Of a stretch of 64,000 bases of DNA, positions 1 through 64,000 are shown piece by piece; the stretch's first letter is position 1; each line of letters opens with the position of its first letter. This stretch comes from Tupaia tana (taxonomy: Eukaryota; Chordata; Mammalia; Scandentia; Tupaiidae), in contig JAKSZU010000009.1 in assembly GCA_026018925.1 (NCBI GenBank), forward strand, positions 68,684,949 to 68,748,948, given 5' to 3'. The translations under genes were made by a program, and so were the position numbers. The notes under the pieces were generated by a model, which was given only the letters and a program-made list of their open reading frames with translations, made no database searches and was not told the origin of the DNA.

Positions 1-214
1 TATGACTTGGGATTAATTTTGAAAACTTGGTCTTTTATTTCTGTGTCAGAAGCACAAAATTGGATTTAATAAAACTTAGTCTTACAACTATTCTTCACTA
101 ACTGTTCTTCACTAACAATAGATAATTTAGGTTACTTTGTTACCACACTCCCACTTCCTCCTAGCTTGTATCTATTTCTATTCTAACAATACATGTCAAG
201 AATATAGTTGTTAG

Positions 215-401
215 GGGGTCGGCAAGTGGCGTGGTGGTGAGGTGCACTGGGCTCCCACATGGCTGACCGTGGTTTGAGTCCTGAACCTGGCAGCTTACTT
301 TTTTACTTTCCTTCTCTCTCTCTCTCTCCCCCTCTCTGGTCAAATTAAAATAAATAAATAAATAAACAAGGTTAAATGAAATAATTCTTTTTTAAAAAAA
401 G
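215..401 (+). mobile_element. tRNA-derived SINE, short form
   Basis: The head carries an A-box-like and a B-box-like motif (gtttgagtcc), followed by a CT-rich stretch, a 'ctggtcaaatt' motif and a TAAA-rich tail. Near-identical 15-bp duplications flank it (200-214 and 402-416, one mismatch). This short form lacks the internal block of about 100 bp seen in the long form. Confidence 0.9.
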
Positions 402-724
402 GAATGTAGTTGTTAGCAGTTGGGGTATCTGGAGGTGGGGTGCAGAAGAAGAAAGAAAATAGACATGGTGTAAGGGAGCTAATATTTATACCCAAAGCAC
501 TGTGGTGCAATGAAAAAAGACATGCCCTAATAGAAATATCAGATTACATTCCTAGCTCTGTTATTAAAAATCTACAAACACTAGAGAGTACTCTAACTTC
601 TGTGAACTTTAGTTTCCTTTCTGGTAATATGCAAGTTGTGGAAAGGTTGCTTTCTAAAGCTGAAATTTTACCATTTTATTTTAAGCATTGTTTAGGTAGC
701 CCCCAATTCTATGCAGATTATATA

Positions 725-811
725 CAGTCATGAAGCACGTAATGACATTTTAGTCAATAACAGTCCACATATATGATGGTGGCTTCATAAGGTTATAATA
801 GAACTGACTTA
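725..811 (-). mobile_element. MER2-like (Tigger/pogo) fragment
   Basis: It starts next to a TA with cagtcatg and continues with sequence resembling one end of MER2 (gatggtggcttcataaggttataata). It is truncated. Orientation and family come from recall of the MER2 terminal sequence. Confidence 0.55.
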
Positions 812-1139
812 AGTGATGTATTAATACCAAATCAGTACCTTGAGAGAAGCTTTTTCTGTGTGTTGGGATTTTTAATGTTTAATTCTCTCTTCCATGAGCA
901 AAAGAAATAGAGAAAGAGGCAACTCCAACAGGGTTTTCACACCATAACCAGCTTCAGCCAGTCCTGAATCATAGGCATGTGTGCTCCCAGTATATTCAGG
1001 AATATCTCTAGAGAAGAATCTGGAACCTTCCCATGTGAATCAGGTTGCCAGGGTGTTGCATTATCACTGTTCCACCATTCAGCTTCAAGAGGGAAGTTTA
1101 TAGTTAACATTTATATTATCACAAAAGAAAATCCAAATA
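812..1139. other. No gene recognised
   Basis: Plain AT-rich sequence. Short open frames here show no family resemblance. Confidence 0.5.
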
Positions 1140-2809
1140 AAAAACTAAACTTTATAACTTAAGGAACTAAAAGATAAACAAACTGAACTCAATGTTACAA
1201 GAGGAAGAAAAGAAGATCAGAGGATAAATAAACAAAAGAGAGAATAGAAAAACAATTTAAAAAGTCAACTAACTTGAAGAGATTTTTTTGAGTGATAACC
1301 AAGAAAGACAAACCCTTAGACTAAGAAAAAGGAGAGGCTTCAAAAACCAAAAATTTTAAATAAAAGAGGAGACATTACAACTGATATTATAGAGACAACA
1401 ATTATAATAGACCTACATAAATAATTATACCCCCAAAAATTGGACAACTTAAAAGAAAAAGATAAATTCTTAGAAACATATGATTGACAAAGACTGAATT
1501 ATGAACAAATGCAAAAGTAAATTTCTTAAATTTTCAAAAAAAATAAAGTAAACAGTCAGAAATACATTTCATGAGGCTATTACTGGTATATCAAGTCCAG
1601 ACAAAGATACTATAAGAAAATTATAAGCCAATATTTATCATGCATAATTAATGCAAAACTTAAATAAAATACTAACAAACAGAAATCAACAGTACATTAA
1701 AAGAATCAGACAAAGATTGTTCAGCATATAAAAATCAATGTGACATATCACTTTAACAGAATAAAGGACAATAATAACATGATCACCTCAGCACATACAT
1801 AAAAAATTGACAAACCCAATATCCTTTCATAATAAAAACATTCAACAAGCTAGCAACTTAATAAGATGGTCTCAAGATAATAAAGGGCATAAATGAAAAT
1901 CTCATAGCTCACATACTCAACAGTGAAATACTGAAAGCTTGTCCTCTAACATCAGGAAAAAAGAGAAGTATGCCCATTCTCACCACTTCTACTTAACATA
2001 GTACTTAAATCTTAGCTAGAGGAATTAAGCAAAAAAAAAAAAAAAAGAAAAGAAATCTAAATCAGAAAACAAGAAATAAAATTTCTATTCACAGATGATG
2101 TAAGTCTTATATATAGAAAAATCTTAAAAAGTCCACAAAGATAACTTAGAACTAACAAGTAAATTCAGAAATGTGATAGGATTTAGAAAATTCATATTCA
2201 AGATTTAATTGTGTTTGTAAACATTAATAATAAATAATCTGAAAAGGAAATTAAGAAAACAATCCCACTTATAAGAGCACCAAAAATAACAAATATGAAT
2301 AAACTTAATCAGGGAGGTAAATGGCTTTTAAACCCAAAACTACAAACTGTTGCTGGGAAAAATTAATGAAGACACAAATAAATGGAAGGATATTCCATGT
2401 TCATGAATTAGAAGACTTATGGTTAAAATGTTCATACTGGGACCAGCAGATTGCATAATGGTTTTATAATAGGAATCTCATATAGTCGACCGCTGTTTGA
2501 GTCCCAGACTCCATGGCTTAAAACTCACGCTGACTGCATGTGCATGCATGCCCAAAATCCTGAGAGGAGAATGGAAAAAAAGGAATTGCAACATGGCCAT
2601 CCCCTGGGCGGGGGGGAGGGGGGGGGGGAGGTTATTTCTCACTTTCTCTCTGTCTCTCTGGCGAGCACATGTGCTCTATAGCAAATATCTCTGAAATTAA
2701 AAAAGTTCATTCTTCTCACAGCAATCTACAGATCCAATGCCATTTTATCAAAATAACAATGGATTTTTTTTTTCTGAAATAGAAAAAAATAAACATTAAA
2801 ATTCCTATG
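1140..2809 (+). mobile_element. Old L1, left part (ORF2 region)
   Basis: This is A-rich, stop-riddled sequence that follows the order of L1 ORF2 reverse-transcriptase and 3' regions on the plus strand. It includes relics of the 'gcccattctcaccacttctactt' and 'aatgccattttatc' regions. A SINE sits at 2438-2698. L1 A then interrupts it, flanked by the duplication aaaattcctatg (2798-2809 and 20893-20904), and it resumes at 20893. Confidence 0.75.
2438..2698 (+). mobile_element. tRNA-derived SINE, long form
   Basis: It has the gggaccagcag head, a B box (gtttgagtccc), the body 'gagaggagaatgg' and the tail 'ctctatagcaaatatctc'. It carries an unusual poly-G run near 2609-2632. Imperfect duplications (aaaatgttcat and aaaaaagttcat) flank it. 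Confidence 0.9.
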
Positions 2810-5534
2810 AACTTATGGGTGCAGCCCCTTCCTTGAGGTTCGTCTTTGGAACCTAGGGACCTCTGGCAGTGCTGTTGTGCTTGCTCCCTAAGCCTTTCCT
2901 GCCCACTGGGACACTTGAGTTCCAGGCTCATTAGGCCTCTAATGGTGGGCATAGTCATTTCCACCAGGTTTCCCTTCAGAACTGAGCTAAGTCATACCTC
3001 CTCAGCTCATCCACTGCATGTCAAGAGTTGAAAGTTTTATAAAGGAGCCAACCACTTGAAGTTATATTATTTAAACATTATCTGCTCTGATCTGGAAGAC
3101 ACAACCCTCTAACAGGAACATATGTGGAAACTAAGGGTGATATTCCCTCTGAAAATACTACATAATCTATTCCAATAAATAGGAAGAAGTGAATTCTACA
3201 TCAGACGACAAAAATCAGTGCAGAGACAGAAGAAACATGAGAAAACAAACAAACAAAAAATAACTCTTCCCCAAGGAAACATAATGATCTCCGCCAAGAA
3301 AAGACAATACAAAAGAATTCACAGATACGTCTGAAAAAGAATTTTGAGCATTCATTTTGATAAAACTCAGTGAGATGTAAGAGAAAACAGAAAATTAATT
3401 CCAGGAAATGAGAAAATCATTCCAGGGCAGGAAAGAGGAATTTCATAAAGAGATAAGCACCTTAAAAAAGAACAAAATAGAACTTCTGGAAATGAAGAAT
3501 ATAATACAAGAAATGAAAATCTCCCTGAAAAGCATTAACAGCAGATTGGATCATGTACAATAAAGAATTTCTGAGCTTGAAGTCAAAGTCTCCAAGATAG
3601 ACCAAATCATCAAAATGAATGAAAAAATAACCAAAAAAGAAAAAAAAAATAGTATAGCTTACAGGAAACTCTAGAGAAGTTTAAATGCCCCAATGTTTAT
3701 GTAATGGGTATTCCAGAGGGTGAAGAAGCTAATAAAGGCATGGAAAATCCCTTTCAGGAGATATTCTCTGAAAACTTTCCAAATCTAGAGAAACAAGGAG
3801 TAATTCAGACCTAAACAATAAAAATAACTCCAAACAGAATCAACATAAAAAGACTCCCCTCAGTACATCATAGCTATATTGCACATTAGTAAAAATCAAA
3901 GACGAACATAAGATTCTAAAAATGGGAAGAGAGAAACAAGTTACTTACAGAGGTTATCCCATTAGGCTAACATCAGACCTCTCAGCTGAAACAATGCAGG
4001 CAAGGAAATAATGGGAAGACTTATTCAAAATAATGAAAGAAACACATTTTCAACTAAGAATACTATACCTGGAAAGATTATTCTTCAATGGGATGAAAAA
4101 AAAATCATTCTCAGATAAACAAAGACTGAAAGAATTCAACAACATGAGACTAGCTTTCAAGAAATACAGAAGGGAGTACTATATCTGGAAAATTAAAGAT
4201 AGAAAAACAGAAATAAGAGAATAAAAACCAGCCAATAAAATAGCTAATGAAATACAGGAATAAGTCTATAAATATTGATAATAACATTGAATATTAATGG
4301 ATTAAATTCTCCAGTCAAGAGCCACAGACTAACTGAATGGATTAAAAAAACATATGAGAGGGCAGAAAACAAACCTTTACAAATTCAAGCAGATAGAAAT
4401 TATATCTGGCATATTTTCTGAACACAACAGAATCAAAGTTAAAATCAACTAAAAAAAGAATCTTCAAAAATATACAAACACATGGAAATTGAACAACTTA
4501 TTCCTGAATAACTTTACAACCACTGAAGAAATTAAGACTGAAATCAAAAGATTCATTGAGAACAATGATAATGAATTAACAAGTTTTCATAATTTATGGG
4601 ACACAGCAAAAGCAGTTATAAGAGGGAAGTTCATAGCAATTAGCACTTACAAGAAAAAAACAAAGTAGGAAAATAAATGACATAGCAATACATCTCAGGG
4701 AACTAACAACAACAACAAAAACAACACACACACATACACACAATGACCAGGAGAAAAAAATATACTAAAGATCAGAACAGAAATACATAAAATAGAGAAT
4801 AAAAGAACTACATGGAAAATAAATAAAACCAAAAGCTGGTTCCTTTAGAAAATAAACAATATTGACATATCATTAGATATATTAATAAAGAACAGATAAA
4901 GAAACCAGATAAATCAAATCAGCAATGAAACAGGAAATATTACAACAGACATAACAGAAATTCAAAAGATCATGAGAGAATACAATGAATGATTATACGC
5001 CAACAAAGAAGAAAACCTAGAGAAGATGGACAAATTACCAGAAACATATAATTTAACAAGATTGAACCAGAAAGAAATAGAAAGCCTCAATAGACCAATA
5101 AAAACTTATGAGATTAAATCAGTAATAAATAGTCTCTCATTCTCAGCAAAGAAAAGCCCAGGCCCCAATAGTTTCACTACTGAATTCCATAAAACTTTTA
5201 AAGAAGAACTAACTCACATTCAACTCAAACTATTTCTAAAGATGCAAAGCAAAAGAACCTTCCCAAATTCCTTCTATGAAGCCTCCATCATCCCAATCCC
5301 CCAAACAGACAAGGACATAACAAAAAAAGAAAAGTATAGACCAATATACCTGATGCATACAGATGCAAAATCCACAACAAGGTACTAACAAATCATATCC
5401 AACACATTAAAAAGATTATACACTGTAACAGCCAAGTAGTCTTTATTCCAGGGGCACAAGGGTGTTTCAACATCTACAAAATAGTGATGGTGAATGTCAT
5501 ACATCACAATAACAGAACGAAGATAAAAACTATG
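2810..5534 (+). mobile_element. L1 A, 5' part: leader, ORF1 relic, start of ORF2
   Basis: About 400 bp of leader is followed by an ORF1-like coiled-coil and RRM relic (about 3240-4220, including an open stretch at 4033-4224) and part of ORF2. The translation at 5026-5388 contains the conserved L1 reverse-transcriptase entry 'KSPGPNSF...TEFH' and '[10 protein letters not shown]'. Stops and frameshifts make it dead. The endonuclease region is largely missing (junction near 4349). L1 B interrupts it at 5534 and it resumes at 16064. The outer duplication is aaaattcctatg. Confidence 0.9.
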
Positions 5535-5542
5535 TAAGACTC

Positions 5543-6830
5543 TGTCTACAGGCCCTTGCCCAGCCAAGGAAATTGAAGCAGAACTGTCCATCAGCCTCAG
5601 ACCCAGACCCAGTATCAGCTCCCAAACTCAGAGCCTCCCGATTCTCTCCCAAGAAAGGGCAGCTCTCAGTTCTCAAGCAGAACCCATCTCTGTCTGCAGC
5701 CTCCTACCCAGTCAGGGAAACTGAGCGGGACTGTCCATCAGCCCCAGTCCCAGTCCCAGCTCCCAACCTCAGAGCCCCCAGTCTTTTCAAAAAGAAATGT
5801 AGGTCTTTTTTTCCCTGCATTCCTTTGTTAATTCTTTACTTCTCCTTCCCCCATAGGGCAGCTCTCAGCTCTCAAGCAGAGTTCACCTTTGTCTGCATCT
5901 CCCTGCCTAGTCAGGGAAACTGAGACAGGACTATCCATTAGCTCCAGCCCCAGTACCAGTTCCAGCTCCCAACCTCCAAGCACCAGTTCCAGCTCCCAAC
6001 CTCCAAGCACCCCCTCAACTCCACCAGAAAAGGAAGCTCTCAGCTCTCAACTGGAGCCTACCTCTGTTTACAGCCCTCTTCCCAGTCAGGAAAACTAGGC
6101 AGGACTGTCCATCAGCCCCACCCTCAGCCCCAGCCCCTGCTCCCAACCTCTGAGCACCCCTTGAATTCTACCAGAAAGGGATGCTCTCATTTCTCAAGCA
6201 AAGCTCTCATCTGTCTGCAGCACCTTGCCCAGTCAGGGAAACTGAGGAAGGTCTGTTCATCAGCCACAACCACAGCTCCAGTTCCAGCTCCCAAACACAG
6301 ATCTCCACCTCCTCTCCACCAGAAAGGAAGGTCCTTTTTCCCCCTTCTTTCTTTTGTTATTATTATTTTTTATTTCTCCTTCCCCCACAGGGCAGCTCTC
6401 AGCTCTCAAGAAGAGTCCCCTTGGTCTGCAGCCCCCTGCAGAGTCAGGAAAACTGAGGCAGGATTGTCAGTCAGCTTCAGCCACATTCTCAGTCCCAGCT
6501 CCCAAATTCTGAGTCCCCCTCTTTTCCAACATAATGGGCAATTCTCAGCTCTCAAGCAGAGTCCACCTCTATCAGGGAAACTGAGGCAGGACTGTCCATC
6601 AGCCCAAACCTCCATCCCCACTCCCAACCTCAAAGCCCTCAATCCTCTTCACAAGAAAGGGAAGCACTCAGCTCTCAAGCAAAGCCCACCTCTGTGTGCA
6701 GCCTCATGCCTAGTCAGGGAAACTGAGACAGGACTGTTCAACAGCCTCGGACTCAGCCCCATTCCCAGCTCCCAACCTCATAGCCCCCCTCCATGCTCCA
6801 CTATAAAGAGGTACTATACTGGTATAGAAT
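5543..6830 (+). repeat. Tandem monomer array forming the L1 B 5' UTR
   Basis: Eight diverged units are recognised by the anchor '(g)tcaggGAAACTgag..gGACTGTcCATCAGCC', with anchors near 5561, 5711, 5911, 6086, 6232, 6443, 6571 and 6713. Spacing is mostly 130-175 bp. It rises to about 200-210 bp where a T-rich insert of about 55 bp is present (5801-5860 and 6331-6390). Each unit also has a 'ctctcagctctcaagcagag' block and a 'cagctcccaacctcagagc' block. Monomeric L1 promoters are known in mouse, so a promoter role here is inferred. Confidence 0.85.
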
Positions 6831-7143
6831 CATAGTTTTCAAGCATCCTAGCATCATGAGGCTCCCAGGGATCCTCACCCTATACTGAACCACCTGCAAA
6901 AAGGAGAAACTGCTCTTCAGAACCCTGAACAGAAAGCTCCTCTCGTGGGGACCACATTGCTAACCAAGGCAGAAGAGAGACTAGCACAGAAGCAATTCAC
7001 AGCAAAAGGGAAGCAAACTAGTTCCCAGCCGCAGAAACATTCTCCAAAAAGATTTCCAAAAGTGAATACATCACCCAATGCCTAACATCACAGAAGAGTC
7101 TGAAGTTTGAAACAACAACAAAAAGAAACAAACAAACAAAAAA
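6831..7143 (+). promoter_or_regulatory. L1 B 5' UTR tether between monomers and ORF1
   Basis: This non-repeated segment leads from the last monomer into an A-rich stretch (7110-7143) that resumes as the ORF1 leader after the LTR, at 8124. It is assigned by position only. Confidence 0.55.
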
Positions 7144-8123
7144 TGCTGGGGTCCAGCCTCAGCGGGGGTGGGTTATCTCGATGGAGGCAGCACAGGAAAG
7201 AAAGACTGAGATCTCGGTGCCTTTTCATGCACGTCCTCAGCCAGACACCCCTCAGAGATTGCTCTCTGAAGAGTGACAACTGCTAGGAATCATCGTGCCT
7301 TTTTATTGAAAATGTGATACATGCAAGTAAAGGGAGAGGGGCTACGTGTTTCAATTATCAGCTCATAAAGTTTTTAACAATAGGGAACATAGATTTTATT
7401 CAGGGTTGGATTAAGGGTGGGTCTCGTGCAGTTCCGCAATTGTAGGTGGGTCTCCATGGAATGCAGTTTCGGGAAGGTGGTTCCGGTAAGCAGAGATGAT
7501 TATCAGCTGATGTGGCACAGCAGCCATCTTGTGATTACTGGGAATGGGGCTGAGAAAAGAAAATCTCAAGAATAGATATTAATTCCTATGGATCTTAATA
7601 AAGAATGATACTTATTTAGTTTTATAGGGATCTAAAACTTAATTTGAGGAATCCTAATATATTTATCTATTTCACTTGGTGAGGGCAGAGGTGTCCTGGG
7701 CCAGTTTTGGCCTAATCCTATTTTAAGTAAAGAAAAGATTAAGTTTACCTTAAATGTATTTTGAAGGGCCTTCCAAAGGTCAAGATTATTTCTGCCTAGA
7801 AAGAACTTCAGCCCACCCTCTATTGTGACCATGGAGATAAAGCATTGTAATTAACAGTAGGTGATCAGAGCAAAGGAGAGCGGTCGGTGGACTTCCTGGA
7901 AAATTTTATCGTATACTCAGGATGTATAAGAGAGCTATGTAATTCTTTTATAGTAGTATATTGGGGAGTCAGAGGGGGGTCGCTTCCCAGCAAGGCTGCC
8001 ACAGTTTCCGGAGCAAAATCCTAGGTCGGGGGGAGGCAGTTGCGGCCTTGCCAACGTACTGAACTGACCCGAAGCGGGGAGGCTCAGACAGATCCTGGGG
8101 CCCAGCCGGGTCAGACTCCTCCA
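7144..8123 (-). mobile_element. Solo LTR, copy 1 (class II-like ERV)
   Basis: On the minus strand it starts TG and ends CA. It is about 980 bp and carries an AATAAA signal followed by 'aggcacgatg' near its 3' end. A second copy at 46840-47929 aligns over the whole length, which defines the ends. A-runs flank it, so a 6-bp duplication of AAAAAA is possible but not provable here. No internal retroviral genes adjoin it. It sits in the L1 B leader. Confidence 0.85.
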
Positions 8124-8345
8124 AAAAAAAAAACAGGAAATATGTCTCCATCAAGAGAACACAATAACTCTCTTCCATCTCTTAAAAAACAGAAGTTACC
8201 AAAATGTCAGAGACGCAATTCAGAACATTCATCGTGACAAAACTCTATGTGTTGGAACAGAAAAGAGACAACAAACTCCCGGAAATGAGGAAGTCCTTCC
8301 ACAATTTGAAAGAAGAAATGGATACCATAAGAAAGAATCAAATGG
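8124..8345 (+). pseudogene. L1 B ORF1, first part
   Basis: This is the start of L1 ORF1 (…KKQKLPK…, then 'ELRTF..LDKLYVLEQ..DNKLPEMRKS'-like sequence). It is broken at 8345 by composite element 1 and continues at 10661. Confidence 0.75.
8329..8345 (+). repeat. 5' target-site duplication of composite 1
   Basis: aagaaagaatcaaatgg is repeated exactly at 10661-10677, right after the poly(A). The L1 ORF1 reading resumes without loss after it. Confidence 0.95.
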
Positions 8346-9185
8346 TCCCCGCCTCGCGCGCTGGGGCTGGCGGCGCCCCGCCTTGGGGGCCTGCGTGGCC
8401 CGGGGATCTGCATGGCCCAGGGGCCTGAGCGGGGGCTCCGCCTCGCGCGCGGCAGCCGGGTCCGCACGGCCGGGGGGCTCTGCCTCACGCACCGCAGCCC
8501 GGACTGCCCGGCCCCCGCTGCCTCTCCGGCGCTGAGTGTGTCCCGCGCTCGGCGCCAACGCAGGCCGCCGGGGCTGGTGCGTGGCCGCCGGGCCTGCGCA
8601 TGCGCGTGGCCACCGAGCCTGCTCGTGGCCTCTGGGCCTGAGTGTGGCGGCCGGGCCTGTGCCTGACCGCTGGGCCTGAGCCTGAGCGTGGACACCAGGG
8701 CTGCGCGTGGTGGCCGGGTCTGACTGTGGCCCCCGGGCATGTGCGTGGCCGCCAGGCCTGTGCGTGGCTGCCGGGCCTGCGCCTGCGAGTGGCCACCGGG
8801 CCTGTGCATGGCCGCCGGGTCTGCCCCTGCGCGAGGCCGCTGGGCCTGCGTGAGGCCGCCGGGCCCACGCCTGCGAGTGGCCGCCGGGCCTACGCGTGGC
8901 CTCCGGGCCTGCGTGTGACCGCCGGGCCTGTGTGTGGCCTCTGGGCCTGCATGTGGCCGCCGGGCCTGAGGGTGGCTGCCGGGCCTGCGCCTGTGCGTGG
9001 CTGCCAGCCCGGCGCATGGCCGCTGGCTCAGCGCGTGTCCCCCGACCCAGCGTGTGGCCTCCGGGCCGGAGCGTGGCCGCCGGGCCTGCACGTGGCCGTA
9101 GGGCCGGCGCGTGGCGCCCCTGGCCTGCACGTGGCCGCCGGGCCCGTGTCTGCGTGTGGCCGCCAGCCGCGGGCGGCAAACTGAA
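8346..9185 (+). repeat. CpG-rich VNTR of composite 1
   Basis: Diverged repeats of about 18-25 bp are built on 'gcgtggccgccgggcctg'. They follow a non-repeated GC-rich leader of about 200 bp that contains 'gtgtcccgcgctcggcgcc', which is also found in copy 2. Base use contrasts sharply with the AT-rich L1 around it. Long open frames on both strands here are by-products of GC-richness. Confidence 0.9.
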
Positions 9186-9608
9186 GCCGAAAACTAGGTC
9201 TGAGAACTTGCAGCTACGAGCAACTGAAAGAAACTTTAGCTATCTTAAACCAATTGAGAAATATATTGTATAGGAGGATTTTCTCTGCCTATGGACAGTG
9301 TGAAGATGATGGTTACCAGCCCTGCATTACTGCAGGGAAAAACAAGAACTACTCTACCATTCTTAAGGAAACTAGATATCCAAGGATGACTCACGCTGCA
9401 GATCCCCACAACACCACTCCTGGTAATCACAAGTTGGATGTTGTGTTGCATCAACTGATAATCATCTCTGCTTTCCAGAGCCGCTTTCCTGAGACTATAT
9501 CCCATTGAGATTCACCTGCAATGGCGAAACTGCACGAGACCCACCCTGAATCCAAACTTGAACGGAATCTATGCTCCCTATTGTTGAAAACTTTGTGAGC
9601 TGATGTTT
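9186..9608 (+). repeat. ERV-LTR-derived segment of composite 1
   Basis: From about 9410 ('ctggtaatcacaag') to 9608 it aligns with the sense strand of the solo LTRs: 'cagctgataatcatctctgc', 'cgaaactgcacgagacccac' and 'ctccctattgttgaaaac'. The preceding 220 bp is shared with copy 2. It may come from the same provirus upstream of the LTR, but that is not shown. Confidence 0.85.
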
Positions 9609-9627
9609 GGAAAAAAAAATTTTTTTG

Positions 9628-10303
9628 AAAGAACTGGAGGGTAGGATGGCAGGGAAGGAAGGCAACTGCAGATACTAGAGACAGTATGGGGGAGGTAATG
9701 GGAGTGAGTGGTTGAGGACGGAGGGGAGGGATTCAGGGAACAAACAACACACTTGGTGAACACAGGAGTGAATAGTTGTCTGTTGATGATCTATAAGGTG
9801 ATGTCATTGTTTTGACTGATGTGCACTGTATTCATGCTGGGAAAAACCATGTTGTACACAGTAAAGAGGTGTAATGATTGAAAGTGAATATAGAAAGAAA
9901 AAAAATGGCAGAGGGGGAAAAAAAAAGCAAGAGAACAAATAGAGAGGCATGACGTTGGTGGGACACAGATATGGTCTATTACCTGTTGATGATGTGTATA
10001 GTAGTCTCAACTGGATTGGTCTGAGAAATGTTTCATGTTGGGTAAGGTCTTTTTACTAGCCAAATGATAAGTAGAGATTGACTCTTTATAAAAATAATTG
10101 AAATAACAATAATAACAATCGGGAAAAATAATGAAAAGCTATTGGATGATGAAATGGGGATTGTAGTGTCTCAGTATTGACTGATTGGCATGGTATTCCT
10201 TCTGGAGAAAGAAATGTGATACACTGTAAAGTTATATGTGATTCAATGCAAAATGGACAAGATTATGATGATAATAAAATAAAAAAATAAAAAATAAAAA
10301 AAA
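9628..10303 (+). repeat. L1 3' UTR-like end of composite 1
   Basis: 9640-9890 matches the L1 A 3' UTR (20620-20870; shared 'tgcactgtattcatgctggga'). 9920-10300 matches the reverse complement of the short L1 insert at 55705-56140 ('ctgttgatgatgtgtatagt', 'gattatgatgataataaaa'). It ends in an A-rich tail. Confidence 0.85.
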
Positions 10304-10637
10304 GCTCAAATATACAGAGATGCTGAAATAGACCCCAAATCCTATGAGTTCAACAGCTCCACATTTGACTCAATTTTATTGGTGACCAGTAAATATGCTA
10401 TGCCTGTGTAATTTCCCTTCAATAATATCTTGCCAATATCAACATAGTAGAGACAAGAATTAAAATGAAAAGGTCTAGGAGAAATAGCCTCAAAATCAGT
10501 CAGATTTGGTAACAAGTGTAAAACGGCCAAGTAATATTGGCTACATCCTGGTTGTTGAATTCATGAAATTGCTATTACAAACTAACACACTTATTTGCTA
10601 TGTCCTAATTGCTTGTGCATTAAATTCCAAAATGAGT
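10304..10637 (+). other. Probable 3'-transduced sequence
   Basis: 334 bp lies between the element's own A-rich tail (10273-10303) and a second, pure 25-A tail (10638-10662). It ends with an ATTAAA signal at 10619-10624, 14 nt before the A-run. It matches no other sequence in the window. Read-through of the first poly(A) site at a source locus explains it. Confidence 0.8.
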
Positions 10638-10660
10638 AAAAAAAAAAAAAAAAAAAAAAA

Positions 10661-11430
10661 AAGAAAGAATCAAATGGAACTATTAGAGATGAAGTCTGTA
10701 ATGCAGGAAATCAAAACAACTTCTGAAAGTATTAAAAGCCAATTAGACCATGCTATTCATCTTATGTTGAAGATTGAATCTTGAACATAGAAGACAAAAC
10801 CTATGACCTGGAAAATAAAGACCAAAAAGGCAGAGAAAATAACAAAAAAAATGAAGGTAATATGTGAGAAATACTATATTCCATTAAATAGCCAAATGTC
10901 TGAATAATTGGTATCCCATAGGGTAAAGAAACTAATAAAGGCATTGAAAAATCTATTTCATGAAATCCTGGAAGAAAACTTTCCAAGTCTAGAGAAGCAC
11001 TCAAACATCCAGATCCAAGAAATACGAAGTACCCCAAATAGAAACAACCCAAGAAGATCCTCTCCATGATGCATCTTAGCCAGACTGGCCAAAACCACAG
11101 ACAAAGACAAAATACTAAAACTGGCAAGAGAGAAACAGCAAGTGACTTACAAGGTCACCCCATCAGGCTAACACAGCACCCTTCAACAAAAACAATATAA
11201 GCAAGGAAAGAATGGGAAGACATATTGAAAGTGTTAAGAGAGAAACAATTTCAACCAAGATTATTATGTCCAGCAAGATTATCTTTCATATGGGAAAAAA
11301 AAAGATTAAAATCTTCTCAGACAAACAAAACCTGAAAGGATTTGCCAACACCACACTAGCTCTTCAAGAAACTCTGGAGAGAGTCCTGTTCCAGGAAAAC
11401 TAAAAATTGAACAGACAGAAATAAGAGAAT
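10661..11430 (+). pseudogene. L1 B ORF1, second part
   Basis: Continues ORF1 directly after the duplication (10661-10677), through coiled-coil, RRM and C-terminal regions ('RQ.QVTYKG.P', 'SARLSF', 'FANTTLALQETLE'). In-frame stops (for example after 10784) inactivate it. Confidence 0.75.
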
Positions 11431-11497
11431 AAAAGACAACTTAGACAATGGCCAAGTTAAAGGTAGAGACAAGTTCAGAAATATCAGTCATAACATT

Positions 11498-11517
11498 ACG
11501 CTAACTGCTGGTTCCCA
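11498..11517 (-). mobile_element. 20-bp SINE head microfragment with full duplications
   Basis: The 20-bp insert equals the reverse complement of the SINE 5' head (gggaaccagcagttagcgt). Perfect 15-bp direct repeats flank it (atcagtcataacatt, 11483-11497 and 11518-11532). No SINE body and no poly(A) remain. Confidence 0.85.
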
Positions 11518-11529
11518 ATCAGTCATAAC

Positions 11530-14500
11530 ATTGAATGTTAGTGGATTAAATTCTCCAATTGAGACAGTGACTGAATGGGAAAAAATAACAGAAACCTTCT
11601 ATCTGTTGCCTACAAGAAATGCATCTCATAGGTAAAGACATACATAGACTAAAAGTGAAGGGATGGAAAAACTTATTCCATGAAAATGGGAACCAAAAAA
11701 GAGCTGGAGTCACAATACTAATTTCAGACAAAATAGTCTTTAAAACACAAAAATTGTGCAGAGACAAAGGAGAGTATTATATATTAGAAAAGGGCTAATT
11801 TATAAAGAAGCTATAACACTTATAAATATCTATGCACCTAACTCAGGAATACCTAAATATGTGAAGGAAAGACTGTTAGATATAAAAGGAGATATAGACT
11901 GCAACACACAAATTGTTGGGGATCTCAACAATCCACTATCTCCTTTGGACAGATCATCTAGACAAAAAAGTAAGCAAGAGATACAGGATCTAAATGATAG
12001 CATAAATGAAACGGACTTAACAGACATCTATAGAACCTTTTACCTCAAAACCACAAAATGTACTTTTTTCCCACCCCCTATGGAACTTTTCCAAAGATTG
12101 ACCACATGATAGGGCACAAAACAAGCCTCTACAGATTCAAAAGCATAGAAATTATATCCAGCATCTTCTCCAACCATGATGGAATTAAACTTGATATTAA
12201 CTTCAGAAAAACAACATTGAAAATACACAAATACATGGAAACTAAGTAACCTACTCTTGAATGACTTCACAACTACAGAAGAAATTAAGACTGAACTCAG
12301 AAGATTCATGGAAACCAATGATAATGAGTACAGGAGTTTCCATAATCTATGGGACACAACAAAAGCAGTCATAAAAGGGAAGATCATAGCAATTAGCACG
12401 CATAAGAAGAAGATGGAAAGTTGCCAAATGGACAACCTAACATCATGCCTCAGAGAACTGGAAACGAAACAACAAAGATATCCCAAGAACTCCAGGAGAA
12501 AGTAAATAATGAAGATTCAAGCAGAAATAAATGAAATAGAAAATAAACGTACTATACAGAAAATAAATGAAAGTAAAAACTGGTTCTTTGAAAAGTTATG
12601 CAAAATTGACACACCACTAGCTAGACTAATTAAGAAGAGAGAAAGGAACCAGATAAATCAAATTTGCAATGAAGCAGGCAATATAACAACAGACATAATA
12701 GGAATACAAAACATCTTTAGAGGATACTATGAACAACTATATGCCAACAAACAAGAAATGCTGGGTGAGATGGACAAAAACCTCGAAACACATAATCTAC
12801 CAAAATTGAGACAGGAGGACATATAAAGTTTGAGTAGGTCCATAACAAGCACTGAGATTAAATAAGTAATTAATAACCTCCCAACAACAACAAAAAGTCC
12901 TGGTCCTGATGGTTTTGCTTCAGAATTCTACACAACTTTTAAACAGTCAATTCCCACTCTACTCAAGTTCTTTCTGAAGATCCAAAAGGGTGGAACTCTC
13001 CCAAATTCATTCTATGAAGCCTCTATCACCCTTATCTTTAAAACAGACAAGGACATGACAAGGAAAGAAAGCTATAAACCAATATCTCCGATTAATATAG
13101 ATGAAAAAATTCTCAACAAGATACTAGGAATAGCATATAAAAAAGATTATACATCACAACCAGGTAGGCTATATTCCAGGGATGCAAGAATGGTTCAACA
13201 GATGCAAAGCCATAAATATAATATGTCATATTAATAGAAAGAAAGATAAAACCTTATGATCACATCAATTGATGCAGAAAAAGCATTTGATAAAATACAA
13301 CATCCCTTTATGATTAATACTCTGAGCAAAATTGGCATAGAAAGGTCATTCCTTAACATAATAAAAGCTATCTATAAAAACCCTATAGCTAACATAATCT
13401 GAATGGGGAAATGCTGAAAGATTTTCTGCTAAAAACTGCTATAAGACAATGATGTCAACTTTCTCCACTGCTTTTCAATATAGTCCTGGAAATCGTCGCC
13501 AATGCAATCAGAAAAGAGTATAAAATAAAAGTCATTCAAATAAGAAAAGAAGAGGTGAAATTGTCTCTATTTGAAGATAAAATGATTGCATACATAGAAG
13601 ACCAAATGGTGTCCAAAAAAAAAAATTCCTGGAAGTAATACATGAATACAGTAAAGTTGCAGGATACAAAATCAACATACAGAAATCTATAGCATTTGTG
13701 TATACAAAGAGCAGGCAGACTGAGATGGAACTAAAGAAAATAATTTCATTTACCATAGCCACAGAAAGTATAAGATACCTAGGAATAAATCTAACAAACT
13801 AAATCAAAGCCCTCCACAAGGAAAATGATTAGAAGCTAAAAAAAGACATTGAAAATGACACAAAAAAGTGGAAGGACATCCCATGTTCCTAGATTTGAAG
13901 AATTAATATAATGAAAATAGCAATTCTACCCATATTAATCTACATATTTAAATGCAATCCCAATCAAAGTACCAGAGACATTCTTCACAGATCTAGAAAA
14001 AACAATCATACAATTTGCCTGGAATCATAAAAGACCCAGTATTGCCAAATCAATTATGCACAAGAAGAGTGGAGTAGGTGGCATCTCACTTCCTGATTCT
14101 AAAACATACTATAAAGCTGTGATAATCAAAACAGCATGGTATTGGCCCAAAAACAGATACGTGGACCAATGGAAAAGAATAGAGACCCCAGAAATGAACT
14201 CCAAAACATACAGTCAACTGATTTTTGACAAAGGATACCAGTCAATCAAGTAGGAAAAGGAAAACCTCTTTAGCAAATGGTGCTGGAAAAACTGAATATC
14301 CACCAGCAGAAAGATGAATTTGAATTTATACTTCTCATCCTTTATAAAAATGAACTCAAGGAGGATCAAAGATCTAAACCTAAGACCTCAAACTATAAAA
14401 TTACTACTGGAAAACACTGGTTAAACTCTGGGAGACATCGGGGTAAGCAAAGACTTTTTTTTTTTTTTTTTTTTTTTGAGAGGTTTTCACTATAGAGGTG

Positions 14501-15730
14501 CGTGTGCTTGTCAGAAAGACAGAGACAGAGAGAAAGAAAGTGAGAAATCATCCCCTAGGGGGATGGCCATGCCGCAATCCCTTCTCCTCCAGTCTCCTCT
14601 CAGGATCTTGGGCATGCACACACATGCACCTGGCATGAGTTTTAAGCCACTGGGTCCGGGACATGAACTGTGGTCAACTAAATGGGAGTCCAGTGACATA
14701 GCCATTACGCTAACTGCTGGTCCCCTGACTTCAAGACAGTTCTATTAGTCTCCTCTCAGAGACTCACGCCCAGATTGAGTTTAAGCCACCAGGTCCAGGA
14801 CTCAAACCACAGTCAGCTACATGGGAATTAAGCGACATAGCTATTATGCTAACTGCTGGTCCCAAGACTTCTTAAATAAGACTCCAAAGCACAGTCAATA
14901 ATCCCCCAAATAGACATACACATCATATTAAATTTCTTCATGTCAGAAGACACAGTAACTAGTGTGAATTGACAGCCTTCAGAATGGGAGAATATTTTTG
15001 TAAACTATGCTTCATATAAGGGATTGATAACCAGAATACACAGGGAACTCAAAACTCAAGCAGCTTATTCAAAAAAAAAATCATGATCAACCCAATTAAA
15101 AGATGGGAGAATGAACTGAATAAACAACCCTCTAAGGAAGACATATGAATAGCCAAAAGACATATGAAAAAATGCTTAACATCCTCATCATAAGGGAGAT
15201 GCAGATCAAAACCACAATGCGATACCACCTAATGCCAGTCAGAATGAATAAGATTAAAAAATGAGAAGCACTGGTTGGGATGTAGTGAAAGGGGAATTCT
15301 TCTACACTCTTGGTGGGTATGTAAATTGGTCCAGCCACTGTGGAGAACAATAATGATGTTCCTCAAAGACCTACAAATAGAATTACCAAATGATCCAGCA
15401 ATCCTATTCCTTGGTATCTACCCAAAGGACAGAAGAATACATAGTTGGAAAAGTGCTTGCACATTTATGTTTACTGCAGCATTTTTCACTATTGCTAAGA
15501 CATGAAACCAACTGAAATATTTATGAACAGAAGAATGGATTGAAAAAAATGTGGCACATATACTCTATGGAATACTACTCAGCCATAAAAATTATAAAGA
15601 CCCTGGATTTTGACAGAAAGTGGATGAATATGGAAGATTTACTACTGAGTGAAGGATGTCAGGCTATGAAGGAGAAACATTGTATGTCTCCACTTAATAT
15701 ATACCAACCGTCTGCATTCTATGGACCAAA
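11530..15730 (+). pseudogene. L1 B ORF2 (endonuclease, reverse transcriptase, C-terminal)
   Basis: Endonuclease-type sequence lies at about 11570-12200 (translation at 11756-12109 includes 'YAPNSGIPKY...GDLNNPLSPLDRS'). The linker is at 12260-12830. Reverse transcriptase spans about 12880-13650, including '[12 protein letters not shown]'-like and degenerate 'LFEDKM' (normally FADD) motifs. C-terminal parts follow to 15730, including 'MEYYSAIK'. Many stops and frameshifts make it dead. A SINE pair interrupts it at 14457-14863. Confidence 0.9.
14457..14863 (-). mobile_element. SINE pair (full plus truncated) within one duplication
   Basis: A full long-form SINE (14457-14724) is joined to a second SINE lacking its 3' half (about 14740-14863). 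The short repeat aagactt occurs at 14450-14456 and 14864-14870, and the L1 reading is continuous across the whole block. This could be a dimer or two events at one site. Confidence 0.8.
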
Positions 15731-16015
15731 CTGAAAAGACTGGAGGATATAGAAACACTGAAAATGGTTATAGATACCGGGTACAGTGTGGGAAGAGGGT
15801 GGGAGAAGGAGGAAAGTCAAAGGAAAGAAATTAGGGGGAAAAATAGAGAGGCAAAACATTTATGAGACAAAGAAATAGTTTATTATCTGTTGATGATAAT
15901 GTATATAATATCCTCAACTGGACTGGTGAGAAATGTATTCATGTTAGAACATTCACACATTCACTTTACAAGCTAAATGGTATATGTGATTAAGTGTATA
16001 AAAGAAATTTAAATA

Positions 16016-16059
<44 letters not shown>

Positions 16060-16063
16060 TTTA
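15731..16063 (+). mobile_element. L1 B 3' UTR and TA-rich tail
   Basis: Carries the L1 3' UTR signature 'ctgttgatgataatgtatat' and 'cctcaactggactggtgaga', and ends in a (TA)n run at about 16019-16053. Confidence 0.8.
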
Positions 16064-16143
16064 AAAAACATATGATCATATCGATCAATGCAGAAAAAGC
16101 ATTTGAAAAAATACAACATAGCTTCATGATTAAGACTCATAGC

Positions 16144-17930
16144 TGGACCAGTGGATGGTATAATGTTTACGTTGCTGGATTTCCACATAATCAACCATGG
16201 TTTGAGTCTCAGATCTGGTGGCTTAAACTTGAATCAGGTGCATGTGCATGCATAACCAAGATCCTGAGAAAAGAAGAGATTGAGGTAGATGCATGTAAAA
16301 ATAGAGTGAATGGGGGGCGGCCGGGGCGCGGGGCTCTGCTTCGCATGCTGGCCGGGCTTGCGTGGCCTGGCCTATGCGGCCGGGGCTCTGCTTTGCGTGC
16401 CGGCCCGGCCGGGGCTCTGCTCCGTGTGCCGCGGCCCGGACCGCCCGGCCCCTGCTGCCTCTCTGACGCTGGGTGTGTCCCACGCTCGGCGCCGACGCGG
16501 GCCAGCGGCGCGGATCGGCCGAGGTCACCGTCCTTCCTTTCTTTGGCCGGGCGGGTGGGCGGGAGGTGGCGCGGGGACCCGCGCGCATTTGCGCGCTGGG
16601 GACTGGCGTGTGGCCGCCAGGCCAGCGCATGGCCACTGGGCCGGCGCCTGTGCGCAGCAGCCAGGCCTGCCCCTGTGTACAGCCGCCGGGCCTGAGCGTG
16701 GTCACTGAGCCGGTGCGTGGTTGCCGGGCCGGCGTGTGGTCCCCGGGCTGGCGCGGGGCTGCTGGGCCGGCGCGTGGCCCCGGGCCTGCGCATGGCCGCC
16801 GGGTCTGAGCGTGGCCGCCAGGCCAGTGCCTATGCTTGGCCGCCGGGCCTGTGCGCGTGGCCCCCGGGCCTGTGGGTGGCCGATGGGCCTGAGCGTGGCT
16901 GCCGGGTCTGAGCGTGGCTGCCGGGCCTGCACCTGCACGTGGCCCCTGGACCTGTGCATGGCAACCGGGCCTGCGCCTGCGAGTGGCCGCCGTGCCTGAG
17001 CGTGGCTGCCAGGCCTGCGCCTGCGCGTGGCCGCCGGCCGCGGGCGGCAAGCTGAAGCCAAAAACAAGGATTAAGAACTTGCAACTTTAAGCAACAGAAA
17101 GAAACTTAAGCTGTCTTAAACCAATTGAGAAATATATTGTATGGGAGGATTGTCTCTGCCTATGGACAGTGAGAGGATGATGGTTGCCAGCCCTGCATTA
17201 CCTCAGGGAAGAACAGGAACTATTCTGCCATTCTTGGGGAGGCCAGATGCCCGAGGATGACTCGCATTGCAGATCCCCACAGCACCATTCCTGGTGGTCA
17301 CAGGTTGGATGCTGTGCCGCATCAACTGATAACCATCTCTGCTTAACAGAGCCTCTTTCCTGAAACTGTTCCGTGGAGACTCACCTGCAGTTGCGGAACT
17401 GCACAGGACCCACCCTTGATCCAACCCTGAGTAGAATCTGTGTTCCCTGTTGTTGAAGACTGTATGAGCTGATAATTGAAAAAAAAAAAAAAAACAACTG
17501 AGGGAACTGGAGGGTATGGTGGCAGGGATGGCAGCTGCAGATGCTGGAGACAGTGTGGGAGAGGTGATGGGGGTGAGTGATGGAGGGCGGAGGAGGGGAG
17601 GGATTCAGGGAGCAAACAACACACTTAATAGACACAAAAATGAAAAGTTGTCTGTTGATAATGTATATGGTAATATTGTCTTGACTGATGTGCACTGTAC
17701 TCATGCTGGGAAAAACCATGTTGTACACTGTGAAGATGTACATTGCACAATGATATAAAAAAAAAAGTCAGCACTCTGGCAAAGGGAGAAAGATCTGAAG
17801 ATATGATAGTGGAAAGGATGAATGTGGATGCCAGAGGCTGCAGGGGAGGGGAGTGGGTGGTGGAGAGTGGGCGTGAGGGGCAAAGAGAAGAAACATTTAA
17901 CACCAAAAAAATGTAGAGTTCTCTGTTGAA

Positions 17931-17980
<50 letters not shown>

Positions 17981-18174
17981 TGTATACATCATAATGGGGA
18001 CTTTATGTAAAATGTGAATTTAATTGATCTGAGAAAGAAAAATAAAAGATAAAAAAAAAAGAAGAGATTGAGACATGGCCATCTCTCCGGGGCAGGGGGT
18101 GATTTCTCTTTCTGTCTCTCTTTGTCTTTCTGGAGAGCATGTGTGCTCTATAACAAAAAAAAAGTCTTAAAAAA
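16144..18174 (+). mobile_element. tRNA-derived SINE split by composite 2
   Basis: The SINE head and body run 16144-16284 and the 3' part runs 18073-18174. The L1 repeat aagactcatagc is found on both sides (16132-16143 and near 18175-18187). Composite 2 sits at 'agaagagattgag'. Confidence 0.85.
16285..18058 (+). mobile_element. SVA-like composite retroelement, copy 2
   Basis: It has the same order as copy 1: a 5' piece of 28 bp not found in copy 1 (16285-16312); a GC-rich leader and VNTR (16313-17050); the ERV-LTR-containing segment (17051-17467); an internal A-run (17468-17486); L1 3' UTR-like sequence (about 17500-17757); and a further tail block with a (TA)n tract (17934-17972) and a final A-run (18051-18060). 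A 14-bp duplication aagaagagattgag flanks it (16271-16284 and 18059-18072). It has no 3' transduction like that of copy 1. Confidence 0.9.
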
Positions 18175-18203
18175 AAGACTCATAGCAAAATTGGGATAGA
18201 AGA

Positions 18204-18460
18204 TGGGACCAGCAGTTAGCATAATGGCTATGTCGCTGGACTCCCACGTAGTCGACTGCGGTTCGCATCCCGGACCCGGTGACTTAAAACTCACGCCGGG
18301 CGCATGTGCGTGCATGCCCAGGATCCCGAGAGGAGAATGGAGGAGAAGGGATCGCGGCATGGTCATCCCCCTTGGGGGGTGATTTCTCGCTTTCTATTTC
18401 TCTGTCTCTCTCTATCTGTCTGGTGAGCGCACATGCCCTACAGCAAAAACCTCCTAAAAA
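18204..18460 (+). mobile_element. tRNA-derived SINE, long form
   Basis: A young-looking copy with intact head, body and tail. The perfect duplication aattgggatagaaga (18189-18203 and 18461-18475) places it in L1 A ORF2. Confidence 0.95.
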
Positions 18461-19081
18461 AATTGGGATAGAAGAGACATGCCTCAACCCAATAAAAGCC
18501 ATATATCAAAAACCCATGGCTAACATCATACTAAATGGGAAAATGCTGAAAGATTTTCCATTAAAAACTGGAACATGACAAGGCTATATATTTTCTTCAT
18601 TCTTTTTCAACATAGTATTTGAAGTCCTAGCCAATGCAATCTGACAAGAGACTCAGATAAAGATATCTGAGTAGCTAAAGAAGTGTAATTACCTCTATTT
18701 GTAGACAATAAGATTATATCCATAGGAAATCTAAAATAATTCACATAAAATTTCTTGAAGTGATAAATGAATGAAGTAGCAGGATACAAATCAACATACA
18801 AAAGTATGTAGCATTTTTATACACCAATGATGAACAAATTGAGACAGAATTGAGGAAAGTAATAACATTTACACTAACCACAAAAACAGTAAGATATCTA
18901 GGAATAAATCTATTCAAAATGAGAAAGACCTCTACAAGGGAAACTGTGAAAATCTTAAAAAAAAAAAATAGAAATTGATACAAAAAAGTGGGAAGACATG
19001 CCATGCTCCTGGATTGGAAGAATAACCATAATCAAAATGTCAATCCTATCCAAACTAATCTTCAAATTACATGTAATTCTT

Positions 19082-19254
19082 TTTTTAAATTATTTATTTA
19101 TTCATTCATTTATTCTTAATTTGACAGAGAGAGACACAGAGAAAGAGAGAGAAAGAGGGGAAGTGAGAAAGCAAGCTACCAGGTGTGGGACTCGAACTGT
19201 GGTCAGCCATGTGGGAGTGTCCAGCACCTTAACCACCATGCCACCTGCTGATTC
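19082..19254 (-). mobile_element. tRNA-derived SINE, short form
   Basis: Reverse complement shows the head, a B box (gttcgagtccc) and a CT-rich tail. The duplication acatgtaattctt flanks it (about 19068-19080 and 19256-19268). Confidence 0.9.
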
Positions 19255-21690
19255 CACATGTAATTCTTATAAACTACCACAGACATTCCTCACAGAAATA
19301 GAAAAAATAATCATAAAATTTGTCTGGAATCATAAAAGGCCTGGTATTGCCTAACCTATAGTGTCCAAAAATGATAAAGTAGGAGGCATCTCACTTTCTG
19401 ACCTCAAAATATATTACAAAGATGTGATAATCAGAACGTTACGGTACTGGCACAAAAACAGGCAGATAGAATAGAACTATTAAACCAGAAATTACCCCAA
19501 AACATTCAGCCAACTGATTTTCAACAAAGGACACAAACCACCTGGTGGGGAAAAGAAAATCTCTTCAGCAAATAGTGCTGATAAAACTAGATATCCATGT
19601 AAAGAAAACTAAAATTGGACCCCTATCTCTCACTATTAACAAAAATCAACTCAAATTGGACTATAGATCTAAACATAAAACCTCAAGCTATAAAACCACT
19701 GGTGGAAAAAAATGTGAAATTCTTGAAAACATCAGAGTAGGCAAAGACTTGGTAAATAAAACCCCCAAAACACAGCCATAATCTTAAAAAGAAAAGTGGA
19801 ATTACCTCAGGTGAAAAAGCTTCTGCACAGCAAAAGAAACATGAATTAGAGTGAGGAGACAACCCTCAGATTTGGAATATATTTGTAGATGAGACTATGC
19901 CTCAGATAAGGGACTGATAACCAGAATACACAAGGAACTCAAGTAGCTTACCCACAAAAATCTTAATATAATCAATCCAATCAAGTAATGGGCAAAGGAG
20001 CTGAACAGATAACTCTCTAGAGACATACATACAGCCAAAAAGCAAATAAAAATATACTCACCATCTCTTACCATGAAGGAAATATAAATCAAAACCACAA
20101 TGAATTACTGCTTGACCTCAATCATAATGGTTAAGTTTAAAAATGATAAAGAATGATAAGTGCTGTCGAGGCTGTGGTGAAAAGAGAACCCTCTTACAAT
20201 GTTGGTGTTAGTACAACCACTGTGGATATTGATATAGAAGGTCTCCAGAAACCTACAAATAGAACTACCATATGACCCAGTAATTCCACTCTTAGGTATC
20301 TACCTAAAGGACAGGAAAACCCTCAGTCAGAAAAATAATTTTATGTACATGTTAATTGAAGCATCATTCACAGTTGTTAGGACATAGAATCAACCCAAAT
20401 GTCCAAGAACAGATAAATGAAATGAAAAAATATGGTATATGTATTCTATGGAATACTACTCAGTCATGAAAAACAATGAGATCTTGATATTTGATACAAA
20501 GTGGACAGATACGGAAGATTTAATGCTAAGTAAAGCAGCCCAGACTATGAAAGACAGACATTGTACATTCCCACTTAAGATATACCAAATGTCTGTGCTC
20601 TATAGCAGAAACAAAGATTGATATAATAACAGGGAAGGCAGCTATAGATATTATAGATAGTATAGGATGGGGTTTGTATAGAGAGTGGGTAATAGTTGGT
20701 GGGAAGGAGAGGATCAGGAAAAAAACGAACAAGTAGAACTTTAAACAGACACAAAAATGAAAAGCTATTTGTTATAATGTGTATGGTAATGTCTTTGACT
20801 TGACTAATATGCACTGTATTCATGCTGGGAAAAAACGTTTTTTACACTGTAAAGATATACAGTGATTAAATGTAAATTTTTTAAATGTGAAAAAAATTCC
20901 TATGTGAACACATGACATTGAATAGCCCAAACATTCTTGAGAAATAAGAGAAAAGCTACAGTCCTTATACTTCTTGACTTTAACTATATTACAAAGTTAC
21001 AATAGTTAATACAGTATGGTAGTGGCATAAACACAAACAGGTAGGCTAACAGAACAGAATAGAAACCCCAGAAATGCACCCATGCATATGCAGTCACAAC
21101 AGCTCTTCCTTGAAGGGTATCCAGAATACATAATGGGAAAAAGGTAGCCTTCATGAAATGGTGCTTGGAAGACTAAATATCCACATGTGAAATATTGAAA
21201 TTGGACCCTTATCTTACACCATACATGGAAATCAACTCAAAATGAATTAAAGACTTAAGCCTAAGACCCAATGCATAAATCTCCTGGAAAATAACATAGG
21301 AAAATATTTTCTTCACTTTGGTAACATCAATTTCTTGTAGATGACACCAAAAGCACAAGCAACAAAAGCACAAATAGAAATGTGGACTACATCAAACTTA
21401 AAATCTTTTAAATAATAAATGAAATAATCAAGAGAATGAAATGATAAAATGCAGGATGAAAAAAATTTGCAAACCATATAACTGACAACAGATTAACATG
21501 AAAAATAAATAAGGAACTTCTACAACTGAATAGTAAAGAAAAAAAAAAAAACTAAAAACTAGCCAAGGCCTTGAATAGGCATTTCTCCAAAAATGACCCA
21601 AAGTTACAAGTGCCAACATTTATATGAATCAGTATTACTTCACACCTCTTAGGAGGACTATTATTTTAAAAATTAAAAATAAAATGGATA

Positions 21691-21936
21691 GGGGCCAACA
21701 GGTGGTGTAGTGGTTAAGGTGTTGTACTCTCATATGGCCGACCATGGTTTTAGTCCTGGACCCAGTGGCTACAAAACTCTCCCTTGACATATGTGTGTGA
21801 GTGCCTAAAATCCTGAGAAGAGAATGGAGAAGAGATTGCGGTGTGGCCATCCCCGTTGATTTCTCTCTTTCTCTCTTTCTCTCTGTCTCTCTGGTGAGTA
21901 CACATGCCCTATAACGAAAAATCTCTCAAAAAATAC
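21691..21936 (+). mobile_element. tRNA-derived SINE, older long form
   Basis: Has the ggggccaacaggtggtgtag head, a degenerate B box, the 'gagaagagaatgg' body and a CT-rich 3' end with A-tail. Confidence 0.85.
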
Positions 21937-21989
21937 AGAAAATAAGTTTGGCAATGTTGTGAATAAATTGGAACTCTTAGGCACTCTTT

Positions 21990-22200
21990 AAAAAAAATTT
22001 ATTTCATGAGAGGTGGAGAGAGAAGCACCCTATAGTGGTCTTTGTGCTAAAGTCCACTCCCATTCTCAGCCAGCCCAGATAATGGCACATGGGCACATGC
22101 CTGGCATACTCAGAGAGGTCCCTGGATGTGAATCCAAGACCTTTGTCATGTGGGTCCAGTTGTGTTACTACTGCATCACCACCTGGCCCCTGTTGTGCTC
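21990..22200 (-). repeat. Diverged SINE-like repeat
   Basis: Read in reverse it begins 'aggggccaggtggtgatgcag' and has a degenerate B-box region, then a weak body and an A/T-rich end. It resembles the SINE family remotely and could be an older tRNA-derived family. Confidence 0.45.
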
Positions 22201-22325
22201 TTTTAATGGGAATGTTAAAGGGTAAAGTCACTATGGAAAACAATATGGGGGTTCTTCGAAAATTAAAAATATTATACCATATGATCCAGAAATTCCAGTT
22301 CTGGCTATTTATAAAAATAAATGAA

Positions 22326-22599
22326 GGGACCAGCAGTTAGCGTAATGGCTATGTCGCTGGACTCCCACGTAGTCGACCGCGGTTCGAGTCCCGGACCCGG
22401 CGGCTTAAACTCACGCCGGGCGCGTGTGCGTGCGTGCCCGAGATCCCGAGAGGAGAATGGAGGAGAAGGGATTGCGGCGTGGCCATCCCCCCTGGGGGGT
22501 GATTTCCTGCTTTCTATCTCTCTGTCTCTCTCTGTCTGTCTGGCGAGCGCACGCGCCCTATAGCAAAAACCTCTCCAAAAAAAGAAAAAAAAAAAAAAA
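22326..22599 (+). mobile_element. tRNA-derived SINE, long form (near-consensus copy)
   Basis: One of the best-preserved copies: A box tagcgtaatgg, B box ggttcgagtcc, CpGs retained, tail 'ctatagcaaaaacctctcc' plus A-run. Confidence 0.95.
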
Positions 22600-23114
22600 A
22601 AATGAAAACAGGATCTCAAAATGATATTTGCACACCAGAGTTCTTTTCAGTATTAGTCATAATAGCCGAGAGGTGGGAATAACCCAAATGTACATCAACA
22701 GTTTAATAGATAAGAAAAATATGGCACACACATACAATATTATTCAGCCTTTATGAAGCATGAAATCCTGCTATATGTGACAACTTAGATGAACTTTGAG
22801 AACATTATTGCTAAATGAAATAACTTGGTCACAGAATGAAAAATACTGTAGAATTCTGCTTACAAGGGTTATCAAAAGTGGTCAAACTCACAAAAACGGT
22901 AAGTAGAATGAAGGTTGCTAGTGTGAAAGGGAAATGGAGAATTGCTATTCAGTGAGTACAGCATTCTAGTCATGGAACATGACAATATCTTAGATATATG
23001 CTGTACGACAATGTGCAAATAGACAACAACAGTACTATATTATACTCTTGAAAACTTGTCGAGAGGATATATCACATCATGTGTTTCTTACCACAATAAT
23101 AATAATAAAAATAC

Positions 23115-23590
23115 ATGTTTGAGCCTTATCCTGAGTCTCTGATTCTGTTGGTGTGAGTTAAAGCTTTAGAAATTCCACTTACATTACGTTCTCAGTTGAT
23201 TTTGATATTACTGATTCAGTGACCACACCTCTAAAGGTATCACCTAGGGAAAAGGTTGGCACTCTTTCTCTGTTAAAACGTCAAATCATAAATATTTTAA
23301 GCTGTTTAGGCCATAGTTTCTTATGTAACTATATAACTCTGCAAAAAAAACCTATATAACTCTGTCCAAAAGAATTCATAGATAATATATACACAAATGG
23401 ACATGCCTCTGTTACAATAAATCTTTATAAACCAAAAAAACCTGAATTTTACACAATTCTAAAGCTGTGAAATATTATTCTTTTTATTTTTTGAAATATT
23501 TAAAATGTGAAAATCATCCTTTGTTTGTAGGCTATATGAACATAGGTAGCAGATGTTTTTGGCCCAGACAGTAAATATGATTCCTTTATT
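23115..23590. repeat. hAT-type DNA transposon relics (MER5-like and related)
   Basis: 23120-23235 resembles a MER5-type end ('ctgattcagtgaccacacctc'). 23255-23590 resembles the mammalian hAT repeat with 'gggccagatagtaaatat'-type ends ('ttggcccagacagtaaatatg' at the right). Both are diverged, and assignment is from recall. Confidence 0.45.
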
Positions 23591-25490
23591 TTATATATAA
23601 TAGTAGTTATTAATAGTTCCAAACATGTTAAGGTACCATTCTATGTAATTTTCCTGTATTAACTAGTTTAATTCTACAAACAATAAGGTAGGTTCTATCA
23701 TTGTTATTTTTATAGGTGAAGTTTAAAGAATTTACACACAATCTCACATCTAGTCAGTGGCAGATGGGATTAGATCCGAAAAATGACTCCAAAGTCCAGA
23801 TTTATTAAGCACTGCAACTAATAAGGAAACTAAGTCACAAACAGATTAAATTATTTAATAGCAATCACATAACTAGTTAGAAAAAGAGTCCAGATTATCA
23901 CCCTGACACCTAATCTACTCTTTCCTACTCTGTATACTAGCCTTAGTCTTCCCATCCTTTTTCAACAACAGTGTCATGCCAACAAAGAAAATAAAATTAT
24001 CAGGTTATTATAATAGTGGATAAAAGATGATTTTGAATAGTAAAATGATGTGGTTTTGGTTACTCATAAATACAAAAGCAGATCGGGTTAGTACCTTCTT
24101 ACCTTATTTGGAAGCAAATATGCCTTGTTCCTTATTCAAAATACTGAAGGGATATGCTGAAGATTCCATTCATTGTATATTTTTGAAGGTCTTAAGAAAT
24201 ATATTTCTGACCATACTCAGGGAGAAACAATTTCTTCTTGATTCAGTCTGATTCTTAAACTTTGGTCACTCATTTTATTTAAATAATTTCCTTCTCATTC
24301 ACACATTCATTGCACACATCTATATATTAAAAACAAGCATCTTTTATATCCCTGAAAAATGAAAAATGACTTTTATTCTGGATTGGTTGGTAGCAGAAGA
24401 AATGTACAAAGCAATCTGTAAATTAATAGTAGGTGTATGAATCAATACCTTGTTAAAGGTATCATTACAAGCAAAGAAAATAGCCTTGAGGTGGATGCTA
24501 CAGACACACAGAAAACAATAAGTGTCTCCAGAATCTTCAAAGTCTATTTCCATTTTAAGTTATTTTATTCTAAGTTATTTTAGAACATTTTTATCCCAAG
24601 CATATGCAGCATGATTAGAGAAAAATGAAATGTCAGTCTTTCTATTATCAATTTAGTTTCTAAAATTTCTCATTATTTACTGAATATTCTGAAACAAAGT
24701 TTTTACATTATATTCTTAACAACTTTAAACATTTCAGAATTGGAACTCGGAAAATACGTAGTTAACTTTTCCTTCTAGACTAATAACAAATAAAGAAAAA
24801 GTGTTCACGAATGATTTTCTTATACAGATAATATAGTGTTTCCACAAGATGAAGCTGAAATATACAGACAGTTATGAATATAGACTTTTTATGGCCAGTA
24901 AAAGTTATTACTGAAGCCTGGAGCATCTGGGAGTCAGATCCCACATGAAATTAAAACAAAATAACAACAGAAGATTTATTCTAGTACATCTCTAGCTACT
25001 TTTGCAATCTGTTCACAAATAACATAATTAAATCTGATTGTAATAAATATATGTGAGAAACTTGTCTCCCCCAAAGGGGAAAAGGTCTACAATAAATCCT
25101 TAAAAAATAAGTAATTACAAAGCCTATACAAATTCACCACCACCAAATACTCCTCAAAATAGCCCACTATTTATAAATCCTAATTTTATCTATTTTTCTG
25201 AGGAAAGAAAATTCTTTTGAGTATTTGAACTTCAGTCATTAATTTCAAATCATGTTTTTAACATGAAGTTAAGTTGTCCCGATATGGGCACCTGCAGTAT
25301 TTGAGGGCAGGGAGCATGAATAAAACCCATCAGATAATAATACAGTAATTATTTTAGGTGATAGTATTTAATGTCTTCCCATAGAAATTGAACCTGTCAC
25401 TAGTATATGTAAGGTGAAGAAACTGATCATTAGATCACATGTATTAGAGAAGTTTTAGGTGAGTGATGGAAACACCACTGCAATACAAGT
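23591..25490. other. No gene recognised
   Basis: AT-rich, no long conserved frames and no clear repeat. Short frames at 24027-24251 and 24344-24553 resemble nothing I know. Confidence 0.5.
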
Positions 25491-25690
25491 CCAGTACAGT
25501 AGTTCACAGACACTGATTTTGAGTCCTTTGCCTGAGTGAGTGCACAAGAATTTCCCAGGAGCTGATTAAAAACAAATTTTCAGAGCCTGATTTACTAGGG
25601 CTATAGCATGGTTCAGGACTCTCTATTTATCACAAACAACTAGTTGAAACAGATGTGCAAACAAGGTTAACACTGTTGTCAGGCATTTCT
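25491..25690. repeat. Possible hAT/MER5-type relic
   Basis: The pattern 'ccaggagctgattaaaaacaaattttcagagcctgat' followed by 'gaaacagatgtgcaa' resembles diverged MER5-group elements. Confidence 0.35.
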
Positions 25691-25782
25691 ATAAGAAATT
25701 AGCCATAATGTTCATCTAAATTCTGTCTCCCCCAAATTATCATCCATACAAGACTGATTCTAAATAAAAGCAAAGAATATCA

Positions 25783-25976
25783 GGGATCAGCAGGTGGTGC
25801 GGTGGTTAAAGGCACTGGAATCTCACATGGTCGACTGCCATTTGAGTTTCAGACCTGGTGGTTTGCTTTCTCGTTTTCCCTTTCTCTCTCTCTCAGTTTC
25901 TATCTGGTCAAATTAAATAATAGTAATAATAACAAATGGAATTAAATAAATAAATAGAATTAAATAAATAAATAAT
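25783..25976 (+). mobile_element. tRNA-derived SINE, short form
   Basis: Has the gggatcagcaggtggtgcgg head, CT-rich stretch, 'tctggtcaaattaaa' motif and a TAAA-rich tail, which was the target of the next SINE. Confidence 0.9.
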
Positions 25977-25977
25977 T

Positions 25978-26243
25978 CTTTTTTTTTGGGGGGGGAGAGG
26001 TTTTTGCAATAGGGCGCGTGCGCTCGCCAGACAGGCAGAGAGAGACAGAGAGACAGAAAGCAAGAAATCACCCCCCGGGGGCGGGTGGCCATGCCGCAAT
26101 CCCTTCTCCATTCTCCTCTCGGGTTCTTGGGCACACACGCACACATGCCTGGTGTGAGTTTTAAGCCACCAGGTCCGGGACGCAAACCACGGTCGACTAC
26201 ATGGGAGTCCAGTGACATAGCCATTACGTTAACTGCTGGTTCC
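25978..26243 (-). mobile_element. tRNA-derived SINE, long form, nested in a SINE tail
   Basis: The full reverse-complement SINE is inserted in the tail of the preceding SINE. The repeat ataaataaataattctt flanks it on both sides. Confidence 0.9.
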
Positions 26244-26259
26244 ATAAATAAATAATTCT

Positions 26260-26643
26260 TAAAAAAATGTGTAGATAACGTGACTCAGTCCATCTTTCCC
26301 CCACTCTCCATACTTACACATATTTCCCCAATCTGCCAATGACAGGTAACTTTAAAAACTAACCCTTTATATTTCCAATGTAATATATTTACTAAATAGT
26401 ATTATCAAAATAGCAAATACTATTGCTTATTTGTGTAAACACTAATTTCTTTAATTGATTAATTCTTAAGATATATCTAATAGTAGATTTAATGTATTCC
26501 AATTACAATGATCAATTTTCATATGCAGGACAAGTTTCTATTATTTTTCATAAATATAATGTATTTGTTGGATTCATCTGAAGGCTAGAAAGTTAAATGG
26601 CCTTTGTATAGATGTTACCTGGTATGGCACTATCACTAAGCTG
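26260..26643. other. No gene or clear repeat
   Basis: AT-rich sequence with nothing I recognise. Confidence 0.5.
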
Positions 26644-27727
26644 TTCAGGTTGGTGCAGAAACAACTGCAGCTTTGGACTATGAATTTTAAATCTTTGTAA
26701 CTAGGCTCAGACACATCTTTACTAATCAAAATAAGAACCATTATGGTCAACACATTTTTTCCAATGAGAGGTAAGTTTGTTTATTCTTGTAGAGTAAAAA
26801 TCCATGCTTCAGGATTTAAGGAGTTCTTGGAAAGCATCTTCTACATTCTATTGATTGTGGAAGTGATTTCCCTGCAAAAAGTCATTGAGATGCTTGAAGA
26901 AGTGGTCAGTTGGCAAAACAGTTGGGTACTATGGCAGACGAGACAAAATTTCGTAGGCCAATTCGTTCAACTTTTGAAGCATTGATTGTGTGATGTGCAG
27001 TCGGTTGATGTCATGGAGAAGAATAGGGCCCTTCTGTTGACCAATGCCAGATGTAGGCATTGCAGTTTTTGGTGCATTTCATCAATTGCTGAGCATACCA
27101 CTCAGACATAATGGTTTTGCCGAGATTCATAAATCTAGCGGATCAGACCCCAGCAAACAGTGACCATGACCTTTTTCCGGTGCAAGTTTGACTTTGAGAA
27201 GTGCTTTGGAGCGTGTTGGTCCAACCACTGAGCTGGTCATTGCCAGTTGTATAAATTTCACTTTTCAGTGCGTGTTACAATCTGATCTAGAAATGATTCG
27301 TTGTTATTGTATAGAATAAGAGAAGACAACACTTCTAAAGAATAGGTTTGCTTGTTTGTTTGTTGTTTTGATCAGCTCATGAGGTACCCACTTAGCTTTT
27401 TCACCTTTCCAATCTGATTCAAATGCTGAATGACCCTAGAATGTTCGAAGCTGAGTTCTTTGGTAACTTCTTGTTTAGCTGTAAGAGGATCAGCTATGAT
27501 GATTGCTCTCACTTGTCAACTTCTGATGGCTGCCCACTACACTCTGCATTTTTAAGACTCTCATCTCCTTTGCAAAATTTATTGAACCACCACTGCACTA
27601 TATGATCATTAGCAGTTCCTAGGCCAAATGTGTTGATGTTGCAAGTTGCCTCCACTGCTTTCCAACCCATTTGGAATCAAATAAGAAATTGCTTGAACTT
27701 ACTTTTTATCTTACATCATTTCCATAA

Positions 27728-27812
<85 letters not shown>

Positions 27813-27968
27813 ATAGACAGCAAGTAACAATTTATTAACAAAAAAGTCATAAAGTAAGAAACACATTAAAATGATGTATAACATGACTACATTTATTTAA
27901 GAATGCATTCAGTATCAAATAGCAAATTTCAACGATGCAAAGCTGCAATTACTTTTGTACCATTCTAA
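26644..27968 (-). mobile_element. Hsmar1-like mariner transposon, decayed
   Basis: The terminal inverted repeats match in type: left 'ttcaggttggtgcagaaacaactgcag', right (reverse complement) 'ttagaatggtacaaaagtaattgc', which is the Hsmar1/MADE1 pattern. The minus-strand translation follows a mariner transposase. It shows N-terminal helix-turn-helix sequence (about 27400-27670, with 'VQWWFNKFCKGDE'), a catalytic-domain start (about 27100-27330, with 'FLDQIVT' and 'PAQWLDQHAPKHF') and 'KKVMVTV' with 'ILLHD'-type sequence beyond. Many stops make it dead. The length is near full size, and a TA/CA microsatellite expands its 5' UTR. Confidence 0.9.
27731..27810. repeat. (TA)n(CA)n microsatellite
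   Basis: About 40 bp of TA followed by about 40 bp of CA, inside the mariner 5' leader. Confidence 0.95.
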
Positions 27969-27974
27969 CAGCTA

Positions 27975-29000
27975 TTAAAGCCAGGGACCTAAGAGTCATC
28001 CTTGATTTATCAATTCTACTTACCCTATGAATCTACCCATCAGCAAGTTTCATATTTACTTCTAAAATATATTCTACATCTATCTACATCTCTTTACCTC
28101 CACTGCCACCATGCCATTCCATGCCACAACTATCTTTCACTGACCAAAAAATCTTCTTAGTGGTCTCATTCCCCCCACTTGCTCACCTCACCCCTCTTGA
28201 TCCACTTTCCCTACAGTAGTGGTCCTCCATATAAACCTTCTAAGGACTTTTCTCTGTACTTAAAATGCAATTCAAATCCCTAACCAGGATCTGAAAGACT
28301 TTGAGTGACCTATATCCTACCTATTTATTGAACTACCTCTTGGTTAACAGTGTATTTTAATCATTTAAATTATTTTTCTTTCTTTATTTTATAATGGCTT
28401 GCCATCTTGGGGAATCTTGAAGACATAACAAGAGACTATCCCTACTAAGGTTAGATAATTCTTAGAAATATCAGGACCAGCAGATGGCATGACAGTTACA
28501 TCACTGGACTGTCAAGTAGTTAACTGCAATTTGAGTCCCAGACCCGGCGGCATAAAACTCATGATGGATGCCTGTGCATGTGTGCCCAAAATCTTGAGAG
28601 GAGAATAGAGAATGGATTACAAGCATAGCTATCCCCTCCCGGGGGTGGGGCAGTGATTTCTCACTTTCTGCCTCTGTGTCTCTCTCTCTGTCTCTCCAGT
28701 GAGCACACATGCCTTATAGCAAAAATCTATCTCTAAAAAAAAAAAAAAAAAGAAGAAGAAATATAAAACAATTTGCCTGTGAGTACACTTTTCATATAGA
28801 GTACACTTTTCATATATAAGCCAACTAATCTGGAGCCCATGTCTGTAGCCACCTTGTTTATCAAACCCTAACACCCCAAAGCTACCTTATTTCTCAGTTT
28901 AAATATCACCCCCTCTGAGAGGTCTCTTCAGACCATTCAATATAAAATAGGTCCCATTGTATTTTTCTCCATCTCAGGTTCTTGTTCTAATTTTTAAGTA
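27975..29000 (+). repeat. L2-like LINE 3' end, split by a SINE
   Basis: The order of sequence around 28060-28330 (short CT-rich coding-like blocks) and 28880-28940 ('ctcagtttaaatatcaccccctctgagaggtctcttc') resembles the conserved L2 3' region. A SINE at 28473-28750 interrupts it. Assignment is by recall. Confidence 0.55.
28473..28750 (+). mobile_element. tRNA-derived SINE, long form
   Basis: Full structure with a long A-run at the end. The duplication agaaatat flanks it. Confidence 0.9.
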
Positions 29001-30290
29001 GGAAAATATTAAACTAGTATTACTTTAGTAATATTGTTTTCAAGCAACAGTAACTAAACATGGTTTCTCTAAGTCTACTTCTAAGAAATGTGATCAGATT
29101 TCAATACCCACTTGGAAAACAAACAATGATTTATAACAACAGAATGACTATTACTTTTGTGACCCCCTACTACTCTGAATAATAAGTATTGGATAAATTA
29201 CATGTACTAGATAATCTGGATAATATTTTATCATTTCCATTGCTCATTATTATAACTACCTATTTATTAAATGTAAAAGTTAATTTGTTCTTACTAATAC
29301 CCTTGATATCATTGAGTTTGTGGAAAATTATGCAACTAGACTTACTATTTCAGAAAAACATCCAAGGCAAAGTGATAGAACTGTGGCAAACATTTGTACT
29401 ATAATCCAGAATCTTCCTCTATTAAGTATAATTATTTGTTTTATTCATGCTTTATAGTTATATAACTGAATTTCTACATTATCTCCACTCTCATAATAAA
29501 ACTACAGCCCATAATATGTGTTCTACCAGATTTATCTCTGCCATCATGTAAAGCATTCAAAAGAAGGACAACAAGTAGTAAACACAATTAACTGTGTGTC
29601 AGAGAATGTTAAATCTTTTCATCATCATTGTTACACTGAAACATGCTGAGAGATATCATATCAAACCACTGAAATGAGAGACCAGAATGGGACTAGATTT
29701 CTAACAGTATCATCTGTTTCATCTGAAACTCTAAGGAAAACTAACATTAGATCTACTAGACTAAGTTTAGTGTAAGAAGGCCATTTAAACATGTTACCAT
29801 AGAAGAGAAAATGGAAATGACATCCAAAAACTCTAATTGGATTAATTGTCACCTTGCTTCTTTATTCAAATAGCTCAGTGAAAAAGATACGGCAATAAGT
29901 ATGTATTCATCTGCTGAGGTAGAATATATGACATCGCATTATTTATTGCATAAAGAATAGGACCAACTCTCACACATTGTAGAAGAAAAATTGTTACAAC
30001 CTATGGTGGAAAACTCTTTTGGATCACATTGGAGTGGTGTGTAGAGGGCAGCTAAGGAACTGTCATGAAAGCACCCACCTTGTAGCATGTAATAGTTTTA
30101 GAGAAAGTCTTTTTCTTATCCTTTAGGATTCAAGATTAAGGATGAATTTCTTCAACTCATCTCTTCATTCATTACTCATTTATCCACTTGAGAAGTATTC
30201 ACTGAAAAAAGCTTCATAGCCTCTTTTTGATGACTGCTAAACACTTACTCTTCTTCATAATGTTACCAAAATCAAAGCATTTAAGGACAA
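29001..30290. other. No gene recognised
   Basis: AT-rich. Short open frames only, none conserved to my eye, and no clear repeat. Confidence 0.5.
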
Positions 30291-30665
30291 GAAACAGTCA
30301 CCAGAAAAACAAAACTATGATTCACTTGAAGATGAGGCTTCATTACAGGTGATGTTGTCTGGGAGATAGCTAGGTTTGCTCATAAAGGCTTTCCTTTCTT
30401 AACTCCCCCCAACATGTTCTGGATGGACTTTTATAGAGAAATACTTCTTGACATAGTCTTAAATATAGTACATGTATGAAAATGAAGGACTGAAACTCAA
30501 CTCTGATTGTCAACTCAGGCAGCAGTCCCATTGCTTCATTATTAAAACTGCTACTGTTCTGATTGGTCACTCTGCTGAAGTTCATACTCCCTCCCTGCAG
30601 TGGGGGTCATCTTGAAGTGATTCAACCTTGCCAGTGCATGCCAAGTGTTGGCTAATTACAATTTC
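30291..30665 (-). repeat. LTR-like fragment, related to 33400-34075
   Basis: Shares with 33400-34075 the ordered blocks 'gaagatgaggcttcattacaggtgatgt', 'agctaggtttgctcata' and 'ctgctactgttctgattggtcactctgc'. In the second copy the reverse strand has AATAAAGCC, as in an LTR R region. Family not identified. Confidence 0.5.
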
Positions 30666-31386
30666 CCCCTTTCTTTTGATCCTTTATATTTACCAAAATA
30701 TATGTTACTATTTTGATACTGTGAATAAATAATCTACTTTTGTTTTACCCACCATATGCTAATCAGAATTTTTATGCAATTTATATTTATCTAGTTTGCT
30801 TGTTCTTAACCATTATATTTGAGTGGCTCACAGAAAATAAGGGTAGCCATGTAAGCCATTGTTACTTTCCTTTGAAAAGGCAAATCCAAGCTAACCCTAC
30901 ATTACCTAGTCTTGTCTTAACTAAAGACTGAGATACTGGACATGGATATTTCCTCAATGTTTTCCCTACTTCATAGCACACAAAATGGCCAGGAAGGACA
31001 ATCCTGGGTCCTTGATTTACATGAATTTTGGAGACATTATACCAAAAAATTTAATACTAACTTTATTTACCAAAAATTTTAACCAAGTCATATGAACTCA
31101 AACTCATTTGGGTTTATTTATCTTATCTATTAATGCTCATTTAAATCAACTTGTTATTACAAGCAGAGACAATCATACATGTAAACACACCATATGTATC
31201 TATGAATACACGTGTAATACAAAACAGATTATGTTATATATCACATATAGCTAAGGTAAAACAAAAAGCTTCATCCTCCCAGAGTATAAAATAACCTCCC
31301 AAGGTCAAATAGAACTCGAATATTTAATGAATCACTATACTTTAATGCACAGCTGATCAGATTCCAACAGAAAAGAATACCACTTC
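30666..31386. other. No gene or clear repeat
   Basis: AT-rich, nothing recognised. Confidence 0.45.
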
Positions 31387-31655
31387 GGGACCAGCAGATG
31401 GAGTTATGGTTACGTTGCTCCCACGTAGTCGACTGTGGTTTGAGCCTTAGACCAGTGACATAAAAAACTCATGCAAGACAAATGTGTGTGCATGCCCAAG
31501 ATACCGAGAGGAGAATAAGGAGAAGGGATTGGGGCATGGCCACCCACTCCACTCCACCTCGAGTGATTTCTTGCTTTCTGTCTCTCTATCTCTCTGGTTC
31601 TCTCTGGCAAGCACACTGCCTTATGGTAAAAATATCTCTCTCTCTAAAAAAAAGG
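31387..31655 (+). mobile_element. tRNA-derived SINE, long form
   Basis: Head to tail present. The duplication aaaagaataccactt / aaaagaatgccactt flanks it. Confidence 0.9.
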
Positions 31656-31669
31656 AAGAAAAGAATGCC

Positions 31670-32208
31670 ACTTTCAGTAGCATTAACTAAATCTCAGTTT
31701 CATTTTTTCCTTCTCTCCTACAGGAGTGAGAGCTAAACACACAGGCATATGCACTCACACACATACCCACACACAAATTTTTATAAAGATTATGACATAT
31801 CCAAATGGATCTTTTAAGACTTTCTGTCTCTTCAGCCAAATGAGAATTATCCCTCCAAACATTCTCTTGAAACAAAAAACAAATGTCTGAAGAGAGATTT
31901 AGCTACGTTTTAGCCAAATGAGGAAATCCTTAATAATTGCTCTACTGTGTAGAGCGTAGTCACCTGTCTCTCCAAATTGAGTTCCCTGCCAGGCAAGTTT
32001 CCCTTGGCCCATAAGACGGAAGGGTGGAAGCCTGGGGCTGACTCTCAGGAGGTGACTTCAGCAGGAATACCCTTTGACAGAAGGGCCTCCAGTTCCTCAT
32101 GAACCTAGGGTCACTGACTTCCCAGTGTCCTGAGGCTCTTCTTCCAACTCTGCATCTGAGGGGCAGGAACCTGAGTCTCATCTGACTTAGCAAGCCCTGC
32201 CACGAAAT
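31670..32208. other. No gene or clear repeat
   Basis: Short CA-rich stretch near 31735-31775. The rest is unrecognised. Confidence 0.4.
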
Positions 32209-32223
32209 CATGGTATAATTTTA

Positions 32224-32476
32224 CTTTCCTGTTTTTTTTAGGACTTGGTTGTAGACTGAACACACTCAACAGAGAGACAAAGCTAGGGAATGGGAGAAAT
32301 CACCCCCAAGGGGACAGTTGCACCGTAATCTCTTGCCCTTCATTTTCTTCTCAGGATTTTGGGCAGGAACACACATGCTCCCAGTGCGATTTTTTAAGCT
32401 GCCCAAACTGGGACTTGAATGGCTATCGGCCATATGGGAATCTAATGCCTTGACCACCATGCCACCTGTTGGCTCC
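32224..32476 (-). mobile_element. tRNA-derived SINE, older long form
   Basis: Diverged body. The perfect 15-bp duplication catggtataatttta (32209-32223 and 32477-32491) proves it as an insertion. Confidence 0.9.
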
Positions 32477-32550
32477 CATGGTATAATTTTAAAAACAGTT
32501 TTCTTACTATCTCCCCTAAAAATCCAGCTGACATTATGGCCTTGATTCTT

Positions 32551-32805
32551 TTTTTTATTTTTTTGAGAGGTTTTTGCTACAGGGCGCGTGCGCTTGCCAG
32601 AGAGACAGAGAGATAGAAAGCGAGAAATCACCCCCCAGGGAGGATGGCCACGCCACAATCCCTTCTCCTCCATTCTCCTCTCGGGATCTTGGGCACGCAT
32701 GCACACGCACCGGGCGTGAGTTTAAGCCACCGGGTCCGGGACTTGAACCACAGTCGGCTACATGGGAGTCCAGCGACATAGCCATTACGCTAACTGCTGG
32801 TCCCA
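32551..32805 (-). mobile_element. tRNA-derived SINE, long form
   Basis: Well preserved. The duplication atggccttgattct / atggccttcattct flanks it. Confidence 0.95.
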
Positions 32806-32879
32806 TCATGGCCTTCATTCTGAAGTATGTGGCTCAGAGGACTTTCAGCTGGTATTGAGAGCTTTTTACCTATATCAAA

Positions 32880-33714
32880 GGTTAATGTCAAAGCAATGGA
32901 ATAAAATATACAGTTGTTAAACACAGGACTTCTTTTGAAGTCTATGGTCTTCTACCACTTAGCTGGAACCTCCACACCATCTTTCTGCAAACATGAACCC
33001 TCCCAAGAATGGAATATAAACTAATATTATAAATACAAATTCCTGCACATCCCAAAAGAGGTTTTCTAAGGTGCTATCTTCTGGATGAGCCCTTACTCAC
33101 TCACCTGGTACCTGGAAACAGCTTCCTGCAAACATGAACCCTTGTAAGAGAGGGCTTAGCCAAAAGGAAAGACTCACCCATCTAGAGGACAACTGTGAGC
33201 TTCTTCCTGCTTCTGCTGGATTCCAGTTCTCCCACTAAAGTGATTTGGGCTGCTGCTAGGGCATAGGGTTCAAAAAAGTTCTGGAGGCAGGACCCCTAAG
33301 TCCAGAGCTGTGGACATCCCAGATGAGTTTTTGCCTTCTGTTACTAAACCAAAGTAGTTACAGCCTGGGAACAGTCACTTACTGCTAGGAAAACCAAAAT
33401 CTGACCTACTAGCTTTGTTGAGAAGGAAGGCTTTATTATAGGTGATGTCATACAGGAGACAGTTAGTTTTGCTCAAAAGATTTTCTATTCAAGGGACCAG
33501 CTGTTAGCGTAATGGCTATGTTGCTGGACTCCCATGTAGTCGACCACGGTTCGAGTTCCAGACCCGGTGTCTTAAACTCATGCCAGGCGCGTGTGCGTGC
33601 GTGCCCAAGATCCCGAGAGGAGAATGGAGGAGAAGGGATTCCGGCATGGCCATCCCCCCTGGGGGGTGATTTCTCACTTTCTCTCTGCCTGTCTGGCTAG
33701 CGCACATGCCCTAT

Positions 33715-33759
<45 letters not shown>

Positions 33760-34075
33760 CAAACAAACAAAAAAAAAACCCAAACAAACAAAAACTTAAG
33801 AAAAAAAAGATTTTGTATTCAAATGTATTCAGAAATGGGCATTGATAAAGAAATAATTTCATCCAAAGTTTTCAACCAGGTCCATATATGTCAATGAAGA
33901 ATTAAAAAGTATGTAGCTCTTATTGGTCAATTTAAGCAACATTCCCATTGGTCCATTATTGGACCTGGTACTGTTCTGATTGGTTCCTTTGCAGCAGTTA
34001 GCATCCACGCTCCTTCCCTACAGGGGGAGACAAACAGGCCACTCAGCCTTTCAGGTACATGCCCCTACAGTAACA
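32880..34075 (-). repeat. LTR-like region split by a SINE
   Basis: 33400-33490 plus 33823-34075 parallel 30291-30665 (see there). The reverse strand carries 'atcacctataataaagcc', a poly(A)-signal context. 32880-33400 may be its U5/internal side, but I cannot confirm that. Confidence 0.4.
33493..33808 (+). mobile_element. tRNA-derived SINE with very long A-tail
   Basis: Near-consensus SINE, a tail of about 40 pure A, then (AAACCC)-like and A-rich repeats. The duplication agattttctattcaa / agattttgtattcaa flanks it. The long pure A-tail suggests a recent insertion. Confidence 0.95.
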
Positions 34076-34176
34076 GTAGTATGGAACACAGTGCCTGACC
34101 TATGCTAAGTGTAAGCAAAAACCTACAGGAGGTGAGGGACTATCACATATATAATCTCAATGTACATTTCATTTTA

Positions 34177-34444
34177 TTTATTTCTTTATTTTTTGGAGAG
34201 GTTTTTCACTATAGGGCACGTGCGCTCGCCAGACAGACAGAGACATAGAGACAGAAAGCGAGAAATCACCCCCCAGGGGGGATGGTCACGCTGCAATCAC
34301 TTCTCCTCCAATCTCCTCTCGGGATCTTGGGCACGTACGCACGCGCGCCCAGCATGAGTTTTAAGCCACCGGGTCCGGGACGCGAACCGCGGTCGGCTAC
34401 GTGGGAGTCCAGTGACATAGCCATTACGCTAACTGCTGGTTCCC
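34177..34444 (-). mobile_element. tRNA-derived SINE, long form
   Basis: Near-consensus with CpGs kept. The perfect duplication tacatttcatttta (34163-34176 and 34445-34458) flanks it. Confidence 0.95.
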
Positions 34445-34458
34445 TACATTTCATTTTA

Positions 34459-36000
34459 AGGAAAGGCACCCTAAATTTTTCTTTCATTCAATGCTTAACT
34501 ATCAAAGTACGCAACAGAGAAGAGAATAAACTAAATTTATTTTGTTGGCATTATGTGAGTGAAAATTTGAATAATTATGCTACAGTTTCTTTGGGTTAAT
34601 TCCATGGCATACTAAATTCTTATCTTCTGCTAGGTACATATGTCCACTATTAATATTAATATAGCATAGAAGGTCTATCATGTTAGAAACCTTGATTCAT
34701 GGTCAATTCTTAGTTCCCAAGATCACAGGGTAACACATCTAAAGGAAGGAACCAAGAATAACTTGAAAAAAAAAAAAAAAAGATTTTAAAACAGCAAAAG
34801 AATGATCATCTAGGAACTGTTTTCTTTAGTACTGGATTCATATTGCTTAGATTTTAAGACTTTAGTGTATACTAATATGTATAACACTTTTGGTGAATGA
34901 TTGAAATGTGAAGCTTCAGATAAACTTTATAATTGTGTGAAATGTGCTTATGGCTATTTTAAAAGTTCACAGCCAGTCAATTGAATATAGATGTAGCTGT
35001 TTTATAAATTCTAAAATAGAAATGTGTTATGACCAATGAGTATATTTCACATGGATCGATTTTGCCTTCAGGTAAGTATGCCTAATGTTATTTCTACTGG
35101 AAGCATAAATAAAGGAGAATTGGCCAATGTAGTATAATTTTTTAATATTGAGAATCATTCACAATGTAAAATATTTCATTTTAAAAAATCAATAAAAAAA
35201 AACTTAAGCTCTTTTAAATTTCTTTTGTATCAAAGCATATTAGGTAATATCCAGTAATATCTCTACTTGGCCCAGTTCTTGTTAGATTCCTTTTGGCTTC
35301 TTTTTTGTCTTATGAAATTAATTTTTTCCTCCCCTGAGTGAGAGGGGATTAGAAAGAAAATTCTAAAAATAAATTTTAGCTGGCACAAGAAGAGGAAATG
35401 AATCTACCTTTGGTTTGATTACATTTTAACTTTAATATCACTCTTCATTATCTATCTATCTTTCTATCTGCCTCACATTAGGATCATAATCTCAATGCTC
35501 ATGTGTGAAATGCAAATGGGCAATTTTAATGAAATTACAATTATTATTTATGTTTAGCTTTTTAAATCTTGGAAAATAAATTGTTGAGTTTGTGAAGAGT
35601 ACAATATCTACCTCTAAAATTTAACTAATTAAAAGGAAAAAAAACATTGTCTTATGAAGTGTGATGAATCTTTTTTGTGTGTCAACATCGCTTAGCTGTA
35701 ATACTGAGTTATGTAATGAACCACTAAGTGAATGAATCTAAGTGTTGCTGTGAAGTTACTTTGTAAAGGTGGTTAACATCTAAAATCAGTTTATTTTTAA
35801 GTAAAGGAAAGCACCCTCACTGAAGTGAGTGAGCTTCATGTAATCAGCTAAATGACTTCAAAATTTGAAGTTTCCCAAATGTGGAGTTTTGCAATAAGAC
35901 TATAGCATCAATGATAAACTGAATTTCTGGACTGCTGATCTGCCTCATAAATTTACAACTTGCCACCGAAAATAATACAAGCCAATTTCTTAAAGTATCT
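34459..36000. other. No gene recognised
   Basis: AT-rich, low complexity in places. No conserved frames and no clear repeat. Confidence 0.5.
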
Positions 36001-36008
36001 TGTCTCTC

Positions 36009-36022
36009 CTCTCCTCTCTCTT

Positions 36023-36089
<67 letters not shown>

Positions 36090-36096
36090 ACACACA
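36009..36096. repeat. (TC)n(TA)n(CA)n compound microsatellite
   Basis: Directly visible run of TC, then TA, then CA units. Confidence 0.95.
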
Positions 36097-36143
36097 TATG
36101 TATATATTAAGAAGTGTGTTATATATGAGTATGTGCATGTATA

Positions 36144-36346
36144 CAGTCATGTATTACTTTATAATAAGTTCTAAGAAATGCATTGTTAGGCAATTTGGTC
36201 ATTGTGTGACCATCATAGAGTTCATGCATATAAACCTGGATGGCACATCCTACTACACATTTGGGCTGTATGGTATAATTTTATGTGATCACCATGATAT
36301 ACGTGGTCTGTCATTGACTGAAATGTTGTTATGCAGGATATGACTG
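36144..36346 (+). mobile_element. MER2-like Tigger-family element, internally deleted
   Basis: Termini cagtcatg and tatgactg are inverted. TA dinucleotides flank them (36142-36143 and 36347-36348). Internal sequence ('aagaaatgcattgttaggcaattt', 'gtgtgaccatcatagagt') follows MER2. About 200 bp against a MER2 length of about 345 bp. Confidence 0.8.
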
Positions 36347-36409
36347 TATGTGTATGGATACATATATATGTATATGTTTGTGTGTGCGTATATATGTGTG
36401 GGCATATAT

Positions 36410-36486
36410 GTAGTAACACTATCACAGAAACACACAGAATAATGTTTTACCAACTGTCTGGGCATCCTGTGACCCAGTCAAATTAA
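36410..36486. repeat. End of an old interspersed repeat
   Basis: 'cacagaataatgttttaccaactgtctgggcatcctgtgacccagtcaa' resembles the conserved end of a common old mammalian repeat. A related start-like segment occurs at 58016-58270. Class not resolved. Confidence 0.35.
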
Positions 36487-36498
36487 CATGAGATTGGC

Positions 36499-36765
36499 GG
36501 GGACCAGCAGTTAGCGTAATGGCTATGTCGCTGGACTCCCATGTAGTCGACTACGGTTCGCGTCCCAGACCTGGTGGCTTAAACTCACGCTGGGCGTGTG
36601 TGCGTGCGTGCCCAAGATCCCGAGAGGAGAATGGAGGAGAAGGGATTGCGGTGTGGCCTTCCTCCCTGGGGGGTGATTTCTCACTTTCTGTCTCTCTGTC
36701 TCTCTTTGTCTGGCGAGCGCATGCGCCCTATAGCAAAAATCTCTCCAAAAAAAAAAAAAAAAAAA
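36499..36765 (+). mobile_element. tRNA-derived SINE, long form
   Basis: Near-consensus copy with A-tail. Imperfect flanking repeat atgagatt. Confidence 0.95.
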
Positions 36766-36980
36766 AACCATATGAGATTAACTATCAAAAGTTCATTGGC
36801 ACTCATAAAAATTTCCTTAAACCATGTTTCATCTCCAAATAAATACAATAACAGCCATTACTCTGCCTAACACGGTACAACTATCCTATGTGCAAGTGTA
36901 AACACATAACCACTTTCCAAAAACACATAAACTTTACCCCAGGAGATAAAGTCCTCAAGTGATGTTTACCATTCTCCTGA

Positions 36981-37550
36981 TACAGTATTTTCTCCTTACC
37001 AGAGGGGTTATATTCCAAAATCCCCAGAAGATGCTGTTAACTGCAGAAGTTTAGAACCCCACAATGAACTCTGGGGTTGTCAGGAAAGTCATGATACATT
37101 TTTGCATAGGAAAACGTGTCTCAATTTCCTTGATGACCTAGTAATTTTTTACAATACATACCTATGATATATTACAATTAAGGCTTCTCTTTGGCATATC
37201 CAAACTGCCAGCATCACTACTCTTGTGACTTCGGGCCTTCATTAAGTAAAATAAAGGTTACTATAACACAAGCAATGTGGTATTGTGACAGTCAATCTGA
37301 AACCTGAGAGTGCTACTAACTGACTAACAAGTGGATAGTGTAAATAGCATGAATACAATGGACAAAGTGATGATTCATGTCTCAAGCAAGACAGAGTAAA
37401 AATGATGTGAGATTCCATCACACTGCTCAGAACAACTCACAATTTAAAACTTCTGAGTTGTTTATTTCCAGAATTTTCCATTTAATATTTTTAAATCACA
37501 GTTGACCGCAGGGAACTAAAACTGCTGAAAATAAAAGCATAGATAAAGGT
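36981..37550. mobile_element. Tigger/pogo-type DNA transposon relic
   Basis: The left end 'tacagtattttctccttaccagagggg' and right end 'cacagttgaccgcagggaactaaaactg...gataaagg' are diverged inverted ends of a Tigger-type element. No transposase frame is seen. Confidence 0.6.
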
Positions 37551-37651
37551 GAGACTATTAGAACCTGCACCTTAAATACTATAATGTAAAATTAATGATA
37601 TTTAAATAATATAATATAGTCAATATACCTTATGTTAAATAACAAGGGTAT

Positions 37652-37925
37652 GGGGCCAGCAGGTGACAGGGTGGTTAAGACAGGTGGATCCCCACATAGT
37701 CCACCGTGATCTGAGTCCCAGACGTGGTTGCTTGAAAATTACACAGGGCAGAAGTGCGTGTGTGACTAAAATTCCAAGAGGAGAATGGAGAAGAAGGGAT
37801 TGTAGTGTGGCCATTCCTCCAAGGAATGATTTTTCACTTTCCCGCTCTTTGTATCTCTCATCTCCAGCAAATGCATGCACCCAATGACAAAACCAAATAA
37901 ATAAATAAATAAATAAAATAAAAAC
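37652..37925 (+). mobile_element. tRNA-derived SINE, older long form
   Basis: Has the ggggccagcaggtgacaggg head and a (TAAA)n tail. The duplication aacaagggtat / aaccagggtat flanks it. Confidence 0.85.
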
Positions 37926-40275
37926 CAGGGTATAAGAAATAAGACAACAAAGAACTATATTGTTTTTTTATTTATTTCTATAGATACATACACACATACA
38001 CATGCATTTATAACAAAAAAGAAAAGAAAGAAAAGGAGGAAAACAGTCTTTGTTTCTGTAACTTATTACATGGTTATACCTGGTATTTATAACTAATTCT
38101 TTCACTAGCCATCTTGCATTACTTTTGCTGTCAGTAAGCACCTCAGCTGGTTCTGGTTCTTTACCTGGTGGGGTATCACAAAAATTCACTCCAAAAGGAT
38201 AGTCTTGACTGGATTGCACTGTAGTAGTTTTCCATTGACCTTAATCACAGGGCTTAGTAGTACTAAGAGATAGCCTAAGGGATCTTCTGTATTCCAGGCA
38301 TACTTTTTTTTACCTCAACTGGGGATTAATACTCCAATTTTCCCTGGGAAAGCAGGACTAATTCTAGCCAACATATTTACTCTCTTTTTGCCTGTTGATT
38401 CAGAGGCATGTGGAGCCCAAAGTGTCTGGGTAGCAGTCTTAACTTTCAGTTCAATGAAATCATTGATATATTTCTGATGGAAGTATTCCTTTCCCTGAAC
38501 TATGATTTCTAGGACAGGAGAACTTAAGGCCCCAGAACAGAAAGCAAAATATTTGCTAGTGACTCAATAGGAGTACTGGTAAATGATGTCACTCCCATTT
38601 CTACTTCTGGATTGCTGAGCCCTTGAATCACAGTTACAGAAGAAATTGCACCATATTTTAGACATGGTTTCAGAGCATACACAGCCTCCTGGAGAGCCTT
38701 GCTCCTTCTCTTCAAGGTATTGCCACCTGGCTGATGCTGTAATTGAGTTTACCAAAAAACAAACAAACAAACAAACAAAAACATTTCATTGTCCTTGAGG
38801 ATAGTGAGAGATCTGATAAGACCAGTGAGTACCACAATCATGAGCCTACTGCAGCACTTCATTTGCTGTGAGGTGGATTCTTTGATTGGAAGCAATTTTG
38901 TGTGGAATACGATGATAGGTAAGATATTCTATAAGTCTAACAATGGTAGTTTCAGAAAAAGCATTTATAACCAGGGAAGGCAAATCTGTATATGCAAAAG
39001 TGTCTATGCTATCAATAATAAGCACAAAACAGTGCCCTTTCCATGGTAGAAGCAATCCCGTGGAATCAGATTGCCACTAGGTATCAAATCCGGGACACAG
39101 TGTTGATCTCTGCTGCTGGTAGATTTGGCAATCAGTGGTGGCTGTAGCCAGGCCATCCTTCATAAGTGGAAGTTCATATTGCTAAATACATGCATAACCT
39201 CCATCCATACCACCATGGCCATTTTATTCATGAGCCCATTTAGAAGAAGGCAAGAATGGCTAGGAAAAGGGGCTGACCAGTATCTACAGAATGGTCTATC
39301 CTATCTATTTGATTATTAAAATCCTTTTCTGCTAAAGACACACTTTGGAGATCACTAACATCATACACAAATATCTTCAAATGTTATTTGTCCATTCAGA
39401 AAGGAACACCCCTGTACCTCAACACCAAACTTCCAACATTTTCTGAGTTCCTAACCATCCAGCCAAACCATGGGCCATGACCCATTCATCAGTCTATAAT
39501 CAAACATCTGGCCATTGTACCTTCTAAACAAAGTGTAGCAAAAATGCAGTGCTAGAAAGTATGCCCATCAGAAATATTCTTCTTTACCACTGCCCTTCAT
39601 AGATATGCTGGGAAGAGTACATAGTGTAATAGCTTTCCACTTCCTGATAGAACCCGTGTGTCACACAGAATTACCTATAATACAAACCAGTATTCTCTTT
39701 CTGTAACTGATACAGGAGACTCACCACAAAGCTATGGGTTACAGGTTGTAAGACAGAAGGCAGTGTAGCAGAAGTAGGGACAATGGGCATTTGGATCACT
39801 TCTTTACATAACTTGCTTGTGCCTTTTGTACCTGTTTAGGCTCATTCGCACATATATTACTTCTATTTGATGATGGGATACCATTGCGTGCTTCCATGTG
39901 TTAAATCTCTACTAAGGCACAAAAGCAGGACAACAGCTTTTTCTCAAAAGGAGAGTAGCTATCAGTAGAGGATAGCAGATTTATACTACAAAATCCTCCA
40001 AAATATACACCGAGAATCACTTACAGGGGCCAACCAAAGGTTTCGAACAGGCTCTCTGTCATTGACACTTTTAACATCATTAGATCTGCTGGATCACATG
40101 GCCCACATGGTAGAGCAGCATGGGCAACACTGTGGACTTATTAAAGACCCTTTCTTCATTGGGGTCCTCATTGAAAGATAGCGGCTTTTTAGGTCACTGG
40201 ATTAATGGGCTGAAATAGCACATTCAAATGAGAAATATGTTGCCTCCCAAATCCAAAATGGCTCACTAGGCATGG

Positions 40276-40276
<1 letters not shown>

Positions 40277-40313
<37 letters not shown>
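40277..40313. repeat. (CT)n microsatellite
   Basis: Uninterrupted CT run. Confidence 0.95.
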
Positions 40314-40317
<4 letters not shown>

Positions 40318-40370
40318 AATACGAGAGGACTGATGCAACAAAGTTTTCTCCTCCTTAGAGAAGATATGTT

Positions 40371-40624
40371 GGGGCCAGCATGTGGTGTAGTGGTTAATGC
40401 ACTAGACTTACACATAGTTGACTATGGTTTAAATCCTGGACCTGATGGCTTGAAAGTCACGCTGGGTGCATGTGCCCAAAATCTCGAGAGAAAACTAAAG
40501 GAGAAGGGACACGGCCCTCCTCCTCGAGGGGTGATTTCTCACTTTCTTTCTTTCTGTCTCTATTTCTCTCTCTCCAGTGAGCATAGGGAACATATGCACC
40601 CTATGGCAAAAAGAGAAAGAAAGG
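40371..40624 (+). mobile_element. tRNA-derived SINE, older long form
   Basis: Has the ggggccagcatgtggtgtag head and the 'gagagaaaactaaaggag' body. It lies inside ERVL relic A. Confidence 0.85.
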
Positions 40625-41499
40625 CTATATCAATATGCCCCACCTACTGAACCCCTGAAAATCTCACTGAGGTAAAATTACCTTGAATTTTTGTCAGATT
40701 TATTTCCCATTTACTGACATGTAAACATCTTAGATTAGGCTAGACTAGCTGCTAATTTTTGTAGGTCCAGATAGCACATGTCATCAATGAAATGGATCAG
40801 TATGATGATGGGTTGTGGAAAGGAAAGATGATCAACTTCCCTGCAAAGCAAATTATGACTAAGTGCTGGAGAGTTAATATAGTCTTTAGGCAAGACAGTA
40901 CAGGTATATTACTAGTCTTGTTAGATAAAAGGCAACTTCTTCAGATATGTCTTATTGACATTTATGAAGGAGAAAAAGAGAAATAAAAATATTTGTCAGG
41001 TCAATAGCTTGCATAGCCAATATGAGGGAAGAGATAATTTGCTCAAGCAATGAAACCATGTCTTTTACAACAACTGAAAGTTGAGTTGACACCTGGTTAA
41101 ACTGAGAATATTCCATTTTCATTCTCCAAGATCCATCTGACTTTTACACAAACGAAGTAGGAAAATTGAATGGAGATGTGGGAATCTCCACACCTGTATC
41201 TAGTTCTTGATGGTGGTACAAATCTCTGCAATCCCTCCAGGAATGTGGTATTGCTTTGGTTTACCATCTTTCTACATAGAGGCAGCTCTAATGGCATCCA
41301 CTTGGCCTTTCCCTCTATCCCTCACTCCACAGGTGAGGGAACCAAAGTGGAGAACCTGGCAGTGTCTGAGTATGACTATTCTAATTATGCATTCTGGAAC
41401 TGGGAAGATAACCACAGGATGGATTCAGAGACCCAATGGGCCCACTGTGAGATTGATCTGAAATAAAACTCCATTAATTCCCTGGATTCATACAGAGAG

Positions 41500-41640
41500 C
41501 TTTCTAAGGTAGCACAGCCCTGCTAACACCCTGATTTCAAACTTGAAGCCTAAACCATTGTGAGAAAATAATTTCCTGTTCCTTCAAGCCACCTGATATG
41601 TGGCACATTGTTGTGGCAGCCCTGGGAAACAAACAAAATA
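41500..41640 (+). repeat. MLT1-like (MaLR) LTR 3' end
   Basis: 'aataatttcctgttccttcaagccacctgatatgtggcacattgttgtggcagccctgg' resembles the conserved MLT1 LTR 3' end. Confidence 0.55.
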
Positions 41641-41785
41641 GAAAGCTGTAATATACTTTACATCAACAATTTGACTCAAATAACATTTTTCTTTCGGGAG
41701 AACACACACACACATGTGCATAAATATCCATACACACCATAAAATGAAATCAGAATCAATGAATTCATACATGACCTTCCTCTCT

Positions 41786-42255
<470 letters not shown>

Positions 42256-43214
42256 AACCTTCCTATTTCTTACTTCATTTCTTGAAAAATATAATCAACA
42301 TCACAAAAGAGTTGTCAGATTTTCACCTTTTTGGAAAAGACTGAGGAATACAAATGTCTTGTGAATGAAAGTAAATTTTACAAAAAGTAACAGAGAACAT
42401 GGCCTACAACAACACATCATGAAGTGCTTACAACTTCACCACAACATTCCAAATACAAAGCTGGGCAGTCTTTTCTCTTTTTCCTCTCTCTCAAACTGTC
42501 TGAGTTTATTATTAAAGTTTGCAATACTGAGAAGTGGGGGTGAGAGGCTGGGGCTGCATTTTTCAAAAGTGTCTGTGACATAAATGACACAGAAAGACCG
42601 TGGGATTGTTTTACACTTCTGAAGACTGAATAGATACAAAAGTACAGGTACAATTAGTATACCTGGTCCTAGGTTGGACTTGTATTGGAGGTTTTTTTTT
42701 TTTAAAGCTTTAAGGACATTATGTGTCAATTGATCAAACTGGAAAACAGCTATCAGATGAGCTATAACTATTGAATCAATGTTAAACTTACTGTTTGTTT
42801 GTGTACTTTTATATGTGCTAGTTTTTCTTCCTTCTTCTCTTTCTCCCTTCCTTTCTCCTTCTCTCTTTTGTTTCTTGTCAGGAGTTCTTCCTTCAAATCT
42901 TCACTTGGTTTTAGCTCCCAAATGAATATTGGGAAGGTTTAAATCTTCCTAAAAATATATCTTTAGTAAACCATTATTGGAAGTTTCTTTAAAATTCCAT
43001 CTATATTAAATTTATCAAGAGAATGTCTCTCTCATGAAAATTAGGAAGTAAAGGCCCTACAGGTGTGTGTAACTTAATGGAGAAAGAGAGAACAGATTAG
43101 AAAAACGCCAATGGGAAAGACATTAAGGAAGGTGATTTTGGGTGAGGACTAGAGGAAATTCGTTGAACTGATCTTATTTATTCCCATCACTCTGGGCAGA
43201 GGGTGGTGCATGTG
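42256..43214. other. No gene or clear repeat
   Basis: AT-rich, short unrelated frames only. Confidence 0.45.
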
Positions 43215-44242
<1,028 letters not shown>

Positions 44243-44274
44243 CCTGCAAACCAGCAGCCATCCCACCGCTTAGC

Positions 44275-44280
44275 AATAAA
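44275..44280 (+). terminator. Polyadenylation signal of the E2 retrogene
   Basis: AATAAA 33 nt after the stop codon. No genomic A-tail follows, so the 3' end of the original retrocopy is not visible. Confidence 0.6.
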
Positions 44281-44359
44281 GACAACGCGGCAATGACGTG
44301 CTTTGCTTATCTTTTGGTTACTTTCTAATGACGCGACTTCCGCCATCATGGGCCGGCGG

Positions 44360-44530
44360 TGTCTGTAAAGGGGGTGGAGGGAGTGTGGGGGTTAGGGCTG
44401 GGGGTGTGGGAAGGGTGGGGTGTGGGGTAGGTGGGAGGTGGAGAGGATTGGGTGTGGGGTCGGTGGGAGGTGGGGAGGGTGGGGTGTGGGGTCGGTGGAA
44501 GATGGGGGGAGTAAGGGGGTAGGAACAGGA
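44360..44530 (+). repeat. G-rich minisatellite
   Basis: Repeats of about 20-45 bp such as 'ggggtgtggggtcggtggga' with many GGG/GGGG runs on the plus strand. Four-run spacing allows G-quadruplex formation. Confidence 0.85.
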
Positions 44531-44539
44531 ACGGACTGA

Positions 44540-45455
44540 CGGGGTGCAAAGCAGAGACCAGCTCTACCCTAGTTTTGACTAGAAGAGTTCTTTATTGATT
44601 CAGAATTTGGAAAACAGAGTAAGAGGGGGTTGGCTTCAGGGCGAGAGGAGAGCAGTTGCACCCACCAGGGAGATCATTTTTTAGGTGGACTCTTTAGAAA
44701 CTGACAAGAGTCAGGAAAAGCTAGGTGAAGATTATGAACTAGTCAGGTGTCCATTTTATTCCGAAGAACCCGTATCTTCCGGTGTTTTAATACTGATGAA
44801 GAATATTAACCCAGGTCCTCTATTTTAAGGTCTAGGTTTAATTGGCCCCAAATAAAATGGATGAGGTGCTGTTACCCAGTCAATTTGTTCTGTTCGGGGG
44901 TTTCTGCATCGCACTTCCCACCATCCCCACTATTTGGCACACTCTGCCTCTTTCCTGCCCTCAGGGTTGTATGTATGTGGCTTCTCAGAACATATCTACT
45001 AGCTCTAACTCATTTTGTTTTCTCTAGAACTAAAAATGGTCTGAGATATATACCCAGCTCACAAGCCTATGGGATCAACTGTCCCAGATTGGTGGGGGCT
45101 GGCAGGATAACAGGCCTCCAGGGTTAAAAACAAAGGCCTTTATTAGGTCATGACACAGCAGGAGTAGATGCTTCACTGCCAGGTCCCCTTAACCCCCAAG
45201 TCCCAGGGGCAGACTGGAGCTGACTGAGTGTGTGCTACACACAACAGAGTGGTCTCCTCACAGCTGAAGAACCCCAAACTCAGGGACCCCTTGTCTCTAA
45301 AGGAGGAGTCGTACCAAGACTGCCCAACTTTTGCCCCAGAGGGAGACTTTCTTACTAATTTGGTCATGAAACAGACTAAGCTAACCTAGAGGGATTTCTA
45401 TCTTAGAATCCTATCTTTGCTGTTAGCTATACAAACATACTTCAAAAACATGTTA
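44540..45455 (-). repeat. Unclassified, possible ERV/LTR sequence antisense
   Basis: Reverse-strand AATAAA contexts at 44590-44600 and 45136-45142 and moderate GC content suggest LTR-type sequence. There is no second copy in the window and no recognised family. Confidence 0.3.
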
Positions 45456-45470
45456 AAAAATACATATATA

Positions 45471-45640
45471 GGGAACTGTGGGTGGCATGGAGGTTGAGGC
45501 ACTGGACTCTCACATGGTCGACAACGGTTCAAGTCCTGGACCTGATGGCTTGCTTTCTCACTTTCTCTCTCTCTCTCTGTCTTTCTCTGGTCAAAGTGAA
45601 AAATGATAATAATAAATAAAATAAATAATTCTTTAAAAAA
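45471..45640 (+). mobile_element. tRNA-derived SINE, short form
   Basis: Head, CT-rich stretch, 'tctggtcaaagtgaaa' and a TAAA tail. Flanked by aaaaatacatata / aaaaatacacata. Confidence 0.9.
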
Positions 45641-45650
45641 TACACATATT

Positions 45651-45925
45651 GTGGCCAGCAGATGGCATAGCAGTTACATTACTTGACATCCGTATGGCCA
45701 ACCATAGTTTGAGTCCCATACCCAGTGGCTTGAAACTCATGCCAGGCACATGTGTATGCATACCCAAGATCTAGGGAGGAAAACGGAAGAGAAGGGATTG
45801 CAGTGTGGCCATCTCCCCTGAGCCGTAATTTTTTGCTTTCTCTCTCAGTGTCTCTGTCTTTGTCTTTCTTTCTCTCCAGTGAGTAAACGCGCTATAAGGC
45901 AAAAACCTCTACCAAAAAAAAAATC
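45651..45925 (+). mobile_element. tRNA-derived SINE, older long form
   Basis: Directly follows the short SINE. Diverged head and body, A-tail near 45915. Confidence 0.85.
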
Positions 45926-46065
45926 TATGTATCTGTATATATATCTCCCATGTGAAACTGAAATTTTAATAATCTCTGTTTGCCCACTTAAACACAGCTC
46001 TCATATTTATTTTCAGTTTTTGTTTACATTCTTATATGGAAAAGCAGATTATTAAAGATCAGTGA

Positions 46066-46345
46066 TGGAATCAGTAGGCGGCATAGTGATTTAGGTACTG
46101 GACTCCCACATGGTCGACTGCAGTTCCAATTTCGCACCCAGTGAAGCTCCCACCGAACACATCGTGCTTGCTTGCGAGCACGCCCAAAATCCCAAGAGGA
46201 GAATGGATTGTGGTGTGGCCATTCCCCCTGGAGGGTGATTTCTCTCACTTTCTCCCTCTCTGTGTCTGTCTCTCCATCTCTCTCTCCACTAAGAGTGCAT
46301 GCCCTTTGGCAAAAAAAAAAAAAAGAAAAAAAAAGGAAAGAAAAA
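46066..46345 (+). mobile_element. tRNA-derived SINE, older long form
   Basis: Diverged copy with A-rich tail. Flanked by aaagatcagtga / aaaatcagtga. Confidence 0.85.
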
Positions 46346-46679
46346 GAAAATCAGTGAGTATATCTGTAAGAATATTTACATTATTTAACATTTTTTTAAA
46401 ATACGCAAAATGATAATCTAGTATAAATAGTGTCACAAGATGTACAGAAATACTGTGGAGAATTGTACTTCAGCAGTTTTAATTGATTGGATCTCTCTGG
46501 CTATAAAGGTAAAAATTAAGTTTTTGAAAATACTTATATGTATTAAAAATCCTAATTTTATCTATAGAATTTACACATTCAAGAATGTCTAATCGGTGTA
46601 ATAATCAGTGCATTATCTTCAAAAATACTTTGTTTTAATTTAATCTACCCTTTTTAAGGAGTGGTCATAAAGTCCCCCA

Positions 46680-46839
46680 AATTCATGTACTGATACTACC
46701 CTTGCATCCTGCACATCCTCCTTGGTGGCAGTAATCTGTAATCCCTCTAGGAATGTGGTGTCCCTTTTGATTTACTAGTAGCTAGAAGCAGTTCTGCAAA
46801 TTCCACTGGGCCTGCCCCACCACAATAGCCCTCATCCCA
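46680..46839 (-). mobile_element. ERVL-type relic B, start of pol
   Basis: 'taatccctctaggaatgtggtgtccc' parallels relic A ('caatccctccaggaatgtggtattgc', near 41230), so the two come from the same place in pol. The LTR at 46840 interrupts it and it resumes at 47936. Confidence 0.7.
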
Positions 46840-47929
46840 TGCCGGGGACCAGCCTCGGCGGGGGTGGGTTATCTCGACGGAGGCGGCGCAGGTGAACAGA
46901 AGACACAGGCCTCGATGCCTTTTCAGGCACGTCCTATGCTGGACACCCCCCAGAGATCGCTCTCTGGGGAGTGACAACTGCTAGGGATCATCGTGCCTTT
47001 TTATTGAAAATGTGTTACATGCAAGTAAAGGGAGAGGGGCTAGTGTTTCAATTATCAGCTCATAAAGGTTTTAACAAAAGGGAACATAGATTCTATTCAG
47101 GGTTGGATTAAGGGTGGGTCTCATGCAGCTCAGGGTTGGATTAAGGGTGGGTCTCGTGCAGTTCCGCATTTGTAGGTGGGTCTCCATGGAATTGTAGGTG
47201 GGTCTCCATAGAATGCAGTTTTGGGAAGGCGGTTCCGGTAAGCAGAGATGATTATCAGCTGATGGGGCGCAGCAGCCATTTTGTGATTACCAGGAATGGC
47301 TCTGAGAAAAGAAAATCTCAAGAATAGATATTAGTTCCTCTGGATCTTAATAAAGAATGATACTTACATAGTTTTATAGGGATCTAAAACTTGATTTGAG
47401 GAGTCCTAAAATATTTATCTATTTCGCTTGGTGAGGGCGGAGGTGTCCTGGGCCAGTTTTGGCCTAATCCTATTTTAAGTAAAGAAAGGATTAAGTTTAC
47501 CTTAAATGTATTTTGAAGGGCCTTCCAAAGGTCAAGATTATTTCTGCCTAGATAGAACTTCAGCCCACCCTCTACTGTGACCATGGAGATAAAGCATTGT
47601 AATTAATAGTAGGTGATTATAGCAAAGGGGAGCGGTCGGGGGAGTTCCTGGAAAATTTTATCATATACTCAGGATGTATAAGAGAGCTATGCGATTCTTT
47701 TATAGTAGTAAATTGGGGAGTCAGAGGGGGGTCGCTTCCCAGCAAGGCTACCAGTTTTCTGGAGCAAATAGCAAGCAGCCTTGCTGACATGCTAATTGAC
47801 CCAAGCTTTTTTCCAAGGTCAGGGGGTGCACAACAGTGGCTTTGCCAGCATATTGATCTTGACCGGAAGGAGCTCAAAGGTCTGGGGGCTCAGACAGATC
47901 CTGGGGCCTCACCGGGTCGGACTCCTCCA
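46840..47929 (-). mobile_element. Solo LTR, copy 2 (class II-like ERV)
   Basis: Same LTR as 7144-8123. It starts TG and ends CA on the minus strand, with a perfect 6-bp duplication atccca (46834-46839 and 47930-47935). The 1090-bp length includes local tandem duplications near 47097-47215 and extra sequence near 47755-47860. A 6-bp duplication fits class II (betaretrovirus-like) ERVs. Confidence 0.9.
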
Positions 47930-47935
47930 ATCCCA

Positions 47936-49469
47936 CACCAAGGAAACAATGTAGGGATTCTGCCAGTTACTTATTATCAGAATATTTTTTTCTGATTCTG
48001 CATTCCATAACTGGAGTAATAACCCTAGGATACCTTTAGGTGACCAGTCTCACTGTGCAATGAATCTGAGCTAAAATTCCATCACCTGATCACCATAAAC
48101 CCCTACTCTGGTGGACCATGATGATGCTTTCAGTCTTACTCAGTGTCAGTTTAGAACCAGTGTCCAGTAATCCTTGAAAGGATGCTTATTACAATTTCTC
48201 ATTCACTCTGTGCAGTGAGTATTCATCCTGATAAAAGGCCATAGGTCCCTTCAGGCAAGGCTCGCAGAAGTGATTAGTAATATAAATGTCTGACAAAATA
48301 CCAGGGTCCTTCCTCAAGGGTATGCAGATTCTCTTTCATTCAAGGACTCCTGAATCTGTAAACTGGCTCAAGTCTGGGAATTTGTTGAGGGGCCATGTCT
48401 CTCTTTTTATGGTTCAAGTTGGATTTTTGTTCACTTGACTTAGTGAACAAAATGTTCTCATTGTCTGCAAGCAGACTGCTCTGATTCCTGCTTTGACTTT
48501 GCTATTTATCACGGTAATCATAACCACTTGATCTTTAGTGATTGGCTGCTTCCACTTTGACCACTGCCATGCAGTGATCCAAAATGCACTTAAATTTCCC
48601 AGTTCATTGGCAGTAGTTGCCCCTGCAATTTCTGACCTAAAGAAAAGAGCCATTACAGAGATCTTCAGGGATGCTGGGGCTTTCTCAGAAATTCTCACAG
48701 TTGTGGTGAAAGGCATATTTTCCAGATCCTCCCTGGGTGTGTAAGCAGGGCTCAAATTAAAACTCCATTCTGACATTACTTTCTCCCTAAGTCTTTGAAT
48801 CCCTTCTTCTACCGTGTACCAAAACAGGTCTGCATTTCAATTTCCTTTAATGTAGGATGCCTTTTGGTCCATGTTACAGGGAATAAAAAATTAAGCTGTA
48901 GAGTCCTTTCTAACCCCTAAGCTGCTACATTAAATCCAGAATAGCTGTTCAGTGAGCCCTGAAAATTGTTCAGAAAAAGCCTATGTGTGATTTTTTTCAG
49001 GCCTGACCATAGGCAATTACAAAGGCTTTATCTGACAAGCCTTGCAGGGTAAATCTACCCTTTCCACACTCTCTTGGGGCACAGCCAACACAGCAGTCTT
49101 TGAAGGGAGTTGCAGTCAAGGTCTCAGGACTCTTGGGTGATAATACTCTTTCCATGGTTGTATTCCTAGCCCTGACATCTTCATTCCTAAGTCTCTTTAC
49201 ATGACTTCTTGGACAGAGGTCCCTTTTAAGGTACCTTCGTGTAGACCTCCGTATCAGAAAGAGGAGGGAAAAATTGGAAAGCATTTTTCCCCATGTGGAA
49301 TCAGTACCCAGTATTCTTCCATTCCTAGTTTTTCCCCTTTCCCTCCCCTCCACTTCTCATTTTTTTGGAGCTCCTCAGTAGTGAGATGACCCCCACATCT
49401 CTGCTGGTCCTCTTCATCCCTGTACTGCTCCGTATGAGAAAATGAAACAGGGGGCTCAGTGCTTGTTCT

Positions 49470-49509
<40 letters not shown>

Positions 49510-50500
49510 AGAGGTTTTCACTATAGGGCACGTGCACTCGCCAGACAGACAGAGAGAGACATAGAGGCAGAAAGTGAGAAATCACCCCCCAGGGGGGATG
49601 GTCATGCTGCAATCCCTTCTCCATTCTCCTCTCGGGATCTTGGGCACACACGCACATGCGCCCGGCGTGAGTTTTAAGCCACCGGGTCTGGGACGCGAAC
49701 CGCGGTCGACTACGTGGGAGTCCAGTGACATAGCCATTACGCTAACTGCTGGTTTCCAGTGCTTGTACTGGTTTTAAGCTCTTGCTTATACCATGACAAT
49801 AACTTGATTAAAATCTTAAACATTCATTTTTGGCTTGCTGTTTTAATCAGCTAGTTAAACACACGGAAACTCAATTGTCTCTACTCACTTAGCTAAACTC
49901 ATAATAAAGTGGCATCCCAAATAGGAGAGCCAGTTAAGCAAAATGCCATTCTGGAAGAGCTAAAGTCAAGAAACTCCATAGGGTATTTTGGGGAGACTCA
50001 AGGACAACCCACTCTACATTCTAAAGTGATGTTAGCAGATTGTCTGCAAGAGTCCAAGTGTTTTGTGGGACACTGAGCCAATGGGTCTTGGAAAATGCTA
50101 GGACAGCTCATGGGGATATTTTCTAGGCATGCTAATAGGTGTGGGGGAGTGATAACAGAAGCCATGAATCATTCTTAGAGGATACTACAGTTTGTCTATA
50201 TAATCTTAGATGTGAGGGGAACTTTGGTCTTTGTTTTTAATCCTTGACTCCCGTCTGAATTAACCCAGTGGGTCAGAGTAGGAATCCAACAGAAAGATTC
50301 AGAAATGGTTAGGGAAGTAGTTCTCTAGCCAACTAATACTAGTAGCTTTCCAACAATGAGACTAGGGATGGTCAGTGTCATTGATAAACACCTAGATGCA
50401 GCAAGTTGTTGGAACTAAGGAAAAAAAAATAATAATTTAAAAAAGTAGAGCCCTTTCATTTTGTTTTGTCCAGAAGGTCAGAAAGACCTTAAAGACTTGA
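47936..50500 (-). mobile_element. ERVL-type relic B, protease and gag side
   Basis: Antisense, decayed. It continues the interrupted relic. 47990-48250 fits a retroviral protease region and 48400-49460 a gag-like region, with short frames at 48414-48776 and 48997-49353. A SINE sits at 49471-49756. The segment 48975-49900 has a diverged second copy at 54450-55030. Confidence 0.55.
49471..49756 (-). mobile_element. tRNA-derived SINE, long form, long tail
   Basis: A T-run of about 39 nt (reverse A-tail), then a near-consensus SINE. The duplication cagtgcttgttctg / cagtgcttgtactg flanks it. Confidence 0.95.
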
Positions 50501-52048
50501 GTTAGATCCTCTCTGAAGGCAATCTTGCTAATGCCAATCTAGGAGAGCAGTACAGTATGGAGCAAATTACTTCAAACTCCCTTTTAAGAGTTGGTTGACA
50601 CGGACTGCTGCCAGGATTACAGAACATAAACAACAGCAGCAGCAACAGCCACAGATTTCTGGATATGCCTTCTCCAGGAAAGAGGAAGCTCCACCTAAGC
50701 TGGTCTGCCTTATGCAGCTTCTCCAGGAGTCTCAACCCAGAATGTTCATTCAAGCTGTCTGTTCTACCAGATTCATTACTCCTTCCCCAGTTCCAGAAAA
50801 CTTGTTAGCAAGTTTTGATGGGCTTCCTTAGTGAATTACAAGGATTCTATTCCCTTTGTTCTTTCCCATGGGCCTGAGGGTAGGTCAAGGCACCACCAGC
50901 TTTTGTACAGGCCTCTCTGTTTTCAAAAATGAACAAATAGGGGTTAGGCTAATGTATCACTGTCCTGAAGAGAGACTGCAAGATCTATACTAAAGTTAGA
51001 TATCCATGAAAAAAATATGTGAATAGAAGAAAATTACACTTCTTGAGCTTTTTACATACTGGCTTACAGGTAAGTGTAATGCCTGCAATTACACTTATCT
51101 GTAATTACAATCCTGGCACCAAGATAAGGAAAAAAAATGTTCTCTGATTTTGGGTCTGAGGCCACTACCTAGGACCTTTTCCAAAGCTCCACTATGGGTA
51201 AGTCTTTTCAGTTCCCTATAAGCCTCTATTATTGTGACCCTCATTATACAATCTATGACGAGTATTGATGTATTGTCTATGTACACTTTTGTTATTCTGT
51301 GACCCCAGATCTTCATGGGAATTGCTATGGTCAGAGCCATTATAGGAGGGCATATGGAAGACTGTAAACCTACCTGACTCATGGGCTATAGCTATTAGAT
51401 TGGCCATTTGACAAGACCACTTGAAAGCCTTCTGTGGGGATGAGACATCTGGATAGAAATAAGTTCTATCTCTAGTAAGTTATTTGTCACCCATATTGAT
51501 GCTCATCAAAGAGGTTCCTATTTTGACAAGGGGTTCATAACCAAGAAGCAGATTGTGTTTGACAACTAAACATGGAGTCTAAATTCCATTCCACAGCAAA
51601 CAGATGTGCAACTAACCAGCTTCTGAATCCATTAAAGTATGGCCCATAGAAATTCAGACACCATCCTAAACTGAGTCTACACATATGGATTGCCATTATT
51701 TTCAGAACTTACCAACGAACACGAAAAGCTATCCTACCTGTCAGACCCTCACCAAGGCTAAAAGCATTGCTCAGTGATAGATTCCCAATTCCCTGAGATA
51801 GAATGTTCCTTGCAGATAGTTCACATTGGGCCTTCATTCCATTCAAAGTGATTGGCTGCATCCTCACTACAGCTGATACTTTCTTTAAGTTTGGCCTAAC
51901 CATTCCCATGCATTCCACTGATTCAAGTCACACAATTCAGGCCCTAAAAGATTATATTTCTTTTCTGTTTGGGTTTCCTTAGCACATTTTTTTCTGTTAA
52001 CAGCCCTGGATTTGTGATGCAAGCTACATACTAGTGGGCCTAATCGTA
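50501..52048 (-). other. Unresolved, possibly retroviral-like relic
   Basis: The minus strand has several open stretches of 60-95 codons (51095-51382, 51216-51407, 51709-51918) in one region, unlike the AT-rich desert elsewhere. This hints at decayed coding sequence upstream of relic B. I cannot name a family. Confidence 0.3.
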
Positions 52049-52065
52049 TGACATACATGAATTCT

Positions 52066-52168
52066 ATTTTTTTTTTAAAGATTAGAATATTTTTTAAAGC
52101 ATTATTTTATTTAACTTTATTTATTTATTTATTTAAATCTAACCAGAGTGAGACAGAGTGAGAGAGAT

Positions 52169-52200
<32 letters not shown>

Positions 52201-52293
52201 AAGTGAGAAAGCAAGCTGCCAGGTCCGGGGCTTGAAACCATGGTCGGCCATGTGGGAGTCCAGCATCCTCAACCACCACGCCATTTGCCATCT
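52066..52293 (-). mobile_element. tRNA-derived SINE, short form
   Basis: Reverse orientation with a GA-rich block and TAAA tail. Imperfect duplication tgacatacatgaattct / tgacatacaatggattct. Confidence 0.85.
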
Positions 52294-52312
52294 CTGACAT
52301 ACAATGGATTCT

Positions 52313-53510
52313 GTAGTTCCACATCATCCCCCGAGCAGCAAGGGTGTTTGAACATTTTAATGGACAATTGTAAAAAGTAAGCATCTGATGGGATGTAGAA
52401 AAAATAGCACCAGCCTGGATTATACAACTCAAATAAGTAACCTGGATTTTCAATGTAGTAATTCCCCACAAGGCCACATCTTATTTGCACTATATGTTTT
52501 ACCAGACTGTCTGCTGTCTTTGTTCAATTTTATACTCTTCTCTTATAGTTAATGACAACTTGTTCTCCATGAAAGATTTTGCAAGGAATTTCTACCCTCT
52601 TTGATCCTTTTCTAAAGACTCAAGTAAATAATAGATTTAATGAAAATTACACAGCAAGAGTAGAGAGGTTACATAAACTCATTGTAATATCCCTCAAAAA
52701 TTCAGGATTTTGTTCTAACTAATTCTTGAACATGGGCTATTTTCCTGGTTAAGTTATATAAAAACTATTTTTCTGTAAAAATGTTCTTTTTAATGCAATT
52801 TTTATAACAAAATGTCTAGATAAATGTAAGGGATAATTTGAAAGGTAAAAATTCTAATTGCTGTATAGGACACACTGATAACAACAAAATAAAACCCCAA
52901 CACCTGGGGAGGAGCAGATGAGGTAAGAAGACATTAATAATCTTTGTTTCATAACTAATCCTGATGGCTTTTCTTCCTTCAAAAATAAAAACAAACAAGC
53001 AAACAAAAATAACTCCTCATGCTGCCTCTCCAAGCTGCTCTGAGTGCTTAAGATGCAGAGTGGTGAGCCTAGGGTCACACCAGATAGTGCTATGAGATAG
53101 CAAAGGATGGCTTTGGCTCCTATATTTTCTATGCAAAACCTCTCCACATGTCGCTTACATTCGTGAGGGCAGTAGGCTGATGTCGTGGGCAAATAAAACT
53201 GTCTAAAATTATCTCAGGCTCTGAAACCAAGAAAGAACTGAACTATTGGGGCTGAACTGGGAACCCCAGGGAAGGAAACCATTTTTGGATCCCTGGGAAC
53301 CCCAGGGAAGGAAACCATTTTTGGATCCCTGTTAACTGCCTGACTAGTAGTACATGTCCAACTTGGAGTCACCTAACATTGTAAACTCATTGTTTCCAGG
53401 GGAAAACATATACTCTTGAGGTTCATAGGTATGTACCCTGACTACCGTGATAGTGCCTCAGTCCTGGGAAACATTCAAATGAGTTTCAACTTATTGGTCA
53501 AAAGTGCACT
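52313..53510. other. No gene recognised
   Basis: Contains one exact 36-bp tandem duplication (53258-53329). The rest is plain. Confidence 0.5.
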
Positions 53511-53514
53511 GTGA

Positions 53515-54135
53515 TGCTTATATCTACCCAAAGGACAGGAGAGCACTCAGTCGGTAAAAGCGCTTGCACAGCTATTTTCATTGCAGCATTATTCAAGATT
53601 GCTAAGACATGGAACCAACCCAAATGTCCACAGACAGATGAATGTATTGAAAAATTATGGCACATATATGACATGGAATACTCTTCAGCCATAAAAAAGG
53701 CCCTGAAATTTAATAGAAAGTGGACGAATATGGAAGATATGTTGCTGAGTGAAGCAAGTCAGTCTATGAAAGGGAGACACTGTATGTCTCCACTTAACAT
53801 ATACCGACTGTCTGCACACTATAGTACAGACTGAAAGACTGGAGAACATAAAAGTATTAAAAATTGTAATGGACACTAGAGACAAAGTGGAAAGAGAGTG
53901 TGGGAGGGGAAGAGTGGAGGAAAGGAAATTTAGGGGGGAAATGGAGAGATAAGACACTTGTGGGACACAGATAAGGTTTATTATCTGTTGACGAGGATGT
54001 ATATAGTAGTCTCAACGGGGCTGGCCTGAGCTGCGAATCATGCTGGGTAAAGTCTCTTCACAATCTAAATGGTGTATAGCGATTTAATGTGTGAATAATA
54101 ACAAATAAATAAATAAATAAAGTTATATAAAAAAA
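53515..54135 (+). mobile_element. 5'-truncated L1 (ORF2 end and 3' UTR)
   Basis: The translation at 53511-53834 matches the L1 ORF2 C-terminus ('ALFKIAKTWNQPKCPQTDE', 'HIYDMEYSSAIKK'). The 3' UTR carries 'ctgttgacgaggatgtatat', and a (TAAA)n tail follows. Confidence 0.9.
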
Positions 54136-54439
54136 GAAATAAAGTATGGCAAAATGGTTAAAAAAAAAAGGCTCACACAAAAACTTAAAGGAGAAGCATC
54201 TTAGCTCTCTAAAGTTGACCCTGATGAACTCTGAGACATCTTTTTCTGGCTTAGTAACCACTGGGACTTATGGTTATGTTCAATATTGCAAGCTAGCCTG
54301 ATTGTCCTGCTTTGGTTGGTCTCTCTCAATTATTTAGTTATTGTTGCAGCTCCTTAAAGTCTGACCTATTCAGGTCCATGATGAAGTAGACTATGTTTCT
54401 TTTTTAGGTAGTGAAAAATCAAGAGGTGAAATAGAAGAG

Positions 54440-55030
54440 TCCAGTTTCTGGTTGAAAACCTTTGTGTGTGATTTTTCAGGCCTGACTACAGGCAATTATA
54501 AAGGCTGTACCTGACAAAGCATCACAGGAGAAAGCTGCTCTTCCAACAGCAAACTTGGGGCCCAGTCAGTGTGTGGCAGTCTTGGAAGAAAGTTACAATA
54601 AAGATCTCAAGCCCCTTAGCTGATCATGCTCTTGTCATAATTGCTTTCCCAGTCCTGACACTTTTATTCCTAGGTCTCTTTATGTGAGTCCTTGAGAAAA
54701 GGTTCTCTTCAGATCTGTGAAGACATCCTTTATGGAGAGAGGGAGAAATCTTGAAGATTGCTTTTTCTCATTCTCATTCAGTACTCGGTACTTTTCTACT
54801 CCTAGCCTCTTCTCTTAACCCTCCATCGAGACCCAGAATTTAAAACGTGTCAGAAGTTTTTGCTCATTGATTTACCAATGTAGTTTCACAAGAGACATAG
54901 GGAGAGGGGAAATTGGTGTTTCCTTCCGCTTTAGACTTCTGCTTATGTCATCAAAGTGCTCAAAGGCTTAAATCTATCATTTTCGGTTTGTTGCTTTAAT
55001 CAGCTACTCATTCTCAAAGCTCAACCTTTC
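54440..55030 (-). repeat. Second copy of the ERVL-relic gag-like segment
   Basis: Aligns in order with 48975-49900: 'tgtgtgatttttcaggcctgac', 'aggcaattataaaggct', 'cctgacacttttattcctaggtctctttatgtga' and 'ttgctttaatcagct'. It is diverged and unlinked to pol here. Confidence 0.65.
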
Positions 55031-55691
55031 TTTCTCTACAGTTCAGCTGAGCTGTTGATAGGTCCATATCAATGTAATAATCCCATTCCAATGTTAGATC
55101 CCTTCCACCATTATCCCACACCTTTCATATTCATTCCTGCATATATCTTTCCGATTTCTGTTTGTATAAATTTTAAAAATCATGTATACTTCTTTTGGAG
55201 TATAAAATATTTCCTCATATTTAGGGTCCTAATGGGACTTGAGTTTAACTATAGATCTATTAATAAAGATGGATGGTTAGCATGGGTCCTGAAGAGAGTC
55301 AGTAGTGTTCTGTAAAGCAAATACCTCGGAAAAGACCATTACAGTTTCCTCAAGCAAAGCAGGGTTATGCTGCGTCCAGTGCAGCCAGAGTGTAGAGCCT
55401 ATGGAAACGACGATTTGAGTGGTTGACATGTAAATATTTTCTCAAAAATTTTTAAAACCATACTGTTTCTGCTGTTATAGAGTCACAAACAAAATTATAC
55501 AAAATTATAAGAAATATTTTGAATATTATCTTTAAAATTCAATATTTTGAAATTTTGAAAGTTGTTTATTAACTGTCAAGACCTATGGAGTATGAGCAAA
55601 AAAATTATTTTGATATGTAAAGTAAATGTTTGTGGAAAAATGTAACAATAAATTAATTAATTAATTTTAAAAAAGATAAAACACATAAGAC
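55031..55691. other. No gene or clear repeat
   Basis: AT-rich. Ends in an A/T-rich run. Confidence 0.45.
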
Positions 55692-55704
55692 AAGCATTGA
55701 TCTT

Positions 55705-56140
55705 TTTTTTATTATCATCATAATCTTCTTTATATTACATTGGGTTACATATAATTTTACAGTGTATTACATTACTTTTTCAAAAGGGAATGCCATGCAT
55801 GTCAGTCAATACAGAGACATTAATCTCCCCACTTCATCATCCAATATCTTTTCTATGTTTTTTCCAATCATTATTATTCTTATTCTAATTATTTTTTAAA
55901 ACAGTCAATCACTATTTCTCATTTTGCTTGTAAAAAGACTTTACCCATCATGAAATACTTCTCAGACCAATCCAGTTGAGAATACTATATAAGTCATCAC
56001 CAACAGGTAATAAGCCATATCTGTTTCTCATTAACGTCTTACCTCTCTATTGTTCTCTTGCTATCTTTCTCTATCCTCTTCTCCTCACCCCCACCCCATT
56101 CCACACTGTACTATTCTCATTAAGTACCTTCACTGCTTTT
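55705..56140 (-). mobile_element. Very short 5'-truncated L1 (3' UTR only)
   Basis: 436 bp of L1 3' UTR in reverse with a terminal T-run. The perfect duplication agcattgatctt (55693-55704 and 56141-56152) flanks it. Its reverse complement matches 9920-10300 of composite 1. Confidence 0.95.
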
Positions 56141-56275
56141 AGCATTGATCTTTAATGGGAGGCCAGGGGGGCTCACAATCTCAGAGGAGTGTGACCCAAA
56201 CTGGTTGATTCTTCATATATATTTATTGAGAGAGAAGGCGCCAGAGGGACAGGTAAGCATTGCCTAAAGTCTTTT

Positions 56276-56565
56276 GTTTTGTTTTGTTTTTATGGGTTTT
56301 TTTTAGAGAGATTATTTTTGCTATAGTGAGTGTACACTCACTGGAGAGGCAGAAAGAGACAAATGAACAGAAAGCAAGAAATCACTACCCCCTCCCAGAC
56401 ATGGCCACGAGGCAATCCCTTTTCCTCCATTCTCCTCTGGAGATTTGGGGCATGCACGCACACACACCCAGTGTTGAATTTTAAGCCACTAGGTCAGGGA
56501 TTCAAACTCCAGTCAACTCTGTGGGAGTCCAGCAATGTAACCATTATACCATCTGCTGGTCCCCT
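56276..56565 (-). mobile_element. tRNA-derived SINE, older long form
   Basis: Diverged reverse copy. Flanks 'gcctaaagtctttt' and 'tgctaaagttttt' resemble a duplication. Confidence 0.85.
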
Positions 56566-56598
56566 GCTAAAGTTTTTGAATCTGTTAAGATAACAATA

Positions 56599-56852
56599 GG
56601 GTACCAGCAAATGGCATAATGGTTGTTGCTGGACCCCCGTAGTCGACTACGGTTTGAGTCCTGGGCACATTTGGCTTAAAACTCACACTGGGCACGTGTG
56701 CATGTGTACCCAAGATCCCAAGAGGAGAATGGAGGAGAAAGGATTGTGGCGCAGCCATCTTCCCTGGGGTTATTTTCCGCTTTCTGTCTCTCTGTCTCTG
56801 TGTCTCTCCGGAGGGCACATGTGCTTTATAGTTAAAATCTCTATTAAAAAAA
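56599..56852 (+). mobile_element. tRNA-derived SINE, older long form
   Basis: Has the gtaccagcaaatggcataatgg head, B box 'ggtttgagtcc' and an A-tail. Flanked by aagataacaatag / aagatagcattag. Confidence 0.85.
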
Positions 56853-56865
56853 AAAGATAGCATTA

Positions 56866-57800
56866 GGAATGTAAGACATGTTTAGGGAACATGTTGAGCT
56901 CTTGATCTGTTCCTGTTTCCAGGACAGAGCATCTCACTCTGGTTTGCACATATTAACCATTTCAAGGTCCGACTGTTCTGCAACAGGATTATTCTCCTTG
57001 AATGGGAGCAGACAGGCTACTTTTCATAGCAAAGAAAACTGATCAGAATTTAGGGGCTCACTACTCCCAGCTTCATGAAGGTCACAATGCCCTTCTTCCC
57101 CAAGGCCAAATTCTAGCTTTCGGGATGCTGTTCTTTCCCAATCAATGAATGCCCTCACATTAACAGTAAAACACTGTGAGTTTAGGAATGTGATTTGCAT
57201 TTTAACTGAGTGACTAGTGAAATCTTTGGATTTCAGCAATATCAGTTCTGCAGCAACAGGAAATAAGGATCTCTTTCAGGCCAAACATAGATGGTTTCAG
57301 GTCATTCATGCGGTTCTTGAACTGAAGATTCATATCCCTAACTCACCTTTTTCTTTCCTCACTTTATCCAGCTTAATTAGGAGCAAACAACCACTCATTA
57401 CACTTGTCAGTTTGTCAAAAATGTTCAAAAGTATAATACACTTGGTCATCCAGATTCTATAAATGCTTAATTAGGCATATATAATGGTGATATTTGGCAC
57501 ATATCCCTTGTCATATGATGACATGAACTATTAGTACTCTCTTTACTTTTAGAAAAGGAGCTATTTAGTACTTTTAAATATCATTAGATTAGAGGTAGAG
57601 ATGGTGGCAAAATGGTAAAATACAACGCTCTGTGAAGTCAACCCACATTGGAAGGTTACTAGTTGAGATCCAAAGATCTCTCTTAAAATGTCTGCGATGC
57701 ATGTGCCCATGATCTAGACTGGCTAAAGCTAAGGATTGATCCCATTATCAAGACTCTGTTGGGGGCAATGTGCTTCTCTTTCACTCATAGAATAAATAAA
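56866..57800. other. No gene recognised
   Basis: 57580-57800 may be a very old SINE-like repeat. The rest is plain sequence. Confidence 0.4.
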
Positions 57801-57805
57801 AATAA

Positions 57806-57842
57806 AGTATATGCGTGTGTGTGTGTGTGTGTGTTTGTGTGT

Positions 57843-57885
<43 letters not shown>
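57806..57885. repeat. (GT)n...(GA)n microsatellite
   Basis: GT run, short interruption, then a GA run. Confidence 0.95.
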
Positions 57886-57888
<3 letters not shown>

Positions 57889-58015
57889 AGTTAGATTTAG
57901 ACTTAAAACCAATGATATATAATTGATTACAGGACCACTTTAAGAATTCTAGAACCATTATAGAAAATTCATCCTTAAGATTCTGTCCCTATAGAGCCAT
58001 TTTCAGTATGAAAAT

Positions 58016-58390
58016 TTGTATTATACAAGGTATTCCAAAGAAATAGAACTGGAATACGTGTGTGTGTATAAATCTAATGGGAGGTATTCATGTGTGTGCT
58101 CACATAGGGAGAGAGAGAGAGAGAGAGGGGAAAAAACAGAGAGAAAGAGAGAGTTTGATTTTAAGGAATTGGCTCATGTGATTTTGGAGGCTGACAAGTT
58201 CAAAACTGTAGAGTAGACTGGCCACGTAGAGACCCAGTGACGAGTTGATGTTGCAACATGTGTCCAAAGACAAACTTCAGGCATAATTCGCACTTCCTTT
58301 GGAAATGTCACTATTTTTAATCTTAACAACCTCGACTGACTACTAAGACCAACTCACATTTTGAAAGGTAATCTATTTATATTCAAATTC
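58016..58390 (+). repeat. Old interspersed repeat, class unresolved
   Basis: 'ttttaaggaattggctcatgtgattttggaggctgacaagt' and 'gagacccagtgacgagttgatgttgcaa' recall a common mammalian repeat with a GA microsatellite at its start. I am not sure of the family. Confidence 0.4.
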
Positions 58391-59616
58391 TGTTTTTCTT
58401 TTTTTAATTTCATGTTCTTTTATACATTAAATCATGTTATTTAGCTTATAAAGTGAATATCCCAACATGTGTACATTTCTCCCTAGTCCAATTGAGAATA
58501 CTATAAAATTATCTTCAACAGATAATACCCCATTTCTTTATTCCATTAATGCTTTGCTTCTCTATTTTTCTTCTAAATGTCCTTCCTCAGACTCTACTCT
58601 TTCACACACACTATTTCTGGTATTCACATCCATTTAATGTGTTTCTATATCCTTTAGTCAATAAGTTTCAATGATAGAGTGAGGACACTCGCTACATATT
58701 AAGGGGGGACATACAATGTCTGTCCTTCATAGCCTGGCTTGCTTCACTCGACATTAAATGTCAAAGGCCAGGGTCTTGTTATTTTTTTATTTTTTTAAAT
58801 TTTTTTTTTATGGCTCAATAGTATTCCATAGAGTATATGTGCCACAGTTTTTCAGTTCATTCATCTGTTTGTGGGCATGTGGGTTGGTTCCATGTCTTAG
58901 CAATTGTGAATAATGCCACAATAAATATCGATGTGGAAGCACTTTTCCAATTAAGAATTCTTCTGTCCTTCGAGTAGATACCCAGGAGTGGGATTGCTGG
59001 ATCATACGGTAGTTCTATTTGTAGATATTTGAGGAAACTCCAAATTGTTCTCGATAGTGGCTGGATCGATTTACATTCCCACCAGCAGTGTAAGACAGTT
59101 CTACTTTTACCACACACCTGCCAGCACTTATCACTTTTTTTTTTTTAAATCTTAATCATTCTAACTGGGGTTAGGTGGTATCTCATTGTGGTTTTGATCT
59201 GCATTTCCTTTACAGTGAGGGAATGTTGTGCATATTTTCATATGTCATTTGGCTATTCAAATATCATCCTTAGAGAATGTTTTTTTTTTTTTTTTTTTTT
59301 TTTTTTTTCCAGTCATTCTCCCATCTTTTAATAGGGTTGAACATCTTTGTTTGGAAAAGCTACTTGAGTTCCTTGTGTATTCTGGTTATCAACCCCTTCT
59401 CTGGAGCAGTTTACACAAATCTTTTCCCATTCTCATGGCTGTGGATTCACACTAATTACTATTTACTTTTGCCATGCAGAATCTTCTTAGTCTGATGTAA
59501 TCCCACTTGTCTATTTTGGGGATTATCAACTGTGCTTTGGGGGTCTTATTTAGGAAGTCTGTGCTTATCCCAATATCTCCCAAGTTTTCCCAGTGTTTTC
59601 CAGGCACAGTTTTTTT

Positions 59617-59980
59617 CTTTGTCTTTTTCTTTCCTTTTCTTTTCTTTTCTTTTCTTTTCTTTTCTTTTCTTTTCTTTTCTTTTCTTTTCTTTCTTTCTTC
59701 CTTTCTTCCTTTCTCTCTTTCTTTTTTTGTTTGAGAGGATTTTGCTATAGGGCACGTGGCCTTGCCAGAAAGACAGAGAGAGACAGAGAAACAGAAAGTG
59801 AGAAATCACCCCCCCAGGGGGGATGGCCATGCCGCAATTCCTTCTCCTCCATTTTCCCCTTGGGATCTTTGGCACACACGCACACCTGCCCGGTGTGAGT
59901 TTAAGCACAGGGACCAGGACTTGAACCGCAGTCGACTACATGGGAGTCCAACGACATAGCCATTGCACCAACTGTGGGTC
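59617..59980 (-). mobile_element. SINE with tail expanded into (TTTTC)n
   Basis: The SINE head and body lie at 59735-59980. The tail side is (TTTTC)n at about 59630-59700 with CTTT variants. Flanks ccaggcacagtttt and ccaggagcagtttt enclose both. Confidence 0.9.
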
Positions 59981-60261
59981 CCAGGAGCAGTTTTATAGTT
60001 TGAGGTCTTAGGTTTAGATCTTTGATCCACCTTGAGTTGATTTTTGTCAATGGTGAGAAGTAGGAGTTCAGATTTTTCTCTCTGCAGGTGGAAATCCAGT
60101 TTTTTCTAGCACCATTTGCTGAAGAGGTTTTCCTTTTCTCACTGGATTGACTGGTACCCCTTGTCAAAAAATCAGTTGATTGTATGCTTGGGAGTTTATT
60201 TCTGGGGACTCTATTCTGTCCCATTGGCCCACGTGTATGTTTCTGTGCCAATACCATGCTG

Positions 60262-60546
60262 GTTTTTTTTTTGTTTATTTTTTTTTGGGGGGGAGAGGTT
60301 TTTTCGCTATAGGGCGCGTGCGCTCGCCAGACAGACAGAGAGAGACATAGAGACAGAAAGCGAGAAATCACCCCCCAGGGGGGATGGTCACGCCGCAATC
60401 CCTTCTCCTCCATTCTCCTCTTGGGATCTTGGGCACGCACGCACACGCGCCCGGCGTGAGTTGTAAGCCACCGGGTCCGAGACGCGAACCGCGGTCGACC
60501 ACGTGGGAGTCCAGCGACATAGCCATTACGCTAACTGCTGGTTCCC
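60262..60546 (-). mobile_element. tRNA-derived SINE, long form (near-consensus)
   Basis: CpG-rich, well-preserved copy in L1 C. The duplication accatgctg (60253-60261 and 60547-60555) flanks it. Confidence 0.95.
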
Positions 60547-60992
60547 ACCATGCTGTTTTGATTACCACAGCTTTGTAGTATATTTTTGGGTCTGGGAGGG
60601 AGATGCTGCCCATTTCCCTCTTCTTGTGTAGGATTGCTTTGGCAATCCGAGGTCTTTTATGATTCCAGACAAATTTTATGATTGTCTTCTAGATCTGTGA
60701 AGAATGTATCTGGTACTTTGATTGGGATTGCATTATATGTGTAGGTTAATTTTGGTAGAATTACCATTTTAATTATATTAATTCTTCCAATCCAGGAACA
60801 TGGGACGTCCTTCCACTTTTTTGTGTCATTTTCAATTTCTTTTTTTAGCTTCTCGTAGTTTTCCTTGTGGAGGTCTTTAACTTCTTTGGTTAGATTTATT
60901 CCTAGGTATCTTATACATTTGGTGCCTTTGGTAAATGTAATTATTTTTTTCAGTTCTATCTCAATCTGCCTGCTGTTTGTATATAGAAATGC

Positions 60993-61092
60993 NNNNNNNN
61001 NNNNNNNNNNNNNNNNNNNNNNNNNNNNNNNNNNNNNNNNNNNNNNNNNNNNNNNNNNNNNNNNNNNNNNNNNNNNNNNNNNNNNNNNNNNN
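60993..61092. other. Assembly gap (100 N)
   Basis: Exactly 100 N, a usual placeholder size for a gap of unknown length. L1 C lies on the left and the 3' half of a plus-strand SINE on the right. Confidence 0.99.
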
Positions 61093-61183
61093 GGGGGGTG
61101 ATTTCTCGCTTTCTGTCTCTCTGTCTCTGTCTGTCTGTCTGGCAAACACACACACTCTATAGCAAAAACCTCTCCAAAAAAAA
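61093..61183 (+). mobile_element. 3' half of a tRNA-derived SINE at the gap edge
   Basis: Starts in the 'ggggggtgatttctcgctt' block and ends 'ctctatagcaaaaacctctcc' plus A-run. The head lies in the gap. Confidence 0.9.
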
Positions 61184-61288
61184 AAAAAAAAAAAAGAAGA
61201 AGAAAGAAAGAATACTTCAAAAGAAATAATTAACGGTAAAATTCAATTCATTTTAGTTTGTTACTAATTGCTTTAAAATATTACTGTC

Positions 61289-61553
61289 TAGGGTCAGCTG
61301 GTGGCCTGGTGGTGAAGGTGCTGAACTGCCACATGTATGACCACTGTGCAAGTCCCAAACCGAACAGCTTGAAAATCATGCTGGAAACATGTGTGTGTAT
61401 GCCCACAATCCTGAAAGGAGAACAGAGGACAAGATGTTAGGGCATAGCCATTGCCCCTGGAGGGTGATACTTTTCCTCTCTCTGTATTTCTGTCTCTCTC
61501 CAGGAAGTGCATGTGCTCTATGGCAAAAACTTAAAAGAAAAAAAAAAAAAAAC
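61289..61553 (+). mobile_element. tRNA-derived SINE, older long form
   Basis: Diverged head and B box (gtgcaagtccc), the 'gaaaggagaacagagg' body, 'ctctatggcaaaaac' and an A-tail. Confidence 0.85.
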
Positions 61554-61739
61554 TACCTAAAGCAAAAATGATATCAATACACTTTGTTTTTTTTTTTTTT
61601 TTTTTTTATGGTATATAGTAAAGTAAAAAGTATGACAACAGAAGCACAATTAATGAGAGAAAAGAATTTGGAATTTACAAATGTAAGTTATTAATAATGC
61701 ACATGAAATAATATTTGAAAGTAAGTTCTGATTAAACAG

Positions 61740-62870
61740 ATGTAGACCCAATGACTGCTACTAAAACCATTTCTTTTAAAGAAGTATAAATAATAAGCCA
61801 ATAAAAAAGGTATAATAAAAATTTTTGAATGCTTATTAACACAAGAGAAGGCAAGAAAAAATTTTAAGATTCAAAAAATAACAGATGGAACAATTAGAAA
61901 AATCCAGGGTTAGATTTTAATCCCACCATGACAATTATCACATTCAACATGTCTTGTCTATTCACACCAGTTGTAAGAGATGATCAAGTTAAGATAAAAA
62001 CAAACAAAAAGACCCAATTATAAGCTAGTTACAAAACACTCACATTAAATGTAAAGATATGGACAGGTTAAACATAAAAGGAAAGAGAACAAAGTGCTAT
62101 TCAAACACTAACCCATAGAAATCTGGAACAGCTGTCTTAATATGAGAAACATTGTGAAGGTTAAAAAGGACTTTAAACAATAATAAAGAGTTCAATTCAT
62201 TAAAAGGAAATTGAATTCTAAATATGCAACGAGCATCAAAGCTATAAAATATATAAGACATAAACGGAAGGAAATAAAAGGAAAAATAAATTCATGGCCA
62301 CGTTTGGAGAATTCAACACCTTTCTCTCATTAATTGATAAAACATGTAGACAGAAATGAATAAATTTGTAGAAGACCTGAAAAGCATTATCTAAAACTAG
62401 ACCTAACTGGTGTTTATAAAACACTATTTAACATGAGCAGAATATAATTTATTTTCAGGTTAACCTGAATGATTTACTAACATAGATCATATTTTGGATA
62501 ATAAACAAAAATCTCCACAAATTTAAAAGAATTAGAATGATGAAAGTAGATTCTCAGATCATGGTGAAATTTGACTAGATTTCAATAACGGAATGATAAT
62601 TGTAAAATTCCCAAGTATCTGAAAATTTCAAAAGCACATTTCTATCTAAACTATGGATCAAAGAGAAAGTGGAAAGGGAAACTTTCTTTTTCTTTAAAGA
62701 TTCTGTGTTGAATGAAAACAAAATATAGCATATTAAAATGTGTGTAGTGCTTAAAGGGAAATGTATAGTGTTAAGTGACCATATTAGAAAAAAATGAAAA
62801 CTCAAATCAGTAATAGCAAATTACAAAAAAAGAGCAAATTAAATTTAAAGCACAGAAGAAGAAGACAATA
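61740..62870 (+). mobile_element. Old L1 ORF2 relic, left of MITE
   Basis: A-rich decayed ORF2 order on the plus strand, for example 'agatcatggtgaaatttgactag' and 'gatcaaagagaaagtg'. It is interrupted by the MITE and resumes at 63574. Confidence 0.6.
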
Positions 62871-62946
62871 CAAGGAGTCTTCAAAAATAAAGTCCGTGGA
62901 AAATGAGTTTGGCAAAACTATATGTGGATTTCAGTTTTAATTTTTT

Positions 62947-63230
62947 ATTTATTATTTTTTAGAGAGATTTTGTTGTTGTTATAGGTCACATGCACTTGCC
63001 AGAGAGACAGAGAGAAACAGAGAGACAGAAAGTGAGAAATCATCTCTTGGAAGAATGGCCACAGTGCAATTCCTTCTCCTCCATTCTTCTCTTGGGATTT
63101 TGGGCACGTATGCATATGTATCTGACATAAATTTTAAACATATGCGTCTGGCGTGAATTTTAAGCCTCCAGTTTGGGATTCAAACTGTGGTTGACTACTT
63201 GAGAGTCCAGTGATATAACCATTATGCCAT
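62947..63230 (-). mobile_element. tRNA-derived SINE, older long form
   Basis: Reverse copy with an extra local duplication near 63110-63165 ('gacataaattttaa' / 'ggcgtgaattttaa'). T-rich flanks. Confidence 0.85.
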
Positions 63231-63505
63231 AATTTTTATTTTTTGGAGAAGACAGATGTGTACACATGGGGGAAAATGAGAGGGAAGGAAAGAAAAAAGA
63301 GAAAAATTGCTGCAACAGAATCTCATCATGAAACAGTCGTCTTTCTCCAGCCCTTCAGTGGAATCTGAAGTGTCCCTTGCCCCCACACATACCCAGTGTT
63401 ATTTTAAGTAGACCCGGAGATCAAAACCTATGGTCAGCTATGTGCCTTCTGGCACTGAAGTCCAGTATACTACAGACTGAGACATTTAGGTTGGGCTAAT
63501 ATCAA
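63231..63505 (-). repeat. Diverged SINE-like insertion
   Basis: Reverse B-box-like 'gagatcaaaacctatggtcagc' with a T-rich tail side at 63232. It resembles an older tRNA-derived SINE. Confidence 0.45.
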
Positions 63506-63573
63506 TTTTTTTTGCACCAAAATAAACTTGTATTTTAATTACATTTTTCCACAAACTTGTTGAAGTCTCCTTG

Positions 63574-64000
63574 TAATTAAAAACAGGATTCAATAAAATT
63601 GAAAACATAAGAAAAGGGTAGAGAAAAGTCAATGACACCTAAAGCTGGTTCTTTGAAACCCATAAAGCATTTCAAGATATCATAAACTACAATAATCATT
63701 AATCACACAGTGTGGTATGGGTGAAAGTATAGACATATATTAAGAAACAGAATAAAGAGCCTAAAAATATACCCACATAGAGTCAGCTATTTTCTGACAA
63801 AGTAACAAGGTAACTAACGTAAGTAATATTTTAAACAAATGATGCTAAACCAGTGGAAAGTCTATAGGCAGAGAGAGCCTTGACCTATACCTCACAAGGT
63901 ATACAAAAATAATGTAAAATAGATTGTAGATGTAAATATAAAATATAAAGCTATTAATTTTCTAGAAGAAAACACAGACTAAGTCTTTAAGATTCTGTGT
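63574..64000 (+). mobile_element. Old L1 ORF2 relic, right of MITE
   Basis: Continues old L1 ('aaagctggttctttgaaa', 'gatgctaaaccagtgg') to the window edge. Confidence 0.65.

Follow-up and report, generated by a model that had tools for sequence, protein, structure and literature searches.

A putative L1-mobilised VNTR composite family of SVA-like design in Tupaia tana

The window is the whole 64,000-nucleotide stretch of Tupaia tana DNA that was analysed. It contains two composite retroelements, element 1 and element 2, and two LTRs of one ERV family (Table 1). Element 1 lies at 8346-10660. It is bounded by the exact 17-bp TSD AAGAAAGAATCAAATGG, with 8329-8345 identical to 10661-10677, as the preliminary description had it. 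Element 2 lies at 16285-18056 and has a TSD of 16 bp. An open frame at 43241-44242 (+) encodes a complete ubiquitin-conjugating enzyme domain (Pfam UQ_con, E 2e-52) and has the appearance of an intronless retrocopy of a ubiquitin-conjugating enzyme gene, presumably of the UBE2D type. A G-rich 16/32-bp tandem repeat was found by TRF just 3' of this frame, at 44401-44507.

Table 1. Coordinates of elements 1 and 2 and of the related LTRs in the window
Feature	Position	Strand	Basis or match
Element 1, 5' TSD, 17 bp	8329..8345	+	identical to 10661-10677
Element 1, GC-rich leader; 5' end variable from copy to copy	8346..8562	+	leader match in 22/26 type I loci
Element 1, GC-rich VNTR, units mostly 19 and 25 bp	8563..9175	+	TRF and spacing counts; match of at least 60 bp in 25/26 type I loci
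Element 1, SEG5, 238 bp	9176..9413	+	in 26/26 type I loci (belongs to the search query); no source matched
Element 1, SEG3, ERV LTR fragment (LTR positions ~572-775 of 981), sense	9414..9612	+	80-81% to LTR 7143-8123 (-)
Element 1, A-rich run at SEG3/L1A junction, length-variable	9611..9627	+	present in the 23/26 type I loci with a listable junction
Element 1, L1A, first L1 3'UTR-like module	9628..9890	+	in 26/26 type I loci
Element 1, A-rich spacer between L1A and L1B	9891..9916	+	junction listing
Element 1, L1B, second L1 3'UTR module	9917..10283	+	in 26/26 type I loci; 82% to L1 end 56071-55703 (-)
Element 1, A-rich tail; end point of most other fetched type I copies	10271..10302	+	3' TSD copies come next
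Element 1, private 3' tail (335 bp), candidate 3' transduction	10303..10637	+	genome matches in the window and at C242:30477246-30477582 only
Element 1, poly(A) tail	10638..10660	+	sequence
Element 1, 3' TSD, 17 bp	10661..10677	+	identical to 8329-8345
Element 2, 5' TSD, 16 bp; within a tRNA-derived-looking SINE (by eye)	16269..16284	+
Element 2, leader; last ~94 bp missing from 20 type I loci	16285..16605	+
Element 2, VNTR	16606..17037	+	TRF
Element 2, SEG5 and LTR-derived SEG3	17042..17478	+
Element 2, A-run	17479..17495	+	sequence
Element 2, L1A	17496..17755	+	part 83% to L1 end 20744-20864
Element 2, type II last module with AT microsatellite	17756..18052	+	62-68% to L1A (weak)
Element 2, 3' TSD	18057..18072	+
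LTR from the source ERV family of SEG3; TG...CA ends read by eye	7143..8123	-	sequence match to SEG3
Second LTR of the same ERV family	46839..47929	-	sequence match

The VNTR of element 1 contains TRF arrays of period 19, 38, and 44 inside 8563-9144. Across 16 copies, most motifs are spaced by 19 or 25 bp, in agreement with the unit of about 18-25 bp first proposed. A 437-bp segment (SEG) follows, made up of SEG5 and SEG3. SEG as a whole had been described as homologous to an ERV LTR. The homology is real at 9414-9612, which is 81% identical to 7547-7349 (minus strand) and also matches 47299-47046, but it is confined to the last ~200 bp; the other 238 bp have no LTR match. SEG5 gave no match above shuffles to the two window LTRs. 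Comparison with the rest of the window, with the flanks of the fetched copies, and with three more LTR loci (L055-L057) also yielded no source for it. The LTR family is large. Query 7560-8107 (minus strand) returned 2064 candidates, and all 40 that were scored were at least 93% identical. Pfam found nothing on the ORF adjoining the second LTR.

The A-run reported after the LTR segment is present. The L1 3' UTR-like end reported next is indeed L1-like but consists of two successive modules, L1A and L1B, not one. The second half of L1A (9760-9889) is 76% identical by BLAST to a window L1 end (20749-20877); the likeness of its first half to the start of the L1 3'UTR was seen by eye only. L1B is 79-80% identical to L1 ends in the flanks of copies L026 and L027. 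Poly(A) had been placed after the L1 end. It is present, but the last 335 bp before it are private to the window copy. The idea that L1B is itself a transduction peculiar to the window copy was rejected, as L1B occurs in 26/26 fetched type I copies. Rfam gave 0 matches at the gathering threshold, and ARAGORN gave 0 genes.

Copies that carry L1A followed by L1B, as element 1 does, are referred to as type I. The 2.95-Gb assembly (1198 contigs) was searched with 9186-9608, which lies in SEG only. This search had been set beforehand as a test. It returned 2349 first-look candidates, so the family is not limited to the two window copies. The 40 candidates that were scored are 96-100% identical to the query over nearly its whole length. 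We fetched 26 of these 40 type I copies with their flanks, the window copy included (20 best-ranked and 6 lower-ranked). Loci L001-L008 repeat type I places already fetched, and L029, L049, L052, and L054 are query places; all of these were left out. SEG, L1A, and L1B have the same order and orientation in 26/26 copies. A VNTR match of at least 60 bp is present in 25/26; L012 retains the VNTR end only. Because the query was SEG only, the VNTR, L1A, and L1B count as independent observations. The SEG/L1A junction could be listed in 23/26 loci, with L026, L035, and L036 left out. Four copies (L023, L026, L035, and L036) have an L1B that is shortened, split, or diverged. Tupaia copies L012 and L044 contain tRNA-derived-looking SINEs (by eye), in L012 between L1A and L1B.

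Exact TSDs of 8-24 bp were found in 21/26 type I copies (some lengths count leading A's). Fourteen of them were checked by script, those of L012 and L034 were read by eye, and five came from lower-ranked copies. The TSD is imperfect in L014 and L021. No TSD was found in L015, L024, and L027 (3/26). The L1 endonuclease prefers a T or C before an A-rich start. T or C precedes the A-rich start in 9/14 script-checked TSDs, and the preceding base is G (L011, L023) or A (L018, L022, L025) in the other 5/14. The 14 script-checked copies are 1.8-2.3 kb long. Copies L012, L015, L021, and L035 are truncated at the 5' end within the VNTR.

These ends bear on the possibility that the element is a piece of an LTR retrotransposon or ERV amplified with its provirus. 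About 200 bp of the element are LTR-derived, as such an origin would have it. This LTR part stops ~42 bp short of the LTR's AATAAA (by eye), and no other LTR portion matched at SEG in the 20 best-ranked loci. The window LTR at 7143-8123 is a separate neighbour. The copies finish in A-tails, with the TSDs given above. LTR retrotransposons have TG..CA ends and a short TSD of fixed length, and the 14 script-checked copies have a GC-rich start, an A-rich end, and TSDs of 10-24 bp. Amplification with a provirus is therefore very improbable.

The heads of 16 copies have a GC content of 0.77-0.81 and a CpG observed/expected ratio of 0.74-0.89, and the flanks have a ratio of 0.03-0.48. Measured from SEG to L1B, the 20 best-ranked type I copies differ from their majority sequence by 0.8-3.4%, with a pairwise mean of 2.85%. 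The mammalian neutral rate is ~2 per billion sites per year. At that rate the age of type I would be a few million years, as a rough guide from a young-end sample. The fetched copies are high-scoring matches and so represent the young end; older or rearranged copies are under-sampled, and ages are biased young.

Element 2 had been given the bounds 16285-18058 and the same order of parts as element 1. The order holds through L1A, but the last module is different, the 3' bound is 18056, and the copy belongs to a separate subfamily (type II). The last module is perhaps another L1 3'UTR, to judge from its weak likeness to L1A. An AT-rich 28-bp stretch (16285-16312) lies ahead of the GC-rich leader of element 2. 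Used as a query, it had no match besides itself in the window or in the type I loci, and it is possibly a 5' transduction of element 2.

The 3' part of element 2 returned 4157 candidates as a query, which may include type I copies via L1A. Among the 40 that were scored, 1 was the query itself, 24 matched almost all of the query at 94-97% identity, 14 were 89-93% identical, and 1 was partial. All 5 fetched type II relatives (L038-L042) contain the leader, VNTR, SEG, LTR part, L1A, and the same last module. Pairwise divergence among the six copies, element 2 included, is 1.6-3.0% (mean, 2.2%). TSDs were found for element 2, L038, L039, and L041. None was found in L040 and L042, and the heads of both run to the end of the fetched stretch.

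The type II leader returned 1277 candidates. Scoring of 40 of these gave 45 matches, of which 44 are at least 90% identical. The five loci besides the window (L044-L048) all continue into the VNTR and SEG, i.e., they are family members. No leader source outside the family was found in this genome search, in which these five loci were examined. Paired leader matches lie 217-238 bp apart at C975:117536887, C753:12780349, C297:47895758, C297:55361678, and C220:29347680. It is as if the leader had been duplicated in tandem at these five places; the sequence was seen for L044 alone. From their order and divergence, type I and type II are best described as two young subfamilies that share a head design and differ in their 3' ends.

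The two window copies are only 8 kb apart, which raises the question of a single segmental duplication or of a chance neighbourhood of unrelated repeats. Element 2 is 16% diverged from the type I majority. The TSDs, targets, and flanking bases are individual to each copy, and each copy has its own relatives across the genome. The order of parts is conserved in 26/26 type I and 5/5 type II copies, most of them with their own TSDs. Dispersed copies with TSDs of their own reject the two-copy reading, and we give a single duplication or chance neighbourhood practically no probability.

Hominoid SVA consists of a VNTR, an ERV-K-derived SINE-R, and poly(A) and is mobilised by L1. LAVA, from gibbon, keeps the CT/Alu-like 5' part, carries Alu and L1 pieces at its 3' end, and is not known to have an LTR segment. 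The Tupaia family resembles SVA in its succession of GC-rich VNTR, ERV-LTR-derived segment, and poly(A), in its TSDs, in its length of ~2 kb, and in its private 3' tails. The poly(A) is accompanied by L1-type TSDs, exact in 21/26 type I copies. The LTR-derived piece is present in the 3' part, where SVA has its own, the HERV-K SINE-R. LAVA is likewise a VNTR composite, and its name reflects the L1 fragment in its 3' part.

SVA, LAVA, PVA, and FVA have a common CT/Alu-like head and are called hominoid-specific in PMC4432496, which gives SVA2, present in macaque too, as their common ancestor. The GC-rich central VNTR of the Tupaia family has units of 19/25 bp, whereas 30-50 bp is given for SVA (PMC4432496). 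About 2700 copies of SVA are cited for human (PMC4982230), against 2349 first-look candidates here. PVA and FVA of gibbon combine a common head with swapped 3' modules, which may be compared with type I and type II. They differ in having 3' modules of their own from PTGR2 or FRAM and their own CT/Alu-like 5' part, as outlined in PMC4432496. Unlike SVA, the Tupaia family has L1 3'UTR-like modules after the LTR segment, and no Alu was seen in the host sequence.

The matching order of GC-rich head, VNTR, ERV-derived part, and poly(A) could in principle reflect common descent, with the Tupaia element a diverged member of the SVA/LAVA lineage. An Alu sequence was compared with the first 330 bp of 15 heads on both strands. 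All 30 tests fell within shuffles: in each, between 9 and 91 of the 100 shuffles scored at least as high. CCCTCT occurs 0 times in the 15 heads, and the reverse word occurs once, in L018. The window and the 26 type I loci likewise yielded no Alu match. Common descent via an Alu-like head was rejected on the shuffle tests, and membership of the SVA/LAVA lineage is highly unlikely. Since the Alu-like and CCCTCT parts were not found, a separate origin is supported. The independent SVA-like family proposed in the preliminary description is supported by this result and by the conserved order. The Tupaia element is probably SVA-like in its working and not SVA by descent. In the literature search, no title or abstract start among the matches listed names a VNTR composite outside apes and macaque; subscription papers, preprints, Dfam, and Repbase were outside its scope.

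In 4/26 type I copies, additional 3' sequence precedes the closing A-run and the TSD: 335 bp in the window copy, ~170 bp in L028, ~370 bp in L031, and ~25 bp in L014. The first three tails were searched; that of L014 was too short. Each of these three has one other place in the genome search. The donor of the window tail is C242:30477246-30477582, with 8 mismatches in 334 bp. The L028 tail matches C420:51047762-51047929 at 97%. The L031 tail matches C309:150749718-150750704 in two pieces, at 99.6% and 98.9%. Each of the three tails closes 12-15 nt past an ATTAAA (by eye), which in the window copy lies ~20 bp before the tail end; the C309 donor has ACTAAA there. The two pieces of the C309 donor (L050) are separated by a ~610-bp TG..CA insert with a 6-bp duplication, which is solo-LTR-like. 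The insert is in the assembled C309 allele and not in the L031 tail, so it is younger than the tail event or polymorphic.

The composite is absent from the three donor loci within ~1.5 kb on each side, as read in the sequence and, for C309 and C420, as BLAST using the modules showed too. With all three donor loci empty in the assembly, a parental copy of a transduction did not come to light. The parents may have been polymorphic and not part of the haplotype assembled here, or they may have been lost; the alternative is that template switching added the tails. If the 3' ends arose mainly by switching, L1 reverse transcriptase would start on L1 or cellular poly(A) RNA and move over to the composite RNA at its poly(A) tail, and the donors would never have held the element. 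The 3/3 empty donors and the A-run at the listed junctions (23/26 type I loci) fit this account. Empty donor sites are equally expected from lost or polymorphic parents. The donor boundaries TCT/AAAAAAGG, GCT/AAAGATG, and TTC/AAAATAG (slash at the boundary) resemble L1 endonuclease sites in 3/3 cases. This favours 3' transduction, which predicts such sites, although an A-rich switch point would have much the same appearance and there are only three cases. Template switching as the main source of the 3' ends is thus rather unlikely, though it retains some weight.

L1 template-switch chimeras such as U6/L1 and Alu/L1 are known, and they too have foreign RNA fused to an L1 3' end (PMC13174262). 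They are described as separate chimeric insertions in PMC13174262, whereas the Tupaia chimera appears to have become an amplifying family that was extended again.

The copies of the family are dispersed, keep one order of parts, carry the marks of L1-type insertion, and diverge little; A-runs stand at the module joints. The family is very probably an independently assembled, non-autonomous, L1-mobilised VNTR composite, extended by the capture of one 3' end after another. The CpG- and GC-rich head of leader and VNTR would be the probable promoter side. Transcription would start in the head, cross the LTR-derived segment and the L1 3'UTR-like modules, and end at a poly(A) site. The composite RNA would then be inserted in trans by L1 proteins through target-primed reverse transcription, as the TSDs, A-tails, A-rich target sites, and 5' truncation suggest. 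The L1-like 3' ends might in addition help L1 to recognise the RNA, as first suggested. Growth at the 3' end may have been stepwise. Every module closes with what may be a fossil A-run, to which the next captured 3' end would have been attached. From the nested structure, L1A would have been captured first, then L1B (type I) or another end (type II), and then private genomic tails in single copies.

A fuller account is offered tentatively, as one possibility. An SVA-type composite may have arisen independently outside primates. It may have captured 3' ends repeatedly, first from L1 3'UTRs and later from host transcripts, with template switching onto polyadenylated RNAs as one of the routes. 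The family would then be a visible record of stepwise assembly and might still be segregating.

The steps of assembly can be read from the two subfamilies with their one head design and different 3' ends, from the A-runs between modules, and from the recent private tails. The CT/Alu-like head, which is given as the minimal active human SVA in PMC4432496, was not found in the Tupaia family, and this would provide a natural test of which parts matter. The findings suggest that the unusual SVA-type design has evolved on more than one occasion. If a second element of the same order was indeed assembled separately, this would argue that the order itself suits L1-driven spread.
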